Program-made: the position numbers and the translations under genes
Shown here: positions 1 to 64,000 of the stretch, one piece after another
How positions within the stretch are numbered: position 1 is the first letter of the stretch
Layout of the letters: the number at the start of each line of letters is the position of its first letter
From: Desulfitobacterium metallireducens DSM 15288
GTDB lineage: Bacteria; Bacillota; Desulfitobacteriia; Desulfitobacteriales; Desulfitobacteriaceae
Reading direction: 5' to 3'
NCBI RefSeq assembly: GCF_000231405.2
Contig: NZ_CP007032.1
Location: 2,604,001 to 2,668,000, forward strand
Length of the DNA stretch: 64,000 bases
The notes under the pieces: generated by a model
The model's input: the letters and a program-made list of their open reading frames with translations, nothing else
What the model was told of the DNA's origin: nothing
The model's database searches: none

Positions 1-748
1 GAACTAAGAGTGTGAGAACTTTAAGCGCATGCTCTTGACGTAGAACCTGATAAAGCTTTTGCAAAGCAACTGCACTTGAACGTGCTGCTACAGCATCTAA
101 GAGTTCAAAAACCGTAGCTTCAGACGCTTGTGGAACAATTTCGTTAATATCTTCTGCTCGAATCGTTTCCCGTTCCCCAACATATAACACAAGTTTATCG
201 AGTTCTTGACTCAGCACGCCCGATTGATGCCCTGCCCATTCTAAAAAAAGGGTTTTAACATCCGGCCGCATCTTTTTCCCTCGGGCACTCAGCTCAAAAT
301 CAAGCCAAGCTTGCCAGTCTTGAGGTCGTTTCGGCGCTGTGAATTCTACAATCACACCCGCTTGCTCAATCGCTTTATAAAACTTACGCCCTTTATGTAC
401 ACTTTCAGCCAAAAACAAAAGACAGGTGCCTGGATTCGGGTTCTTGAGATACTCAAAAAAAGGATCTAAGGCATTCCCTTGTCCCTCTTGAAAATACGGA
501 ATATCCTCAACAATCACTAACCGTCCTTGAAAAAAGGAAACAGTATTCGCGCGTTCAACAATCTCAGCAGGGGTCACATTTTTAGCGGATATAACTTCAA
601 TGCCGCTTCCAGATGAATCCATTTCCAGATAAGATTTCTTCAGCAGTTGCACAGCCTCCTGAAGAAGATAATGTTCTTCCCCATACCACAGGTAGACCAA
701 AGGAAGGCCTGTCTGAATTGCTTTCTTAATTTGTTCAATCTCTCGCAT
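1..748 (-). CDS. holA: DNA polymerase III delta subunit (clamp-loader subunit), C-terminal end cut by window edge
   Basis: The delta subunit of the clamp loader opens the beta sliding clamp during DNA replication. Translating the complement from the ATG at 746-748 gives 249 residues without a stop, starting MREIEQIKKAIQTGLPLVYL, followed by WYGEEHYLLQEAV and the acidic VIVEDIPYFQEG stretch where AAA+ relatives carry Walker B. HolA proteins are about 330-340 residues, so roughly a quarter is missing beyond base 1. GGGGAGGG lies 6 bases before the ATG and fixes the start. Its position downstream of comEC matches the holA-comE order of Bacillus. The identification rests on my reading of the translation and on this context. 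Confidence 0.85.
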   Translation of the reverse strand, partial: MREIEQIKKAIQTGLPLVYLWYGEEHYLLQEAVQLLKKSYLEMDSSGSGIEVISAKNVTPAEIVERANTVSFFQGRLVIVEDIPYFQEGQGNALDPFFEYLKNPNPGTCLLFLAESVHKGRKFYKAIEQAGVIVEFTAPKRPQDWQAWLDFELSARGKKMRPDVKTLFLEWAGHQSGVLSQELDKLVLYVGERETIRAEDINEIVPQASEATVFELLDAVAARSSAVALQKLYQVLRQEHALKVLTLLV

Positions 749-784
749 TCGTTACCCTCCCCTATTCTCTTATTCTAAACAAGA

Positions 785-856
785 ATCTTCGAGAAAGCTA
801 CCCATAAATGACCCAAAAGCGTAGCTTCCCGCACAGATGTGATTTCGCAGAGAGGT
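785..856. repeat. Partial copy of a dispersed intergenic repeat
   Basis: The 811-855 segment (ACCCAAAAGCGTAGCTTCCC, then a GATTTCGCAGAGAGG end) matches the left part of the longer repeats at 27327 and 38696. GAGAAAGCTAC at 791-801 is an imperfect inverted partner of GTAGCTTCCC at 822-831, so this short copy can fold on itself. It lies between comEC and holA, where no gene is supported. Confidence 0.6.
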
Positions 857-861
857 ACATA

Positions 862-891
862 ATAAAAGAACCCCTCCAACATGTGAAGGGG
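862..891 (-). terminator. Intrinsic terminator downstream of comEC
   Basis: On the minus strand a CCCCT...AGGGG stem (871-891) is followed by TTCTTTTATT. It lies about 95 bases past the comEC stop. The stem is short, so efficiency is uncertain. Confidence 0.5.
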
Positions 892-986
892 CAAAAGAAA
901 GAGGAGGAGAAAAGAGATGTTCCCTACTATTCTTACCGGCATTCGGTTTTTTATACCATAAAAGGTAAAAACTTTTTATGCTTCAA

Positions 987-3473
987 TTATGGGATTACCT
1001 CAATCCCCTTCTCATCAAGTCTTACTCTAATTGTCCCCGCTTCATCGGTTCGATAAAGCGGGATCTGCCGTTCTTCCCAGTACTGAATTACCCCAGAGTT
1101 TGGATGTCCAAATGAATTCTTGCCAACGGAGATAATAACTCCTTGGGGATCCACCCGATCAAGCCAACCTGTAACTAAGGAAAACCGACTTCCATGATGA
1201 GGCACTTTAAAAAGATTGGCTGAGAAATCTACCCCCATCTTCGAAATCTCTTCCATTTCCTCTGCTTCCATATCCGCTGTGAGGAGCACATTTTGTCCCA
1301 TTCGAGTTTCCAAGCGAAGGACGATGGAATTACTATTATCATCTGAATGAGTCCCCGTTAAGATTTCGCCAGGAGCTAAAACGTTGAGCTGAACATCAGA
1401 GTCGAGAACTAATCGATCTCCAGCTGTCAATGTCCTGACATCTTCTTGAGCTAATTGGGTTACAAGTTCTGGGTCAATTCCATTTGTCTCTCCCCATCCA
1501 TTCCCGGAAGAATTCTTATCATTTTGTTCGTCTATGCTCAGCCAATCCCGTCCATCCTCGGGTATACCCACCCAATCCACAGGCAGCGTCTCCAAAAGCG
1601 CATCCGCTCCCCCAACATGATCCGCATGGGGATGGGTAAGGATAAGAGCATCCAAGTGGTTGATCCCCTTTTGCAGAAGATAGGGTAAAACAATCCGTTC
1701 CCCAGCATCAAAACGTTCACTCTTCGGTCCCGTGTCCACTAAGATTTTCGCTCCTGTTGACGTTTCAATCAGAATACTGTCCCCTTGCCCTACGTCTATA
1801 AACGTAATTTCGAGCCCGCGCGGAGTATTCCAAGGACTCCAAAGTATAAGTATAGCTAAAAAAACGAAAAACACACGTTCCCCGTTAAATCTTACTCTCT
1901 TTTTGATTCCTGCCTTTTTCTTAAATTCTAATTTTTTAAACGCTCGTCCTAATTGATCAGGAAAAACAGGTTCGATCCATCGTCTCAAGATAGAGACCCA
2001 TACCTGGAGTGTAAAGCGCACCCTTTCCTTCCCAACCCAAAACACGAGAATTCCACCATACCAACAGACCCAGAAAAGAACACCCGGATTGATAACCCAA
2101 ACATCCGCTAAAGGGATTCGAGCCAATTGGAAAAGGAGCTCACGCGTAACCATGAGTAGCCATAAGCTCACTTGAAAAATCGGTACGGCTAATTGCGGCA
2201 AAAAAGAAAAAATGACACCGAGTATTCCTAATTCGAAAATACTCCCCAGGATAAAAAGAACGCCGAGATTCGCTACCACTCCAATCAAGGATAAGCGATG
2301 AAACGTTGAAATTAAAAGGGGTAAGGTCGCAATTTGAGCTACACAGGTTGTGACCAACGCAATTTTTAAAGCCTTGGGCCAGTTCTTCATTCCCTGAATC
2401 AGGAGGAGCCTCGGACTTAAGACGATTATTCCCCAAGTCGCCATAAATGATAACTGAAACCCCATATCCTTTAGAATCAAGGGTTGCCCAATAAAGAGGA
2501 TAAAAGCAGCAAGCATTAGCCCTCGCAAAGAATTGCTTCGTCCTGATCCTAATCTCCCGAGTAAAACAAAAATACCCATCACGGTCGCTCTAAGAATAGG
2601 AGGATTTCCTCCACACAGAACAGCATAAAAGATTAAGACAGTGATGGTGATACCTGCCCGAAACGGGGCCGGCAGAAACTTTAGGACTCCCCAACAGAGA
2701 AGCAAAAGGAAGGCGACATTCGATCCTGAAGCCGAGAATACGTGATAAACTCCTGTAATCCGATATTGTTCCAGATCTTGCTCAGGGATCTTGCTCGTAT
2801 CCCCAAAAAGAATTCCTTCAAGAACTCCTGCTTGGGAAGAGGGAATTCTCTCAAGCAATTTATGGACACGGGAGCGAACGACCCAGCTGAACGGTGCTTT
2901 TCCTGACGAAGTAATTTCGACGTCGCCTTGGGCAGTAATTCCTCCGGAAAGCCCACGTACAGCGTTGTAGAGAGGTAAATCAAATTGTCCAGTGGTTCCA
3001 GGCGGTTTGGGATGTTCCAATTTCCCCGTAAAATGGAGGACATCACCTGGCTGAACTCTTTGCCATCCCTCCGGCAATTCTCCTTTAGCGTTGGGATAAA
3101 CCTTAAGACGGTACTTTTTCTCCTCAAGATCCGTTTGGTCTAAAATTTTAAAAATTCCCGTAGCCTCATTCTCATTCACGTTCCAGTCCGTTAATTCACC
3201 TGTAATTTGAACCCGATTGAGAACTAAAGGGCGCTCTAAAGTCATACTCCCTGTGTAACCATAGAGAAGGCCGATTATCATTCCCGTGGCAAGGATCCAA
3301 ATTTCCGGACGAAAAGAAAGACCCCAAAAATCCCGAGGTCTCCACAATCCGATCTGTATAACGAACATCAGAAAAAAGCCTAGAACAACAAAGCGAGCGG
3401 AATCTAGAGTATAGACACCGATAAGCCCCCCGAGTAGCAGAGAGACGATTCGTCTTGTCCAAAGATCCCTCAT
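987..3473 (-). CDS. comEC: ComEC/Rec2 competence channel protein
   Basis: This is the membrane channel that takes single-stranded DNA into the cytoplasm during natural transformation. The 828 residues show the full layout: N-terminal membrane segments and a soluble DUF4131-like part (about 30-190), the multi-helix Competence domain (about 215-500; VYHVFSASGSNVAFLLLL), and a C-terminal metallo-beta-lactamase domain with the metal motif THPHADHVGG, a second His in VPHHGSRFS and FIDVGQGDSILIE. The length is normal for the family. The ATG overlaps the comEA stop by 4 bases (ATGA), so the two are translationally coupled. No comEB lies between them. Whether this organism is naturally competent cannot be read from the sequence. 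Confidence 0.95.
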   Translation of the reverse strand: MRDLWTRRIVSLLLGGLIGVYTLDSARFVVLGFFLMFVIQIGLWRPRDFWGLSFRPEIWILATGMIIGLLYGYTGSMTLERPLVLNRVQITGELTDWNVNENEATGIFKILDQTDLEEKKYRLKVYPNAKGELPEGWQRVQPGDVLHFTGKLEHPKPPGTTGQFDLPLYNAVRGLSGGITAQGDVEITSSGKAPFSWVVRSRVHKLLERIPSSQAGVLEGILFGDTSKIPEQDLEQYRITGVYHVFSASGSNVAFLLLLCWGVLKFLPAPFRAGITITVLIFYAVLCGGNPPILRATVMGIFVLLGRLGSGRSNSLRGLMLAAFILFIGQPLILKDMGFQLSFMATWGIIVLSPRLLLIQGMKNWPKALKIALVTTCVAQIATLPLLISTFHRLSLIGVVANLGVLFILGSIFELGILGVIFSFLPQLAVPIFQVSLWLLMVTRELLFQLARIPLADVWVINPGVLFWVCWYGGILVFWVGKERVRFTLQVWVSILRRWIEPVFPDQLGRAFKKLEFKKKAGIKKRVRFNGERVFFVFLAILILWSPWNTPRGLEITFIDVGQGDSILIETSTGAKILVDTGPKSERFDAGERIVLPYLLQKGINHLDALILTHPHADHVGGADALLETLPVDWVGIPEDGRDWLSIDEQNDKNSSGNGWGETNGIDPELVTQLAQEDVRTLTAGDRLVLDSDVQLNVLAPGEILTGTHSDDNSNSIVLRLETRMGQNVLLTADMEAEEMEEISKMGVDFSANLFKVPHHGSRFSLVTGWLDRVDPQGVIISVGKNSFGHPNSGVIQYWEERQIPLYRTDEAGTIRVRLDEKGIEVIP

Positions 3474-4096
3474 GGCCCGACAGTCAGCATGGAGGCCATT
3501 TTTTCATAGGTCTTCGCGCCTATTCCTGAGACCTCCTGTAAATCTTCTGGCTTGCTAAAAGCGCCATGATCATTTCGATATTGAATGATTCGTTCCGCTA
3601 ATGCAGGTCCAATCCCAGGGAGCTTATCTAGCTCGGAGACTCCTGCTGTATTGATATTGATTTGTCCTGAGTTTGAATTCACTGGACTCGCCGAATTTGG
3701 TAGAGGTACCGTTGATGAAGCACTTCCGTTACCCCCAAGAGCAGCATTCACACTAGGATTCGTGGAATTTTGTTCTCCGGGAACCTGCGCAACGGATTTA
3801 TAGGGGACTGTAATTTTCTGGCCATCTTTGAGCTTCTCTGCTGGATTCATTTGATCAATATTAGCCTCGGGCAAGGGAGTGACTTGTTTTAAGGCATCGT
3901 TAAGCCGGGCATCAATCGGCAGGTGAACAAGTCCTGGCTCTTTAACTGCACCAGCAACATAGACCACGATTTCACGATTTGAACTTGTCTTTTCGATCGA
4001 AACAGCAGCATTGTGCGGCAAGAAAAACTTCCAAATCGCCGCGACGAAAAGGATTCCTAAAACTCCCCACCAGATATAACGTATTTTTCGTTCCAA
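3470..4096 (-). CDS. comEA: ComEA DNA receptor, SLBB plus helix-hairpin-helix
   Basis: ComEA is a membrane-anchored receptor that binds double-stranded DNA outside the cell and passes it to ComEC. The 208 residues contain one N-terminal membrane segment (about 8-26), an SLBB-type domain (about 42-100; VVYVAGAVKEPGLVHLP), a Ser/Asn/Pro-rich linker, and a C-terminal tandem helix-hairpin-helix (about 145-205) with ININTAGVSELDKLPGIGP and LQEVSGIGAKTYEKM. The start is TTG at 4094-4096 with a GGGGGG-type ribosome site upstream. comEC follows with a 4-base overlap. Confidence 0.93.
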   Translation of the reverse strand: MERKIRYIWWGVLGILFVAAIWKFFLPHNAAVSIEKTSSNREIVVYVAGAVKEPGLVHLPIDARLNDALKQVTPLPEANIDQMNPAEKLKDGQKITVPYKSVAQVPGEQNSTNPSVNAALGGNGSASSTVPLPNSASPVNSNSGQININTAGVSELDKLPGIGPALAERIIQYRNDHGAFSKPEDLQEVSGIGAKTYEKMASMLTVGP

Positions 4097-4253
4097 GCCT
4101 TAGTCCCCCCATATTTAGACATAACGCTCCTACAATACACTAATCTTCTCTCTTATTTCTTCAAGTTCCTCTCTCGAAATCAGGAAAATTCTGTCGATTC
4201 TTACTGCTAGGCTAGTATTTACAAGAAAAGACCTCAGTTTAAATCCAAAATAA

Positions 4254-4297
4254 AAAAGGGCTGATTCCCCATACTTGTTCATGGAAAATCAGCCCAT
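4254..4297 (-). terminator. Intrinsic terminator of panB
   Basis: On the minus strand GGGCTGATT...AATCAGCCC forms a strong hairpin (4258-4295) followed directly by TTTTTTATTTT. It begins 15 bases past the panB stop. The 157 bases from here to comEA hold no supported gene. Confidence 0.85.
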
Positions 4298-4310
4298 TTT
4301 AACTTTTTGG

Positions 4311-5147
4311 TTATTCCCTACCCCCATAAAGAGTCTTTAATTCTTCCTCTTTCATCGTGAAACTATGCTGGTCATCCGGGAAAATTTCGTTTCTCACTTC
4401 AGCAGCATATGCCTTCAAAGCATTAATCATTGGCTCATTTACATTGGCATAGGGTTTAACAAATTTCGAAACACGTTCTACTCCGTAAGTAAGAATATCA
4501 TGATAAACAAGCACTTGGCCGTCAGTTTGAACCCCTGCTCCAATACCTATCGTCGGAATCTCAACGGATGATGTAATTTCTTGGGCAAGCTGTTTAGGAA
4601 TACATTCCAGTGTAATAGCATATGCTCCAGCTTCCTGACAGCATTTTGCATCCTCGACTATTTTCTTTGCAGCTTCAGCATCTTTTCCTTGAACTTTATA
4701 TCCGCCAAGGACTGCCGCTGATTGCGGTGTCAGACCGAGATGAGACATAACAGGGATACCTGCCTTGACAAGGGCTTCGATATGGGGGAGCACTTCGTCA
4801 GCCCCTTCTATTTTTACAGCCTGAGCACCCGTTTCCTGAAGAATCCTTGCCCCATTGATTAAGGTATCTCGGATTGAAAGATGACAGCTCATAAAGGGCA
4901 TATCAACGACAACAAAGGTGTTACCTGCCCCGCGTTTAACTGCCTTTGCGTGATGAATCATATCCTCCATCGTTACATAAATCGTTGAATCATAGCCTAA
5001 GACAACATTACCCAACGAATCACCGACAAGAATCATATCCACCTCAGCTTGCTCAGCTTGCTTGGCAGAAGGGTAATCATAGGCAGTGACCATGACGATC
5101 TTTTTTCCTTCATTTTTCATCTTCACGAAGTCTTTTGTTGATTTCAT
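4311..5147 (-). CDS. panB: 3-methyl-2-oxobutanoate hydroxymethyltransferase (ketopantoate hydroxymethyltransferase)
   Basis: PanB transfers a hydroxymethyl group from methylene-tetrahydrofolate to 2-oxoisovalerate to give ketopantoate, the first committed step to pantothenate and CoA. The 278-residue protein starts [20 protein letters not shown] and shows [15 protein letters not shown], the metal-site region [18 protein letters not shown], and the [20 protein letters not shown] block. The ATG at 5145-5147 is chosen because AGGAGG lies 7 bases upstream; a longer reading adds 11 unlikely residues. panC and panD are not beside it, so it stands as a single-gene unit between two terminators. Confidence 0.95.
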
Positions 5148-5192
5148 CTTTTTTCCTCCTTTTTTCAGGAGAGGTGACAAAACAAGGTTCTT

Positions 5193-5227
5193 ATTAAAAA
5201 AAGTTCCTTCGCCAGAAGGAACTTTTT
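5193..5227 (-). terminator. Strong intrinsic terminator between leuS and panB
   Basis: AAGTTCCTTC (5201-5210), a 4-base loop and GAAGGAACTT (5215-5224) form a perfect 10-base stem followed on the minus strand by TTTTT. It lies 160 bases past leuS but under 50 bases before the panB start, so it may end leuS transcripts or act in a panB leader. I see no recognised riboswitch in the 5228-5384 stretch. Confidence 0.85.
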
Positions 5228-5384
5228 AAACATATCACCGTTTTATCCCTCTGTCCTGGTCCATAATGGATACAGGCAGTAAAATTCAATTATTGGATTC
5301 CATAAAGGTGCAGTTCCAATGATACTGCCCAAACTGAGTATACCAGATATTTTCTAACTCGACTACCATCGTTTCTGCCTAATC

Positions 5385-7871
5385 CTATTTCACAACGACG
5401 TTTACAAGTTTACCTGGTACCGTAATCACTTTAACGATGGTCTTGCCTTGAGTCCACTCTTGAAGCTTGGGCAAATTGCGGATGTGTTGCTCCAACTCTT
5501 GTGCTGAGATCTCCGCTGAAACCTGGATCCGATCCCGAAGTTTCCCGTTCACTTGCAGGACGACTGTGACTTCATCTTGAACCAAAGCAGCTTCATCCAC
5601 TTGAGGCCAAGGTTGTTGATGAATACTTTCCTTGTGACCTAGTCCCGTCCAAAGCTCTTCGGTGATATGGGGAGCAAAAGGGGCCAACAAGATAAGAATA
5701 CTTTCAAGGGCTTCGCGCTCCACTTCGCTCTTAGCCGTAGCCTGCTCTTTATAAAGATAAAGTGCGTTGACCAATTCCATAATCGAGCTCACTGCTGTAT
5801 TGAAGTTAAAACGAATTCCGATATCTGCCGTAACCTTCTGGATGGTAAGATGAGTTTGTCGACGCATCTCTTTTGCCGCTGAATCCAATTCGGCAAAGAC
5901 CTGATCGTGGTTACCCGTCAGTTGTTGAGCTGACTCTGCAAATTGTCCAACCAAACGCCAGACACGGTTTAAGAAGCGGTAGCACCCTTCAACCCCTTGG
6001 TCACTCCATTCAAGATCTCGTTCCGGCGGCGCTGCAAATAGAATAAACAGACGTGCAGTATCTGCCCCATATTTTCCGATAATCTCTTCCGGGCTGACGA
6101 CATTTCCTTTTGACTTCGACATTTTTGAACCATCCAAACAAACCATGCCTTGCGTAAGCAGATTTTCAAAAGGCTCATCTACTTTTAGATACCCGAAATC
6201 ACGCAGTGCTTTAGTAACGAAGCGAGAGTACAAAAGATGCAAGATGGCATGTTCAACCCCGCCGACATATTGATCAACATTCATCCATTGATCTACAGCC
6301 TCTTTCGAGAAAGGAAGCGTATTATTCCGAGGGTCGGTATAACGAAGATAGTACCAAGAAGAACACATAAACGTATCCATGGTATCTGTCTCCCGTTGAG
6401 CCTTACCGCCACATGTCGGGCAAGTTGTTTCCTTAAAACGCTCAGAGGTAGCGAGTGGATTTTCTCCTGCTTTAAACACGACATCATCAGGAAGCATCAC
6501 AGGGAGCTGATCTTGAGGAACGGGCACAATCCCACAATGTTCGCAATAGACCATCGGGATAGGTGCACCCCAGTAACGTTGACGTGAAATCAGCCAATCC
6601 CGCAAGCGGAAGTTTACTTTGTGCTCGCCAAAACCGTCTCGCTCTGCTTTATCACGCATTTTTCCCAAAGCATCCCGGTTTGTAAGTCCATCATATTCTC
6701 CGGAGTTAACCATTACTCCATCATCATGATTAGCCTCTTTGACAGGTTCATCTTTGGCTTCAAGAGACATTCCTTCAGGTATAATTACGGTGCGAATGGG
6801 GAGCTGATATTTCGTTGCAAACTCAAAGTCCCGTTCATCATGCGCCGGAACACCCATGACAGCACCCGTCCCATATTCAAACAATACATAGTTAGCAATC
6901 CAAATGGGGACTTTCTTTCCGCTATAGGGATTGATGCAATAAGCACCGGTAAATAGCCCCTCTTTTTCCGTTTCATTCGAAGTCCGAGCAATTTCGTTTA
7001 AGCCTTTCATTTTATCAATGAAAGCATTAACCTCTTTTTCGTATTCTGTGCCCGCCACAAGTTCCTTAACAAGGGGGTGTTCTGGAGCAAGGACAACATA
7101 GCTTACCCCAAAAATCGTATCCACACGCGTCGTGTAAACACGGATCTTGTCAGTGCGGTTTTCAACTGTGAAGTCGACTTCCGTTCCTTCAGAACGTCCG
7201 ATCCAGTTCCGTTGCATCGTTTTGACCTTCTCCGGCCAGCCGGGAAGTTTATCCAAGTCATCGAGCAGCACTTGCGCATAATCCGTAATTTTAAAGAACC
7301 ATTGCTCCAGGTCCTTCTTCGTCACTGGCGTATCGCAACGCTCACAAGCCCCATCCACGACCTGCTCGTTGGCTAGAACGGTCGCACAAGAAGGGCACCA
7401 GTTAACAGCTGCTTTTTTCTTATAAACCAGACCCTGTTTATAGAACTCCAAGAACATCCACTGGGTAAATTTATAATAATCAGGATGGCACGTTGCAACC
7501 TCACGATCCCAATCGTAGGAAATCCCCATTTCTTGAAGTTGACGTTTCATATTCGCAATATTTTTCCAGGTCCACTCAGCAGGAGGGGTCTGATGCTTAA
7601 TAGCCGCATTTTCTGCAGGCAATCCAAACGAATCCCAGCCAATCGGATGAAGCACATTAAAGCCTTGCATCCGTTTAAAACGAGCAATCACATCGACAAT
7701 AGAATAATTGCGAACATGCCCCATGTGCAGATTGCCGGAGGGATATGGGAACATAGCTAAAGCATAGAATTTAGGCTTACCCGAGTGATCTTCTGCCTTA
7801 TATGCTTTTTCTTCAACCCATTTTTTCTGCCATTTAGACTCGATCTCAGCAAATGAATACTTTTCTTGCAT
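5385..7871 (-). CDS. leuS: Leucyl-tRNA synthetase
   Basis: This enzyme charges tRNA-Leu with leucine in the cytoplasm. All class I signatures are present in 828 residues: the HIGH-type [16 protein letters not shown] (about 42-57), a zinc-binding [12 protein letters not shown]...CERC segment (about 165-190), the editing domain with [14 protein letters not shown] (about 248-262), [14 protein letters not shown] (about 577), and the C-terminal anticodon-binding region ending in VNVVVK. The length is normal for bacterial LeuRS. GGGGG precedes the ATG by about 11 bases. Expression is probably controlled by the T-box leader upstream. Confidence 0.97.
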
Positions 7872-7911
7872 GAAAAAGTTTCCCCCTTAGAAAATGATAT
7901 AAATACGATAA

Positions 7912-8166
7912 TAAAAAATAATAAGCCCCCATCCCTAAAGGGACGAGAGCCTGCTCCCGTGGTACCACCCAATTTCAATACGCACTTCGTCGCTTTTAAC
8001 GGCTCGCACCGGCGTCCATTGTGACCTGGACACTGCTCCAGGGTGAGTTCACCAAGTTCTCAGTGCAGCTCGCACCACCCGCTGCCTCTCTTCACCCGAG
8101 TTCTTAGTTACTATTCCCTTTCTACGCTTTAGGATTATTCACTCATAATTAAGAAAAAAATATTTT
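7912..8166 (-). ncRNA. T-box leader controlling leuS
   Basis: T-box leaders sense uncharged tRNA and switch between terminator and antiterminator. The conserved core GGTGGTACCACG lies at 7958-7969 on the minus strand. The terminator (GCTCTCGTCCCT/AGGGATGGGGGC, 7925-7950) ends in TTATTTTTT. A long helical stem I region follows the promoter, with an AGTA motif near 8113 and a GAACTCACC stretch where CTC (8045-8047) is a plausible leucine specifier. The specifier call is inference from position. Confidence 0.9.
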
Positions 8167-8172
8167 GTCTCT

Positions 8173-8202
8173 ATAATAGTATAATTTCCCGCAAGGTGTC
8201 AA
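8173..8202 (-). promoter_or_regulatory. Candidate promoter of the leuS T-box transcript
   Basis: TTGACA (8197-8202), 18-base spacer, TATTAT (8173-8178). It lies just after the rsfS stop and at the right distance before the T-box leader. Confidence 0.7.
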
Positions 8203-8213
8203 TCTTAAACTCC

Positions 8214-8561
8214 CTACTTGACACTAAAGGAAACCTCTTTTGCGTCTCCCCATAAGCGCTCGAGATGATAAAATTCTCGTTGTTCCGGGGTCATGACATG
8301 AATAACAAGATCTCCCGCGTCAATTAAAACCCATTTTGCTTCAGGAAGGCCTTCGACATGCAAAACAGAAACACCGACCTTAGGAAGTTTCTCATCGAGA
8401 TTGTCTGTTATGGCTTTGACCTGAGTCGTCGTGTTTCCTGTAACAATCAAGAAATAATCGGTAACCGTCGATATCCCTTGCAAGTTCAAAAGAATAGGAT
8501 CATGTCCCTTCTTCTCTTCAACGATGCTTAATGCATCTTGTAATTGCTTATCTGTAAGCAA
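8214..8561 (-). CDS. rsfS: Ribosomal silencing factor RsfS
   Basis: RsfS binds ribosomal protein L14 on the large subunit and blocks subunit joining when nutrients are short. The 115 residues match the family in length and show KGHDPILLNLQGISTVTDYF, FLIVTGNTTTQVKAI, and the C-terminal WVLIDAGDLVIHVMTPEQR and FYHLERLWGDA blocks. The start is TTG at 8559-8561. Its ribosome site (AGGAGG) is embedded in the last codons of yqeK, whose stop lies one base before the TTG, so translation is coupled. Confidence 0.93.
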   Translation of the reverse strand: MLTDKQLQDALSIVEEKKGHDPILLNLQGISTVTDYFLIVTGNTTTQVKAITDNLDEKLPKVGVSVLHVEGLPEAKWVLIDAGDLVIHVMTPEQREFYHLERLWGDAKEVSFSVK

Positions 8562-8562
8562 A

Positions 8563-9132
8563 TTAAATCCTCCTTTTTAAATCCTCATAGGTTATTAGGG
8601 TAAGCGGATGTATGATTTGCTTTGTTTGCTTAAGGTAATTCAGGGTATGTTCCATACAAGCCAGTGTTCCCTTTTCTAAATCATCATACAAGGCTTCGCG
8701 TAATTTGTCCACTTCTGGAAAATCACGGTTAGGTTCAACCAGGTCTGCACTATAAATCAGCATTTCCAGTCTCGACATTCCCGGCACGCCTAACGTATGA
8801 TGAGCTATGGCTGCACCTATTTCCGGGCTTAGCCCTTTTTCCTTTTCCAGCCAATAGGCTGCAAGCGGACCATGCAGAACATAAGGAGCGGTTTCGTCTT
8901 CTGGGTATTTTAAGAGTCCCCACTCTCGGGCAAGCTCAACTTGCCGTTCAAGCGGAACTTCTTTGGCCAAATCATGCAAATAAGCGGCAAGCAAGGTTTT
9001 TTCTAACTCTATAGCATTAAGCCCCGCAAGCTTTCGTGCCATTTCCACAACACCTAAAGTATGTTGAAAACGATTTTTCGACATCGATTTTTGAGCGAGC
9101 TCTCGCGCTTCCTTGACATTCACTTTTCCCAA
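8563..9132 (-). CDS. yqeK: YqeK, HD-domain bis(5'-nucleosyl)-tetraphosphatase (symmetrical)
   Basis: YqeK proteins hydrolyse the alarmone diadenosine tetraphosphate to two ADP. The 189 residues contain the HD metal motifs: FQHTLGVVEMARKLA, LLAAYLHDLAKEVPLERQ (the HD pair), LHGPLAAYWL, AIAHHTLGVPGMS and YSADLVEPNRDFPEV. It sits in the usual nadD-yqeK-rsfS order. The long reading starts at TTG (9132) only 3 bases after GGGG; the GTG three codons later may be the true start. Confidence 0.9.
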   Translation of the reverse strand: MGKVNVKEARELAQKSMSKNRFQHTLGVVEMARKLAGLNAIELEKTLLAAYLHDLAKEVPLERQVELAREWGLLKYPEDETAPYVLHGPLAAYWLEKEKGLSPEIGAAIAHHTLGVPGMSRLEMLIYSADLVEPNRDFPEVDKLREALYDDLEKGTLACMEHTLNYLKQTKQIIHPLTLITYEDLKRRI

Positions 9133-9173
9133 TATCCCCTTTGAATCCTCAAAATAAGAGTGAATTTATAATA

Positions 9174-9219
9174 GCGAGAAGACCCTTCTCACTATTACGT
9201 CTTGAGAGGGTCTTCTCCT
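9174..9219 (-). terminator. Hairpin terminator downstream of the RRM gene
   Basis: GAGAAGACCCT (9176-9186) and AGGGTCTTCTC (9207-9217) are perfect inverted arms. The following minus-strand bases are AT-rich but lack a clean T run, so it may only slow read-through into yqeK. Confidence 0.6.
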
Positions 9220-9231
9220 AGAAACCTTGGT

Positions 9232-9486
9232 TTAATACTGTTGCTTTGGCTTTGCCTCATTCACAGTAAGTGGACGTCCCCCAAAATCTTTACCATTGAG
9301 ATCTTGGGCCATACGTTCTGCATCGTCATCTTCGACTTCGACAAACCCAAATCCTCTCGAACGTCCCGTTTCGCGATCCGTAATGATCCGACTGCTGACA
9401 ACCTCTCCGTACTGCCCGAAAAATGAAGTAAGATCTTCTGTGGTTGTGTTCCAGGGTAGATTTCCAACATATAGAGTTTTGGACAT
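9232..9486 (-). CDS. Small RRM-family RNA-binding protein
   Basis: The 84-residue protein is a single RNA recognition motif: RNP2 is KTLYVGNLPWN at the start and RNP1 is RGFGFVEVEDDD (about 44-55), with GRPLTVNEAKP closing the fold. Such stand-alone RRM proteins occur in cyanobacteria and some other bacteria and bind single-stranded RNA; the target here is unknown. The ATG at 9484-9486 is chosen because AGAGGTG sits about 8 bases upstream; the longer GTG start is four codons earlier and lacks a site. It lies between nadD and yqeK, an insertion relative to the Bacillus order. Confidence 0.85.
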   Translation of the reverse strand: MSKTLYVGNLPWNTTTEDLTSFFGQYGEVVSSRIITDRETGRSRGFGFVEVEDDDAERMAQDLNGKDFGGRPLTVNEAKPKQQY

Positions 9487-9576
9487 ATGTGCTGTCACCT
9501 CTTATTTCTGAATTCGTTTTTAGTATAGTCAAAACTGGATTAACTATACAAACCTTTTGATTTTATAAATCATAAC

Positions 9577-10212
9577 TCATTCATGATATAAACCCTTTTC
9601 CTTGATGAACAAACGAACAGGCTCTGGGAGAAGATACCGAATCGATTGCTCTTTTCTCACTCGTAAACGAATATCCGTCGAAGAGATAGCCAGTGCAGGT
9701 ACTTCCAAGAAGTGCATCCTTTCATAAAATTCCGGATGTTCCTGCTGAAGTTGATTTAAAAAAACGAAGGCATCAAACCCCGGTCGAGAGGCCCCTATAA
9801 ATTGCGTAATCTCTAAGACCTCATTGGGGTTCCGCCAGGTAAAAATCTCCCGGAAAGCATCCGCACCTGTAATAAAATAAAGCTCATAATCTGCATATTG
9901 TTCCTGCATCATGTGCAACGTATCTACCGTATATGTAGGCCCTATCCGATCAATCTCAATGCGTGAGAGATCAAAGAGCTCATTATCTGCAATCGCTAAA
10001 GAAACCATATCATAGCGGAATTCCGAAGAAGCAATCTTACGACCTGTCTTATGAGGGGGAGCCCCTGTTGGAATAAAAATCACCCGTTCAAGCTCAAATT
10101 CATTGCGAGCCATTTCAGCTGCCACAAGATGACCGTAATGAATTGGATCAAATGTTCCTCCCATAATTCCCAGTCGTTTATGATTGCGCGGTTTCTGATG
10201 GGTTTGCCTCAT
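9577..10212 (-). CDS. nadD: Nicotinate-nucleotide adenylyltransferase
   Basis: NadD joins ATP and nicotinate mononucleotide to form deamido-NAD in NAD synthesis. The 211 residues carry the nucleotidyltransferase motif GIMGGTFDPIHYGHLVAAE (about 15-33), FIPTGAPPHKTGR, YFITGADAFREIFTWRNP, and the ISSTDIRLRVRKEQSIRYLLP ending typical of NadD. GAGG lies 6 bases before the ATG. The usual upstream neighbour yhbY is displaced about 8 kb by the accessory block. Confidence 0.95.
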   Translation of the reverse strand: MRQTHQKPRNHKRLGIMGGTFDPIHYGHLVAAEMARNEFELERVIFIPTGAPPHKTGRKIASSEFRYDMVSLAIADNELFDLSRIEIDRIGPTYTVDTLHMMQEQYADYELYFITGADAFREIFTWRNPNEVLEITQFIGASRPGFDAFVFLNQLQQEHPEFYERMHFLEVPALAISSTDIRLRVRKEQSIRYLLPEPVRLFIKEKGLYHE

Positions 10213-10398
10213 CTTATTCCTCTTTACCTATGTTCTTGTTCTATAATCCTATTGCAAATTCCGATTTAACTTAAACTTAATTTTAGCATATCTAATCTAA
10301 ATATTCTATATATCCCCTTTATTCCAGCTTTCATGATAACTTCAGCCTATCATTTATATACAGAATTGACACTTGAAATGAAAATGAATTTCTTGTTT

Positions 10399-10797
10399 CT
10401 ATTTAGGAAGATTTAGTTGCCACGAAACTCCAAAGCGGTCATTTAGCCAACCGAATTTTTTGCTAAAACCATAATCATCTAGAGGCATAAGTGCTTGTCC
10501 ACCTTCATTAAGTCTCTCATAGAGATTCCGAATTTCATCTTCAGTATTGCAAGTAACATAGATTGAGAACGATGGTGTAAAGGAGAACTCATGTTTTATA
10601 TTACTGTCAATACACATAAATTCTTGTCCTTTTAAAGTAAAAGTGGCTTGCATAATAGTCCCTTCGTCTCCACCTTCATTAGCACCGTACCGAACTATGT
10701 TAGTAATTTCAGAGTCCTCACTCAGTGAGATATAAAAATTCATGGCTTCTTCTGCCTTACCATCTTGAAACATTAAGAATGGTATTACTTTTTCCAC
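10399..10797 (-). CDS. VOC-fold protein of the PhnB-like (PF06983) type
   Basis: The 132 residues begin MEKVIPFLMFQDGKAEEAMN, then FYISLSEDSEI, and end in the GWLNDRFGVSWQL signature of the PhnB / '3-demethylubiquinone-9 3-methyltransferase' VOC family. These are dimeric beta-alpha-beta folds; members act in fosfomycin or glyoxal-type resistance or have unknown roles. No clear metal triad can be assigned by eye. It marks the start of the AT-rich accessory block and is followed by a terminator-poor gap to nadD. Confidence 0.75.
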   Translation of the reverse strand: MEKVIPFLMFQDGKAEEAMNFYISLSEDSEITNIVRYGANEGGDEGTIMQATFTLKGQEFMCIDSNIKHEFSFTPSFSIYVTCNTEDEIRNLYERLNEGGQALMPLDDYGFSKKFGWLNDRFGVSWQLNLPK

Positions 10798-10827
10798 TTT
10801 GAATTTACTCCTTTCTATCTCTTATGC

Positions 10828-11184
10828 TCATAATATGCTGTTAAAATAGTCCTTTACAAACTGTTTCACAACAGAAACAGTTTGTTCATCACCATATTCA
10901 ATATTGATACACCTTTTTCCAAAGTTACATTTTGGCAAGACATTTTTTAGATTTGAAAGATAGTCTTCACTGTGTAAATGTATAGAATAATGTTTTTTTG
11001 CAGCTGAAATTCCTACATAACCATCGTACATTTTCACACCCACCCACCACATTGGCATCGCAAAGCAGATTTTAGGTGTGATTTTCGGAAATTCAGTTTT
11101 CATAAATGCAACAAATTCATAAATGCAGCTTTTTCTATTCTCATCCAAACTATTGATATAGTCATCAATTGATGCAAAAGCCAT
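10828..11184 (-). CDS. DUF1801-like (YdhG-type) small protein
   Basis: The 118-residue protein reads MAFASIDDYINSLDENRKSC, then AFMKTEFPKITPKICFAMPMWW, YVGISAAKKHYSIHLHSED and INIEYGDEQTV near the end. This is the general pattern of DUF1801 / YdhG-type proteins, whose function is not established. The ATG at 11182-11184 has GGAGGAA 6 bases upstream and is preferred to a reading 20 residues longer. Codon use is AT-rich like its neighbours. Confidence 0.65.
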   Translation of the reverse strand: MAFASIDDYINSLDENRKSCIYEFVAFMKTEFPKITPKICFAMPMWWVGVKMYDGYVGISAAKKHYSIHLHSEDYLSNLKNVLPKCNFGKRCINIEYGDEQTVSVVKQFVKDYFNSIL

Positions 11185-11272
11185 GAACAATTCCTCCATA
11201 ATAACGCAGATCTCGTTTAGGGGTCTGTTTTTTCTTATCTTCAATCAACTTTTGTGGTATTAAAAGAACTAG

Positions 11273-11533
11273 TTACCCAAAAACAACTCCAGAAATGGTA
11301 ACGGCTTGATTAAATTGGTTCAACCACAATACGAACTGAGGTGGTGCATAATGTCCGATTGCAGTCAACTGTCCAACTTCCTTGTCCTCTGCCTTTGAAA
11401 TAAAATTAGGTAACGCTAAAAATATTCCAATAAAAATGGGATAGATGCTCAAAAACACCACTAATGATATAGGTTTAAATGTTCTACCTACTAATACGCG
11501 TAAGTATTGGTTGATCTGAAAACCAAAGTACAA
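11273..11533 (-). CDS. 86-residue membrane protein, possibly a truncated ABC-2 type permease
   Basis: The product starts at TTG (11531-11533) behind AGGAG, 13 bases after the preceding gene's stop, so the two are coupled. It has a basic N-terminus (NQYLRVLVGRTFKPI), one clear membrane segment (LVVFLSIYPIFIGIFLALP), then an external-looking stretch and a short hydrophobic end. The layout resembles the N-terminal portion of ABC-2 permeases, which would then be cut before the remaining helices. I do not recognise a family with confidence and cannot exclude an intact small protein. Confidence 0.5.
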   Translation of the reverse strand: MYFGFQINQYLRVLVGRTFKPISLVVFLSIYPIFIGIFLALPNFISKAEDKEVGQLTAIGHYAPPQFVLWLNQFNQAVTISGVVFG

Positions 11534-11546
11534 GAGCGCTCCTCTC

Positions 11547-12029
11547 CTATGGTAACCTTTTCATCCTAAAAACTATATACATCAAAATAATTAAAATAAT
11601 AGGAATTATGATAATAATGCTAGCGGTAGAGCTTTTATCTAAACTATTACCTGTATTGGGGTCTAACGTATACGTTTTTTGTTTCTCGTTTATTACAACC
11701 AGTCTGTCTCCGTCGATTTCCATATCTTTAATAAATACCCATTGGGTATCAGCTTCGACATTAGGTTTCACTCTAACTTTATAAACTTGTTTACTCCATA
11801 TTAGTTTATTCGTATTTATATCAAAAGCTTGTATTATTCCCATGTTTTCTGGTGAATTATTTTCGGCTACTATTTTAATGTCCTTATAAATTATCGGTGT
11901 AATCTTTACAGGTGCAAAAGCCCTGCTTGCTAATACCTGTGCGGGGTTAATTAAATAATATATTAACAAAAATGCAACAACCGATAACAAATTGCGATTG
12001 ATTTTTGTATCAATAAATAACCACCTCAT
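11547..12029 (-). CDS. Secreted, membrane-anchored protein of unknown function with a WVFI-type beta domain
   Basis: The 160 residues have an N-terminal signal/anchor (LLSVVAFLLIYYLINPAQVLA), a soluble ectodomain and a C-terminal membrane segment (SIIIIIPIILIILMYIVF) followed by RMKRLP. The ectodomain contains IIQAFDINTNKLIWSKQVY, then TQWVFIKDMEIDGDRLVVIN and KTYTLDPNTGN. I recall a widespread, unnamed small secreted family with the same pattern (AxDxxTxxLWxxxVY ... VFIxx...LxVxNExG..YxLDxxT); this is memory, not a search. The pattern looks like a single beta-propeller-type blade. The next gene is the 86-residue membrane protein. Confidence 0.7.
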   Translation of the reverse strand: MRWLFIDTKINRNLLSVVAFLLIYYLINPAQVLASRAFAPVKITPIIYKDIKIVAENNSPENMGIIQAFDINTNKLIWSKQVYKVRVKPNVEADTQWVFIKDMEIDGDRLVVINEKQKTYTLDPNTGNSLDKSSTASIIIIIPIILIILMYIVFRMKRLP

Positions 12030-12048
12030 TTTTAGTTATCTATATATT

Positions 12049-12093
12049 AGTAAAGAGAGCTGCCATTTTGAACTGCTCTCTTTACTATTTTTT
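12049..12093 (+). terminator. Perfect 12-base hairpin with T-run on the plus side
   Basis: AGTAAAGAGAGC (12049-12060) and GCTCTCTTTACT (12075-12086) are perfect arms, followed on the plus strand by ATTTTTT. On the minus strand, where the neighbouring genes lie, it would follow the lipoprotein gene but has only AATATATAG after the stem. No plus-strand gene precedes it. Confidence 0.6.
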
Positions 12094-12115
12094 ATAACGA
12101 GACGTATCCACATCT

Positions 12116-12616
12116 TTATTGCGGAACCGATAAGTTCTTCCTAATTATATCGTCCAGATATACGAAGTCGTTGTCTATCTTCCACTCCCCATTTACTTTC
12201 AATAAAGATATTTGCCCATATTGGGTAATAGTTGAAGTAGTTCCATCGGCGTACGACAACTTGATCGCTAAATCATAATCATAAAGCAACTTGTCCTTAT
12301 CTTCTGAGTATTTTTTGAGTTTGATATCGTTTAGCTCTAAATTAAACTTTCCGTTCTTAGCTGCTGTCATCGGAAGCAGCAGGATTCTCTTTGACTTGAA
12401 TTGAGTATATCCATGCTCAGTAAAATAATTTCTATATTCCTCAATTCGTTTTATCGCGTTCTCCGAATCAAGATAGGTGGTTTCATAGTCGACATGATAC
12501 AGCTTAGTTTCATATTCCCTTACTAAATTTTGGGCCTCCTTATCTTTCACTGAACTACAGCCCACCAAGGTAAACAGAACCAGGATAGCAGCTATAAAAA
12601 TGCTATATTTTTTCAC
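12116..12616 (-). CDS. Putative lipoprotein of unknown function
   Basis: The 166-residue protein starts at GTG (12614-12616), 5 bases after GGAGGGG. It has a classic lipoprotein signal, KKYSIFIAAILVLFTLVGCSS, with Cys in the lipobox LVGC, so it should be anchored on the outer face of the membrane. The rest is charged and Tyr/Asp-rich (YDYDLAIKLSYADGT, VNGEWKIDNDFVYLDD), a pattern common in DUF4829/NTF2-like secreted proteins; the family is not recognised with confidence. A longer reading upstream has no ribosome site. Confidence 0.7.
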   Translation of the reverse strand: MKKYSIFIAAILVLFTLVGCSSVKDKEAQNLVREYETKLYHVDYETTYLDSENAIKRIEEYRNYFTEHGYTQFKSKRILLLPMTAAKNGKFNLELNDIKLKKYSEDKDKLLYDYDLAIKLSYADGTTSTITQYGQISLLKVNGEWKIDNDFVYLDDIIRKNLSVPQ

Positions 12617-12832
12617 TTTTTCCCCTCCAGTCAACCCAAAAAAATTCCGTCTTTTTGATGATATGTCGCATAACATTAGGCTATTCCCATAGCCCCTTCT
12701 CGCATCCATTAAAGCTAAAAAACTATTGTCAGTTTAATAAATTCACCTTATCAATACTCCACTCAACATATCCGCATTTCATAAGATTTCCTCCCTTAAT
12801 TCCTTATGATTTACGTAGCATTTTGTAAATAT

Positions 12833-14059
12833 TTAAGAAAACATAGCAAGTTTCTCAGCTGTGAATTTACTCAGCAAAAAGCCGATAGGTAATATTATCA
12901 ATGCATAAAGCCATTCCTGTGTTTGAAAGGCCACGATAAAAGCCAAGATGGCCTCTCCTGGCAATGCCATAATAAACAAGGAACGGCTTGCTGCACCTAG
13001 CTTTGTTTCAGCCCGTATAGAAAGCAATGAAACATAGGGAGAATTAACCGATTCCAACCAGTACAATTTAACTAATGAAGTCAAAAGAATAATAGATACG
13101 CCCCACAAGACCCATTTCCAAACCGGAGGAAAAATCGAAAGAAATAAGGCATACGCGCCAATTACTTGAAGATAAAACATGATATTAGCACGATGTCGCA
13201 AGGTGGATTTGAGGCACAATTCCACTAATCCGTTTTCAGGAGTACGCTGTTTAAAAATTAAATTTGAGTTTCGGAATAACCATGGGCGAGTTCTGAAGGT
13301 TATCGACTTTTTTGTATAAGTTCCGGCATACCTTAATAGTACGTTAGCAAATTTCATTTTAGCGGCCTGTCCCATGGATATATCTCTTAGCAATGTCCCT
13401 TTAAGGGATACACGTTGATCGATAAGTAAAATCAAAACCATAAGAAGTAAAAAAAATAATAAGAAAAAGAGTGTTAGCTGATTTATCAGGGAAATCACAG
13501 TTATCTGTAAATAAGCACCTGAAATAACCAATAAAATTACTTTAACAAGGCCCCGCTTCCATCCTTGAAAACGGAATTCAATGAGTTGCTTTAGTATACC
13601 AATAGAAGCTTGAATGAGAAAGGTACTCATGATAAGCCAAAGAAATGAATGGATGGTAAATCCATAGTGCAACAATACAAATGGCGCTAACACAATGCAA
13701 AATAGTAATGTGACCAGAAAACAAGAACCAATATAATAAGCGATACTATACTTAATTAGCCTCTTAATCCAAGCAGTACGTTGGAAAAGAAAAATTTGGT
13801 CAGCATCCTCCACAAATATCCTAAGGGTTCCCGACCAGGCGAATAAAAGCACAATAACTAAAAGGGCATTGAGAGGAATATAGTTAAGCCCCGTAGGAAT
13901 GTGCCTCCACCAGCTAATATAGGTGTCTATGAAAAGAGCCGAAAACGGAATGACAATATATAACGCTACAATCCAATCGACTACGGTTTTCCAGACCGAA
14001 TACTGGTATGCCCATCCAGAAACAAGGCGGTGTAGAAAGAGTTTTTTCGCTGTGGTCAT
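12833..14059 (-). CDS. ABC transporter permease (EcsB/YthQ-like)
   Basis: The 408 residues contain at least eight hydrophobic segments (for example WIVALYIVIPFSALFI, LLVIVLLFAWSGTLRIF, LFFLLFFLLLMVLILLI and the paired helices near the C-terminus), separated by a basic cytoplasmic loop around 225-290. This is the layout of EcsB/YthQ-type export permeases. Its ATG overlaps the stop of the ATPase gene by 4 bases, so the two form one exporter. The substrate is unknown; EcsAB in Bacillus affects secretion and proteolysis. The sequence is AT-rich like the rest of the block. Confidence 0.8.
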   Translation of the reverse strand: MTTAKKLFLHRLVSGWAYQYSVWKTVVDWIVALYIVIPFSALFIDTYISWWRHIPTGLNYIPLNALLVIVLLFAWSGTLRIFVEDADQIFLFQRTAWIKRLIKYSIAYYIGSCFLVTLLFCIVLAPFVLLHYGFTIHSFLWLIMSTFLIQASIGILKQLIEFRFQGWKRGLVKVILLVISGAYLQITVISLINQLTLFFLLFFLLLMVLILLIDQRVSLKGTLLRDISMGQAAKMKFANVLLRYAGTYTKKSITFRTRPWLFRNSNLIFKQRTPENGLVELCLKSTLRHRANIMFYLQVIGAYALFLSIFPPVWKWVLWGVSIILLTSLVKLYWLESVNSPYVSLLSIRAETKLGAASRSLFIMALPGEAILAFIVAFQTQEWLYALIILPIGFLLSKFTAEKLAMFS

Positions 14060-14766
14060 ATCCTTTTCTCCAATAGTTTATTGAAACAGTCAAACAGAGA
14101 GCCATTTGGTAATTGGCATTGTTCTCTGATTTCCAAAAGATTACCTTTAGCAACGACTGTTCCATCATTTATTAAAACAAAGGAAGAGCAAATTTTCTCC
14201 GCTGTATCTAACGAGTGTGTAGACATCAATACGCCAGCACCTTCATCTCTTGCCCCCTGGATTAGAGATAAAAAGTCTTTAATACCAATAGGGTCTAATC
14301 CAATAAATGGCTCATCAACTATATAAAGTGATGGTTTGAGAAGAAAGCCTAAAATAAGCATGACTTTTTGCTGCATGCCCTTAGAAAATGTTGTCGGCAG
14401 ATTATGCCTTACATGAGCCAGTCTAAACAGCTTGAGTAATTCTTCAGCACGATTTAAAAATTCTCCCTGGTCTATTTCATAGACGGCGGCCGCAAACTCT
14501 AAATGTTCCCATAAAGTCAGTTCTTCATAAAGCACTGGCTGTTCAGGTATATAAGCATAATTTTTATGCACCCCTCCAAACTCAACCTTGCCGTCGAGCA
14601 CAGGCAACAAACCCATTATTGCTTTTAGTGTGGTGCTTTTCCCAGCACCATTCGGACCAATTAAACCCATTAACTCCCCAGGACCAACAGATAAAGCTAC
14701 ATTCTTAATGACAGTCTTATTTCCAGAATATCCGGCTGTATTAATGTTAATCTTGACTAAATCCAA
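14056..14766 (-). CDS. ABC transporter ATP-binding protein (EcsA/YthP-like)
   Basis: The 236 residues carry all ABC motifs: Walker A GPNGAGKSTTLKAI (about 37-50), Q-loop in YIPEQPVLYEELT, a signature written TTFSKGMQQKVMLILG (degenerate LSGGQ, as is usual for EcsA-type proteins), Walker B LYIVDEPFIGLDP, and the switch His in STHSLDTAEKIC. It would power export together with the coupled permease. It stands first in the pair; 50 bases separate it from the DUF6054-like gene upstream. Confidence 0.9.
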   Translation of the reverse strand: MDLVKININTAGYSGNKTVIKNVALSVGPGELMGLIGPNGAGKSTTLKAIMGLLPVLDGKVEFGGVHKNYAYIPEQPVLYEELTLWEHLEFAAAVYEIDQGEFLNRAEELLKLFRLAHVRHNLPTTFSKGMQQKVMLILGFLLKPSLYIVDEPFIGLDPIGIKDFLSLIQGARDEGAGVLMSTHSLDTAEKICSSFVLINDGTVVAKGNLLEIREQCQLPNGSLFDCFNKLLEKRI

Positions 14767-14816
14767 TTGATCATCGCTTTCTTATCAGTAATATCCTCTA
14801 ACGTTGACATTACTTA

Positions 14817-15152
14817 TTACTCCATTCGTTCTACACTCTTTTGCACTATTACCACCATATCATCTTCTGCGCCGAGACTGAAGTTAAAAAGGATACCTTG
14901 TCCTCCACCAGCACCGATTGCTGAAATAAAAATCTCACTGCCATGGCCTACTATTGTAAGGTTTAAACTTGCTCTGTTCCCGTTTCTCATAAAATATTTA
15001 TCATAAACTCGAACTGCTATATTTGTATCTCCGGAAGCATAGTTACTTTCATCAACTAAATTCATAGTTATTCCACTATTGCCAATATCGTTTTGCAAAC
15101 GATTGACCACTTCCCCAAATTGACCAATAATACTCTTTTCATATTTTGCCAC
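14817..15152 (-). CDS. DUF6054-like small protein
   Basis: The 111 residues read MAKYEKSIIGQFGEVVNRLQ, then NIAVRVYDKYFMRNGNRASLN and LTIVGHGSEIFISAIGAGGGQG, ending near VIVQKSVERME. The 'YE + VRVYEKY + NRxSLNLT + SAIxxGG' pattern is that of the DUF6054 family as I remember it; its function is unknown. No membrane segment or signal peptide is seen, so it should be cytoplasmic. It is upstream of the ABC exporter, in the same direction. Confidence 0.65.
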   Translation of the reverse strand: MAKYEKSIIGQFGEVVNRLQNDIGNSGITMNLVDESNYASGDTNIAVRVYDKYFMRNGNRASLNLTIVGHGSEIFISAIGAGGGQGILFNFSLGAEDDMVVIVQKSVERME

Positions 15153-15238
15153 AATTCATCCTCCCTCATATAAGTTCGCTATTTCATAACAAATTTGCCA
15201 GCACATCAGAATAATGTGCAATAATGCATTTTATAGAT

Positions 15239-15427
15239 TTATTGCTTTTTGCTAGCTTTATAATCATTTTTAATTTTTTTGAAGTCAAAAATAAATAAAG
15301 TTACTTGACAAATCAATGCTATTATGAAAGCTGTAGAAAGCTTATTATCTGCAAAATAATATAGAACTAAAGTCAATAGAATAATATATCCCCCAGCTTT
15401 AAGAATTTCTTTCAAAAGAAATGGCAT
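15239..15427 (-). CDS. Small two-helix membrane protein, unknown
   Basis: The 62-residue product has two hydrophobic helices (AGGYIILLTLVLYYFAD and STAFIIALICQVTLFIFDF) and a basic tail (KKIKNDYKASKKQ). The ATG at 15425-15427 is preferred because AAGGAG lies 7 bases upstream; an ATG two codons earlier is too close to that site. No family is recognised. Confidence 0.6.
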   Translation of the reverse strand: MPFLLKEILKAGGYIILLTLVLYYFADNKLSTAFIIALICQVTLFIFDFKKIKNDYKASKKQ

Positions 15428-15614
15428 AAGCATTCTCCTTCCATAATTAGAGTTTTACTCATTTTTCTATGTGTTTTATAGAATATTACAGCTGAGTCAA
15501 ACTTTACTCCACACCCCAAAAACGCAATCTTTATTGGCAAATACCACATGGAGAAAGTACCCGCATTATATTCACGAGAATATCGCAGGTAAACATATAC
15601 TGGTAAAGTATATG

Positions 15615-15824
15615 TTACTTGTTTATGAATTGAGAGAGAAAAAATAATATCCCGATAATTATAACTGTAGTTATAATCTGATTCAGGCAACCCCCTTGTG
15701 TTAGCCCCCTTAAGTCGCCAAACTGTGAACGGTTCATTGAGTCTGCAAAATTGGTCATTGGATTTTTTTTATATTCTTCTATTTTGTGTTTCTCTTGTTT
15801 ATCCTGTTCATCATTGATGTCCAT
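15615..15824 (-). CDS. DUF6366-like small membrane protein
   Basis: The 69 residues begin with a charged coil (INDEQDKQEKHKIEEYKK), then NPMTNFADSMNRSQFGDLRG, then one membrane helix (IITTVIIIGILFFLSQFI). The NPMxNFxDxxNRxxxGDL core is the signature I associate with DUF6366, a Firmicute family without a known role. AAGGTG lies 6 bases before the ATG. The 180 bases between this gene and the 62-residue gene, and the 270 bases upstream, hold nothing I can support. Confidence 0.65.
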   Translation of the reverse strand: MDINDEQDKQEKHKIEEYKKNPMTNFADSMNRSQFGDLRGLTQGGCLNQIITTVIIIGILFFLSQFINK

Positions 15825-16096
15825 GATTTCACCTTCCCCAATATCTAGTGAGTCATTTCACATTTCCTACAATTATAGTAACGTTCGTACCCCCAGTCAT
15901 GAATGAACCATGGACTAAGCAACTAATGTATATCTTTGGTATTTCTATAACGCTTAAGAAACTGATTTGCCTGTTCGATCCTCTGTTCATCGAAGAAACT
16001 TTACATAACTTAAAACCGAACTTAAAAATCTCTCCATAGTAATTCCTGCCCCTTCAAATATTTATAAGGCTTTGGTCACTATATCAATTCAATGTG

Positions 16097-16624
16097 CTAT
16101 AGTAATTTCTCATATAATTTAAACCAATCTAATCCGTAGTTTCCTAATCCCAAGTCAATTGTATCAATATATTTAAAACCATGCTTTTCATACAACCTTA
16201 TGGCAGGCATATTTCCTACGTATACATCCAAACGGATTGATCTAACTTGTGAATTAATACCATGTTCAATTGAAAAATTTATTATTGCATTGCCTACACC
16301 ACATTTCCAATAATTCGGGTGTACAACGAATGTATGTATAACAAAAACATCTGAATAATCAGACTCATATTTCCATTGAGCTTTGTAATATGCAGTTTCA
16401 GGTATATGATTTAAAATAACCGAGCCAACAATTTTACCATTATTTTTTGCTACATAGAGATTGCCATGTTCTATCCCATCAATTGCATTTTGTCTAATAG
16501 GATAAATACCTTTTTTCCATCCAGGAAAGTTTATTCCTTTTGCCAGGTGGTCATTCAAATCATTATAAAGCTGTTCTAATTCATCAATATCATTTTTTTG
16601 TCCCAATTCAATATTAATATCCAT
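16097..16624 (-). CDS. GNAT-family N-acetyltransferase
   Basis: The 175 residues show the GNAT fold: N-terminal INIELGQKNDIDELEQLYND, beta-4 SDVFVIHTFVVHPNYW, the acetyl-CoA loop as KCGVGNAIINFSIEHG (a variant of Q/RxxGxG/A), and the C-terminal IRLDVYVGNMPAIRLYEKHG motif. Substrate is unknown; the length and pattern are those of generic small-molecule or protein acetyltransferases. It is AT-rich and lies 73 bases downstream of the MFS gene's reading direction end. Confidence 0.8.
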   Translation of the reverse strand: MDINIELGQKNDIDELEQLYNDLNDHLAKGINFPGWKKGIYPIRQNAIDGIEHGNLYVAKNNGKIVGSVILNHIPETAYYKAQWKYESDYSDVFVIHTFVVHPNYWKCGVGNAIINFSIEHGINSQVRSIRLDVYVGNMPAIRLYEKHGFKYIDTIDLGLGNYGLDWFKLYEKLL

Positions 16625-16697
16625 AAGAAACCTACCTACTTTAATAATTCAATTCATATTTTCCTATGCGTCACATCATAAGAATTATGCGCATTTG

Positions 16698-17873
16698 CTA
16701 ATAACTTCTATATTTAATTCTTCTTTGTGACCTTATTTTATTATATTTCATATAAAGCATTAGCAATATTGCAAACCCAATAGAGCTTATAAAAAATGGG
16801 GCTTGTATACTTATTTCTTGGAAAGCAAGACCACCAATTATAGGACCAATAACAGTACCAATATTAGCTCCCATTGTTAATTTGCCTATAGCAGTTCCTC
16901 TGATTTCTTCTGCTATGTCTTCAACATAAACGCCATTTAATGTTATGCCAATCAAAGTTACAGCAATGCAGTAAACTGTCCATACTACTCCATATAAATA
17001 AACATTATCCGTATACGGTAATATTAACAAAATGAATATTAACGTACTTAAGGAGGTAACTAAAATCTTTTTACTTCCAATATTATCACTGATTCTTCCA
17101 AGTTTAGGAGAAGCAAACGCGATTATTACTGTAGGAAGTAAAAATGCAACACCAATCTGCAGTAAATTTGAATTAAATCTGCTTTGTAAATACAAAACAA
17201 AGATTGCAGAAACAATACTTGTAAAAATACTAATAATTAAATTGAATATTATTATATTATTCTTTTTAGTAGGTAAAGAAATGTTCAAAAAATCTTTATT
17301 AAGTATTGGTTTTGTCTCATTTAAAATAATTATAGAATAAATGACAGCTATTATTGAAGCTATTGCACATATCATAAACAAAACCGACCAGCCATCAACT
17401 AACTTTGGAGTATTAAGAACAAAAAAGCAAAGTATTATTCCTAATAAACCTCCTTTTTCAGAATAGCTATCTACTTTACCAAAATTATGTGCATTATTTT
17501 TCATATTCAGGTCTGCAATCATACTATATGAGGAAATGCTAATAAAAGCAGAGGCAATAGCTTGCAGGCCTCTTCCGATATAAATCAATGATATCATTTT
17601 AGCATTAGAGTAAATGAAATATGATAATGTATAAAATATTAAACCAAGGACAAAAACAGGTTTTCTCCCTGCTTTATCAGCTATATACCCTATTAAAAGG
17701 CGCATTATGACAAGTCCAAGTGAAAAAACAGAAAAAAGTCCAGTTACCTGCAATGGAGTTAGCCCCAAGGCAGATGTATACATTGGCAATAAAACAGTCA
17801 TTACAGTTAAAGGCAAAGATATTAACAATAACGGCAATGATAGTTTATTTAAAGTTTTTTCATTATTTATCAT
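16698..17873 (-). CDS. MFS transporter
   Basis: From the ATG at 17871-17873 the product has 391 residues and about 12 membrane segments, with the family motif A as GYIADKAGRKPVFVLG between helices 2 and 3 and a related GRISDNIGSKKIL after helix 8. It is a proton-driven exporter or uptake carrier; the substrate cannot be inferred. The reading frame stays open 42 codons further (to TTG at 17999) and encodes an extra hydrophobic helix; neither start has a good ribosome site. Base composition is among the most AT-rich in the window. Confidence 0.8.
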   Translation of the reverse strand: MINNEKTLNKLSLPLLLISLPLTVMTVLLPMYTSALGLTPLQVTGLFSVFSLGLVIMRLLIGYIADKAGRKPVFVLGLIFYTLSYFIYSNAKMISLIYIGRGLQAIASAFISISSYSMIADLNMKNNAHNFGKVDSYSEKGGLLGIILCFFVLNTPKLVDGWSVLFMICAIASIIAVIYSIIILNETKPILNKDFLNISLPTKKNNIIIFNLIISIFTSIVSAIFVLYLQSRFNSNLLQIGVAFLLPTVIIAFASPKLGRISDNIGSKKILVTSLSTLIFILLILPYTDNVYLYGVVWTVYCIAVTLIGITLNGVYVEDIAEEIRGTAIGKLTMGANIGTVIGPIIGGLAFQEISIQAPFFISSIGFAILLMLYMKYNKIRSQRRIKYRSY

Positions 17874-17999
17874 AATTTTAATCCAATCTATAAAATCGAA
17901 ATTTATTGCACTCTCAACTGTTATCCATTTTCTTTTTAAAAAGTCGATAAATATTCCTATAAATGAAATCACTAAGCCTATGGCGAAAATCAAACTCAA

Positions 18000-18284
18000 T
18001 ACAGACGGAATAGTCTTATTAAACAGCTCAAGAAAGAATCATAGTTATAAGTGCGATAATCTCAATTATGATTCCAACCTTTGCTTGTTAACCTTTGTTA
18101 ACCTTCATGTTTCTCCCTCTCTTTTCTATTGATGAGTCGTCAAATTTATTTATATGATTGTCTACAAATAATTCATGTGTCACATTTTGCTACGATTGCG
18201 CACAACTTAAGATTTACTTATATTCCATATTATAACATCAATCTAAGTAAGCGTCTTAAATTTAAACGCTTTAAAAATAAGAAA
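18000..18284. other. Intergenic stretch with possible gene remnant
   Basis: No intact gene is supported. On the minus strand a GGGAG-preceded ATG (18106-18108) opens only six codons before a stop lying in a perfect 10-base tandem repeat, TGTTAACCTT twice (18086-18105). Further on, two frames together spell a hydrophobic small protein that runs into the MFS gene's N-terminal extension. Confidence 0.4.
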
Positions 18285-18322
18285 AGACAGCTTGTGCAAT
18301 TTTCTTGCATTTAGCTGTCTCT
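18270..18322 (-). terminator. Intrinsic terminator of yhbY
   Basis: AGACAGCT (18285-18292) and AGCTGTCT (18313-18320) pair, with an inner TTGCA/TGCAA stem, followed on the minus strand by TTTTCTTATTTTT. It ends the yhbY transcript before the accessory block. Confidence 0.85.
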
Positions 18323-18348
18323 TTTGATGTGAAGTATGACGTTTTTAG

Positions 18349-18639
18349 TTACGGTAAAATAATGACCGGCTTATCTTTGGACTCCTTGTAAAGTAAGAAA
18401 TTACGTCCAATGACTTGTACGAGTTCCGCTCCCATACGGTTAGCTAAATCTTCCGCAGCTGCTTTCGGATCTTCAGCGCTGTTTTGTAAAACGCGACCTT
18501 TAATGAGTTCTCGAGACTCAATAACCTCATTTGCTGAAGTTACGACGGCCTCTGTAACTCCTTCTTTGCCGACTTGAAGAACCGGATCCATTTCATTACC
18601 CATGGCCCGTAGAAAACGTTTTTGTTTACCTGTTAACAC
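18349..18639 (-). CDS. yhbY: YhbY-family CRM-domain RNA-binding protein
   Basis: The 96-residue protein is a single CRM domain: LTGKQKRFLRAMGNEMDPVL, then QVGKEGVTEAVV, ELIKGRVLQNSA and ELVQVIGRNFLLYKES, with the GxxG-type loop at GKEG. YhbY/YqeI binds pre-50S ribosomal RNA. The start is GTG at 18637-18639 with GGGGG six bases upstream. In Bacillus this gene directly precedes nadD; here the accessory block lies between. Confidence 0.93.
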   Translation of the reverse strand: MLTGKQKRFLRAMGNEMDPVLQVGKEGVTEAVVTSANEVIESRELIKGRVLQNSAEDPKAAAEDLANRMGAELVQVIGRNFLLYKESKDKPVIILP

Positions 18640-18736
18640 TCAAATCCCCCTATCATTACTTCGCCAATTCAGGCTATTCGTTGTACACCTAATTATCCTT
18701 GCTCATTATATATCATACACGTCAAATTTCAATTTC

Positions 18737-19939
18737 TCATTCGTACCGCAGTGCAGCCATAGGTTCTAGCTTTGCCGCTTTCCGAGCAGGATAATACCCG
18801 AAAAAGACACCCACGGCGATCGAGAACGTCACCGCTGTAAGGATGGCCCAACTTGATAAAAGCGGTGGCCACTTAAGGAAGTTTGCAATCAAGACTGCGC
18901 TTACTGAACCCAGCGCGATCCCGATGAGGCCTCCAATCAAAGAAACGACAGTAGCTTCCAATAGAAATTGCATTAAAATATCTCGTTCCTTCGCCCCAAC
19001 TGCCTTACGTAAGCCGATTTCTCGAGTACGCTCGGTCACGGACACAAGCATAATATTCATAATTCCGATTCCCCCAACAAAAAGGGAAATTGCAGCCACC
19101 AAACTGATAATGCTCGTCAAAATCTTGGTAATTTTATCGGCCGCTTCGACAAGTTGCTGAACGTTAAAAATCTCATAACCATCCGTCGTCCCGTGGCGCT
19201 GATTTAGAATTCGTTTCGCTGTCGTGGTCGCAGCTTCTAAATCCCCTTTATCAAAGGTTGTCCCCTCAAGTTGATCTACCCGCCTTGTTCCAAAAATATC
19301 AGACCACGTTCCCCAGGGCATATAACTAAAAGAACTTTGCTGGGCCATGGGGTCAAACTGAGCAAAAGTTGATTCGTCTTTCGCCAGGACTCCGATAACG
19401 CGGCAGGGAACATGATGAATCATGACCTGTTGTCCCAGTGGATTTCCGGCCCCAAAAAGGATATCTGCCATTTTTTCATCAATCACAACAACGCGTCGGT
19501 TGGAAGCCATCTCATCCTCTGAAAAAAATCGTCCTATCGCAACCTCTCGGCGTCGAGCCTCTGCAAATTCAGGGGTTGTCCCTACAACGATTGCTGAAGT
19601 ACTTTTCTGATTCACTTCCAGCGTTCCATAATCAGAACTTGCAGGTATCAGGCTCTTCACCTGCGGTAAGGCGCGTTTCAAACTATCCGTATCTTGCCAA
19701 GTCAATTTTGTTCCCTCAGATGTATTGCTTTGTCCGTTCGACTTGGGATGAATAATGAACAAATTAACCCCGGTCTTCTCTAATTCTTGCATAACCGCAG
19801 CCTTGCCCCCCAGCCCAATCGTAACCACGGTAATCACTGCAGCAATCCCGATGATAATCCCGAGCATTGTTAACCCTGCCCGAAGTTTGTTCGCCTTTAA
19901 ACTGGTTAAGGCCCCACGCAAGCTCTCGAGTAAGCTCAT
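18737..19939 (-). CDS. MacB-type ABC permease (MacB_PCD plus FtsX domains)
   Basis: The 400 residues have the MacB/FtsX layout: helix 1 in KANKLRAGLTMLGIIIGIAA, a large external periplasmic-core-like domain (about 45-270), and three C-terminal helices with the FtsX signature GIGIMNIMLVSVTERTREIG and LRKAVGAKERDILMQFL. There is no nucleotide-binding domain in this polypeptide. It overlaps the adaptor gene by 4 bases. Such permeases work with a separate ATPase, which is not found next to it. The substrate may be a peptide or small molecule. Confidence 0.88.
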   Translation of the reverse strand: MSLLESLRGALTSLKANKLRAGLTMLGIIIGIAAVITVVTIGLGGKAAVMQELEKTGVNLFIIHPKSNGQSNTSEGTKLTWQDTDSLKRALPQVKSLIPASSDYGTLEVNQKSTSAIVVGTTPEFAEARRREVAIGRFFSEDEMASNRRVVVIDEKMADILFGAGNPLGQQVMIHHVPCRVIGVLAKDESTFAQFDPMAQQSSFSYMPWGTWSDIFGTRRVDQLEGTTFDKGDLEAATTTAKRILNQRHGTTDGYEIFNVQQLVEAADKITKILTSIISLVAAISLFVGGIGIMNIMLVSVTERTREIGLRKAVGAKERDILMQFLLEATVVSLIGGLIGIALGSVSAVLIANFLKWPPLLSSWAILTAVTFSIAVGVFFGYYPARKAAKLEPMAALRYE

Positions 19940-21159
19940 GGTGTTCCACTTCCCATATCCAGGGTCACAGGTAACCCATTCGCTAGCTCGGCAGTCGGGT
20001 TAATTACCACCAGATCACCGGCCTTAAGACCTGAAGTAATTTCTTGCAAGGTGTCATTGGCTATTCCCAGACTGACTTCCGTTTTCTTAAGAATCTTGTT
20101 GACAACTTGAAAAACAAAACTTTTTCCACCCTCTTGAAAAAGGGCTTCTTGGGGAATGGCCAAGATATTATCTTTAGATGCTGTCGCGATATTTAAATCC
20201 ACGGTAAATCCCGGTTTTAATTCTGGAGGAACATTATCAAGATCGATTTTGACTCCAACTGAAGGAGGCGTATTCCCTTGGACACTAACCTTACTCACCG
20301 CTTGAGGTGCAACCTCCGAGATAGCACCCGCAATAGGTGTCGTTCCGAGAACTTTGCTTGTTACTCTTACCTTTTGTCCAAGCTGTACCTTGCCCGCATC
20401 TACTTCGTTCAATTGGGTTGACACTTGAAGCTTGCTTAAATCACCCACTACAACCAAAGGAGTCTGCAGCGGAGCCATGCTTTCATCCTGAGCATTTAAT
20501 TCAAGCACCGTACCCGCAATACTTGCCACATAAACATTTTGGGCACGTTGAGCTTGAGCAACCTTCAGTCCTTCCTGAGCTTGTTGCAGCATCGCTTGAG
20601 CTTGGGAAACCGCTGCCTCTGCTTGTTGCAGCGCAGAATCCGAGCCTTGCTGAATGGGATTGTCTGAAGCACTCACAGTTGAGTTCATCGGAACCTCAAC
20701 TGTAGGAATCGAAGAAGAATTTTGGAGCACTGGAGGTGTTCCGGAAGAGGCAATTTGGGACATTACTGATGCAACCTGGACACCTTTTATGGAGTCCAAG
20801 TTCTTCTGCGCAACTGAAAGATTGGTTTGCGCTGTATTCACTCCGGCTTTGGCTTGAGCCACTTGAGCATCGGCAAGAGTGGTATCCATTTGCACTAGGG
20901 TTTGTCCGCTCTTCACCGTATCCCCTGTGTGAACGTAAACCTTAGCCACCTTGCTCGGAGCCATCAGTGCCACCTGCTGTTGCTGAACAGGGGCAACCGT
21001 TCCTGAAGCATACACTTCCTGTTGAATTGAGGTATTTTCGACTGCTGCTACTTTAACCTTTACTCCTGCAGGTGTCCGCACAAACCACCAAGCACTAAAG
21101 ATGACTCCCAGCAAAATAGCCACGCTAACGATACTCCAGGCCCACTTTTTGCGACTCAA
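19936..21159 (-). CDS. HlyD/MacA-family efflux adaptor protein
   Basis: The 407 residues start at TTG (21157-21159) behind GGAGGG, with a membrane anchor (WSIVSVAILLGVIFSAWWFV), a barrel-sandwich hybrid split into SGTVAPVQQQQVALMAPSKV and the VASIAGTVLELNAQ half, and a coiled hairpin between them (about 90-215) that is rich in Gln/Ala and has a Ser/Pro-rich insertion near its tip. The beta-barrel and membrane-proximal domains follow (VQLGQKVRVTSKVLG, FQVVNKILKKTEVSLGI). It links the permease to the cell surface. obgE lies upstream. Confidence 0.88.
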   Translation of the reverse strand: MSRKKWAWSIVSVAILLGVIFSAWWFVRTPAGVKVKVAAVENTSIQQEVYASGTVAPVQQQQVALMAPSKVAKVYVHTGDTVKSGQTLVQMDTTLADAQVAQAKAGVNTAQTNLSVAQKNLDSIKGVQVASVMSQIASSGTPPVLQNSSSIPTVEVPMNSTVSASDNPIQQGSDSALQQAEAAVSQAQAMLQQAQEGLKVAQAQRAQNVYVASIAGTVLELNAQDESMAPLQTPLVVVGDLSKLQVSTQLNEVDAGKVQLGQKVRVTSKVLGTTPIAGAISEVAPQAVSKVSVQGNTPPSVGVKIDLDNVPPELKPGFTVDLNIATASKDNILAIPQEALFQEGGKSFVFQVVNKILKKTEVSLGIANDTLQEITSGLKAGDLVVINPTAELANGLPVTLDMGSGTP

Positions 21160-21208
21160 TTCAGTGCCCTCCTTAGCCCTGCTAACCTAAATTGACCTCT
21201 TCGCTCCT

Positions 21209-22483
21209 CTAGTCCTCCCAGTCAAACTCCACTTCAGCGATCTTGACTTTGTCCCCGGCCTGAATTCCTTCTGATCGGAGAGCATCGTCCACACCCATGG
21301 TTTTTAAGATAGTTTGGAAACGATAAACCCCTTCTTCGCTCTCGAAAAGGGTCATCTTAACATGCTTTTCAATCTCTTTACCCGTAATGATAAAGACACC
21401 GTCTTCTTTCGTGATCATGAAGCGTTCTTTCTGTTCCACATGAGTGACTTTATGCGATTCATCCTTGTGGACAAAAATCTCTGGTGCCGGAATTTCCGGT
21501 AACAGCTGAGCAATCCGGTAAATCAACGGTTTAAGCCCTTCACCCGTCGCCGCCGAAACCGAAAAAATCTCAGTTTCACTTCCTAATTCATCTTGCAAAC
21601 GCTTTAAATTTTCCTCCGCGCCGGGAATATCCATTTTATTAGCCACAACAATCATCGGACGTTTGGCCAATTCCGGACTGTATTGGAGCAGTTCCTCTTG
21701 AATGATTCGGTAGTCCTCAAGCGGATCGCGTTCTTCCGAACCGGAAATATCCAAAACGTGCAGAATTAAGCGGGTTCTCTCCGTATGCCTTAAAAATTCA
21801 TGACCCAAGCCTGCCCCTGTATGCGCTCCTTCAATTAGGCCTGGAATATCTGCCATGACAAAACTATACCCGTCCTCCAAATCCACCACACCCAGATTCG
21901 GAACAAGCGTTGTAAAATGATAATCAGCAATCTTGGGTTTAGCCGCCGAAACCTGAGAAATAATCGTCGATTTTCCGACGTTGGGGAACCCTACAAGACC
22001 CACATCCGCTAAAAGCTTCAGTTCCAGGGTCAGATAATGGTCTTCCCCAGGTTCACCATTTTCTGCTAAAGTCGGCGCTTTGTTGGTGTTACTCATAAAA
22101 CGAGCATTTCCCCGTCCGCCGCGTCCTCCTTTGGCAACAACAACCTTCTGTCCATGCTCGGTTAAATCGGCAATAACCTCTCCCGTATCCTGATCTTTGA
22201 TCAGTGTTCCCGTCGGAATGCGCACAACCAGGTCCTCAGCACCGTGGCCATGCATATTCTTCCCCTGGCCATGCTCGCCGCGGTCCGCTTTATAATGGCG
22301 CTTATAACGAAAGTCAGCAAGTGTCCGTAGTCCTTCATCCGCTACAAAAACAACGTTTCCGCCTCGACCTCCGTCTCCGCCTGCTGGGCCCCCTTCAGGA
22401 ACATATTTTTCTCGACGAAAGGCTACTGCTCCAGCGCCGCCGTCTCCACCTTTGACATAAATTTTCGCTTGGTCATAAAACAT
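21209..22483 (-). CDS. obgE: Obg/CgtA GTPase
   Basis: Obg is an essential GTPase that binds the large ribosomal subunit and, in Bacillus, supports Spo0A phosphorelay activity. The 424 residues show the glycine-rich Obg fold (1-158; YVKGGDGGAGAVAFRREKYV), the G domain with G1 GFPNVGKST (165-173), G3 DIPGLIEGA, G4 NKMD, and the C-terminal OCT domain (about 345-424). All motifs are intact and the length is standard for the OCT-bearing type. It is 15 bases after the Spo0B-like gene. Confidence 0.97.
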   Translation of the reverse strand: MFYDQAKIYVKGGDGGAGAVAFRREKYVPEGGPAGGDGGRGGNVVFVADEGLRTLADFRYKRHYKADRGEHGQGKNMHGHGAEDLVVRIPTGTLIKDQDTGEVIADLTEHGQKVVVAKGGRGGRGNARFMSNTNKAPTLAENGEPGEDHYLTLELKLLADVGLVGFPNVGKSTIISQVSAAKPKIADYHFTTLVPNLGVVDLEDGYSFVMADIPGLIEGAHTGAGLGHEFLRHTERTRLILHVLDISGSEERDPLEDYRIIQEELLQYSPELAKRPMIVVANKMDIPGAEENLKRLQDELGSETEIFSVSAATGEGLKPLIYRIAQLLPEIPAPEIFVHKDESHKVTHVEQKERFMITKEDGVFIITGKEIEKHVKMTLFESEEGVYRFQTILKTMGVDDALRSEGIQAGDKVKIAEVEFDWED

Positions 22484-22498
22484 ACCACGAATCCCCTT

Positions 22499-23020
22499 TT
22501 ATTCCGTCTTCCAGAGCGCCAACCGGTTTTCCCAAACCGTCTGTTCTTTGCGCATTACTTTCAAATGACAAAACAACCCTTTATCTCCATCTATGTAAAG
22601 AAAGACATCTGGGTGTTCTACTTCGGTCTCACGATATTTATCGTACAGATTCCTGATACATTCTCTAGTGTACCCGTATAAGGCTTGTCCGTATTCTTCC
22701 CGCCAAAATTCTTTCCAGAATTGAGTAGTTTTCATTTGCTCATCCAAATAAATTTCAACCGGGAATTGCTCTTTACGCAAAGCGAGGATAAAACCCAGAA
22801 TGAGCGCACCCACTGTTTCCTGGGGAATTTGTCCCGCGGTCTGCTCCGCTTCAAAGTCATCGATCATCTCGCGCATATACTCAAGTGCTTTATCTGCTTT
22901 TCCTAACTGTAAATAACCCCTAATCACCTGAACGTGATTAAGAAAATCATGACGTTGCAGACGGTAGTATTCCAGTTGCTCCTTCAATAGGATGTGATCT
23001 AGACTCTCCCCATCGTGCAT
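22499..23020 (-). CDS. spo0B: Spo0B-like histidine phosphotransferase
   Basis: Spo0B relays phosphate from Spo0F to Spo0A at the start of sporulation in Bacillus. The 173 residues show the SpoOB_a alpha-helical hairpin: LKEQLEYYRLQRHDFLNHVQ, with His in RHDFLNH as the phosphoacceptor (about residue 25), followed by a divergent kinase-like C-terminal part. Position between rpmA and obgE equals that of B. subtilis spo0B. The ATG at 23018-23020 is chosen because GGAGG lies 8 bases upstream. Function as a phosphorelay protein is inference; many Clostridia lack the full relay. Confidence 0.75.
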   Translation of the reverse strand: MHDGESLDHILLKEQLEYYRLQRHDFLNHVQVIRGYLQLGKADKALEYMREMIDDFEAEQTAGQIPQETVGALILGFILALRKEQFPVEIYLDEQMKTTQFWKEFWREEYGQALYGYTRECIRNLYDKYRETEVEHPDVFLYIDGDKGLFCHLKVMRKEQTVWENRLALWKTE

Positions 23021-23070
23021 TTTCAAATCCTCCATTAAATAACGGCCTAAAGATCAGTTCACCAAATCAT

Positions 23071-23106
23071 CCAAAAAACCCCTGGGGAATCCCCAGGGGC
23101 TTTTTC
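23071..23106 (-). terminator. Intrinsic terminator after rpmA
   Basis: CCCCTGGGG (23079-23087) and CCCCAGGGG (23091-23099) form a perfect 9-base stem with a 3-base loop. On the minus strand it is followed by TTTTTTGG; the plus side also has TTTTTC, so it can act in both directions. Confidence 0.9.
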
Positions 23107-23119
23107 TTCATGTTGTCAA

Positions 23120-23416
23120 TTAAGCTTGAGCAACCTGGCGCTCAGGATAAATGCTAACTTGTTTACGGTTGCGATCCTTGCGCTCGAATTTCACATAGCC
23201 ATCGATCGTAGCAAAGAGGGTATCATCCTTGCCCAGACCGCAGTTTTTACCAGCATGGAATTTCGTTCCGCGTTGACGAACGATGATGTTGCCTGCGAGT
23301 ACGAATTGACCGTCTCCGCGTTTCACACCTAAACGTTGTGCATTACTGTCACGACCATTTCGGGAACTACCTACCCCTTTTTTATGAGCGAACAGTTGCA
23401 GGTTCATTTTTAACAT
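23120..23416 (-). CDS. rpmA: 50S ribosomal protein L27 with cleavable N-terminus
   Basis: L27 sits at the peptidyl-transferase centre. The 98 residues start [20 protein letters not shown] and contain the family core [20 protein letters not shown] and [20 protein letters not shown]. The N-terminal extension MNLQLF before AHKKG is the type removed by the Prp protease in Firmicutes. GGAGGTG precedes the ATG (23414-23416) by 6 bases, and the start overlaps the end of prp by 7 bases, which couples the protease and its substrate. Confidence 0.97.
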
Positions 23417-23766
23417 GGAGTCCACCTCCTTTGAGTAATATTCACATATTCCTGACCATAGCTTTGCTGGATTTCTTCAATCCCCAAAACCATTGTTTTT
23501 AGTATCCATTGAGCTTGTTCCAGGGTCTGAGGATCTAACTCAGGAAGGGAACAGGTCAAATACCCATCCGAATCCCTAACTTGAACCTCGGGTTGCTGGG
23601 GCAAAAAGTGCTCCAATCCATTGACCGCTGAAATACTGAGTGCCGAAATCGCTGCACAGACAATATCTTGTCCATACTCTGCATATCCTGCATGCCCAGT
23701 GAGTTCAAATTTCCGAATCCTCTGATCTTCGTCAAGCCAGAGAATCAAGTGAATTCCTTGCCTCAT
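23410..23766 (-). CDS. prp: Prp, cysteine protease that trims ribosomal protein L27
   Basis: Prp (YsxB) removes the N-terminal extension of L27 before ribosome assembly. The 118 residues start [20 protein letters not shown] and carry the catalytic His in [14 protein letters not shown] (about residue 28) and Cys in [20 protein letters not shown] (about 40). The ATG at 23764-23766 lies one base after the rplU stop, so translation is coupled; a longer reading overlapping rplU is rejected. The rplU-prp-rpmA order is the standard Firmicute arrangement. Confidence 0.93.
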
Positions 23767-23767
23767 C

Positions 23768-24079
23768 TTAAGCTTGGATAGCTTCGACGAGAACTTTTGT
23801 ATACGGTTGGCGATGTCCTTGTTTGCGACGGTAGTTCTTTTTGGATTTGAATTTGAAGACAATAATCTTCTCTCCCTTGCCATGCTCAACAACTTTAAGC
23901 ACAACCTTTGCACCGTCAACAACTGGAGTTCCCACTTTAACTACGCCGTCTTTTTCTACTAAAAGAACTTGGTCGATCGTTACTGTGTCTCCAACATTCG
24001 CATTTAGCTTTTCCACGTAAAGAGTATTACCCTCTTCAGCACGGAATTGCTTGCCACCTGTTTCAATCACTGCGTACAT
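23768..24079 (-). CDS. rplU: 50S ribosomal protein L21
   Basis: The 103-residue protein begins [20 protein letters not shown] and ends with the conserved [27 protein letters not shown] lies 8 bases before the ATG (24077-24079), so a reading six residues longer is rejected. It heads the rplU-prp-rpmA unit, behind a leader RNA and a good promoter. Confidence 0.97.
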
Positions 24080-24181
24080 ATTAATTACACCTCCCATTGC
24101 CTAGACTCGCCTGTGCAGGCCAGTTTTTTCAAACTTGTTCAATGCCTGATTCGCGCGGTTGCGGTGAGAAGTCACCACATT
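24080..24181 (-). ncRNA. Candidate L21 leader (autoregulatory mRNA leader)
   Basis: The about 100-base leader of rplU contains GGTGACTTCTCACC (a hairpin near 24165-24178), and GGCCTGCACAGGCGAG just before the ribosome site, which resembles the conserved part of the Rfam L21 leader as I remember it. L21 or a partner would bind it. The call is from memory of the motif and from position. Confidence 0.55.
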
Positions 24182-24187
24182 TAGTTA

Positions 24188-24217
24188 TTTTAGCATTAAC
24201 TAACGTAATCTGTCAAT
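24188..24217 (-). promoter_or_regulatory. Candidate promoter of rplU-prp-rpmA
   Basis: TTGACA (24212-24217), 18-base spacer, TAAAAT (24188-24193). It begins 20 bases after the stop of the last men-cluster gene, with no terminator in between. Confidence 0.75.
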
Positions 24218-24236
24218 AAAGCGTCAAAACAATAGT

Positions 24237-24617
24237 TTATTTATCAACAATGGTATTGGTCACGTTTACACAGGAGATCAATCTATCATTTTCATCGTAC
24301 ATCTCGATCTGCCATACATGCGATGTTCTTCCCTTGTGCATGAGTATTCCTTTGGCCAGGATATAGCCTTCGATCTTTTTCGGTCTAAAATGATATGTGA
24401 CAACGTTAGAGCCCACAGCCACATGATCCTTGTCAAGGATTGCATTCGAACCCTGACCGGCAACCGTTTCGCCAAAGGCAATCGTTGCTCCGCCATGCAA
24501 CAGACCAAAGGGTTGACTGTGAAACGAGGTTAAATTCATTTTGGCTTCAAATCGATCTGCCTTTTGATCGGGTTCCATATGAAAATATTCGATATTCAGG
24601 CCCTCAATTAAGTTCAT
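24237..24617 (-). CDS. menI: Hotdog thioesterase, probably the DHNA-CoA thioesterase of menaquinone synthesis
   Basis: The 126 residues form a PaaI-type hotdog fold: SFHSQPFGLLHGGATIAFGE, with the HGG motif and the Glu in AFGETVAGQG as likely catalytic residues, then HVAVGSNVVTYHFRPKKIEG and the C-terminal strand VTNTIVDK. In this place it should release 1,4-dihydroxy-2-naphthoate from its CoA ester after MenB. The ATG at 24615-24617 has GAGGAG about 7 bases upstream. It follows menC by 10 bases as the last gene of the cluster. Family is clear; the substrate is inferred from context. Confidence 0.78.
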   Translation of the reverse strand: MNLIEGLNIEYFHMEPDQKADRFEAKMNLTSFHSQPFGLLHGGATIAFGETVAGQGSNAILDKDHVAVGSNVVTYHFRPKKIEGYILAKGILMHKGRTSHVWQIEMYDENDRLISCVNVTNTIVDK

Positions 24618-24627
24618 TTTAGTCTCC

Positions 24628-25746
24628 TCACAACATATCTCGGTCGAGAATGGCATGATTAATAGTCAGAGATTTTAAAATATCTTCATCTATTTCGACT
24701 CCTAAACCCGGTCCTTTAGGGACTTGGATGAGACCCTGCGAGGCTATAATTTCAGGCTGAATAACATCTTCTGAAAAATAGCGCCGTGATGAAGATAAGT
24801 CTCCAGGGATATAATTGTCTTTTAAACTGGCTAAATGGACATGCAAGATTTTAGAAATTCCGCTTTCCATCATGCTGCCTATCCAAAAATGGATATGATG
24901 CTGGCGACAGAGTTCAATCATTTGTTGGGCATAATACATGCCACCGACACGACCCACTTTAATATTAACCACTTGGCATGCCTTAAATTGAATGGCCTTC
25001 TTTAAATCTTCCACGGTTTGAATACTTTCATCCATGCAGATCGGCGTCGTCAGTTGCTCTTGGAGTTTTTGATACGCTAAAAAATTCTCCTCCGCTAAAG
25101 GCTCTTCCAGACAGAGCAACCCTAACTCATCGATTTTTTTCAGCTCCGGTATCTGTTCCACTCTAAAACTTCGATTGGCATCCGCTAATAACATAAGGTC
25201 AGGGTATTTTTCGCGAATACACTTTAACTTGAAAAAACCGTCTTCAGGCTTGATTTTGATTTTGAAACGAGCATATCCCTCTTGTAAATAGTCATCTATT
25301 TGATTCAACAAATGCGTGATCTCTAAATCTCCCAAAACCATACCTGCGTAGATAGCATCCTGGGTTTCTTCATGAAATACGGTATCCATAATGGACTGGT
25401 GTTGACGCCTTGCGAACAAATCCAAAAGGGCATTTTCCACTCCGGCCGTTGCCATGGGATATGTCACATTATCCATCCATGGATGAATTTCAAAGGGATG
25501 TTTGATTTCTCTTGCCAAGAGCTGTGGAAGAAAGCGATTAAGCAGTACACGTTTAGAATCAGGAAGCGTTTCCTGGGTATAAAAGGGTTCATTAAACGCA
25601 ACGACTTCTCCGTAACCTACAGTTCCGAGTTCATCAATCACCTTGATCACAAGCGTTTCCCGATGATTTAGAAGGGCTTGAGCGGATTTAAAGGTAAATT
25701 TCATGGGCATGCTGAGATGAAAGACTTCAATTTTATTAATCCACAT
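24628..25746 (-). CDS. menC: o-Succinylbenzoate synthase
   Basis: MenC dehydrates SHCHC to o-succinylbenzoate. The 372 residues are an enolase-superfamily barrel: the catalytic Lys pair is in RFKIKIKPEDG, the three metal ligands are in LLADANRSF, LLCLEEPLAEE and ICMDESIQT, and the second Lys is in VNIKVGRVGG. N-terminal capping-domain strands (INKIEVFHLSMPMKFTF) are normal. The ATG at 25744-25746 overlaps the menE stop by 11 bases; a TTG four codons earlier is possible. Confidence 0.93.
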   Translation of the reverse strand: MWINKIEVFHLSMPMKFTFKSAQALLNHRETLVIKVIDELGTVGYGEVVAFNEPFYTQETLPDSKRVLLNRFLPQLLAREIKHPFEIHPWMDNVTYPMATAGVENALLDLFARRQHQSIMDTVFHEETQDAIYAGMVLGDLEITHLLNQIDDYLQEGYARFKIKIKPEDGFFKLKCIREKYPDLMLLADANRSFRVEQIPELKKIDELGLLCLEEPLAEENFLAYQKLQEQLTTPICMDESIQTVEDLKKAIQFKACQVVNIKVGRVGGMYYAQQMIELCRQHHIHFWIGSMMESGISKILHVHLASLKDNYIPGDLSSSRRYFSEDVIQPEIIASQGLIQVPKGPGLGVEIDEDILKSLTINHAILDRDML

Positions 25747-27127
25747 TGTACTTTTCAACCAAATTCTTTTTCAGTATTTTACCGGTTGCATTTTTGGGAA
25801 GTTCATCTAAGTGAAATATTCTTTTCGGAAGCTTATATTTAGCGATTTTTTGGGTCAGATAGTTGAGGATGCTCTCATCATCCAAAGATGAAACAACAAA
25901 TAGGACAGGGACTTGACCCCATTTTTCGTCTTTCATCCCCACGATGGCACACTCTGATACAGCAGGGTTTGCATAGAGAACATTCTCAATTTCCTGAGGA
26001 TAAATATTTTCGCCCCCGGAGATAATGATATTTTTTCGACGATCCAGGATATAAAGATAACCCTCTTGATCGAGATATCCAATATCTTGAGTATTGATAA
26101 CACCCGAAAGCGGTTCTTTCCCAAGATAGCCATCCATGAGCATCGGACTTTGGATTAAAACTTCACCAATTCCCTCTTCATCTGGATTATCGATGCGAAT
26201 CGTAACTCCCGGCAAGGGTAATCCTACAGATTCCAGCTTATCCGGATGCTCTAAGACGCAAAACGTGGTTGACTGACTGGTGGTCTCGGTCATCCCATAG
26301 CTTTTGTAGATTGGGATATTTTGAGCTAAGCACGTTTCCACCAACGGTTTGGGAATAAACTCACCACTCACCAGGACCATCCGCAAATGATGCTGATGGA
26401 TTCGGTCGACAATTCTCATGAACAGGGTGGGGACGAGCGATAACATATTAATCGTCCCACTTGCAATTAATTTTAAAGTTTTTTCCTCATCAAATTTTTC
26501 CATTAACGTAATGCGAGTCCCATTATACAAACTGCGCATAAGAATCGTTAATCCGCTAACATGGTACATTGGAAGGACTAACAACCAGTTATCCTCTTCA
26601 GTGACCCCAAGTCTTTGTTGAGAGGCTTGAACATGTGAATAAAACTGCTTCCAACGCAGAGGTACCGACTTATATTCACCGCTGGTTGCACTGGTATCCA
26701 TAATAACCGCAATTTGTTCTGGATTATATTCATCAGCACACTTAACATTTTCAGCAATCTCACTTTGGAGAACTTCAGCAAAGGTAAAGAAAACCCGGCT
26801 TTCGCCGAGTCTTTGCGATAAAATAAACGGATCATCTTGAGAAAAAACACGTTTGATCTTCAATTTCTTTAATTTTTGGGAGATTTCCTCCTGAGTTAAG
26901 TGGGTATTCAGCATCAGCACTTCGATTTGCAACGCTTGCAAGGCTAGGTAAAAGACAGCCATTCCCTCAGAGTTATTCGCATAAAGAGCGACCCTCTGTT
27001 CATCTTTTACAAATCGATATAAGCGGCCTGCCAGGTCGGTTACGCGTTGATCCACTTCTTTAAAGGTCAGCTCATTCAGAAACTTCTTATTTGGGTTTTG
27101 AAGGGCTTGCTGATTAAGCCAGTTCAC
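25736..27127 (-). CDS. menE: o-Succinylbenzoate-CoA ligase
   Basis: MenE activates o-succinylbenzoate with ATP and CoA. The 463 residues are an adenylate-forming enzyme with A5 as YGMTETTSQ, A7/A8 as GYLYILDRRKNIIISGGENI and the A10 Lys in NATGKILKKNL. The phosphate-binding A3 loop, normally TSGTTGxPKxV, is written DTSATSGEYKSVPLRW (about 144-159), which lacks the usual Thr-Gly-x-Pro-Lys pattern. Length fits MenE. It overlaps menC by 11 bases and is separated from menB upstream by a 525-base gap full of repeats. Confidence 0.9.
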   Translation of the reverse strand: MNWLNQQALQNPNKKFLNELTFKEVDQRVTDLAGRLYRFVKDEQRVALYANNSEGMAVFYLALQALQIEVLMLNTHLTQEEISQKLKKLKIKRVFSQDDPFILSQRLGESRVFFTFAEVLQSEIAENVKCADEYNPEQIAVIMDTSATSGEYKSVPLRWKQFYSHVQASQQRLGVTEEDNWLLVLPMYHVSGLTILMRSLYNGTRITLMEKFDEEKTLKLIASGTINMLSLVPTLFMRIVDRIHQHHLRMVLVSGEFIPKPLVETCLAQNIPIYKSYGMTETTSQSTTFCVLEHPDKLESVGLPLPGVTIRIDNPDEEGIGEVLIQSPMLMDGYLGKEPLSGVINTQDIGYLDQEGYLYILDRRKNIIISGGENIYPQEIENVLYANPAVSECAIVGMKDEKWGQVPVLFVVSSLDDESILNYLTQKIAKYKLPKRIFHLDELPKNATGKILKKNLVEKYNVD

Positions 27128-27652
27128 GTATCTTCACCTGCTTTGTTTTCTTTCCTATCACTGTGCCGGGGCTATTTTGAAAGAGGCTTTTTGGGTCTTT
27201 AGGAGACGAACCAGAGTTTGCGAAGGGGAGGCGTTGCTTGCGTTCACTGCTCCCCTATGCTTTAAGTCTTCGCTCACCAAATCGTTTCGCCTGTCTATGT
27301 AGCTTTCATAACGTTATATCTCAAGAAGCCCCGAAAGCGTAGCTTCTCGCATAGAAGCGAACGATTCGCGTAGGGACGTGCAGGTGAACGAAGCTTTCTT
27401 AGCGTAGCGAAGCCCTTGGTTCACATCAGGTATTACCCTGAGGTTTGGCGAAGCTGCTATGAAAGCAAAGTGAACCAGTCCCGAAGCGCCTGAGTGAGTG
27501 GATATGCGATATAGAAGACTTGGCTTAGAGTTGAGGTACGAAACTCAAGGCTTAGTCGACTTATCCTCGAAGGGGAAAAGCTACACGACCCAGACTCTTT
27601 ATCATCTAACGATACTGTACACTGACATGCAAAGCTGCAGAATAGGAATCGA
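27128..27652. other. Repeat-rich gap inside the men cluster, no gene
   Basis: No coding region is supported here. It holds a full copy of the dispersed repeat (27327-27522), a hairpin AGGGGAG/CTCCCCT (27224-27256) and fragments such as GCGTTCACTGCTCCC and ATCGTTTCGCC that look like inverted pieces of the same repeat. No clear terminator follows menB. Confidence 0.7.
27327..27522. repeat. Dispersed intergenic repeat, copy between menB and menE
   Basis: Starts AGCCCCGAAAGCGTAGCTTC and runs to about 27522. The 44-base core at 27417-27460 (TGGTTCAC ... AGCTGCTAT) differs at only 2 positions from 38788-38831. The core contains TCAGG-tattac-CCTGA, a small hairpin. Flanking parts are also alignable but more diverged. 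No reading frame runs through it. Confidence 0.85.
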
Positions 27653-28492
27653 TCACGGGAACTTCGGAAACTGTTCGAAATCAGGCTTGCGTTTCTCTAA
27701 ATAGGCGTCTCGTCCCTCTTTCGCTTCTTCGCTTGTATAATAGAGCAGTGTCGCATCTCCGGCGAATTGTTGCAGGCCGGCTAAGCCATCCGTATCTGCA
27801 TTAAACGAGGCTTTCAGGAAACGTAAGGCTGTCGGGGAATGTTGTAGAATTTCTTTTGCCCATTTGACCGTTTCTTCTTCCAATTGCTCAAAGGGAACTA
27901 CGGTATTAACTAATCCCATCTCTAACGCTTCTTGCGCCGTATATTGACGGCATAAATACCAAATCTCCCGCGCTTTTTTATGTCCAACGATGCGAGCTAA
28001 ATACCCAGCGCCATAACCCGCGTCAAAAGAGCCCACTTTAGGTCCTGTTTGGCCGAATTTAGCATTTTCCGAAGCAATGGATAAATCACAAACAATATGT
28101 AAGACATGCCCTCCGCCTATAGCAAAGCCATTAACCATAGCAATGACTGGTTTAGGAATAATGCGGATTAAATGTTGTAAGTCTAAAACATTGAGCCGAG
28201 GAATCTGATCGTCTCCGACATACCCGCCATTTCCGCGAACTCTTTGATCTCCTCCAGAACAGAACGCTTCCTTATCTTGTCCTTGACCATGATTTGCTCC
28301 CGTTAAAATAATGACACCAATTTGACGATCTTCACGGGCTACCGTAAAGGCATCCATCAATTCCATGATCGTTTTCGGTCGGAAAGCATTACGAACTTCT
28401 GGTCGGTTAATTGTGATTTTTGCAATCCCATCATAAATCTCATAACGAATATCCTCATAATTACGGTTTAATTGTTTCCATGGAAAATTCAC
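27653..28492 (-). CDS. menB: 1,4-Dihydroxy-2-naphthoyl-CoA synthase
   Basis: MenB closes the second ring of the naphthoquinone from o-succinylbenzoyl-CoA. The 279 residues are a crotonase-fold enzyme: [37 protein letters not shown] (oxyanion loop), [19 protein letters not shown] and [20 protein letters not shown], the last being MenB-specific. It ends [16 protein letters not shown] as in other MenB. The GTG at 28490-28492 is chosen because GGAGG lies 8 bases upstream; a start five codons earlier would overlap that site. Confidence 0.95.
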
Positions 28493-28550
28493 AACACATT
28501 CCTCCAATTTGATTTAGATTTATTTATAACTTTAATTTTTACTTAAGTGA

Positions 28551-29360
28551 TTAAGTAGCAGGTCCTCTCTCTAGAAACGATTTTACGATATCCGTAAAAC
28601 CTTGAGGATTTTCAATATGCGTATTATGTCCAACACCCAACATAATTTCTCTCTTAATTCTAGGGGATAATCGGGTGAACTCCTGACCTATTTTTCGGTA
28701 TTTCTCATCATATTCACCATTGATATAGAGAACAGGCATGGATAAATCTGAAACTTGAGGTTTCAAGCAAGGAAATATTCCTTGTCCCGTTCCCAATAAG
28801 ATATTGGCTAATGCATAGGGTTCATTTTGCAGACGTCTTTCGCTTATCTTTTGACGAATATCCGGAGACACATGGATTTGCGAAGCAAAAAGACTGAGAC
28901 TCGACCAATAGGTATTAAACCACTCAATCCCGTTTTCCTGGATTGAATCAGCAAGCCAAGCATCATGTTTGCGACGATCAGCTCTTTCTTGATCATCACA
29001 AAGGCCATACGATGAACTCTCAAGAATCAGTCGGCTAACTTCCTGAGGATAGGCTAAGGCATAACCTAAGGCAATGCGCCCCCCCATTGAATAGCCGAGT
29101 AAGGAATATCGTTCAAAACCTAAGTGGTGTATAAGTTCATGGAGATGATGAAGGATAACGGATAAATGATAAGGCTCAAGGGAATACGGTTTTTCGCTAT
29201 TCCCATGTCCGATCAAATCCACGAGAACCATTTGGCAGTTATCCAGTTGAATCAATTCCCAGGTATTTGAGTTTTCAGCAAAGCCGTGAATACAAATGAC
29301 AGGTTGACCCGTACCTCTAACGCCCACAGAATAGTGAACGTTCTCAACGTCAATTAACAT
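28551..29360 (-). CDS. menH: SHCHC synthase MenH (alpha/beta hydrolase)
   Basis: MenH eliminates pyruvate from SEPHCHC to give SHCHC. The 269 residues form an alpha/beta hydrolase with VICIHGFAENSNTWE at the oxyanion hole, the nucleophile elbow LLGYSMGGRIALGYALAYP (Ser), DLIGHGNSEKP, an Asp in YINGEYDEKY and the His in LGVGHNTHIENP. It lies between menD and menB in the same direction, 52 bases after menD. The fold is certain and the specific role follows from the operon. Confidence 0.9.
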   Translation of the reverse strand: MLIDVENVHYSVGVRGTGQPVICIHGFAENSNTWELIQLDNCQMVLVDLIGHGNSEKPYSLEPYHLSVILHHLHELIHHLGFERYSLLGYSMGGRIALGYALAYPQEVSRLILESSSYGLCDDQERADRRKHDAWLADSIQENGIEWFNTYWSSLSLFASQIHVSPDIRQKISERRLQNEPYALANILLGTGQGIFPCLKPQVSDLSMPVLYINGEYDEKYRKIGQEFTRLSPRIKREIMLGVGHNTHIENPQGFTDIVKSFLERGPAT

Positions 29361-29412
29361 TTCATCTTTCTCCCAGACAATTATCGATATAGGTATCTAG
29401 AATCGATAAATA

Positions 29413-31062
29413 CTACAGATTTGTATATAAGTCATGCAAACTTTTACTTAGTTCAGCATCAATACGAACATTCAATACCTTAATTCCATCTAAAGTTAAA
29501 GCCTCCTGAAAATCATGCTCAAAGGCCTCATAATCTGCAGGTTCATAGTACGTTAAATTATACAAAGCTTTCAACCCGGAGAAATCCATTCCGTGCGGAG
29601 TCATAAATAAGTACTCGAAATGCTTATTCTTGCTCTGCGGTAAATATTTGAAAATCGCTCCCCCATCATTATTCACCACAACTATAGTTAAATTCAGTGA
29701 GTTGTTTTTCCCAATGAGCAGACCATTTAAATCATGGAAAAAGGCCAAATCACCGGTCAACAATACTGTGGGATGCTGACTCGTCGAAATCCCCAAAGCG
29801 GTTGAAACCGTTCCATCTATACCATTAGCACCACGATTGCATAACATCTTAAGAGAATGCTGGCGTGATTCCCAAAAGTAATCGACATCACGGATCGCCA
29901 TACTATTGGCAACCGCAAAACGACTTTCTTCAGGGAGCATATCTTGTATCTTTTGAACAAGCTTTCCTTCAAATAGCCCCACTTCTTCACGCGCCTGATT
30001 TAATCGTTGGCGCATTTCTTTCTGATAATGTTGCCACTGACGCAAGTATTCCTCGTGGGTATTTTGGACATCAATAGATTGGGCAAAAGCCTGGGGTTGT
30101 GAAATGATATAGCGATTAATAGATAAAGACGGAGCACGGTATTGAAAAGACTCCCCAACTTGAAAATACAAGACATCTTGGTGCATCGCTAAAAACTGTT
30201 GCAAACGTTTTGATACCGGTGTTTGTCCAAAGTGAATGATGAATTCAGGTTTAAGCTCTTTTTTAAGATCATCATTTTTAAGGAAGGCGTCATAGCTGTC
30301 AATAATCAGCTCATGATCGTAATTACGAAAGTTAGAAATGGGGTCTGCTAATACGGGCGTTTTTAAGCGTTCTGCCAATTCCAATACTTCATGATGATAA
30401 TTCGCATAGGCATCGCCACCACAAATAATGATCCCTTTTTTATTCTGGAAAGCCGTACCATCCATCGTCAACTGACTTTCATTTTTTATCCATTCAAAGG
30501 GGTATTTTAAACGTCCTGAGCTAAAATTTAGCTTATCTAAATCCGGACTCAAGGGTTCACGTAAAGGTACATTGATATGCGCTACGCCATATTCTTCTGA
30601 CATTGAACTCATATAAGCCTTTCGCATCACTGTACGAACATATCGATACATGCTCTCTGTCTCTTCAGGTAGAGCTAATTCTTCAAAATATTTAACGTAA
30701 TCATGGTAAATTTTAATTTGATCAATGGTTTGAGGAGCCCCCACTTGGCGTAATTCAGGGGGACGATCCGCGGTTAAGATGATTAAGGGCACTTTTGAAT
30801 GCTTTGCTTCAACAATTGCCGGGAAATAATGGGTCACGGCAGAACCTGAAGAACAAATTAAAACAACAGGTCGTTCTTTCTCCTTGGCTATTCCTAACGC
30901 AAAAAATCCTGCCGATCGTTCATCAATACTAATAAAGGTCTCGAAGTCGTGTTCGTAAAATAATACAGATAATGGAGTTGAGCGTGATCCAGGGCTAATC
31001 ACAACTTCACGTACGCCCAACTGATATAGTTCATCGACTAACGCAGCAATATAATTTGTCAT
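29413..31062 (-). CDS. menD: SEPHCHC synthase MenD (thiamine-diphosphate enzyme)
   Basis: MenD joins isochorismate and 2-oxoglutarate using thiamine diphosphate. The 549 residues begin [20 protein letters not shown], then [15 protein letters not shown] with the family motif, the catalytic Glu region in [15 protein letters not shown], and the cofactor motif [16 protein letters not shown] with [28 protein letters not shown] is diagnostic. The ATG at 31060-31062 has GAAGGTG 7 bases upstream. menF ends only 16 bases before it. Confidence 0.96.
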
Positions 31063-31078
31063 CTCATTCACCTTCAGA

Positions 31079-32230
31079 TTATAAACTCTCCACAATCGTT
31101 TTCACTTTATTACTCGTCTCCAAATATTCTTCTTCACACTCGGAGTCTTTCACAATACCACAGCCTGCATAGGCATAAACCCGGTTTCCATCAATGAGTG
31201 CCGATCGTATTCCTGCCACAAATATGCCGTCTCCTTGCTCATTCATCATCCCGATCGGTGCGGCGTATAATCCTCTCTCATGCTTTTCACAGCGTTCAAT
31301 GATGTCTAACGCGCCCTGTACAGGATATCCTCCTAAGGCTGGTGTCGGGTGCAATCGAAATACCCAATCCGTTAATGAGCTGTTTTCCTTAGGTTTTGCT
31401 TTAATAATGGTTTGTAAATGATGTATATTTTTAAGGGTTAAAATTGTCGTCGCGCCGACACTTACGTCGTCACAAAACGAAGTCATCACCTTGGCGATGT
31501 AATCCTTGACAATTTGGTGCTCATGGCAGTTTTTGGGGTCATTAAGGAGCGCAGTTTTTTGCTCTTCATCATGTTCCTTATCACCGCGTGAAATTGTTCC
31601 AGCCAAAGCATAGCTCATAATCTCTTCTTGTTTCTTTTGTACGAGAATCTCCGGAGTCGCTCCTAGAAATGTTTTACCGTCTTTGAAATAAGCGAAAGCA
31701 AAAGAGCTTGGATTTTTCTCCAGAAGATTTTTTACCATGCTTTCAATTGAGACGGTTGTCTCACACTCAATAGTTATTTCTCGTGAAATTACAACCTTTT
31801 TGACCTTTCCCGATGCAATTTCTTGCTTTACGTTGTAAAATAATTCTTGCCAGTCTTCGTAATCATCGGCGAGCATTTTGTAAACGTGAGTCTGTGGTGT
31901 GAACTCTCTTTCCTGAATATCGAAGTCATCTTGTGCGTAATATAGAATTTGTTTCCCGTTCTTTTCCACAAAATAGAACTCAAAGGCAATTGTTTCATTG
32001 CCCAACCCGCTCCATTTTTGATCCTTAAGAGTTGGAAAGAAGGTCCTCGTGGAGAATACATAAGGAAAGTGAATATAGCTTTCCCCTGTCTTAAAGGTTT
32101 TTAAGCGTTTTGCTCCGATGATAAGCTCATTTTCAAGAGGATTATAGAACAAAACACGTTCTTCATGCTCAAAGTTCTGCCAAAATGAGAGCGGACTCTT
32201 TAAATGAGTTTCTTTCTGTTGATAAATCAA
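31079..32230 (-). CDS. menF: Isochorismate synthase
   Basis: MenF converts chorismate to isochorismate, the entry to menaquinone. The 383 residues show the chorismate-binding domain in its C-terminal two thirds: [93 protein letters not shown] and [20 protein letters not shown]. All are typical of EntC/MenF-type enzymes. The start is TTG at 32228-32230 and is the least certain part. It is the first gene of the men cluster. Confidence 0.93.
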
Positions 32231-32282
32231 ACATATCGCCCTATTCCTATTGATTTTTAATATGATTAGATATATTCAAATA

Positions 32283-32298
32283 ATGAACTATAGTTCAT
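32283..32298. promoter_or_regulatory. Perfect 16-base palindrome at the men promoter (candidate operator)
   Basis: ATGAACTATAGTTCAT is a perfect inverted repeat. It lies 11 bases downstream of the candidate -10 box, at about +5 to +20, and 52 bases before the menF start. A dimeric regulator bound here would block transcription. The regulator is unknown. Confidence 0.6.
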
Positions 32299-32309
32299 AT
32301 CATGAGTAG

Positions 32310-32339
32310 AGTATATCATACAGTTATTAATTCCTGCAA
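32310..32339 (-). promoter_or_regulatory. Candidate promoter of the men cluster
   Basis: TTGCAG (32334-32339), 18-base spacer, TATACT (32310-32315), about 80 bases before menF. Confidence 0.6.
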
Positions 32340-32370
32340 TTTAAATTAATAATCCTAGCACAGAATATAA

Positions 32371-32414
32371 TACAAAAAGAGGAAAATCATAAAAACATTG
32401 ATTTCCCTCTTTTT
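32371..32414 (-). terminator. Intrinsic terminator of the cytochrome c gene
   Basis: AAAAAGAGGAAAATCA (32374-32389) pairs with TGATTTCCCTCTTTTT (32399-32414) with one mismatch. On the minus strand the stem ends in TTTTT followed by GTATTATATT. Confidence 0.8.
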
Positions 32415-32415
32415 G

Positions 32416-32437
32416 GTTATGGTACACGTACCATAAC
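32416..32437. repeat. Perfect inverted repeat just past the cytochrome c stop
   Basis: GTTATGGTAC and GTACCATAAC are perfect 10-base arms with a 2-base spacer. It starts 6 bases after the stop codon and sits directly before the terminator, so it may extend the terminator structure or be a protein-binding site. Confidence 0.6.
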
Positions 32438-32442
32438 TGAAA

Positions 32443-32832
32443 TTATTTTTTCAATCCAGCCACAAAGTCACCAATAGCTTTATTTTGGTCATCATTTATT
32501 TTAGCAGAGAAACTAGGCATACTGCCTTTTCCCTTTTTAATCACATCTTGAACTCGGGCAGAGTTGTTTATAAACTCATCAGTGTTAATGGCTGGCCCGC
32601 TCGATCCGCCAGCACCTGTGGTACCGTGACACCCGGCACAATTTGCAGTATATAGTGCAGCTCCGCTAACTTGTGTTGTAGCTGATTGATTCGTCGTGGG
32701 TGGTGTTTGTGTCGTTTGTGGTGGTTGTTGAGGAGCGGGCTGAGTTGGTTGGCTAGGCTGAGATTTGTTACAACCAACGACGAATAGGATACTTGCAAGG
32801 CCTATGGCAGTAATGATTTGTTTACTTTTCAT
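32443..32832 (-). CDS. Class I cytochrome c lipoprotein
   Basis: The 129 residues have a lipoprotein signal (IITAIGLASILFVVGC, Cys 21), a Pro/Gln/Thr-rich tether (22-55), and one cytochrome c domain with the heme motif CAGCH (65-69) and the axial Met in KGSMPSFSA (about 105). It should carry single electrons on the outer face of the membrane. It resembles the cccB-type cytochrome c-551 of Gram-positives. It is a single-gene unit between rng and the men cluster. Confidence 0.92.
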   Translation of the reverse strand: MKSKQIITAIGLASILFVVGCNKSQPSQPTQPAPQQPPQTTQTPPTTNQSATTQVSGAALYTANCAGCHGTTGAGGSSGPAINTDEFINNSARVQDVIKKGKGSMPSFSAKINDDQNKAIGDFVAGLKK

Positions 32833-32913
32833 AACATATTCCCCCTATAGATCTTTTCTAGTTGTAAGGTTTTGCCAAGGCAAAGGGTTTTATACGCGCT
32901 TTTATTTAATTAA

Positions 32914-32963
32914 GAAAGCACAAGGAAACAACCCGCATATTCGGATTGTTTCCTTGTGCTTTA
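32914..32963 (-). terminator. Intrinsic terminator of the rng transcript
   Basis: AAAGCACAAGGAAACAA (32915-32931) and its perfect complement (32946-32962) form a 17-base stem about 50 bases after the rng stop. On the minus strand it is followed by CTTAATTAAAT, a weak T-run, so it could also be a 3' stabilising hairpin. Confidence 0.7.
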
Positions 32964-33011
32964 ATAGTACCAACGGACAATTTTGGATTGTCTAATCACG
33001 GTTGCTTTCTA

Positions 33012-34253
33012 TCACTTTAGAGTCCACCCTAGACCGTCACAGTTTGAACAGGGTTTGCTATAACGCACGGCAAGAGTCTGTCCCACTTTTTTGCGGGTCA
33101 TCTCCACTAGACCGAGTTGCGTCAAGCCCATGATTTGACACTTAATCTTATCTTGAGAACACGCTTTTTCAAGAGTCGCAAGGACCTCTTTCTGATCTTC
33201 TTCTAAAATCATATCAATAAAATCGATAATGATAATTCCGCCATAATTGCGCAAGCGCAGTTGCCGACCAATTTCTTCAGCCGCTTCGCAATTCGTATGC
33301 AAAACGGTATGTTCGAGGGAACTTTTTCCCACGTATTTACCCGTATTAACATCAATTACCGTTAAAGCTTCCGTCTGTTGGATGACTAAATAGCCCCCAC
33401 TTTTCAGCCAGACCTTAGGGCGCAGAGCTTTGCGGATCTCCTCATCTACACCATAATCATCAAAAAGATTATCCTTGTAAACCAAATGCACGTGATTTGC
33501 TGCAGGATGTCCAAGCTTACTAAGCGTCTTTCGCAAGCCTTCAGCAACTCCAGCCTGATTAACCGTAAGCGCTTCTACTTTTCCATCCACCCATTCGCGA
33601 AGCATGCGGGATAATAAATCCACATCTTCGTGAACAAGCCCCGGAACCGAAACATGGGGCATTTTCTCAGTAATTTGATGCCAGAGGTCGATCAGTTCTT
33701 TCAGATCTTCTTCAAGTTCTTTGCCTTCAACTTTTTCGGCGAGCGTCCGAATGATCACACCCATCCCTTGAGGGCAGATGCTTTTTGCTGTTTCTCTTAG
33801 GCGAGTCCGCTCTTCCTCATCGCTAATTCGTCGCGACACTCCAATATAGTCTGTATTAGGCATCAAAACAGTAGAGCGTCCAGGAATCGTAATATTTGTC
33901 GTGATGCGAGCCCCTTTGGTGCCCACCGGTTCTTTGGTGATCTGAACCAAAAGCTCCTGACGCGGTTTCAAAACCTGCTCTACCCTTGGCAAAGGATTTA
34001 TCTTCGATTTGGCTTCTTCATCTAGGCTCGGAGGCACTGCATCTGCAACATAGAGGAACGCATTTTTCTCTAAGCCAATGTCGACAAAAGCCGCTTGCAT
34101 ACCGGGAAGAACATTTTCCACTCGGCCACGATAGATATTCCCGACCAGATGAGAAAAGGCTCCTTCTTCTTCATGCACTTCGACAAGCTCACCATCTTCT
34201 AATACAGCAGCTCGCATTTGCTGAGCCTGTCCTTGCAGAATAATCTCTTTCAA
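33012..34253 (-). CDS. rng: Ribonuclease G/E family endoribonuclease
   Basis: This family cleaves single-stranded RNA in rRNA maturation and mRNA decay. The 413 residues show the S1 domain (about 35-110; LVGNIYRGRVENVLPGMQAA), the RNase-H-like and 5'-sensor regions (RSTVLMPNTDYIGVSRRI), and the catalytic DNase I-like subdomain with VIDVNTGKYVGKSSLE and IIIIDFIDM, whose Asp residues bind the metal. A CSNC zinc-link lies near the end. No long C-terminal scaffold is present, as in RNase G. TTG at 34251-34253 with GAGGAA seven bases upstream is the likely start. Confidence 0.92.
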   Translation of the reverse strand: MKEIILQGQAQQMRAAVLEDGELVEVHEEEGAFSHLVGNIYRGRVENVLPGMQAAFVDIGLEKNAFLYVADAVPPSLDEEAKSKINPLPRVEQVLKPRQELLVQITKEPVGTKGARITTNITIPGRSTVLMPNTDYIGVSRRISDEEERTRLRETAKSICPQGMGVIIRTLAEKVEGKELEEDLKELIDLWHQITEKMPHVSVPGLVHEDVDLLSRMLREWVDGKVEALTVNQAGVAEGLRKTLSKLGHPAANHVHLVYKDNLFDDYGVDEEIRKALRPKVWLKSGGYLVIQQTEALTVIDVNTGKYVGKSSLEHTVLHTNCEAAEEIGRQLRLRNYGGIIIIDFIDMILEEDQKEVLATLEKACSQDKIKCQIMGLTQLGLVEMTRKKVGQTLAVRYSKPCSNCDGLGWTLK

Positions 34254-34263
34254 GGGACATTCC

Positions 34264-34980
34264 TCACTTCCCAAAGGCCTCATGTTCCATCGGGGAAAAC
34301 TTCTGCCCCTCATAACTCACATAGATTCCCGTCCGTTTAGTTCTTAGAATATCCAAATCGAGAGGAAGCTTTTCTAAATCACAAAGGCTCCCAATCACTT
34401 CTTCAGGACGCACACTCCCTTGATTTCCCACTTCAACTTCCAGTTCGAAAATAGCCTCATCGCCCTCGATATGACCCTCTAATTGTTTAACCCAGGGACG
34501 AATATCTTTTTCAACCTGTCCCTTTTTACTAAATCGTAAATATTGGATTTCATTTCGCGCTAACCAGGAATCAATGGCTTCTTGCAACCGTTCCTCGGTC
34601 ACAGGCAAGCCCATAGCTACCGTGATTCGATAACTCGCAGCATTCAAAACAGCCATTAAGGCTTTCGTTCCTAAAGAAATGATCTGACCTTCTAAAAGAC
34701 GAATTCCCGTAGGCAGTTGTTCCTGAAGGCGTCCCAAAATTTCCTTAAGTCTTAAATCCTGAGCCACTTCGATATCAAGATACTCCCGTTCCCCTTCGAC
34801 GCCAACGGCCAAGGCCGAGCCAAAGGAGATCTTCGGATGAGGATTAAATCCCTCAGAATAGGCCATCCGAATTCCAGCCCTACGCAACGAGCGTTCAAAC
34901 ACTCGTGCTAAATCTAAATGGGCAATATATTTAGCTTCTTCTACTTTAGTAAAGGCGATTCTTACCCGCAAGGCACTCAC
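34264..34980 (-). CDS. DUF2344 / TIGR03936-family protein
   Basis: The 238 residues begin LRVRIAFTKVEEAKYIAHLD and contain FERSLRRAGIRMAYSEGFNP then HPKISFGSALAVGVEGEREY, the hallmark of the DUF2344 family, which is often linked or fused to the TIGR03960-type radical SAM protein. Its function is not established; a partner role in RNA modification has been supposed. It overlaps the radical SAM gene by 4 bases and is followed by rng 10 bases later, so the three form one unit. Confidence 0.9.
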   Translation of the reverse strand: MSALRVRIAFTKVEEAKYIAHLDLARVFERSLRRAGIRMAYSEGFNPHPKISFGSALAVGVEGEREYLDIEVAQDLRLKEILGRLQEQLPTGIRLLEGQIISLGTKALMAVLNAASYRITVAMGLPVTEERLQEAIDSWLARNEIQYLRFSKKGQVEKDIRPWVKQLEGHIEGDEAIFELEVEVGNQGSVRPEEVIGSLCDLEKLPLDLDILRTKRTGIYVSYEGQKFSPMEHEAFGK

Positions 34981-36833
34981 CCTTTCAAATCAATCTGTAC
35001 CCCTCTGCCCGGGCAAATTCCGCACCCGGTGCAATCGTCATGTCTACAATCTAAGGTTCTGGCTTCCTGCAAAGCCCTTCGATGTTCTTCCATTAAGAAC
35101 CGCTTGGTTACCCCACTTTCCAGATGGTCCCATGGAAGTACATCATCATAATCGGTGACTCGGTTAGCATAAAAGTGAGGATCTAAACCGAAGACTTTAA
35201 AGCTCTCTATCCAAGTTTCATATTTAAAATGCTCAGCCCAACCATCGAACTTGCACCCATTTTTAAACGCCCACTCCAGGGAATCAGCGAGACGGCGGTC
35301 TCCTTTAGCAAAAACGGCTTCCAAAAAACTCGTGTCGACATCATGGTAATTATATTTTATGCGCCGATCCTTAAGCTTCTCCCGGAGATATCTTTGTTTT
35401 TGCTGAAGGGAAGCCATTCCTTCTTGAGGTTCCCATTGGAACGGAGTATGGCCTTTAGGTACAAAGGAACTGGTTGAAACCGTCACCTTAACATTTCGTC
35501 TCCCCAGTTTGGTCCCCAGATCAGCAACCTTCTTAGCAAGCGTAGCAATTCCATCGATGTCTTCCTGATTCTCCGTCGGTAATCCGATCATAAAGTAGAG
35601 CTTAATCGTAGACCAGCCCCCTCTAAACGCGGATTCTGCAGCTTTCATCAAGTCCTCCTCAGTAACCCCTTTGTTGATCACATCGCGAAGGCGTTGGGTC
35701 CCAGCTTCTGGAGCAAACGTTAACCCCGACTTGCGGACTTTTTGTACTTCTTGAGCGAGTCCCACATCGAAGGAATCGAGTCTTAGTGAAGGTAAAGAAA
35801 CGCTTACTTTTTCGTCATTAAATTTTTCAAGAATCCCATGAATCAAAGGCTGAACGCAAGAATAATCTCCTGTTGAAAGAGAAGTCAGTGCAATCTCCTC
35901 ATACCCTGTCGATTTCACCAGTTCTTCCGTTTGCCGTAAAAGAGTTTCCTGAGAACGTTCCCGCACCGGTCGATAAACCATCCCGGCTTGACAGAAACGG
36001 CAACCTCTTGAACAACCTCTCATGACTTCCAGCATCATTCGGTCATGAACAATTCCCATATAAGGTACGATCGGATTCGTTGGGAAAAAGGCTTGATCAA
36101 GATTCTGAACAATCGCCTTTTCGACCACTTTGGGGGCTCTTGGATCGGCGATAATCTTTTCAATTCGTCCATCTGATTTATACTGAACTTCATAAAATTC
36201 CGGGACATAAACCCCTTGGATTTTAGCGGCCTTAAAAAGGAACTCTTCACGGGAAACTGGATTTTCCTTTTGCTCCTTGAGGAGTTGAAGAAGCTCAGGT
36301 ACCGTCTCCTCCCCGTCGCCCAGCATAAAAAAGTCGATAAAGGGAGCTAACGGTTCTGGAGTGTAAGCACAAGGCCCGCCCGCAATAATCCATGGATGTT
36401 CTGGGCCGCGATCCTTCGCTCGGAGCGGAATTCCTGCAAGATCAAGCATGTTCAATAGGTTCGAATAACTCATCTCATATTGCAACGTGAATCCGATAAT
36501 ATCGAAATCTCCGAGTGGCCGGAAGGACTCTAACGTATAGAGCGGAATTTTCTTCTCCCGCAGTTTCTCCTCCATGTCTATCCAGGGAGCGAAAACCCGT
36601 TCACAGAGCGCATTTTCGTTTGAATTAATAAGTGCGTAAAGAATACGAGTGCCTAAATGAGACATTCCAACTTCATAAACATCAGGGAAGGCAAAAGCCA
36701 TATGCACCGCAGTTTCTTCCCAGTCTTTGTGAATTGAATTCCACTCAGAACCTAAATATCGGCTCGGCTTTTGAACTTTGGGCAGGAAACGTTCAACCTG
36801 CTTACGTATTTCTGCCGCTGTCATGTCACCCAT
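34977..36833 (-). CDS. TIGR03960-family radical SAM protein with B12-binding-like N-terminus
   Basis: The 618 residues contain an N-terminal B12-binding-like region (FAFPDVYEVGMSHLGTRILY, WIIAGGPCAYTPEPLAPFID), then the radical SAM 4Fe-4S motif in VMRGCSRGCRFCQAG (CxxxCxxC, about 255-265), FAPEAGTQRLRDVINKG, and a Cys-rich C-terminus CRHDDCTGCGICPGRGV that could hold a second cluster. This matches TIGR03960; the reaction is unknown. The start at 36833 has GGAGG 12 bases upstream; an ATG three codons later is possible. Confidence 0.92.
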   Translation of the reverse strand: MGDMTAAEIRKQVERFLPKVQKPSRYLGSEWNSIHKDWEETAVHMAFAFPDVYEVGMSHLGTRILYALINSNENALCERVFAPWIDMEEKLREKKIPLYTLESFRPLGDFDIIGFTLQYEMSYSNLLNMLDLAGIPLRAKDRGPEHPWIIAGGPCAYTPEPLAPFIDFFMLGDGEETVPELLQLLKEQKENPVSREEFLFKAAKIQGVYVPEFYEVQYKSDGRIEKIIADPRAPKVVEKAIVQNLDQAFFPTNPIVPYMGIVHDRMMLEVMRGCSRGCRFCQAGMVYRPVRERSQETLLRQTEELVKSTGYEEIALTSLSTGDYSCVQPLIHGILEKFNDEKVSVSLPSLRLDSFDVGLAQEVQKVRKSGLTFAPEAGTQRLRDVINKGVTEEDLMKAAESAFRGGWSTIKLYFMIGLPTENQEDIDGIATLAKKVADLGTKLGRRNVKVTVSTSSFVPKGHTPFQWEPQEGMASLQQKQRYLREKLKDRRIKYNYHDVDTSFLEAVFAKGDRRLADSLEWAFKNGCKFDGWAEHFKYETWIESFKVFGLDPHFYANRVTDYDDVLPWDHLESGVTKRFLMEEHRRALQEARTLDCRHDDCTGCGICPGRGVQIDLKG

Positions 36834-36900
36834 GCTGAAGATGTTCCTCCTTGTTTCGTTGTAATTAAATATTATAACACAGGTTGTCTGTTAATTCCAA

Positions 36901-37776
36901 TTATAGCTTACCCACTGGATAATAAATCCCATGCGCTAGCATACCCTCAACAACCTCTGTCTCAGTCAGCATCTTCTCCATCTGAAACTCCTTCCCCGGT
37001 AGATGAATCAAAGCATACCGATCCGGCGTTAATTCCTCCACAATCCGAACGAGCGGAGTTTCCGCATAAGCTGTCAGGACTTTACTCTTCATCAACCCTT
37101 TCCTGAGGAGCTCCTCCTTTTTGCGGGTGAGGTGACGGAGAAAGGTAATTCGGGCTGACGCTATTTCCTTGTTTCCTGAGAGCCAAAAAAAGGCGGCCAA
37201 GATAAGGAACGTCATTAGATTCTCAATAAAATGTTCCTTTCCCAACAGAGTTAGACCGAGAATGGCCAGAAAAGCGCCAAAAGCTTGACCAAGACGAGCA
37301 AGTGCTTTCGTCGTCCGAACAAAACCGAACATATCTGAAAAAAGAGCCCGAGCGACCCGACCTCCATCTAAGGGAAGTATCGGAAGCAAATTAAATGCAG
37401 CCAGCCAAAAGTTGATGCGTACAAACTCTTCTCCACTCGGCCCTGTCCAATAACCCAACCACCGTAGAGCCTGTGCTGCAAACAATAGAAGAAGATTAAA
37501 CCCAGGTCCGGCTAGAGCCATAATACTTTCTTCGATTTTTCGTCCTTCAAAAAGATCATCACAGTAGGCAGCCCCGCCAAAGGGAAAGATCTCTAGACCC
37601 ACTACATTAAACCCATACGCTTTGGCCGTAAACAAGTGTGCTAATTCATGCCCAATGACAAGAGCGAAGATGAAAAGAGCCTGGGTTATTAGCCCCAGGA
37701 CTCCATAAGCAACTAATACAAGTAAAAATGTAGGATGAACTCTGATGCTCAAACCCCGTAATCTTAAAACCTCCAC
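36901..37776 (-). CDS. spoIVFB: SpoIVFB-type site-2 intramembrane metalloprotease
   Basis: In Bacillus SpoIVFB cleaves pro-sigma-K inside the mother cell membranes during sporulation. The 291 residues show the M50 zinc motif ALVIGHELAHLFTAKAYGF, the second motif LLPILPLDGGRVARALF, several hydrophobic helices and a C-terminal CBS-like cytosolic region of about 80 residues. The GTG at 37774-37776 is chosen because GGAGGAGG lies 7 bases upstream. The gene follows the spoIVFA homologue, as in Bacillus. Substrate is inferred from synteny. Confidence 0.88.
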   Translation of the reverse strand: MEVLRLRGLSIRVHPTFLLVLVAYGVLGLITQALFIFALVIGHELAHLFTAKAYGFNVVGLEIFPFGGAAYCDDLFEGRKIEESIMALAGPGFNLLLLFAAQALRWLGYWTGPSGEEFVRINFWLAAFNLLPILPLDGGRVARALFSDMFGFVRTTKALARLGQAFGAFLAILGLTLLGKEHFIENLMTFLILAAFFWLSGNKEIASARITFLRHLTRKKEELLRKGLMKSKVLTAYAETPLVRIVEELTPDRYALIHLPGKEFQMEKMLTETEVVEGMLAHGIYYPVGKL

Positions 37777-37825
37777 ACCGAAACCTCCTCCGTCAGACAC
37801 TTCTCCAAAAGAATGACTAAAGGTG

Positions 37826-37847
37826 ACCCGAAAGCGTAGCTTACGAT
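37826..37847. repeat. Fragment of the dispersed repeat between spoIVFA and spoIVFB
   Basis: GTGACCCGAAAGCGTAGCTT closely matches the left end of the 27327 copy and 811-830. It reaches to the last base of the spoIVFA stop codon, so the repeat end touches the coding region. Confidence 0.55.
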
Positions 37848-38599
37848 TATTTTGCTGCTGGAACGAGGTAAGGCATTGGATTTATAGGTTGGCCATCTTT
37901 GCGTAATTCAAAATGGAGCCAGGGCTTTTTCAGTGGAGCTGAAAGTCCAACAGTACCGATAACTTCACCCGTCTGAACGGCTTGCCCCTTTTGGACTTTA
38001 ACTTCCCCAAGATTAGCAAGAACAGCTGTCCATCCATTCGAAAAATCCAATTTCACAAGCCGACCGAGTTGAGGATCCTCGCCCACCTGGGTCACAACGC
38101 CTATGTAAGGCGCAACCACCGGGATGCCTAAAGCACTTCCAACATCGATTCCATTATGAATACTTCCCTTCCCTTCACTATCCATTGTCCCAAAGGCAGC
38201 CATAACTGGACCAGATAAAGGGGGCACAAACTTTTCTTTCATGGTTGCATCAACTGGAGTTGATTTTACGCCGATAGGACCCATGCCCAAGGCTTCCTTG
38301 GCCATATCATTCATTGCGGCATATAAATCGCCATTTTGGACCGTTCCCTTATACATCGAGTGGATCGTTTGGGACAGACCATCTTCGCCTTTCGATGCGA
38401 AAAAGATTAAAAGAAAAAATGTGACGGCAAGGACCGCTTTTTTTTGGATTCCTGTCCAGGTATAAAGAATTTCTCGTTTACGGCGTTTCTGAGAAGTCCG
38501 TTTAACTGGCCAATCCTCATACTTCATTCCTCGCTCGCGTCCTACCTCTTGGGCGGCTCTTTCCCATTCCCAATCATCCCAGCGTTCAAATGGATTCAT
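37847..38599 (-). CDS. spoIVFA: SpoIVFA-like protein with degenerate M23 (LytM) domain
   Basis: SpoIVFA tethers and inhibits SpoIVFB. The 250 residues have a cytoplasmic basic N-terminus, one membrane helix (AVLAVTFFLLIFFAS, about 57-68) and a C-terminal M23 fold (about 130-245; SIHNGIDVGSALGIPVVAPY). The HxxxD metal pair is kept (HNGID) but the second site is altered: YAHL is LANL and the HLHFE motif is WLHFE, so it should not be an active peptidase. ATG at 38597-38599 with GGGGTGG upstream is preferred to a GTG three codons earlier. Confidence 0.85.
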   Translation of the reverse strand: MNPFERWDDWEWERAAQEVGRERGMKYEDWPVKRTSQKRRKREILYTWTGIQKKAVLAVTFFLLIFFASKGEDGLSQTIHSMYKGTVQNGDLYAAMNDMAKEALGMGPIGVKSTPVDATMKEKFVPPLSGPVMAAFGTMDSEGKGSIHNGIDVGSALGIPVVAPYIGVVTQVGEDPQLGRLVKLDFSNGWTAVLANLGEVKVQKGQAVQTGEVIGTVGLSAPLKKPWLHFELRKDGQPINPMPYLVPAAK

Positions 38600-38639
38600 C
38601 TTTTCCACCCCTTAGCTCGTACACTTACTTATACTTATG

Positions 38640-38690
38640 CTAAGAGAAAGTAAAAAGAACTGCCTTGCATTTGCAAAGACAGTTCTTCAT
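38640..38690 (-). terminator. Intrinsic terminator downstream of rodA
   Basis: AAGAACTG (38656-38663) and CAGTTCTT (38680-38687), with an inner TGCA/TGCA pairing, are followed on the minus strand by TTTTTACTTT. The dispersed repeat lies between the rodA stop and this hairpin. Confidence 0.8.
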
Positions 38691-38695
38691 TTAAA

Positions 38696-38888
38696 AGCCC
38701 ATAAAACGCAACTTCTCGCCCAGGAGTGAACGATTTCGCAGAAGGGCGGTAAGGCGCACGACGCTTCTGTAGCTTAGCGTAGCCACCTGGTTCACTTCAG
38801 GTATTACCCTGAGGTTTGGCGGAGCTGCTATAGAGGCAAGTGTGGCAGCCCTGGAGCGCTGAGTGAACGGATGAGTGAGAAGTTACGT
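38696..38888. repeat. Dispersed intergenic repeat, copy downstream of rodA
   Basis: About 190 bases alignable to 27327-27522, with the 44-base core at 38788-38831. Its ends are imperfect inverted repeats: ACGCAACTTCTCGC (38706-38719) against GTGAGAAGTTACGT (38875-38888). The right end touches the rodA stop codon. The structure is like that of a miniature inverted-repeat element. Confidence 0.85.
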
Positions 38889-40051
38889 CAAAACATCAAT
38901 CGCTGTCGTCTGATATTAATGCTTAATAAAAGGCCTATACTTATCATATTGGTCAACATCGCACTTCCGCCATAACTGATCAAAGGAAGAGGAATTCCCG
39001 TAACAGGCATAATTCCAGAAGTCATTCCAACATTTACAAGAATATGAAAAACGAACATACTTATGACTCCACTACTCACGAGCATTCCATATATATCCTG
39101 CGATTTTGTGGCTATACTAATCGCGCGAAGTAAAAACATTGCAAATAAAAACAGTAACGTAATCGTTCCAATAAATCCGAACTCTTCTCCCACCACTGAA
39201 AAAATAAAGTCCGTATGATGCTCAGGCAAGAAGTTGAGCTGAGCCTGAGTCCCTCCGCGATAGCCCTTACCCCACAAACCTCCCGAGCCAATAGCCCAGA
39301 TCGATTGTATGATATGATACCCATCTCCTGAGGTATCAGACATCGGATCCATAAAGATCGTCAAACGCTTCAACTGGTAATCCTGTAAAGGCAGAGGGAG
39401 ACCTTGTGCAAATTTCAGAAAGCCGGGTAAATCGGTTGAAAAGTGTAACCATAAGATAAGGGCAACAAGTAAAATACCGCCGACCAAAAGTCCTCCAAAT
39501 TTCCAAGGATTAGCCCCCGCCACAAACATCATCCCCACAAAAATCGCGGCAAAAACTAAAGTCGTACCTAAGTCAGGTTGTTTAAAAATAAGAGCCATCG
39601 GCACAACAACATACAAAAAGGGCGGAATAAAATCACGAAAACGGTTCAACTTACCTTGCCGTCTGGCTAAAAAATCAGCAAAAGTTAAGATGATAAAAAT
39701 CTTGGCAAACTCGGAAGGTTGAATTTTAAAACCTGAGGTCACCGGAATCCAGCGTTGCGCCCCTTTGGCAGAGGACCCTATGAAAAAAACAGCAAGCAAC
39801 AAGGCAAGATTCAAACCATAAATCCACCAACTATACTTTCTAAACTTTTGATAATCAATCGAAGCAACTCCAACGGCAATAACAAGCCCAACACCAATCC
39901 ACATTGCCTGGTTCTTTACATAAAAATACGGTTGAGAAGCGATAACATTCAAGGATGCTGTACTCAAGATCAATAAGCTAGCACCCAAAAGTAGTAAAAG
40001 AATAAATACAAAAAGAAAATCTAGATTCTTAAAGAAGCGTCGCTCAAACAT
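38888..40051 (-). CDS. rodA: RodA, SEDS peptidoglycan glycosyltransferase
   Basis: RodA polymerises glycan strands for side-wall growth together with PBP2 (mrdA, 2 kb upstream in transcription order). The 387 residues have about ten membrane helices and the SEDS signatures GFKIQPSEFAKIFIILTFAD, LKFAQGLPLPLQDYQ...LTIF, WGKGYRGGTQAQLNFLPEHH (with the family's FxPExxxDFIF), and VTGIPLPLISYGGSAMLTNM near the end. AAAGGGGT precedes the ATG by 7 bases. Confidence 0.95.
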   Translation of the reverse strand: MFERRFFKNLDFLFVFILLLLLGASLLILSTASLNVIASQPYFYVKNQAMWIGVGLVIAVGVASIDYQKFRKYSWWIYGLNLALLLAVFFIGSSAKGAQRWIPVTSGFKIQPSEFAKIFIILTFADFLARRQGKLNRFRDFIPPFLYVVVPMALIFKQPDLGTTLVFAAIFVGMMFVAGANPWKFGGLLVGGILLVALILWLHFSTDLPGFLKFAQGLPLPLQDYQLKRLTIFMDPMSDTSGDGYHIIQSIWAIGSGGLWGKGYRGGTQAQLNFLPEHHTDFIFSVVGEEFGFIGTITLLFLFAMFLLRAISIATKSQDIYGMLVSSGVISMFVFHILVNVGMTSGIMPVTGIPLPLISYGGSAMLTNMISIGLLLSINIRRQRLMF

Positions 40052-40102
40052 AAATAGTACCCCTTTGTCGATTCTTGTTTCTCATTATAACATAAGGAAC
40101 TT

Positions 40103-40152
40103 AAATTGAGAAAAGGGTTGGTTCAGTTCTATTGTAAACTGAACCAACCCTT
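40103..40152 (-). terminator. Intrinsic terminator of the min genes
   Basis: AGGGTTGGTTCAGTT (40114-40128) and AACTGAACCAACCCT (40137-40151) form a perfect 15-base stem followed by TTTTCTCAATTT on the minus strand, 30 bases past minE. Confidence 0.9.
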
Positions 40153-40184
40153 CATCGTTTAAAATGGAGGAATCTTATTGAAGT

Positions 40185-40472
40185 CTATAGCTGAACCTTT
40201 TCCTTAGACGCATAATCTCTTTTCATCCGAACGACAGGGATATTTGCAACCAAAGCGACCTCTCGTTCTTCCTGGCTGAGATTAACCTCCAACGCTGATT
40301 CATCAATCTCCATATAGTTAGAAATCACTTTAATTAAATCCTCTTTCAGACTGTTTAACATCTGGGGTGAAATATCGGCTCGGTCATGTACGAGGACAAG
40401 CCGCAAGCGTTCTTTGGCAATATTCTTCGAAGAACTTTCACGACCAAGCATCTTATTAATAAACTCTAACAA
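40185..40472 (-). CDS. minE: Cell division topological specificity factor MinE
   Basis: MinE drives the pole-to-pole oscillation of MinD and frees mid-cell for the division ring. The 95 residues start MLEFINKMLGRESSSKNIAK, with an amphipathic membrane-targeting helix, then the anti-MinCD segment AKERLRLVLVHDRADISPQM and the dimer strands ALEVNLSQEEREVALVANIP. TTG at 40470-40472 is preferred, since GGAGG lies 8 bases upstream; a longer GTG reading adds ten residues that include that site. It follows minD directly. Confidence 0.93.
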   Translation of the reverse strand: MLEFINKMLGRESSSKNIAKERLRLVLVHDRADISPQMLNSLKEDLIKVISNYMEIDESALEVNLSQEEREVALVANIPVVRMKRDYASKEKVQL

Positions 40473-40502
40473 GCTTTTTTCCTCCTCTCTGCGTCCAAGC
40501 AC

Positions 40503-41297
40503 TTAACGCATCCCGAAAAATTTCTTAATCTTATCCATAAAACCTTCTGGAGCATCAAGGTTCATTAGCGGTACTTCTTCCCCCTGGATTCTTCGAGTAA
40601 TGCGGCGATAAGCTTCTCCTGCATGAGAGGAATGGTCTGTCACCGCAGGTTCTCCGCGGTTTGTCGAGATGACGATGCTTTCATCATCAGGGACAACTCC
40701 AATGAGATCAATTGCTAGAATATCCATGATATCCGAAATATCCATCATATCCCCACGCTTCACCATCGCCGGACGAATCCGGTTAATAATAAGGCGTGGG
40801 CTCTTGAGATCAGCGGCTTCCAATAGTCCAATAATCCGATCCGCATCACGGACAGCACTCACTTCTGGTGTTGTAACGACGATAGCACGGTCAGCGCCGG
40901 CAATCGCATTGCGGAAACCTTGTTCAATTCCTGCAGGACAGTCAATGATTGCATAATCATACTCATTCTTCAGTTCTTGTGCTAAAGCTCTCATCTGATC
41001 AGGATTAACTGCTGTTTTATCCTTCGTTTGAGCAGCCGGTAGTAAATAAAGATTCTCAAAGCGTTTATCCTTAATCAAGGCTTGTTTTAAACGACAGTTT
41101 CCGCTAGTCACATCGACGATATCATAAACGATCCGGTTTTCCAGACCCATTACCACGTCTAAGTTGCGCAAGCCGATATCCGTATCCACCAAAACCACTT
41201 TATGTCCTGCTGCTGCAAGACCAGTACCAATGTTGGCCGAGGTGGTCGTTTTACCAACTCCTCCCTTTCCCGATGTCACGACAATAACGTCTCCCAT
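40503..41297 (-). CDS. minD: Septum-site determining ATPase MinD
   Basis: MinD binds the membrane as an ATP dimer and recruits MinC. The 264 residues show the deviant Walker A VTSGKGGVGKTTTSANIG, switch I/II regions VVLVDTDIGLRNLDVVMGLE and YAIIDCPAGIEQGFRNAI, and a C-terminal amphipathic targeting helix FMDKIKKFFGMR. The length is normal. AGGTAGG lies before the ATG. It sits between minC and minE. Confidence 0.97.
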   Translation of the reverse strand: MGDVIVVTSGKGGVGKTTTSANIGTGLAAAGHKVVLVDTDIGLRNLDVVMGLENRIVYDIVDVTSGNCRLKQALIKDKRFENLYLLPAAQTKDKTAVNPDQMRALAQELKNEYDYAIIDCPAGIEQGFRNAIAGADRAIVVTTPEVSAVRDADRIIGLLEAADLKSPRLIINRIRPAMVKRGDMMDISDIMDILAIDLIGVVPDDESIVISTNRGEPAVTDHSSHAGEAYRRITRRIQGEEVPLMNLDAPEGFMDKIKKFFGMR

Positions 41298-41352
41298 ATT
41301 TAAACCTACCTTTCCAAAATGTTTTCATGTACTTTGCTTAAAATATGTCGTT

Positions 41353-42033
41353 CTATCTCCCTTTTCCTCTCAGCCCGGTCATTTGTATTGCATCAACCAT
41401 AAGCTGATTCTCTTTAATCTTAGCAATTTCAGGGCCTCGCCAATCCTCCGTTCCCTCCGGTGAGCGAGCAACAAGGTCCGCGATCCGTAATTGCGTCGGA
41501 GCAAGATGGTATGCACTAACCGTTGCTTTTCGTTCTCCTGTCGCACCAGCATGAGCAACCCCACGGAGTGAACCCATGACCGCTATATTTCCCGTCGCAA
41601 TGATTTCAGCTCCAGGATTGACATCCCCTAGGACAACAACATGTCCTTCAAATTGGATACTCGCTCCAGATCGTAAGGTCCGTTCTACAAAAAGGCAAGG
41701 ACCCTCATCCATCCCTTCATCCCACACTCGAACTTTCTCCGATTCCTCGTTTGCGAAATCGGTCTTACTGCCCGGAGTATAGACTTGCTCATCCGTTAAC
41801 CACCCAGCAAAAGTAAGTCCATATTGGGCTAAAGCTTGGCTCAATTCTTCTTTTTGCTCAACCGTGAAAACCTTATTTCCTCCATAGCAACGTACAGCCG
41901 CTCCCTGAAGGAATTGTTCTGAATCTCTTAAAAGCTTTTGAAGTTCATCCATTAAAACTAAGAAATCCGACTCAGGATCAAGATATAAAACCAATCCATC
42001 CCGAGTTCCCTTTAAGGCTATGTGTTCTATCAA
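41353..42033 (-). CDS. minC: Septum formation inhibitor MinC
   Basis: MinC blocks FtsZ assembly away from mid-cell. The 226 residues have an N-terminal FtsZ-inhibiting domain (1-105; HIALKGTRDGLVLYLDPESD) and the C-terminal beta-helix (about 125-215) with RTLRSGASIQFEGHVVVLGD, VNPGAEIIATGNIAVMGSLR and GVAHAGA, which are diagnostic. The start is TTG at 42031-42033 with GGGGGA seven bases upstream. 55 bases separate it from minD. Confidence 0.95.
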   Translation of the reverse strand: MIEHIALKGTRDGLVLYLDPESDFLVLMDELQKLLRDSEQFLQGAAVRCYGGNKVFTVEQKEELSQALAQYGLTFAGWLTDEQVYTPGSKTDFANEESEKVRVWDEGMDEGPCLFVERTLRSGASIQFEGHVVVLGDVNPGAEIIATGNIAVMGSLRGVAHAGATGERKATVSAYHLAPTQLRIADLVARSPEGTEDWRGPEIAKIKENQLMVDAIQMTGLRGKGR

Positions 42034-42109
42034 TGATAATCCCCCGCCCAATAAGATGCTTGTCCAAACGGCTCGAAGGAAGTTATTGATCTTTCTGCAG
42101 TTTCAGACG

Positions 42110-42137
42110 TTCATATAAGTTCTACAAAACAGGTCAA
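42110..42137 (-). promoter_or_regulatory. Candidate promoter before minC
   Basis: TTGACC (42132-42137), 16-base spacer, TATGAA (42110-42115), lying after the mrdA terminator. This would let minCDE be expressed separately from mre-mrdA. Confidence 0.45.
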
Positions 42138-42149
42138 ATACCCTTTATC

Positions 42150-42187
42150 CGTGCAAAAAAAAACGAGGATGATTTTCCTCGTTTTTT
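42150..42187 (-). terminator. Intrinsic terminator overlapping the mrdA stop
   Basis: AAAAACGAGGA (42159-42169) and TCCTCGTTTTT (42176-42186) pair; on the minus strand TTTTTTTTGCAC follows. The stop codon lies on the upstream arm. Confidence 0.88.
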
Positions 42188-44282
42188 AACCACCATAAGT
42201 CGATTTCCAGCTAAAATATTGCATAAAAGCAGCTTTAGCGACAAGTCCTGCAGTCTCACCACCATGACCCCCATATTCGACAACCCCAGCAAAAGCAACT
42301 TGTGGATCATCATAAGGGGCAAAAGCCACAAACATTCCGTTATAGAGATCTCCAGAAATTGTATTCTTTGAACCAATCTGTGCCGTACCAGTTTTACCTC
42401 CCCCCGAAAATTGGGGGACATCAGCGAAAAGCCAAGCCGCTGTCCCTTCACCACTCGTAACCGCAGCCATTCCTTTTTTAACAATTTCCAAATTTTCCGG
42501 GGAAACAGAGACGTTATTTAAGACCTGAGGCTGATTTTGGTAAACAACTTGACCCGTGGCAGGGTCGAGAATTTTATCGACAACATAGGGTTGCATTCGT
42601 TTTCCCCCATTAACTAGAGTTGCCACATAATTCGCGAGTTGAAGAGGCGTGTACGAATTATAGCCTTGACCAATAGAATTGTTAAAGCTGTCATAGATCT
42701 TCCAATCGATGTTCTGACTTTCCATTTGCTGATACCAAACATCCACTTGTTTAATCTCTGCATTTTTTTTGGATAACAAACTCTGTTTTGATTTATCATC
42801 AGCAGCCTGAGAAATCTTCGTCGCATAATTGTCTTCAATCGTTTTTAACTTTTCATCACGCATCTTATCATAATAAGGCCCATAATACCCTTTTTTCCAC
42901 TCTTCAGAAGGAGCGACTCCGATCGCTTCGCCTGGTAAGTCAACCCCACTTTTTACACCTAAGCCAAACTCATTAGACAGTTGTTTCATCAGTTCCGGAT
43001 TCGCGTCAAAGATCCTGCGTCCAAGAATTTCAAAATAAATATCAGATGAGAGTGCGATCCCCCGCGTCATATTGACCATTCCAAAATTATTTCCGCCCCA
43101 CTCCGGAAACCCTTGTATCTGCACATTGGCAGGACCGAGGGAAGACATGACATCGGAGAAAGATTCCGAGGGATTGGTTACTTTTGACTCTAAAGCAGCC
43201 ATTGCCGTTAACATTTTATACGTCGACCCTGGTGCATAAGCACCTGAAAGAGCCCGATTAAACGATGCCGCATCCTTACTGCTGAAATACGCTTCGGCAA
43301 CCGCATCAGAGATCGTCCCTGTCAAATCATTCGGATTCATATAAGGACGCGAGACCATAGCTAAAATCTTGCCCGTTTTAACATCAATCATTACAGCCGC
43401 TCCAACTTGAGCATCAGAGTGAGACTTCTGAACATTAGCAATAACCTGATCTAAACTGGTCTGCATTACCTGTTGTAAATTGGCATCGATCGTGAGTTGT
43501 ACTGTCTTGCCGGGTTGAGCCGCCTGGATGACCTCTTTATTAATCGGCCGCGCACTATTATCCACGATGACTTGCTGAGTCCCTTCTTTACCCCGCAACC
43601 AATAATCGTAGCTTTTCTCGACCCCCATCTTTCCCACAAGATCTCCTTGGGAATATTTAAAGCCATCTTTTTGAGCCAACGGTTGTTCATTAAATTGGTC
43701 GATCTCATTATCACTGATTTCTCGGACATAACCTAAGGCTTGACCCATCAAGAAATTCTGAGGATAAGAACGTACAGGTAAGGCATCAATACTTATTCCT
43801 GGAAGTTCATCTTGATGTTCACCAATTACGGCTTGAAGTGTTTCCGGCACATTCGATAGCACCGTGACTGGACGATATCTCTCCCATTGCTGATTTTGAA
43901 TCATGACAAAGATGTCCTCAGTAATGGCATCCACAGACTCTGCTTGATTCGACCAATACGGTTGGATAAACTCAGCTAGACGATGAACAACCTCTTTCCA
44001 ATTCGCAGTTGTCGCTTTTTGTAAATCCAACCAATCGATGGTTAAAGCAAATTCTGGAACACTCGTTGCAAGTAACATCCCATTACGATCCTTTATATCT
44101 CCACGCGTCGGCGGAATCGTAACCAGTTGCATAACATTCCCTGCAGCCTTTGTCGCATAATAGGAAGATTGGGCAATCTGCAACCGCCAAAGATTAAATC
44201 CGAGAATTGCGAAAACCAGTAACACAACGATGCTTAGCCCCCACAGCCGATGCAAATAGGGTTTGCGCTCTTTCTCATCCAT
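42186..44282 (-). CDS. mrdA: Penicillin-binding protein 2 (class B transpeptidase)
   Basis: This elongation-specific transpeptidase cross-links side-wall peptidoglycan and pairs with RodA. The 698 residues have one N-terminal membrane helix (LWGLSIVVLLVFAILGFNLW), the PBP dimerisation domain (about 50-270; TIPPTRGDIKDRNGMLLATS), and the transpeptidase domain with the active-site SxxK in YAPGSTYKMLTAM, and KTG in GGGKTGTAQIGS near residue 630. It is at the upper end of the family in length owing to a charged insert around 450-520. GGAGG precedes the ATG. Confidence 0.94.
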   Translation of the reverse strand: MDEKERKPYLHRLWGLSIVVLLVFAILGFNLWRLQIAQSSYYATKAAGNVMQLVTIPPTRGDIKDRNGMLLATSVPEFALTIDWLDLQKATTANWKEVVHRLAEFIQPYWSNQAESVDAITEDIFVMIQNQQWERYRPVTVLSNVPETLQAVIGEHQDELPGISIDALPVRSYPQNFLMGQALGYVREISDNEIDQFNEQPLAQKDGFKYSQGDLVGKMGVEKSYDYWLRGKEGTQQVIVDNSARPINKEVIQAAQPGKTVQLTIDANLQQVMQTSLDQVIANVQKSHSDAQVGAAVMIDVKTGKILAMVSRPYMNPNDLTGTISDAVAEAYFSSKDAASFNRALSGAYAPGSTYKMLTAMAALESKVTNPSESFSDVMSSLGPANVQIQGFPEWGGNNFGMVNMTRGIALSSDIYFEILGRRIFDANPELMKQLSNEFGLGVKSGVDLPGEAIGVAPSEEWKKGYYGPYYDKMRDEKLKTIEDNYATKISQAADDKSKQSLLSKKNAEIKQVDVWYQQMESQNIDWKIYDSFNNSIGQGYNSYTPLQLANYVATLVNGGKRMQPYVVDKILDPATGQVVYQNQPQVLNNVSVSPENLEIVKKGMAAVTSGEGTAAWLFADVPQFSGGGKTGTAQIGSKNTISGDLYNGMFVAFAPYDDPQVAFAGVVEYGGHGGETAGLVAKAAFMQYFSWKSTYGG

Positions 44283-44326
44283 AAAGATCCTCCTGGTTAA
44301 CTACAATAAAGATAAGTGCGACTTCT

Positions 44327-44833
44327 TTACCGTTCGTACTTGGGACGGTATTTAAGCCAGCCCTTCAAAAAGGAGCGGTGAATCCACGGATAGGTGACTG
44401 GCACTAAAATCGCATTATAAAGTGAAACTCCGCTTATGAGTCGTAAATCATCTAAAAATGTCCACTGGGCCCCCACTCCGAGACTCAAAAAGGAAATCAT
44501 GGATTGACCTGCAAACGTCACTAAAAAAACAAGTAAAGTGATTAAAGGGAAATTTTCCCGATTCCAACGCTGAGCAAGCCAGCTACTTAAAATAGCCACT
44601 CCTGTCAACGTCAAAGAGTACATGCCAAAGTGCCGACCGAGGTAAAGATCGACCACAATGCCAGCACCTAAGCCCCAGAGCAATCCATGCGAGGGGCGGT
44701 GATGTAAGGCCATATAGATTATGAAAAGCATAATCAAATCCGGTTTTATCCCCGACCATGACCAAAAGTAGAAAACCGTTCCCGGTAAGATCAAGCCCAG
44801 AAGAAGCATAACAAGCATTAAAAAATAACGCAT
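44327..44833 (-). CDS. mreD: Rod shape-determining membrane protein MreD
   Basis: MreD is an integral component of the elongasome. The 168 residues are hydrophobic with about five helices (FLMLVMLLLGLILPGTVFYF, DLIMLFIIYMALHHRPSHGL, LLWGLGAGIVVDLYLGRHFG). The GxxxGxxxDLYxG motif is typical of MreD. GGAGGGG lies before the ATG, and mreC ends 1 base earlier. Confidence 0.93.
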   Translation of the reverse strand: MRYFLMLVMLLLGLILPGTVFYFWSWSGIKPDLIMLFIIYMALHHRPSHGLLWGLGAGIVVDLYLGRHFGMYSLTLTGVAILSSWLAQRWNRENFPLITLLVFLVTFAGQSMISFLSLGVGAQWTFLDDLRLISGVSLYNAILVPVTYPWIHRSFLKGWLKYRPKYER

Positions 44834-44834
44834 C

Positions 44835-45704
44835 TTATTGCCCCTCCGGTTTCTTCACGATATACACTTCTTCAAGCGAGTCAAAGTCCTCCAGTGGCTT
44901 GATATAGGCCGTTTTCAAGAGTCCAGAGCTATCGAGTTGAATTTGTTCAATCTTGCCGATAGGGAGATCCTTAGGATAGACTCCGCCGAGTCCTGATGTA
45001 AGCACAAGATCACCAATATTAACATTATCCTCACGGCGAAAAAGCATTTGCAAATTTCCCTTTGCATCAAGCCGCGAAGTCCTTTTATAGGTCCCTTCGA
45101 CAATGCCAAAGGTTGCAACGCCCGTACTACCTCGTACCAAGGCGCTAACTTTCCCCTCCCCGTCAGTGATCATCAGAACCTCGCTCGTACTAGACGTAAC
45201 GGCTACGATCTTACCCACTAATCCATACTGAGCAATTACAGGATTATTAACGGATACCCCATCGTCACTCCCTCGGTTTAAGGTAATGGTTTGATACCAT
45301 GCCGTTGGGTTACGATTAGTGATACTCGCACCCTTCTTCTCATATTTGCTCAAGGTAGGGCTATTAAAAACGCCCTCATCCAGCGCGTTAAACCTCATTC
45401 CGGCTAACACCTGTTCTTTTAGTTCTAAATTATCTCCTGTGAGTTGTTCCACCCTCTGCCGAAGTTGCTCGTTTTCCGCTTCTACACTTCGAAAATTCCA
45501 AATTGCACGCGTATTATTCCGAATTCCATTCCCCACTTGTAACAAAGTGCCTTCAACAGGACTTAACACGCGATGCAAAGCTCCGCCAATGGGATTAGGA
45601 AAGTTATTTCCAATTCCTGTAAAGCGAATACTGACCAGTACTCCTAAAATCAGAAAGAAGATGAGAACCATAATTCCCGTTGCTGTAATTTTTCTTTTCC
45701 CCAC
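44835..45704 (-). CDS. mreC: Rod shape-determining protein MreC
   Basis: MreC activates PBP2/RodA from outside the membrane. The 289 residues have a membrane anchor (GIMVLIFFLILGVLVSIRF), a coiled coil (about 65-98; RSVEAENEQLRQRVEQLTG), and the double beta-barrel domain with AWYQTITLNRGSDDGVSVNN, PVIAQYGLVGKIVAV and GDLVLTSGLGGVYPKDLPIG. The start is GTG behind a GGAGGGAG site. It lies 23 bases after mreB. Confidence 0.95.
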   Translation of the reverse strand: MGKRKITATGIMVLIFFLILGVLVSIRFTGIGNNFPNPIGGALHRVLSPVEGTLLQVGNGIRNNTRAIWNFRSVEAENEQLRQRVEQLTGDNLELKEQVLAGMRFNALDEGVFNSPTLSKYEKKGASITNRNPTAWYQTITLNRGSDDGVSVNNPVIAQYGLVGKIVAVTSSTSEVLMITDGEGKVSALVRGSTGVATFGIVEGTYKRTSRLDAKGNLQMLFRREDNVNIGDLVLTSGLGGVYPKDLPIGKIEQIQLDSSGLLKTAYIKPLEDFDSLEEVYIVKKPEGQ

Positions 45705-45727
45705 CGAGGCTCCCTCCCCGCTCTAAC

Positions 45728-46744
45728 TTATGCTTTTTGCAAAGCTGCGATCCTGCGGAGAATTTCAGCATTTTCTAAAACCATTCCTGTGCCAAGAGCA
45801 ACACAAGAGAGTGGATCTTCGGCCAAATGGACAGGCATTCCCGTCTCATCAGCAATCAAAAGATCCAGATTTCGGAGCAGCGATCCTCCGCCTGCCATCA
45901 TAATTCCACGATCCATAATATCAGCCGCCAATTCTGGAGGCGTTTTTTCTAAACAAGATTTAACTGCCTCGACAATCGCCATCACCGGCTCTTGGAGTGC
46001 TTCTTGGATCTCCACCGCAGTAACTTCAATCGTCTTGGGTAATCCCGTAAGAAGGTCTCGGCCGCGAACAGTATACTGAACTCCATCTTCCGCCTTGTAG
46101 GCCGCCCCAATTTCCATCTTAATATCCTCAGCCGTTCGATAGCCAACCATCAAATTGTATCGACGTTTAATATGAGCAACAATTGCATCGTCCATTTCAT
46201 CCCCTGCAACCCGAATGGAACGGCTCGTAACAATTCCTCCAAGAGAAATAACTGCGACTTCTGTTGTCCCTCCGCCGATATCCACGATCATATTTCCTGT
46301 AGGTTCGCTCACCGGAAGCCCTGCTCCAATCGCTGCAGCCATAGGTTCTTCCATTATGATCGGTTCTTTCGCGCCAGCTGCTAAAGCCGCTTCTTTAACT
46401 GCTCGTTCTTCTACAGGAGTCACCCCTGAAGGAACACAGATCACAACTCGAGGACGACCAAAAGGCGATTCCGTCCCCAAAGCGCGCGAAATAAAATATT
46501 TCAGCATTTTTTGAGTGACATTAAAATCAGAGATGACTCCATCTTTTAAAGGGCGGATCGCCATGATATTACTCGGTGTCCTACCAATCATCTCTTTCGC
46601 CTTATCCCCAACGGCCAGTGGACTTTTCTTTTCGACATCCATCGCGACAACGGAAGGTTCACGGACGATAACACCCTTTCCGCGCATATATACCAACGTA
46701 TTCGCCGTTCCTAAATCAATTCCCAGGTCTTTTCCAAACATCAT
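45728..46744 (-). CDS. mreB: Rod shape-determining actin homologue MreB
   Basis: MreB filaments guide side-wall synthesis. The 338 residues carry the actin-fold phosphate motifs [20 protein letters not shown] and [19 protein letters not shown], the adenosine motif [20 protein letters not shown] and the conserved PxxVAL-type EPSVVAMD. The length is standard. Two ATG codons stand in tandem at the start; the first is reported. Confidence 0.97.
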
Positions 46745-46826
46745 AGTGTAAGAAGCTCCTTCCGTCTCTTTTGTATAAAATGGGACCTTATTTTTTACGT
46801 ATCACCTTTATTAATTCAGTGGGTCT

Positions 46827-47510
46827 TTATAATATGCCTCGTTCTTTAAGGCTTATGTACCGATTATCGCCAATTATCACGTGATCGAGAACTTCAATTC
46901 CCAAGATTTGGCCCCCATCGGCTAACCGTCGCGTCACATCAATATCTTCGCGGCTCGGTGTGGGGTCTCCACTCGGATGATTATGCAAGAGGATAATGGC
47001 GTTGGAATTTCGACGAATCGCCTCTTTAAAGCATTCTCTTGGATGCACTAGGGATGAGTTGAGTGACCCAACCGAAATTGAGCTAATCCCCAACACATGA
47101 TTTTTTGTCGATAAACTCACAATTCGAAAATGCTCTCGGTCAAGATAACGCATCTCTTCCATGACCAGATGGGCGATATCCTGCGGAGAATTAATAACCG
47201 GACGAGTCGCCGGATCGGAAGACACGGAACGACGTCCCAGTTCTAGAGCTGCTTTTAATTCAGAGGCTTTAGCCTGACCCAGTCCGTGAAGTTGCGTTAA
47301 ATCATGAACGCTCATCCGTGCTAACCCTGCCAAGCCTCCTGCTTCAGTAAGAAGCCGATTTGCGAACTCAAGAACATTTTCCCCTTTTAAGCCTGTGCGG
47401 AGAAGAATAGCCAAGATCTCTTTATTTGAGAGTATCTCGGGACCAAACTGGAATAAGCGTTCACGGGGAAGTACATCCTCGGGTAGGTCCTTTAAGCGGC
47501 GATAATCCAT
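46827..47510 (-). CDS. radC: RadC-family JAMM protein
   Basis: RadC proteins have a helix-hairpin-helix region and a JAMM/MPN metalloprotease-like domain; their role is unsettled. The 227 residues show RLKDLPEDVLPRERLFQFGP, LLRTGLKGENVLEFANRLL, LTQLHGLGQAKASELKAALE and the JAMM motif IILLHNHPSGDPTPSREDID. Its first 50 bases overlap maf in another frame; GAGGTG lies 4 bases before the second of two ATG codons (47508-47510), which is used here. The maf-radC-mreB order equals that of Bacillus. Confidence 0.93.
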   Translation of the reverse strand: MDYRRLKDLPEDVLPRERLFQFGPEILSNKEILAILLRTGLKGENVLEFANRLLTEAGGLAGLARMSVHDLTQLHGLGQAKASELKAALELGRRSVSSDPATRPVINSPQDIAHLVMEEMRYLDREHFRIVSLSTKNHVLGISSISVGSLNSSLVHPRECFKEAIRRNSNAIILLHNHPSGDPTPSREDIDVTRRLADGGQILGIEVLDHVIIGDNRYISLKERGIL

Positions 47511-48117
47511 CATTCACCTCGCGAAGGGCGATGTCTTCCTGCTCAATCCCCCACGCTCTCAGTCTCTCACTCACATATTCCATGGGCAATCCAATAACGT
47601 TACTCAAAGATCCTTCGTACTGTTTCACGAATTTCCTCGCCCCACCTTGGATAGCATAAGCCCCTGCCTTATCCATAGGTTCCCCTGTTGCAATATAGGT
47701 TTGGATTTCTTCCAAAGTAAGTGGACGGAAATAAACTTGGGTCCGAAGCGCCTCATTTTCCTGACACCCCGTTCCATTCACAAGCGCCACTCCTGTATAG
47801 ACGTCATGGTGTCGACCGCTCAGTTGCTGGAGCATGACTTGAGCTTCTCTGGGATCAACTGGTTTTCCGAGAATCTGAGAATCTAAGGCAACAATTGTAT
47901 CTGCCCCCAGAATAATATCTTCTGCAGAACCGCCTGCCTCTATCCAAGCCTTTTGACCCGCCACGGCCTTGCGTAACGCCAGCGCTTTAACTCCATCCTC
48001 AGGCTTAATTTCAGAGGGAAGTTCTTCTGACACATCTGCTTTAAGAGTGACGAAGGTAAACCCCCCTTCTTCGAGTAGCATCGCACGTCGCGGTGACGTC
48101 GAGGCTAAGACCAACAT
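47461..48117 (-). CDS. maf: Maf-family nucleotide pyrophosphatase
   Basis: Maf proteins hydrolyse dTTP, UTP and modified pyrimidine nucleotides. The 218 residues begin MLVLASTSPRRAMLLEEGGF and contain ILGADTIVALDSQILGKPVD, GRHHDVYTGVALVNG and the end motif GAYAIQGGARKFVKQYEGSL then NVIGLPME. The ATG at 48115-48117 lies one base after the DUF4321 stop. A reading 18 residues longer lacks a site. Its tail of about 16 residues runs over the start of radC. Confidence 0.95.
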   Translation of the reverse strand: MLVLASTSPRRAMLLEEGGFTFVTLKADVSEELPSEIKPEDGVKALALRKAVAGQKAWIEAGGSAEDIILGADTIVALDSQILGKPVDPREAQVMLQQLSGRHHDVYTGVALVNGTGCQENEALRTQVYFRPLTLEEIQTYIATGEPMDKAGAYAIQGGARKFVKQYEGSLSNVIGLPMEYVSERLRAWGIEQEDIALREVNDGLSPLKGPTRGCTSP

Positions 48118-48118
48118 T

Positions 48119-48382
48119 CTACCACTTCCTTGAGAGATAATACCCGCTAAGTGCCCCCAAGATGGTGGCAAAGTTAATATTTAATCTAAAACCAAATGAA
48201 AGGGAGAGAAAGAAAAAATCTAAATAGGTGTGCGAAGGAAAGTCAATGACTGCTGGTCGAAGAAACGGGGTGAAAATCCCATACTTTTCGAGTCCAAAGC
48301 CAATCAACGTTCCAAGAGCAGCTCCACTCAAGATAAGAATAACGGTTCGGCCTGCTCCCGAATTATTGCGACTTGCCGGCAT
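48119..48382 (-). CDS. DUF4321 small membrane protein
   Basis: The 87 residues contain two hydrophobic segments (RTVILILSGAALGTLIGFGL and FATILGALSGYYLSRKW) and the middle LEKYGIFTPFLRPAVIDFPS then LSLSFGFRLNIN pattern of DUF4321. Function is unknown; it regularly precedes maf in Clostridia. The ATG at 48380-48382 has GAGGG upstream. It is the first gene of the maf-radC unit. Confidence 0.88.
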   Translation of the reverse strand: MPASRNNSGAGRTVILILSGAALGTLIGFGLEKYGIFTPFLRPAVIDFPSHTYLDFFFLSLSFGFRLNINFATILGALSGYYLSRKW

Positions 48383-48414
48383 ATTGCAACCCTCTTTCAA
48401 ATAGCAATGAAGCC

Positions 48415-48443
48415 AGGATACTAAGCTCCTGGCTGTTTGTCAA
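48415..48443 (-). promoter_or_regulatory. Candidate promoter of DUF4321-maf-radC, with dyad in the spacer
   Basis: TTGACA (48438-48443), 17-base spacer, TATCCT (48415-48420). AGCCAGGA (48411-48418) and TCCTGGCT (48427-48434) form an inverted repeat covering the -10 and spacer, so a bound protein would block it. Confidence 0.6.
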
Positions 48444-48604
48444 ATCAATATAAAGTTTAGCACCTTCTTGAGTGAAGTGCAAGAATAGTGACGGGAAAAA
48501 TCAGGAAATGTCGCTTCTATGGCACTTTGACAAAATTCGAGGCTATACAATTGTTTTTAGAAAGATTATCCTTGGAAAGCAATTAAATACTACTATGATT
48601 TTTT

Positions 48605-48636
48605 TACTAAAACCCGTTTATGGGGTTTTTCTTATT
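48605..48636 (+). terminator. Plus-strand terminator hairpin in the leader of the KimA-like gene
   Basis: AAAACCC (48609-48615) and GGGGTTTT (48622-48629) with TTTTTCTTATTTT after it. It is 50 bases before the KimA-like start and no plus-strand gene lies upstream, so it is a candidate attenuator. GCACCTTC/GAAGTGC (48460-48480) and GTGAC/GTCGC pairs upstream may add structure. Confidence 0.6.
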
Positions 48637-48684
48637 TTAAAAGGGGTAACATAATTTTACGTGATTCCATTGGAAGAGGTGTGA

Positions 48685-50508
48685 GTGTTGTTAAGGTATT
48701 TTAAACGCTTTCTTATTGGTAAACCCATGAATACTGCCCAATTGATGCATCAACGGTTAACGAAGAAAAAAGCTTTAGCGGTATTTTCTTCGGATGCTTT
48801 ATCTTCGGTTGCTTATGCTACAGAAGAAATCCTCTTAGTTCTCACATTAGCAGGTACAGTGGCTCTGCCCTATTCACTACCGATTGCGGCCGCAATTATC
48901 GCCTTACTCGCAATCCTCGTTCTTTCTTATCGGCAAACAATTTTTGCTTATCCTTCAGGGGGCGGAGCTTATATTGTCGCGAAGGACAATTTAGGAACAA
49001 CACCTGGTCTGGTCGCTGGGGCATCTTTATTTATTGATTATATTTTGACGGTTGCGGTGAGTACCGCTGCTGGAGTTGCCGCAATTACATCAGCCTTTCC
49101 ATCACTTCACAATCATAAAATTCTGATTGCACTCATCTTTATTTGGCTCTTAACCCTCTTAAATCTGAGAGGGATCACTGAATCTGCAACAATTTTCTCT
49201 TTACCCACTTATATTTTCATTGGAAGTATCCTGCTCTTACTAGTAACCGGCATTGTAAAATTTTCTATGTATGGTCGACCCCCAATGCCCGTAATGCCAG
49301 CCACCGCCCTACCGTCAGGAATCTCTCTATTTCTAATTTTGAGAGCCTTTTCGGCGGGCTGCACAGCCTTAACCGGGGTCGAGGCCATCAGTAATGGCGT
49401 ACCTGCCTTTAAACACCCGGAATCAAAAAATGCAGCCATTACCCTGGTCACCATGGCCGGTATAATTGTGGTATTATTTGGTGGAATTACGTTTTTAGCA
49501 AACGTCAATCATATCATCCCCAGTCCCACCGAAACAGTCGTTTCCCAGATTGCAGCTACCGTTTTTGGCCGCAACTTCTTCTATTATCTTATTCAAGTAA
49601 GTACAGCAATTATTTTATTTCTTGCTGCGAATACAAGCTTCGCAGGGTTTCCCCTACTCACCTCAATCCTCGCGCAAGATGGATTTCTTCCCCGGCGATT
49701 ATCGATGCGAGGTGACCGGTTAGTTTATTCGAATGGGATTATCACCTTGGCTGCGCTTGCCTCCCTTTTAGTCATTATTTTCAAAGGAGAAGTTCATGCC
49801 TTGATTCCTCTCTATGCTGTTGGTGTGTTCTTATCGTTTACCTTATCCCAAGGTGGAATGGTTAAACGATGGATTCGTCAAAAGCATTCAGGCTGGCGTT
49901 TACATGCATTCATCAATGGTACGGGTACGGTGGTTACAGGTATTGTTCTCATTGTTATTGCAATCACTAAATTTACAAGCGGTGCTTGGACTGTTATTGT
50001 CCTCATTCCTTGCCTTGTTCTGTTATTCCGAAAAATTCGTGTTCATTATCAGATCATGACCCAAGAATTGGCTTACCACGGCGAACCCTTGGAAAAAACA
50101 ACCCGTCAAAAAATCATTATCCCGATAGCCAGCTTAACTCGAGTTGTAGCACACACCATTGACTACGCTCGGACTTTTTCTCCAGATATTGTAGCTGTTC
50201 ACGTCGCTGTAGATGAAGAAAAGGCCGAAAAGCTCAAGATGAAGTGGGCAGAATTGGAGCCGGATATTCCCTTGGTTGTTCTCCCTTCACCCTACCGCGC
50301 TCTCTTAACCCCAATGCTCAACTTTATTAATGAGTACGAAGCACAAACGGGTCCCGGAGAATTAATTACGGTTTTAGTTCCCGAGTTCGTTACGCGTAAA
50401 TGGTGGCAATATTTTTTGCATAATCAAACCGGGCTTCATCTTAAAGCGGTTTTATTACTAAGAAAAGATATCGTCGTCGCCAGTGTGCCTATCCATATAC
50501 CGCACTGA
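48685..50508 (+). CDS. kimA: KimA-like APC-superfamily permease (probable potassium importer)
   Basis: The 607 residues match B. subtilis KimA (YdaO) in length and wording: a short N-terminus then KKKALAVFSSDALSSVAYAT, VLSYRQTIFAYPSGGGAYIV, FIDYILTVAVSTAAGVAAIT, about 12 helices, and a cytoplasmic C-terminal domain of about 150 residues (IIIPIASLTRVVAHTIDYAR). KimA brings in K+ with protons and is controlled by c-di-AMP. The start is GTG at 48685 (AGAGG 5 bases upstream) or TTG one codon later. The family is sure; potassium as substrate is inference. Confidence 0.8.
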   Translation: MLLRYFKRFLIGKPMNTAQLMHQRLTKKKALAVFSSDALSSVAYATEEILLVLTLAGTVALPYSLPIAAAIIALLAILVLSYRQTIFAYPSGGGAYIVAKDNLGTTPGLVAGASLFIDYILTVAVSTAAGVAAITSAFPSLHNHKILIALIFIWLLTLLNLRGITESATIFSLPTYIFIGSILLLLVTGIVKFSMYGRPPMPVMPATALPSGISLFLILRAFSAGCTALTGVEAISNGVPAFKHPESKNAAITLVTMAGIIVVLFGGITFLANVNHIIPSPTETVVSQIAATVFGRNFFYYLIQVSTAIILFLAANTSFAGFPLLTSILAQDGFLPRRLSMRGDRLVYSNGIITLAALASLLVIIFKGEVHALIPLYAVGVFLSFTLSQGGMVKRWIRQKHSGWRLHAFINGTGTVVTGIVLIVIAITKFTSGAWTVIVLIPCLVLLFRKIRVHYQIMTQELAYHGEPLEKTTRQKIIIPIASLTRVVAHTIDYARTFSPDIVAVHVAVDEEKAEKLKMKWAELEPDIPLVVLPSPYRALLTPMLNFINEYEAQTGPGELITVLVPEFVTRKWWQYFLHNQTGLHLKAVLLLRKDIVVASVPIHIPH

Positions 50509-50523
50509 TAGCCACTCTCTATT

Positions 50524-50580
50524 CTGAAAAAGACAGAAACCCGACCACTTTCAAAGTGATCGGGTTTCTGTCTTTTTCAG
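50524..50580. terminator. Long bidirectional terminator between convergent genes
   Basis: Arms of 27 bases (50524-50550 and 50554-50580) differ from perfect pairing at one position, with a 3-base loop. The A-rich and T-rich parts (GAAAAAGACAG / CTGTCTTTTTC) let it stop transcripts from both the KimA-like gene and the aminotransferase gene. Confidence 0.93.
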
Positions 50581-50586
50581 ATTCTT

Positions 50587-51753
50587 TTACTTTTCTACCA
50601 TCCGGATAACATTCTCCGCTATATACTCGGCATCACTTAAAGAAAGGATGGAATAGAGGGGTAAGGTAATCTCATTTTCGTACTGGGCAAAAGTATTGGG
50701 ATAGTCCTTAATGGAATACCCAATTTGCTTATAGTAGGTGAACATCGGGATGGGCGTATAATGAACGTTCGTGGCAATCCCCATCTCCGCTAAATCTTCG
50801 ATTAGTTTATCCCGTTTTTCTTCTGTGAAACCTTTAATCCGTAAAGGATAAAGGTGGTAGGAACTCTCTGTATTTCCGTCTTCTAAAAACGGTAATAGAG
50901 CCCATTCTTTATTAGCAAACATTTGATGATAAAGATTCGAGATTTTCTTTCGATGCTGAAGGATTTGTTCATAACGCTCAAGTTGGACTAAGCCAATCGC
51001 AGCTGCGATATCAGTCATATTACATTTTAGTCCATCGGTTAAAACGTCATATTTCCAAGCTCCAGCTTTCATTTTAGATAAGGCATCCTTCGATTGACCA
51101 TTTAGAGAAGTATACTTAAAGATCTTTTTCAAATTTTCTTTGCCATGATCTCCATCGAAAGTAATAGCTCCCCCTTCAGCTGTGGTTAAGTTCTTAACCG
51201 CGTGGAAGGAGAAAATGTGGAAATCAAACTGATTCCCAACTCGCTTTCCTTTATACTTCGCTCCAAAGGAATGAGCTGAATCCGAAACCAATAAGATATC
51301 CTCACGATTTTTAGCTTTTAAAACCGCTTTAATCGCATCATAATCAACGGGCACGCCCCCGATATCCACAGTGATAATCGCCTTCGTTTTTGGGTTAATC
51401 GCATCAAACAGTTTTTCTTCATCCATAAAGAAACTGTCTTTCTTCAAATCGACGAAGGTGGGCTTAATTCCTCGATGGAGTGCTGTATTCGAAGTTGCTA
51501 CATAAGTATAAGGGGTCGTTATGACCTCACTGTCAGGTGAAACCTCAAAGACCTTAAAAATCAAGTCCATACCTTGAGAGTTACTTGCTACTGCCATCGC
51601 ATTCTCGACGGCGCAGTACTCTTTTATTTTTTCCTCGAATAATGCAGCCTTAGGGCCACTTGTGATCCAACCGGATTTTAATACATCAACGACAGCATTA
51701 ATCTCTTGCTCTGTAATATCTGGTGGCGAGAAAGGGATCACATGATTTTCCAT
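50587..51753 (-). CDS. DegT/DnrJ/EryC1/StrS-family PLP aminotransferase
   Basis: This family makes amino sugars for surface polysaccharides, using PLP. The 388 residues begin IPFSPPDITEQEINAVVDVL, with VASNSQGMDLIFKVF, the PLP-binding Asp in VSDSAHSFGAKYKGKRVG, the catalytic Lys in FHAVKNLTTAEGGAITFDGD, and YHLYPLRIKGFTEEKRD. The length is typical of sugar aminotransferases such as PglE/WecE/PseC. No sugar-nucleotide genes are beside it, so the substrate is open. It is a single gene between rex and the shared terminator. Confidence 0.9.
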   Translation of the reverse strand: MENHVIPFSPPDITEQEINAVVDVLKSGWITSGPKAALFEEKIKEYCAVENAMAVASNSQGMDLIFKVFEVSPDSEVITTPYTYVATSNTALHRGIKPTFVDLKKDSFFMDEEKLFDAINPKTKAIITVDIGGVPVDYDAIKAVLKAKNREDILLVSDSAHSFGAKYKGKRVGNQFDFHIFSFHAVKNLTTAEGGAITFDGDHGKENLKKIFKYTSLNGQSKDALSKMKAGAWKYDVLTDGLKCNMTDIAAAIGLVQLERYEQILQHRKKISNLYHQMFANKEWALLPFLEDGNTESSYHLYPLRIKGFTEEKRDKLIEDLAEMGIATNVHYTPIPMFTYYKQIGYSIKDYPNTFAQYENEITLPLYSILSLSDAEYIAENVIRMVEK

Positions 51754-51839
51754 TTGCTATCAACCTCCCAGCATACTATACCACATCTTAACTCCAGTGC
51801 ATAACTCGAATGATGAAAAAAGCAAAATAGGTTGAAGAA

Positions 51840-51870
51840 ATCCAAAAGAGTAAGGCTTTCGCCTTACTCC
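51840..51870 (-). terminator. Intrinsic terminator of rex
   Basis: GAGTAAGGC (51848-51856) and GCCTTACTC (51861-51869), a perfect 9-base stem with a 4-base loop, followed by TTTTGGATTT on the minus strand. Confidence 0.85.
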
Positions 51871-51901
51871 CTACTTAACCTATGTATTCAATCACTCAAT
51901 C

Positions 51902-52534
51902 TTAAAATCTTTGCGCTCCCACATTAAAGGTAAGCACCTCTAGATTAACAGCCAAGTCTACATTTCGAAGTTCAACTTCAGGGGGAACATTCAGAACGCC
52001 TGGAGCAAAGTTGAGAATCGCCTTAACTCCGGAATTCACAAGTTTATCAGCAATTTCCTGAGCCACCGATGAAGGTACCGAAATAATTCCGATTTGTGTC
52101 TTATTTGCAGTGACAACTTCCTCAAGCTTTTCAATCGGCATAACTTCAACGCCATTAACCGTTGTCCCAATCTTTTGGGGATCATTATCGAAAACACTCG
52201 TAATAATGAATCCACGTTCTCTAAAGCCCTTGTAGGAAGTGAGTGCCAAGCCTAAGTTTCCTAAGCCAACTAGCGTTACACTCCAATCTTGAGCAAGTCC
52301 TAAAATTTTTAAGATGTGGTGGTGAAGATCTTTTACATTGTACCCCACACCCCGTGTTCCAAATTCACCGAAATAGGCCAAGTCTTTCCGAACCTGAGCT
52401 GGGCTTACGCCCACACCCTCCGCTACATCACCAGAAGAAATTGTAATAATCCCTTTCCGATCAACTTCCGTCAAGTATCTTGAATATACCGAGAGACGAA
52501 TAATGGTTGCTTCGGGAATTTTTAATGTCTTCAA
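51902..52534 (-). CDS. rex: Redox-sensing transcriptional repressor Rex
   Basis: Rex senses the NADH/NAD+ ratio and represses fermentation and respiration genes. The 210 residues have an N-terminal winged helix ([40 protein letters not shown]), the [13 protein letters not shown] linker and a Rossmann fold with [36 protein letters not shown] and AKFNFAP-like [12 protein letters not shown]. All are diagnostic. I see no clear Rex site in front of its own gene. Confidence 0.96.
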
Positions 52535-52577
52535 CTGTATCCCTCGTTTCTAACCTTCAATTTAACAAAGTAAGTTA

Positions 52578-52605
52578 ATTATATCACTAAGCAGGAAAAA
52601 GGCAA
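52578..52605 (-). promoter_or_regulatory. Candidate promoter of rex
   Basis: TTGCCT (52600-52605), 16-base spacer, TATAAT (52578-52583). Just downstream TTAAC-N7-GTTAA (52562-52578) is a small dyad; it has the opposite arm order to the usual Rex site. Confidence 0.55.
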
Positions 52606-52646
52606 ACAACTTATGTGTCAATTTTTAAATTGTTCTACATTTTTCG

Positions 52647-53333
52647 CTACTTTTTAAGTTCATTCAGTGTATTCTGATATTTATCAAGAAGTCTTAAGGT
52701 TGCCAGACGTTTAGAATTTGTATCTAGTGTCTGCTCCGCCTTGAGGACATAGGCCGTTGCTTGTTGTAAATCTTCTAGTTTCTTCGGCCATGAGGTCGTC
52801 ATTGCATTTTCTAACAGGGACAAAGTATCCCCCCGCTGATCCGGTGTCGTCTCAAGGAAACTATGCACTGTAAGAAGAATTTGAGCTGTTTGCTCAGCTC
52901 CACTTCCAGTAATCTTATAGGATTGTCCCGGTACGACGAAGTGCTTCGCTACATTTACCACTCCACCTTCCTTGAGCCCTTCCCGTAGTTCATTCAGTTC
53001 TTCTTGTTCATGGGCAAAGCCAATGGTTACGGTCCAAGGACTTTGACTCACGATCTGCGTCTCCCAACCCAGCTGTTCCAAATGACTCTTTTCTAATATC
53101 GCATTTTCTTCCGCTTTAAAAACGCCCACTTGACATGTCCAATAATTAAGTTCAGCCAGCGTGACCTGGGCCTCCGGTGCTGAAGTCGATTCAGTTGCCG
53201 ACTGTGAAACGTTCGTTTTTGCTTCTGTGATCATTCTAATATAAGTATTGCCAAGATAACCTGTCATCCATACAAGTATACCCATTCCAATTAGAACGAG
53301 TCCCCAAGCCTTCCAGCGAACTCTCGCCCTCAT
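52647..53333 (-). CDS. Membrane-anchored SPOR-domain protein
   Basis: SPOR domains bind denuded peptidoglycan at division or sporulation septa. The 228 residues have a short basic N-terminus, one membrane helix (AWGLVLIGMGILVWMTGYLG), then a SPOR-type unit at about 63-115 (YWTCQVGVFKAEENAILEKS, then GWETQIVSQSPWTVTIGF). The rest is a mainly helical region of unknown role. ATG at 53331-53333 with GGAGGAAGGGG upstream is chosen; a longer reading adds ten residues. It lies 112 bases after rex's start region, upstream of rex. Confidence 0.8.
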   Translation of the reverse strand: MRARVRWKAWGLVLIGMGILVWMTGYLGNTYIRMITEAKTNVSQSATESTSAPEAQVTLAELNYWTCQVGVFKAEENAILEKSHLEQLGWETQIVSQSPWTVTIGFAHEQEELNELREGLKEGGVVNVAKHFVVPGQSYKITGSGAEQTAQILLTVHSFLETTPDQRGDTLSLLENAMTTSWPKKLEDLQQATAYVLKAEQTLDTNSKRLATLRLLDKYQNTLNELKK

Positions 53334-53434
53334 GCCCCTTCCTCCTATCCAAACCCAACTCAACTCAACGCTAATCGTATGTTGGACAACTTCTTCTTAA
53401 TCAATCTATGCTCTGGAAAAAGGGATCAGACCTG

Positions 53435-53476
53435 AATAAAGAAAAACTCCGCACCACTTTTAATCGTAGTGCGGAA
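53435..53476 (-). terminator. Intrinsic terminator of the pit operon
   Basis: TCCGCAC (53448-53454) pairs with GTGCGGA (53468-53474), with further inner pairing, followed on the minus strand by GTTTTTCTTTATT. Confidence 0.85.
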
Positions 53477-53502
53477 GGAATTAGCATCCTATATATTTGT
53501 CA

Positions 53503-54510
53503 TCATATCACGAGAGAAATTAATTTAAATACCATTGCTGCCAGCAAAGCGGAACTGGGAATCGTGACAACCCAGGCGGTAAGCATTTGCTGCGCAACCC
53601 CCCACCGAACAGCCGAAACCCGTTTGGCACTTCCAACTCCCATGATAGCACCAGAAACAACATGAGTTGTCGAAACCGGAAGGTGTAAACCTGGAAAAGC
53701 TGTCGCTACCCAAATAACAACGGAAGCACTTAACTCCGCAGCAAAACCATTGATCGGCTCAAGTTTAAAAATTTTGCCACCCATTGTCTTAATGATTCGC
53801 CATCCTCCGGTTGAAGTTCCCGCTGCCATAGCTAAAGCGCAGCCAATCTTAACCCAAAGCGGTGGATTCAAGTTTGTTGAAGCTTGCATTCCAGCAGCAA
53901 TAAGGGCCAAGGTGATAATTCCCATCGATTTCTGAGCATCATTCGAACCATGGTTAAACGAAAGAATGGCAGCTGAGAGAATTTGCAATTTATGAAAACC
54001 ATGATTAACTTTCGAAGGAGATGCATTACGGAACGTAAAAAAGAGAATTTTCATCACGATAAAACCGATAATAATACCTAAAACTGGAGAGATAAGAAGA
54101 GCCGCCACAATTTTTGTTAGACCGTTCCAATGTAAAATACTGAATCCTGCATGGGCAATCGCAGCTCCCATCATCCCACCGATGATGGCATGAGATGAAC
54201 TACTTGGGATTCCGAAGTACCACGTCACCAAATTCCATGCAATCGCTCCTATCAATGCGGCAATGACAACCTCTGAAGTTGCAAATTCAGGAGAAACAAT
54301 ATCTTTAGCGATGGTTTGTGCTACCCCCGTACTCACAAGTGCCCCTAAAAGATTAAGACCTGCAGACATGATAATCGCTCGTTTCGGGCTTAAGGCCCGA
54401 GTCGAGATAACCGTAGCAACTGCATTAGCTGTATCATGAAACCCATTAATAAAATCAAAGGCCAGAGCACAAAAGACGACGAGAACGAGCAAAGCACCGG
54501 TACTAATCAT
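53503..54510 (-). CDS. pit: PiT-family inorganic phosphate transporter
   Basis: This low-affinity phosphate carrier uses proton or sodium gradients. The 335 residues contain two inverted halves with the family signature FDFINGFHDTANAVATVIST near the N-terminus and the second half motif FNHGSNDAQKSMGIITLAL, plus GIPSSSSHAIIGGMMGAAI and PGLHLPVSTTHVVSGAIMG. Length is standard for short Pit proteins. It overlaps the DUF47 gene by 8 bases. Confidence 0.95.
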   Translation of the reverse strand: MISTGALLVLVVFCALAFDFINGFHDTANAVATVISTRALSPKRAIIMSAGLNLLGALVSTGVAQTIAKDIVSPEFATSEVVIAALIGAIAWNLVTWYFGIPSSSSHAIIGGMMGAAIAHAGFSILHWNGLTKIVAALLISPVLGIIIGFIVMKILFFTFRNASPSKVNHGFHKLQILSAAILSFNHGSNDAQKSMGIITLALIAAGMQASTNLNPPLWVKIGCALAMAAGTSTGGWRIIKTMGGKIFKLEPINGFAAELSASVVIWVATAFPGLHLPVSTTHVVSGAIMGVGSAKRVSAVRWGVAQQMLTAWVVTIPSSALLAAMVFKLISLVI

Positions 54511-55129
54511 ATTTCAGAACAACTCCTTTAAGGAGATCGGCAATCGTTTCGCAATGGTCGAGCGTGTTTTCCACATGCTCAAGAATTTCTTTCCACTTAA
54601 TAATTTCAATAGGATCTTTTTCACATTCGAATAAACGAGCCACTTCATGTCGATAAAGTTTATCGCCCGCGCTTTCCAATTGGTAGATTTTTTCTGTAGC
54701 GGCCAAGATTTCGGATTTTTTAAAATGAATGTTATTCAGACAAAGAAAAGCTTTCTTGATTTCCTTAGAAGCTAATACAATGTTGTGTACAATTTCCTGA
54801 GTGGCAATGGAAGGTTTTTGTGTTTTGTAGAGCGTCATCCGTTCTACCGCACCCTGAGAATGATCGACCACATCGTCTAACACCTGTGCTAGGGTGTAGA
54901 TATCTTCACGATCGAGTGGCGTAATGAAGGTCGAATTAAGCCGATCAACAATCTCAGTGGTAATATCATCGGCTTTGTGTTCCAATTCATGAACCGCTTC
55001 GGCATCTTCTTCTGAAACAGAGTCTTGAGTAAATAAGGTTTCGAGTTTTTCTGTGGCCTCACATACAACATCAGTGCATTGACGAAATAGAGCAAAAAAC
55101 TTATCTTCTTTCGTTGGAATACCTAACAT
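54503..55129 (-). CDS. DUF47 (PhoU-like) partner of the phosphate transporter
   Basis: The 208 residues are an all-helical PhoU-like protein: KFFALFRQCTDVVCEATEKL, VHELEHKADDITTEIVDRLN with metal-binding acidic residues, TPLDREDIYTLAQVLDDVVD and ESAGDKLYRHEVARLFECEK. DUF47 proteins accompany Pit transporters and are thought to control them (PitR-like). GGAGG lies before the ATG. It is first in the two-gene unit with pit. Confidence 0.92.
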   Translation of the reverse strand: MLGIPTKEDKFFALFRQCTDVVCEATEKLETLFTQDSVSEEDAEAVHELEHKADDITTEIVDRLNSTFITPLDREDIYTLAQVLDDVVDHSQGAVERMTLYKTQKPSIATQEIVHNIVLASKEIKKAFLCLNNIHFKKSEILAATEKIYQLESAGDKLYRHEVARLFECEKDPIEIIKWKEILEHVENTLDHCETIADLLKGVVLKYD

Positions 55130-55249
55130 GATTTAACCTCCACCTTTTTTTCGACACATTTGCCTATTGTATTCTACCAAAAAAAAAAAGCACTATTGTT
55201 AAGTCTTTGTTAATTTTTAATAATACGCCCTCATCGCTCATAAAAAATA

Positions 55250-56575
55250 TTATTTTTCGATCATATCCAGCAAAGCGACTCTAGCCTCAGCAATCATATA
55301 CAGTGAACCCGTCACACAAAGCATATCATCTGGGTTTAATCGATTATAGCCTTCTATTACTGCAGCACTTGGAGACTCAATTGTCGTCACAGGCAGTCCC
55401 CTTTTCGCCACTAACTCAGCTAAATACTGCCAATTACCTGCTCGAGGAGAATTAGGTTTAGTGATAATGACTTCATCAGCCAACGGAAGTAAGACCTCTG
55501 CCACTTTTTCTCGTTCTTTATCCCCCAGCATCCCAAAACAAAGGATTAAACGTTGGCGCTTAAAAAGTTGCAGTGCATCCGCTAAGGAATTCGCGCCGTC
55601 TACATTATGCGCACCATCAATTAAAACCTTTGGCTTCAGCGATAATACTTCAAGTCGCCCCGGCCAGCGTGTTTTTTCCAACCCCGAATAAATCGCTTCA
55701 TGGGTAATTTTGACGCCATACTCAGATTGTAAAACTTCACAGACCGTGACTGCGGTCGCCGCATTTTTGATTTGGTGAGCCCCCACTAAACGCAAATGGA
55801 TTTGAGGATAATTGCTATGTAAGCCGATCAAATCAAATTCCTGTTCTAACTCGCCACTCCAGCGAAAATCCCAGCGAACATCCTCGCCCACAACCCAAAG
55901 TGGAATATTAAGTGTTCTTGCCCGTTCCTGAATTACCTCAAGCACCTCAGGTCTCTCGGTAGCCGTAATAGCCACTGAGTTCGGTTTAAGAATTCCTGCC
56001 TTAACCAAGGCAATCTCTTCGACCGTTTTTCCCAAATAATCCATATGATCCATGCCTACATTTGTAATTACAGAAATCAGAGGCTGTACGACATTTGTGG
56101 AATCAATAGCTCCGCCTAAGCCGACTTCAATTACAGCAAAATCCACCTTTTGTTGAGCAAAATACATGAAGGCTAGAGTCGTACTCACTTCAAACTCAGT
56201 TGGATGTTCCACTCCGTCTTGGACCAATTTTTCAAGATGAGGCCGAAGGGTGTCTACTAAGCGCGTAAGCTCTTGTTTAGGAATCATTTTCCCGTTGATT
56301 GTCATCCGCTCACGATAATCATTCAGATGCGGAGATGTGAATATCCCAACACGAAAACCCGCCTTTTCAAGAATTTCGGCGACCATTATACTGGTTGAAC
56401 CTTTCCCATTCGTCCCCCCAATATGAATGACGCGCAATTTCTTTTCTGGATTTCCTACGCTTTGGAGAAGAGCTTGGATTCGGCCTAATCCTAAATTTAT
56501 CCCAAACTTCGTCAGATTAACCAAGTACTCCAAGGCAGCCTGATACGCTTGCTCCTCTTGGGAACCTTTCTTCAT
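55250..56575 (-). CDS. folC: Bifunctional folylpolyglutamate/dihydrofolate synthase
   Basis: FolC adds glutamate to folates, and in many bacteria also makes dihydrofolate. The 441 residues have a Mur-ligase-like fold: P-loop VIHIGGTNGKGSTSIMVAEI, FTSPHLNDYRERMTINGKMI, VDFAVIEVGLGGAIDSTNVV, NVGMDHMDYLGKTVEEIALV and LIDGAHNVDGANSLADALQL. The ATG at 56573-56575 with GAGGATGG upstream is chosen. It lies 146 bases after valS's terminator in the reading direction, as in Bacillus. Confidence 0.94.
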   Translation of the reverse strand: MKKGSQEEQAYQAALEYLVNLTKFGINLGLGRIQALLQSVGNPEKKLRVIHIGGTNGKGSTSIMVAEILEKAGFRVGIFTSPHLNDYRERMTINGKMIPKQELTRLVDTLRPHLEKLVQDGVEHPTEFEVSTTLAFMYFAQQKVDFAVIEVGLGGAIDSTNVVQPLISVITNVGMDHMDYLGKTVEEIALVKAGILKPNSVAITATERPEVLEVIQERARTLNIPLWVVGEDVRWDFRWSGELEQEFDLIGLHSNYPQIHLRLVGAHQIKNAATAVTVCEVLQSEYGVKITHEAIYSGLEKTRWPGRLEVLSLKPKVLIDGAHNVDGANSLADALQLFKRQRLILCFGMLGDKEREKVAEVLLPLADEVIITKPNSPRAGNWQYLAELVAKRGLPVTTIESPSAAVIEGYNRLNPDDMLCVTGSLYMIAEARVALLDMIEK

Positions 56576-56681
56576 ATTCCCATCCTCTATATCCAAAACC
56601 TTTACCCTCTTTCCACATGACTCTTCATCAATTATATGTTCCCCTATTTTCTATAATTTTCGCACTTTGATTGGACTTTCC

Positions 56682-56720
56682 TGCAAAAAAAAGTGGGAAG
56701 AGAAAATTCTCTTCCCACTC
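56682..56720 (-). terminator. Intrinsic terminator of valS
   Basis: AGTGGGAAGAG (56692-56702) and CTCTTCCCACT (56709-56719) form an 11-base stem followed by TTTTTTTGCAGG on the minus strand, 22 bases past the valS stop. Confidence 0.92.
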
Positions 56721-56741
56721 ACCTTTGGATTTCTCAAACTT

Positions 56742-59387
56742 CTAGGCTTCCTGCAGTTCCTGCAAACGGATTTGCAAGGCACTGATCCGAGATTTTGTCG
56801 CCTCAAGTTTTTCCCGTTCTTTGGCAACCACTTGTTCTGGAGCCTTGGCTATGAAGCCTGAGTTCCCCAGCTTTCCTTCGAAGCGCGCTAATTCTTGCTG
56901 AGCTTGAGCAATCTCTTTTTCTACCCGAGCAATCTCTTTGTCAAGATCGAGAAGGCCCCGAAGCGGCAGATAAACTTCCACACCCGCTAGCACCGCGCTT
57001 GCTGCCTGTGATGGCTTTGCTTCTAATTCCGCAACAATATCAACTTTCGAACCGCCTGCTAAATGAAGGATATTTCCTTGACCCAGTGCTAATACGTTCC
57101 GATTCTCGGATTCTGGAGCGACAAGAATAATCTCTGCTTTTTTACCCGGTTGAACATTCATTTCCGCGCGAATGTTCCGTATTGCTTTGATCACATCCAT
57201 GATCAGCACCATTTGTTGTTCCACATTTTCTACACGATAACCGCTCGTTTCTGGCCATGACTGAATCATGATGCTCTCGCCTTGAACAGGGAGATTATGC
57301 CAGATTTCTTCTGTAAGGAAGGGCATGAACGGATGCAAGAGGCGCATCGTTCCTTCGATCACTTCGAAAAGAATCGATTGCACCGTGTGACGAGCTTCGG
57401 GATGTTCCTTGTCATAGAGGCGAGCTTTAGCCAGCTCGATATACCAATCACAGAATTCATTCCAGATAAATTCGTAGAGAACCCGTCCTGCATCTCCAAG
57501 GTCGAAGCGGTCAAGTGCATCTGTTACATCATTTACCGTCGCTTCATAGCGCGAAAGAATCCAGCGGTCAGAAAGCTGCAGTTCTCCACGCGGCCCGTCC
57601 TGATAATCCTCAAGATTAAGCAAAACAAAGCGGGAAGCATTCCAAATCTTATTAGCGAAGTTCCGAGTTGCCTCGAGGCGTTCTGGATGGAAACGCAAGT
57701 CATTCCCCGGTGTATTCCCGGTAATCAGCATGAAACGCAGCGTATCCGCCCCATACTGTTCAATAACTTCAATCGGGTCAACTCCGTTGCCTAGGGACTT
57801 ACTCATTTTCCGTCCTTGAGCATCGAGAACTAATCCATGAATCATAACTTTCGGAAAAGGAACTTCTTTCATGAACTCAAGCGCTGTAAAGATCATCCGC
57901 GCAACCCAGAAGAAAATAATATCCCTTCCTGTGACAAGGACAGAAGTCGGATAAAATTGCTTGAGCTCTGGTGTCGGCTCTGGCCAACCCATCGTGGAAA
58001 ATGGCCATAGACCCGACGAAAACCAGGTGTCAAGCACATCGGGATCCTGATGGAGATGCGTCGAACCGCACTTGGGACAGACCGTTGGGTCGTCTTTCTC
58101 ACAAATCTCTGCACCGCAATCCTCACAATACCAAACCGGAATCCGGTGTCCCCACCAAAGCTGACGCGAAATACACCAATCTCGAATGTTTTCCAACCAA
58201 CCTAAATAAATTTTTGAGAAACGATCAGGAACAAACTCGAGACGACTATCCTGTACCACTTCCATCGCAGGCTTGGTTAATGGCTCCATTTTAACAAACC
58301 ATTGTTGACTAACCATCGGCTCTATGACCGTTGAACAACGATAACATTCCCCAACAGCATGCTGAAGGGTTTCCACTTTGACAAGAACCCCTAATTCATC
58401 CAATTCCTTGACAATGGCTTTGCGTGCTTCATCCCGATCCATGCCCTGGTATTTCCCGGCATTTTCATTCATCCGAGCCTCTTTATCCATAACACGGATT
58501 TCTTCGAGATGATGACGGTGTCCCATCTCAAAGTCATTCGGGTCATGAGCCGGAGTGACCTTCACCGCACCTGTCCCAAACTCTCGATCCACATAGTCAT
58601 CGGCAAAGATCGGAATTTCCCGATTCACAATCGGTAAGACAATCGTTTTTCCCACCAAATGGGCATAACGCTCATCATCTGGATGTACGGCTACCCCTGT
58701 ATCACCCAGCATTGTCTCTGGCCGAGTCGTCGCAACCACCAAGAATTCGTCACTATCTTTAACCGGATATTTAAGATGCCATAGATGCCCTTCTCGATCT
58801 GTATGCTCGACTTCAATATCTGAGATCGTAGTATGGCAATGGGGGCACCAGTTTACGATATAATTCCCCCGATAAATGAGTCCCTTCTTATATAAATCGA
58901 CAAACACTTCGCGAACAGCCTTCGAACAGCCCTCATCCATCGTAAACCGCTCCCGGGACCAGTCACAGGAGGCACCAAGATGGCGGAGTTGCTTCGTAAT
59001 CCGACCACCATACTGCTCTTTCCAATCCCAAACGCGCTCCAAGAACTTTTCCCGTCCGAGTTCATCTTTATTGGTTCCTTCTTTGCGAAGCTGCTCCTCC
59101 ACTTTAGCCTGGGTCGCAATCCCCGCATGATCTGTCCCCGGAAGCCATAACGTATTAAACCCTTGCATCCGTTTATACCGTGTTAAGACATCTTGTATCG
59201 TGGCATCAATCGCATGACCCAGATGCAAAGCCCCTGTTACATTTGGCGGTGGCATAACAATACTAAACGCAGGTTTGGATTCATCCACTTCAGCATGAAA
59301 AAACCCCTTCTCTTCCCAATAGGAATACCATTTTCCTTCCACATCTTTCGGATCATAAACTTTGGCCATTTCAAATTCTTCGCTCAT
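56742..59387 (-). CDS. valS: Valyl-tRNA synthetase
   Basis: This enzyme charges tRNA-Val. The 881 residues show the HIGH motif MPPPNVTGALHLGHAID, editing-domain blocks VVATTRPETMLGDTGVAVHP, WCISRQLWWGHRIPVWYC with a Cys-rich zinc-like part (CEDCGAEICEKDDPTVCPKC), KMSKSLGNGVDPIEV, the anticodon domain and a C-terminal coiled-coil arm (about 810-880). ATG at 59385-59387 with AAGGTGG 5 bases upstream is chosen over a start 7 codons earlier. It is controlled by the T-box leader upstream. Confidence 0.97.
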   Translation of the reverse strand: MSEEFEMAKVYDPKDVEGKWYSYWEEKGFFHAEVDESKPAFSIVMPPPNVTGALHLGHAIDATIQDVLTRYKRMQGFNTLWLPGTDHAGIATQAKVEEQLRKEGTNKDELGREKFLERVWDWKEQYGGRITKQLRHLGASCDWSRERFTMDEGCSKAVREVFVDLYKKGLIYRGNYIVNWCPHCHTTISDIEVEHTDREGHLWHLKYPVKDSDEFLVVATTRPETMLGDTGVAVHPDDERYAHLVGKTIVLPIVNREIPIFADDYVDREFGTGAVKVTPAHDPNDFEMGHRHHLEEIRVMDKEARMNENAGKYQGMDRDEARKAIVKELDELGVLVKVETLQHAVGECYRCSTVIEPMVSQQWFVKMEPLTKPAMEVVQDSRLEFVPDRFSKIYLGWLENIRDWCISRQLWWGHRIPVWYCEDCGAEICEKDDPTVCPKCGSTHLHQDPDVLDTWFSSGLWPFSTMGWPEPTPELKQFYPTSVLVTGRDIIFFWVARMIFTALEFMKEVPFPKVMIHGLVLDAQGRKMSKSLGNGVDPIEVIEQYGADTLRFMLITGNTPGNDLRFHPERLEATRNFANKIWNASRFVLLNLEDYQDGPRGELQLSDRWILSRYEATVNDVTDALDRFDLGDAGRVLYEFIWNEFCDWYIELAKARLYDKEHPEARHTVQSILFEVIEGTMRLLHPFMPFLTEEIWHNLPVQGESIMIQSWPETSGYRVENVEQQMVLIMDVIKAIRNIRAEMNVQPGKKAEIILVAPESENRNVLALGQGNILHLAGGSKVDIVAELEAKPSQAASAVLAGVEVYLPLRGLLDLDKEIARVEKEIAQAQQELARFEGKLGNSGFIAKAPEQVVAKEREKLEATKSRISALQIRLQELQEA

Positions 59388-59413
59388 AAATCCACCTTCC
59401 ATAAACAAACTCT

Positions 59414-59670
59414 ACAACAAAAGCTCCCCATCCCTAAAGGACGAAGAGCTCGTGGTACCACCTTTTTTCCCAAGACTTACACATTGCAGGAAGTCTTGGC
59501 TCTATCGCGTTAACGGGCTAGCCCGTCAAGGAGTACTCTTGTTCCCCCTTGCCCCTCTTGTGCGACCCATGCATCAACTGGAGAAGCCTCTCAGCGTGGC
59601 AACTTCTCTCTCTTCACAGTCTTTATCCGCAATTCCTCACATTCATCGAGTTTAAGTTATAATGTTTTTA
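59414..59670 (-). ncRNA. T-box leader controlling valS
   Basis: The T-box core GGTGGTACCACG lies at 59451-59462 on the minus strand, followed by a terminator (GAGCTCTTCGTCC / GGATGGGGAGCT, 59422-59450) with TTTTGTTG. A long stem I region lies upstream to the promoter. A GTC within GGGTCGCA (near 59563) is a plausible valine specifier, from position only. The TTTAGGGATGGGG terminator part is shared with the leuS leader. Confidence 0.9.
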
Positions 59671-59676
59671 CAATAT

Positions 59677-59705
59677 ATTATATCTATTCCCCGTGATTGT
59701 GTAAA
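59677..59705 (-). promoter_or_regulatory. Promoter of the valS T-box transcript
   Basis: TTTACA (59700-59705), 17-base spacer, TATAAT (59677-59682), a near-consensus sigma-A promoter at the right distance before the leader. Confidence 0.8.
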
Positions 59706-59908
59706 GAAAACCTGAAAAACAAATATATTCTAATAAATTATTCTAAAAATTAATAAAAAGAGAGGGAAAGTATTTCTCCGGCTTATAAACTATGTTAAAA
59801 TAACAATGTTAAAATTTTCTATAAACTTTTTTTATATTCTATTATTTTATCTTATTCTCCTGATTAATAAAATTATTTTCATCAAGCAATACAGACAAGG
59901 AGGCTAAT
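59706..59908. other. AT-rich intergenic region before the chemoreceptor gene
   Basis: This divergent spacer is strongly AT-rich. ATGTTAAAAT occurs twice (59792-59801 and 59806-59815), 14 bases apart. GGAGG lies at 59900-59904 as the ribosome site of the chemoreceptor. No clear sigma-A or sigma-D promoter could be fixed by eye. Confidence 0.5.
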
Positions 59909-61243
59909 ATGGGAGATTTTTTGGATCGAATGAGTCTTTTCTTCTCAAAGCATTCAGGTATCGTCCGATGGTGGTTTAATTTGGGAGTGGCCACTAAACT
60001 CATAATGGCCTTTGCGATTAACGCCTTAATTACTCTTGGATCAGGAGGAACGGTATACTTCCTCGTTGAAAAAGGGGCTATTGCACAACACATTGGCTTA
60101 ATTCTAACGCTAACTGTAATTGTAAGTATCATAATCCTCCTCTATGGATGCTACATCGCCTTTCTTATTGTTTCACCTTTACGTCGTAGTGTTGAATTTG
60201 CTGAACAAGTAGCCCAAGGAGATTTAACGGCAACCTTATACTGTATGGATCAAGATGATGAAGTAGGTAAACTTTGCCAATCTCTCACTACTATGTTAGA
60301 TAATTTCCGCACTTTAGTTAGCGAAATCTCCCATGGTTCTGATATCTTTGCTGATTCTTCACGAACGCTTGCTCAGCGAGCAGAACTTACTGTTTTATCC
60401 GCTAAACAAGTCGCCAGTGCAATCAACCAAGTTGCGGATGGCTCTCAATCCCAAGCCAATAGTGTACAGGCCATTATGGTCGCTGTGCAGGACATGACTC
60501 TGGGCATATCCCAAATCGAAACGGATGTTAAACTTGCTGATCGCGCTTCCACTCAAGCTTTACAAGTGGCCAACGAAGGCGATTTGGCGATGACTAAAGC
60601 TAATACCCAAATGGATCATATTCATCAAACCGTGGATGAAACCGGAAAAATCATCTCTACTTTAGGGGAAAAATCAACGGTGATCGGCACAATTGTGGAA
60701 ACAATTAAAGCCATCTCAGATCAAACGAATCTTCTCGCTCTTAATGCGGCGATTGAAGCCGCTCGTGCTGGAGAACATGGCCGTGGATTCAGTGTTGTTG
60801 CAGAGGAAGTCCGAAAGCTAGCTGAACAATCAACCGTTTCAAGCGCTCAAATTGAACAAATCATTGAAGATATCAAGACAAACCTTGATAAAGCGATTTC
60901 GAGTATGGATGCCGAAAAAGCTGTTGTTCAAAATGGGGCTCTAGCTATCGGAGAAGCACAACAAGCCTTTAACCGGATTATGGAAGGTACACAAACGGTT
61001 AATGAACAAATTCAAGAAGTGGCTCGCTTATCCTCTGGAATCGCCCAAAGCTCTAAACAAATCTCGGCTGAAATTTCTCAAGTTGCTGCCATTACCCAAG
61101 AAACGACCGCTCAAACTGAAGAAGTCGCAAGCAGCAGTTCTGAACAAATGCATTCTATGGAAGACATCAATCAATCCAGCGAAGAACTCTCGAGTACAGC
61201 ACTTGAACTTCAAAGCGCAGCCCGGAGATTTAAATTAGCTTAA
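59909..61243 (+). CDS. Methyl-accepting chemotaxis protein without an external sensor domain
   Basis: The 444 residues have two membrane helices (about 29-53 and 62-88) separated by only about 8 residues, a HAMP domain (about 89-142; [20 protein letters not shown]) and a full cytoplasmic signalling coil. The hairpin tip reads [20 protein letters not shown] then [13 protein letters not shown], which binds CheA/CheW. Glu/Gln methylation-type positions flank it. With no ligand domain, it must sense inside the membrane, through the cytoplasm or through partners. GGAGG precedes the ATG by about 6 bases. No che genes are adjacent. Confidence 0.93.
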
Positions 61244-61280
61244 AAATCTTCTACCGAACTTAACTCTATCTGATGTTAAA

Positions 61281-61317
61281 AAAATATAAGCGACCATAAG
61301 GTCGCTTATATTTTTTT
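61281..61317. terminator. Bidirectional terminator that also encodes the end of the minus-strand gene
   Basis: AAAATATAAGCGACC (61281-61295) and GGTCGCTTATATTTT (61300-61314) are perfect 15-base arms, T-rich on both sides. It follows the chemoreceptor gene; the stop and last codons (61306-61317) of the convergent gene lie in its right arm. Confidence 0.88.
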
Positions 61318-62703
61318 AACCCCCGTTAATTCAGCCGTCCAGTCATCTAAGGCGACTAAATCATTGGGTCCTAGTTCCAACAGAGATTTCTTGCCGAGAG
61401 CTCGAATCCCTTCCTGCATTTCCTCAGTAAAGGACTGAAGTAAATTCGCCACACTTTGAGCGGCTTTATCTATATCTAAGCGGTCTTTATATTTAGAATC
61501 ATACCACACAAGTTGAGTCAGAGGTTCCCAAGGCAGAACCTTCCCGATTTGTCCGTGAACCAAAGCAAAGAGCGGAGCAGTTCCAAGATAAACAGCATCT
61601 GCCCCTAAAGCCAGAGCCTTCAAACATTCTCCTGGAGTAGCGTATCCCCCTGAGGCAATCAGGCTAATCTCTTTGCGTACTCCTTGTTCCACTAAATAAC
61701 GATGCGCTCGGATTAGAGCCACAATACTGGGCAACCCAAAATCATCCGATAGCGTGGGAGAGGATCCGGCGCTCCCCCCCTGCGCTCCACCGAGGGCGAT
61801 CACATCAAATCCAGCTTCAATGGCCACCGCTAAATCAGTCTCTAATCTGCCCCCTGACATTATTTTTAACCCAATCGGTTTTCCCCCGGCTTGCTTACGC
61901 AAATCTGCAACATATCTTGGCCAATCCCAAGGGTTTTTAATGCCGGGAATACCCGCGCTCAAAACAGTGGGCTGATCTGGAGAAATTCCCATAAGTTTGA
62001 GTGCTTTTCCTTGAACTGATTTCGGATCGATAACTTGACCCCCTACCCGAGATCCCTGACCCATTTGGACCTCAATCATATCCGCCTGAGCTATCGCCTG
62101 TGGGTTTCTTCCATAAGGGCTCCGGCTCACTTGCCATATGTACTTCCCTGCCTCCTGCCTCTCCTCCGCTAAAAAAGGGCCTTCGCCTGAATTGAGTGCC
62201 GTTCCGACTTGTTTTGCACCACGCGCTAAGGCGATTCTCGCCTCTTCACTAAGCGCTTCTCCATAGGCCATACCCGAAATGATCAAGGGCATCTCTAATA
62301 TTAAAGGCTTATTCGCTTTAGGCCCAAGAGTGACCTTCATCGGAATATTCTCCGTGATCTCTATTGGCAGACGCGCCATTTGGGCAGGAACAAACAGTAA
62401 GTTATCATAATGCGGAAATTTTCTGGGCGAACCAAGGGGTCGCTTAATGATTTTACCAAACTGAGCCCGCTGACTGATCTCAAGAATATTGATAATTGAA
62501 GTACGCTGAGTTGCACTCCACAATTCCATTAGATTTTCGGAATAGTCATCTTCGAAAAGTCGTCCCAGGACTAGGCTAAATAACCGTTGGACAATCGTCC
62601 GAAAATAGCGCTTCCCCAGCCAGAAAATGATCAGACCCAGAAAAGCGAATCCAAATATACTCATAAAAACACTGAACAATACAAGAACAAGGGTATTCTC
62701 CAC
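61306..62703 (-). CDS. FMN-binding glutamate-synthase-like protein, membrane anchored
   Basis: The 465 residues have an N-terminal membrane helix (LVLVLFSVFMSIFGFAFLGL), then a glutamate synthase central-type alpha/beta barrel: PLIISGMAYGEALSEEARIA, ALNSGEGPFLAEERQEAGKY, IEVQMGQGSRVGGQVIDPKS, VIALGGAQGGSAGSSPTLSD, SLIASGGYATPGECLKALAL and GADAVYLGTAPLF, which form the FMN and 2-iminoglutarate sites. The Cys cluster for the 3Fe-4S centre is not visible, nor is a glutaminase domain. Family members are stand-alone 'GltB domain 2' proteins of unclear role. GTG at 62701-62703 with GAGAGGG upstream is chosen. Confidence 0.85.
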   Translation of the reverse strand: MENTLVLVLFSVFMSIFGFAFLGLIIFWLGKRYFRTIVQRLFSLVLGRLFEDDYSENLMELWSATQRTSIINILEISQRAQFGKIIKRPLGSPRKFPHYDNLLFVPAQMARLPIEITENIPMKVTLGPKANKPLILEMPLIISGMAYGEALSEEARIALARGAKQVGTALNSGEGPFLAEERQEAGKYIWQVSRSPYGRNPQAIAQADMIEVQMGQGSRVGGQVIDPKSVQGKALKLMGISPDQPTVLSAGIPGIKNPWDWPRYVADLRKQAGGKPIGLKIMSGGRLETDLAVAIEAGFDVIALGGAQGGSAGSSPTLSDDFGLPSIVALIRAHRYLVEQGVRKEISLIASGGYATPGECLKALALGADAVYLGTAPLFALVHGQIGKVLPWEPLTQLVWYDSKYKDRLDIDKAAQSVANLLQSFTEEMQEGIRALGKKSLLELGPNDLVALDDWTAELTGVKKI

Positions 62704-62771
62704 TGAGCTTTCCCTCTCTTCGCCCAAAGTTGTCTATTATCTCTTAGTCTGTTACCCTTGCCCGATAATAT

Positions 62772-63413
62772 TCAGTAAACATCCTCTTCCCACCACACAT
62801 TTTTTTCAGCTCTCATCCGCAGATTTTCATTTTTTCCGGTCTCTTGATACGGCTTATAGGATCTACCTTCATCTATCGCTGCTGATCTTAAATCCTCACT
62901 CATCCATTCCTCCCATTCCCCTTCTTGATTTATACCCGAATCATGGACTTCCTCACGATCTGAAGGGGTATCCCCATTATTCCATCTATCCCATGGATTG
63001 CTCTCCTCTCCCCAATGGGATGCTCGCGAAGGAAACGATCGGTCCCTTCCCGCTCTTAGTGACCCCTTCCCCGAAGCTTTTCCTGATCCAAAGGCTCCCG
63101 CGAGAATACCGATAAGACCCCCTTCAGCTAAGATCTGAATCGTACCCCATGCGCTAATGGGTAAAAAAAGGGCCGCTAATATAATACTCAAACTTACATA
63201 GCCAAGAGCAGCTACTCCTCCCCATAACCATATTCCACTCTCTTTCCCACTTCGATAACCTGCCGTAACACAACTCGCAACAAGCCCAATATCCACTAGG
63301 CTTGAGGGATCAAGTCCACCATATCCCATTGAACTCCAAAAAATTCCGGCAAGAAGGGTTATAACCGTGACCAGTAATGCTGAACTAACCCCCCGTAGAA
63401 TAGTATTTCCCAT
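62772..63413 (-). CDS. TIGR04086-like membrane protein with a charged C-terminal tail
   Basis: The 213 residues contain four hydrophobic helices in the first 115 residues (ALLVTVITLLAGIFWSSMGY, LVDIGLVASCVTAGYRSGKE, WLWGGVAALGYVSLSIILAA, ILAEGGLIGILAGAFGSGKA), the pattern of TIGR04086 (YrzE) proteins. The last 95 residues are hydrophilic, rich in Arg/Glu/Trp/Ser, and probably disordered, which is longer than usual for the family. Function is unknown. AAGGAG precedes the ATG. Confidence 0.7.
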   Translation of the reverse strand: MGNTILRGVSSALLVTVITLLAGIFWSSMGYGGLDPSSLVDIGLVASCVTAGYRSGKESGIWLWGGVAALGYVSLSIILAALFLPISAWGTIQILAEGGLIGILAGAFGSGKASGKGSLRAGRDRSFPSRASHWGEESNPWDRWNNGDTPSDREEVHDSGINQEGEWEEWMSEDLRSAAIDEGRSYKPYQETGKNENLRMRAEKNVWWEEDVY

Positions 63414-63621
63414 AGAACGCGCTCCTTTCTTATATAATTTCTAATTCACCATTTCTAGGTTTCTATCTCATCTTTACGTACAACCTGTCCCTTTCATGCT
63501 AAAAGCCAATCCTTTTTTAAAGAAAATTGGGTTAGCACCAAGCATTAACGCGGGCGGTCGACTCACCTTTAAGCACTTTAGGAATATAGTAAAGAGAAAC
63601 TGAGAAAGGAGGGTATTCGCT

Positions 63622-64000
63622 ATGGATTATGCGCGTTACGTTGTCCAACCAGGAGATACAATTTATAAAATTGCCAAAGCGTATAATGTCGAGATGTCTG
63701 AAATTATCCAACTCAATCATCTCAAACATCCAGATCGCATCTACCCCGGGCAAGTTCTTTTGATACCCACTGTAGATACAACCCAACCTGTCCCCGGAGA
63801 AATTCCTGAACCCAATTTCACCTACGCAATGTGGCTCTATGAGGTTTATGCTGGAAAAGATTCTGAGCTTTCCGCCGTAACTACCTACTTATATCAAGCA
63901 GTCGTTCTCGATCGTCCAGAATTTGATGAACTTCTTCGCCCCATTGCCTATGATGAATTACGTCATCTTGAACAGTTCGGCTGGGCATTACGTTTCCTCG
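63622..64000 (+). CDS. LysM domain fused to a ferritin-like domain (C-terminus cut by window end)
   Basis: The visible 126 residues start with one LysM unit (about 5-49; YVVQPGDTIYKIAKAYNVEM, then HPDRIYPGQVLLIPT), a Pro-rich linker (50-66), and the first part of a ferritin/rubrerythrin-like four-helix domain: WLYEVYAGKDSELSAVTTYL with Glu 82, and IAYDELRHLEQFGWALRFL with the ExxH pair Glu 112 and His 115. LysM binds peptidoglycan or spore-coat glycans; the second part would bind two metals. AAAGGAGGG lies 8 bases before the ATG. No signal peptide is visible, which fits a mother-cell coat protein; that role is inference. Confidence 0.75.
   Translation, partial: MDYARYVVQPGDTIYKIAKAYNVEMSEIIQLNHLKHPDRIYPGQVLLIPTVDTTQPVPGEIPEPNFTYAMWLYEVYAGKDSELSAVTTYLYQAVVLDRPEFDELLRPIAYDELRHLEQFGWALRFL

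Follow-up and report, generated by a model that had tools for sequence, protein, structure and literature searches.

Small folded repeats of the ERIC and BOX type have been known for decades, and to our knowledge there is no proof of how they move. Site-specific internal insertions occur in ERIC, and the bcr1-type repeats of Bacillus cereus are folded, dispersed repeats of about 155 nt in a Firmicute. The BOX elements (boxA-boxB-boxC) of Streptococcus pneumoniae and S. suis are modular, composite, folded intergenic repeats with no known transposase, which are likely selfish and have proliferated in the past (PMC3049150). Furthermore, the ERIC (IRU) and YPAL (RU-2) repeats of enterobacteria are intergenic imperfect palindromes of about 125–170 bp; they are transcribed with their neighbours and can alter mRNA stability, and their mobiliser is unproven (PMC2229807). 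In addition, REPs are 20–40 bp long, and GTAG repeats have been reported in Proteobacteria, Cyanobacteria, Chloroflexi and the PVC group (PMC3733652).

Copies in the window and in the order

The window analysed was a stretch of 64,000 nucleotides from the 3,176,073-base genome of Desulfitobacterium metallireducens DSM 15288. The original prediction had noticed two related intergenic copies of about 190 bases, at 27327–27522 and 38696–38888, and had read them as a MITE or a structured non-coding family. Both copies were present, with cores (27417–27460 and 38788–38831) which differed at 2 of 44 positions and were 90% alike when compared across 52 nt. The covariance model R1 matched the window at 27328–27521 with 162 bits and at 38697–38893 with 210 bits.

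The copy at 38.7 kb (38696–38888, plus strand) was a full rod element of type 1, complete except for its last ~5 nt (GACCC). Its apical core motif, GGTTCACTTCAGGTATTACCCTGAGGTTT, was located at 38789–38817, and the 5' arm of its outer stem at 38707–38722 (helix 1 of alignment A1, described below), with the partner at about 38874–38887. For the copy at 27.3 kb, the predicted 3' limit had to be moved, since 27522 was not the end: the 3' arm was interrupted by a plug-in hairpin of about 66 nt (module B, 27510–27575, plus strand, found at about nine other places in the genome), beyond which the actual 3' tip, AAAAGCTACACGACC, started from 27576. The whole interrupted element, also a full rod of type 1, spanned 27327–27590 on the plus strand, with the apical core motif GGTTCACATCAGGTATTACCCTGAGGTTT at 27418–27446. 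It was adjoined at 27216–27290, on the minus strand, by part of a divergent relative of the element ('type 2'). This piece was 82% alike over 65 nt to G000:C1:2486814-2486878, which falls within a type 2 element of this genome that has the same core and occupied 2486692–2486884 (L026).

The shorter pieces that had been listed with the two copies proved to be related, both being 5'-end fragments of the element on the plus strand. The one at 811–855 was a truncated relic, with 84% likeness between 812–842 and 27330–27360 and a weak model match (810–865, 13 bits, E 0.03). The other was a solo 5' tip, ACCCGAAAGCGTAGCTTACGAT, at 37826–37847, where 37817–37842 was 85% alike to 27320–27345. A search of the whole window against Rfam gave no match to the element at gathering score, and in a permissive search of eight copy-bearing loci nothing at the element reached that score. 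Elsewhere in the window, Rfam matches at gathering score were a T-box leader (7936–8133), a pan motif (5247–5331) and a ribosomal protein L21 leader (24093–24170), all on the minus strand.

A simple duplication, with only two copies in the genome, was clearly refuted, because BLAST with the 38.7-kb copy as the query returned 31 matches in the D. metallireducens genome, the longer ones 69–89% identical, and R1 placed 23 full or near-full copies there (E<1e-10). The two window copies are members of a genuine dispersed family of strongly folded repeats of about 200 nt, which has at least 23 copies in this genome. BLAST matches were obtained in 28 of the 61 genomes searched. Among the genomes of the order, R1 matched 52 of 74, covering 16 of 22 genera (Desulfitobacterium, Desulfosporosinus, Paradesulfitobacterium and others), where no more than 34 candidates were scored in each genome. 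When up to two mismatches were allowed, the core pattern was found in 33 of the 74 genomes, against none for the reversed-pattern control. The copies bearing it numbered 81 in G027, 52 in G025, and 38 each in G012 and G008, and relatives held up to roughly a hundred copies. Several genera of the same order were without the element. In a sample of 299 genomes from the phylum, the core was limited to three members of the same family and was absent from every sampled genome outside it. Moreover, no element was found in the phage and plasmid sets, no exact core pattern in the viral contigs, and, in the literature searched, nothing relevant on repeats of Desulfitobacterium or Desulfosporosinus. As far as sampled, the family is restricted to one bacterial order.

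Anatomy and covariation of the rod

The unit of about 195 nt began with GACCyGaaAGCGTAGCTTCTCGCACA and ended with TGTGCGAGAAGCTACAcGACCC. From the ends inwards, the rod consisted of a 15-bp outer stem, short helices with small loops, an 11-bp and a 3-bp helix, a GCC/GGC closing helix, and an apex of 29 nt, GGTTCACnnCAGGTATTACCnnGAGGTTT, which was nearly invariant. The best-conserved part was the apex together with the internal loops, not the terminal repeats. These loops were purine-rich and stayed unpaired across genera, and their opposed strands (GUGAAC against GUGAAC, GGA against GGA, and GNA against GNA) would, on our reading of the sequence, allow sheared G·A pairs. The outer stem varied in sequence between genera (for instance, GTAGC to GGCAGC) and kept its pairing; in alignment A1, 96% of its cells were paired.

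Departures from this plan were also observed. In two D. metallireducens copies, L324 (2757685) and L326 (2327489), the apex hairpin was replaced by GCAGAAAGCAGAAGGG-type sequence and the rest of the rod was retained. Positions 1012–1387 of L361 held three tandem mini-elements of 85 nt with a spacing of 145 nt, in which the outer stem and the GTGAACG loops were present and the whole core was missing. Furthermore, Paradesulfitobacterium (L049 and L050) and the genomes of family f3 carried the same core within rods of very different arms.

Alignment A1 comprised fourteen uninterrupted D. metallireducens copies in 200 columns and was not fitted to the model. At least one double compensatory change was found in 28 of its 52 pairs, including 11 of the 15 pairs of the outer stem. 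The shuffled controls gave a mean of 8.3, with none of 500 shuffles reaching 28, and sliding the partner by 1–3 columns gave 4–7. In alignment A3, which contained 41 sequences from many genera and was fitted to the model, and hence leans towards it, 45 of the 52 pairs had double changes, and 95% of cells were paired versus 31–40% in the slid versions. The second half of the original prediction, a structured non-coding family, was thus strongly supported, and the folded shape has clearly been kept by evolution.

The two strands were compared at the pairs predicted on both. In 30 foreign sequences, G·U events outnumbered A·C events by 24 to 9 (P = 0.014), and in the D. metallireducens copies by 13 to 6 (P = 0.17), a moderate bias drawn from related sequences. 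The mean folding energy was −84.5 kcal/mol for the core strand versus −72.9 kcal/mol for the opposite strand. The core strand appears to be the folded, selected form, because G·U outnumbered A·C on it and it folded better.

In a quasi-palindrome, mismatches are repaired by template switching from one arm to the other, and this can mimic compensatory change. The covariation could in principle be mutational in this sense and the repeats inert, as all the pairs lay inside one long inverted repeat, where the process operates. However, it would erase internal loops, and it is disfavoured because the loops were unpaired and conserved across genera; the excess of G·U over A·C on one strand is not predicted by it either. 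We consider a mutational origin of the covariation extremely improbable.

Insertion sites, modules and genomic context

Several copies were absent from orthologous sites. L235 of G012, which we take to be D. dehalogenans, was missing at the orthologous site of G004, where TTTGTCAA was directly followed by TGAACTAAAAATCC and both flanks were conserved. No target duplication was seen at this junction, the only one precisely readable, the other sites being too diverged. L234 of G012 was also missing from G004, and G012 in turn lacked L244 of G004. In addition, Paradesulfitobacterium (L059) and Desulfosporosinus sp. FKB (L060) had no counterpart of the 38.7-kb copy at the orthologous place, where only a terminator lay between the same two genes. 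In a single FastTree tree, read for topology only, the copies grouped by genus or genome. The lineage clustering together with the orthologous empty sites indicates that the family has multiplied within lineages, and thereby supports its mobility. Absence at orthologous sites could partly be deletion, and although insertion and deletion were not separable at every site, gains are favoured because the amplification is lineage-wise.

The intergenic place of the 38.7-kb copy also held other repeats in relatives. A core-bearing rod with different arms lay in L069 (3190–3381), 3' of the orthologue of the gene preceding that copy, possibly reflecting a repeat hot spot or an independent insertion. 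Just past position 3155 in L062, L063, L064 and L068, a Desulfosporosinus repeat, TTCGAGGTTCGAGG, with an inverted partner was found at the same place.

GACCC was present at both ends of the element, and GACC was conserved on both sides as a direct, not an inverted, repeat. Its interpretation as a target duplication was rejected because the same letters recurred at nearly all sites and in other genera. Outside GACC, the true partner flanks paired better than swapped ones (P = 0.0008), an effect to which roughly half of the copies contributed; it may reflect either that the element entered hairpins already present or that it owns an outer stem, as L235 suggests. Locus-specific inverted repeats extended beyond the GACC ends in L004, L008, L011 and L016.

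A conventional MITE would be an internally deleted insertion sequence whose terminal inverted repeats are recognised in trans by a DDE transposase. The terminal inverted repeats of about 15 bp, the size, the intergenic dispersal and the shared GACCC all suit it. However, the terminal stem varied with compensation while the middle was fixed, the GACC repeat was direct, and the L235 junction lacked a target duplication. Moreover, no D. metallireducens copy enclosed a gene between element ends, as all BLAST and model matches were element-sized or fragments, and no matching transposase was found. A MITE in the usual sense, the first half of the original prediction, was therefore not borne out; it is a weak reading and in our judgement distinctly unlikely.

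Weaker still, and very unlikely, is a REP/BIME-like element, which a Y1 (IS200/RAYT) transposase would mobilise as a single-stranded hairpin. It agrees with the GTAG hairpin foot in Desulfitobacterium, the GACC conserved on both sides and the single-strand fold, and RAYT-like Y1 genes of about 250–300 aa were present in many relatives. However, a Y1 gene was absent from the D. metallireducens genome and from G025 with its 52 cores, and none of the 36 Y1 loci examined had an adjoining core or element end. The unit was also far from a REP hairpin of 20–40 bp with a GTAG foot, the foot being GTAG in Desulfitobacterium and GCAG in Desulfosporosinus. The Y1/RAYT mobiliser was rejected on the gene's absence and the Y1 loci, though loss of the enzyme could still reconcile it with the data.

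Many copies were truncated or interrupted. Besides module B (about 66 nt), which was seen in one or the other arm of the outer stem, the D. metallireducens genome contained module C (about 55 nt, just before the apex) and module D (about 58 nt, on the 3' side). The modules were inserted at set loops and present in some copies only. Module B of the 5' arm was the reverse complement of its 3'-arm form, which would follow from entry into a short target shared by the two arms. Desulfitobacterium copies carried different modules at different loops; upstream there was often a linker and a second rod (CCAGGATTTTGCTTTAC...GTAAAGCAAAATCCTTGG) unrelated to the element. In L222, L242, L246, L248, L250 and L254 (G012 and G004), this second rod, which had plug-in modules of its own, was seen within the initial ~450 bases of the element's strand, often directly upstream of the element. 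The family might be a mobile element recognised by the three-dimensional shape of its folded strand (the invariant apex and the non-Watson–Crick loops) and not by its terminal sequences. It would have been spread by some enzyme, perhaps by way of RNA as in the SINEs of eukaryotes, and would itself be a landing platform for smaller hairpin modules, mirror-image at fixed loops; such an element is unlikely.

The claim that all copies are intergenic was confirmed, as no long ORF was interrupted at the 25 D. metallireducens places examined. About 20 of these lay between co-directional genes, 3 between convergent and 1 between divergent genes, with 1 undetermined (by simple ORF calls, with no enrichment implied), and the orientation of the element relative to the flanking genes was mixed. 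The stop codon of a 387-aa gene on the minus strand was immediately followed by the 38.7-kb copy, which lay upstream of the terminator hairpin of that gene. Another intergenic feature of the window was an inverted repeat of 29 bp at 50523–50581, 97% perfect with a 1-nt loop, which is probably a strong bidirectional terminator.

The location in 3' UTRs and between co-directional genes, the preferred strand, and the compensatory changes with fixed loops and apex across genera are also what a family of regulatory or structural RNA genes might present. Its transcribed hairpin would be useful (in mRNA 3'-end protection, as an RNase processing site or as a protein-binding RNA) and its copying incidental. 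Against such a role stand the mixed orientation, the genera of the order without the family, the empty orthologous sites with lineage-specific copies, and the many truncated or interrupted copies. We regard a family of such RNA genes as rather unlikely.

Nature of the family and comparison with known folded repeats

We lean towards a non-autonomous repeat that was amplified within lineages, is selected in its folded, single-stranded form and spread as a structure-recognised element. Each strand of about 195 nt folds end to end into a rod, with covarying helices, purine-rich loops and the nearly invariant apex on top; a mobilising protein, or copying through a folded intermediate, would read the apex and loops, not the terminal tips. 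The mobiliser may have been lost from the D. metallireducens genome. Copies in 3' UTRs or between co-directional genes would be transcribed along with their neighbours, and the resulting stable hairpins would influence the ends and the stability of the mRNA. Judged from the sequences, a selfish, shape-recognised, co-transcribed element receives the most weight, above a dedicated regulatory RNA.

The family combines clean covariation and phylogenetic depth inside a single order with a nearly fixed 29-nt apex that can serve as bait, several complete genomes with tens of copies, and empty orthologous sites. Two questions thereby become directly testable: the identity of the protein that binds the apex, and the RNA or DNA nature of the folded strand. 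Furthermore, R1 provides an annotation model, missing from Rfam, for repeats in organohalide-respiring and sulfate-reducing Firmicutes.

Compared with known systems, the family resembled REP/BIME in the GTAG foot, the hairpins and the mosaic arrays with linkers in Desulfitobacterium. It was different in its length of about 195 nt and in having no RAYT association. Like the bcr1-type repeats, it is folded and dispersed in a Firmicute, a likeness of general description. BOX and ERIC may be considered the closest analogues in behaviour, with no homology implied. The likeness to ERIC/IRU and YPAL, one of behaviour alone, lies in the intergenic imperfect palindrome; these repeats belong to different bacteria, and the terminal TA motif of many such repeats (not YPAL) was not seen here. 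BOX is likewise comparable by behaviour alone, as a modular, folded intergenic repeat of Firmicutes with optional modules. However, BOX has its modules arranged in tandem, as blocks flanked by boxA and boxC, whereas the present family is built as one rod with a fixed 29-nt apex, whose modules sit in set loops and also occur as mirror images in the two arms.
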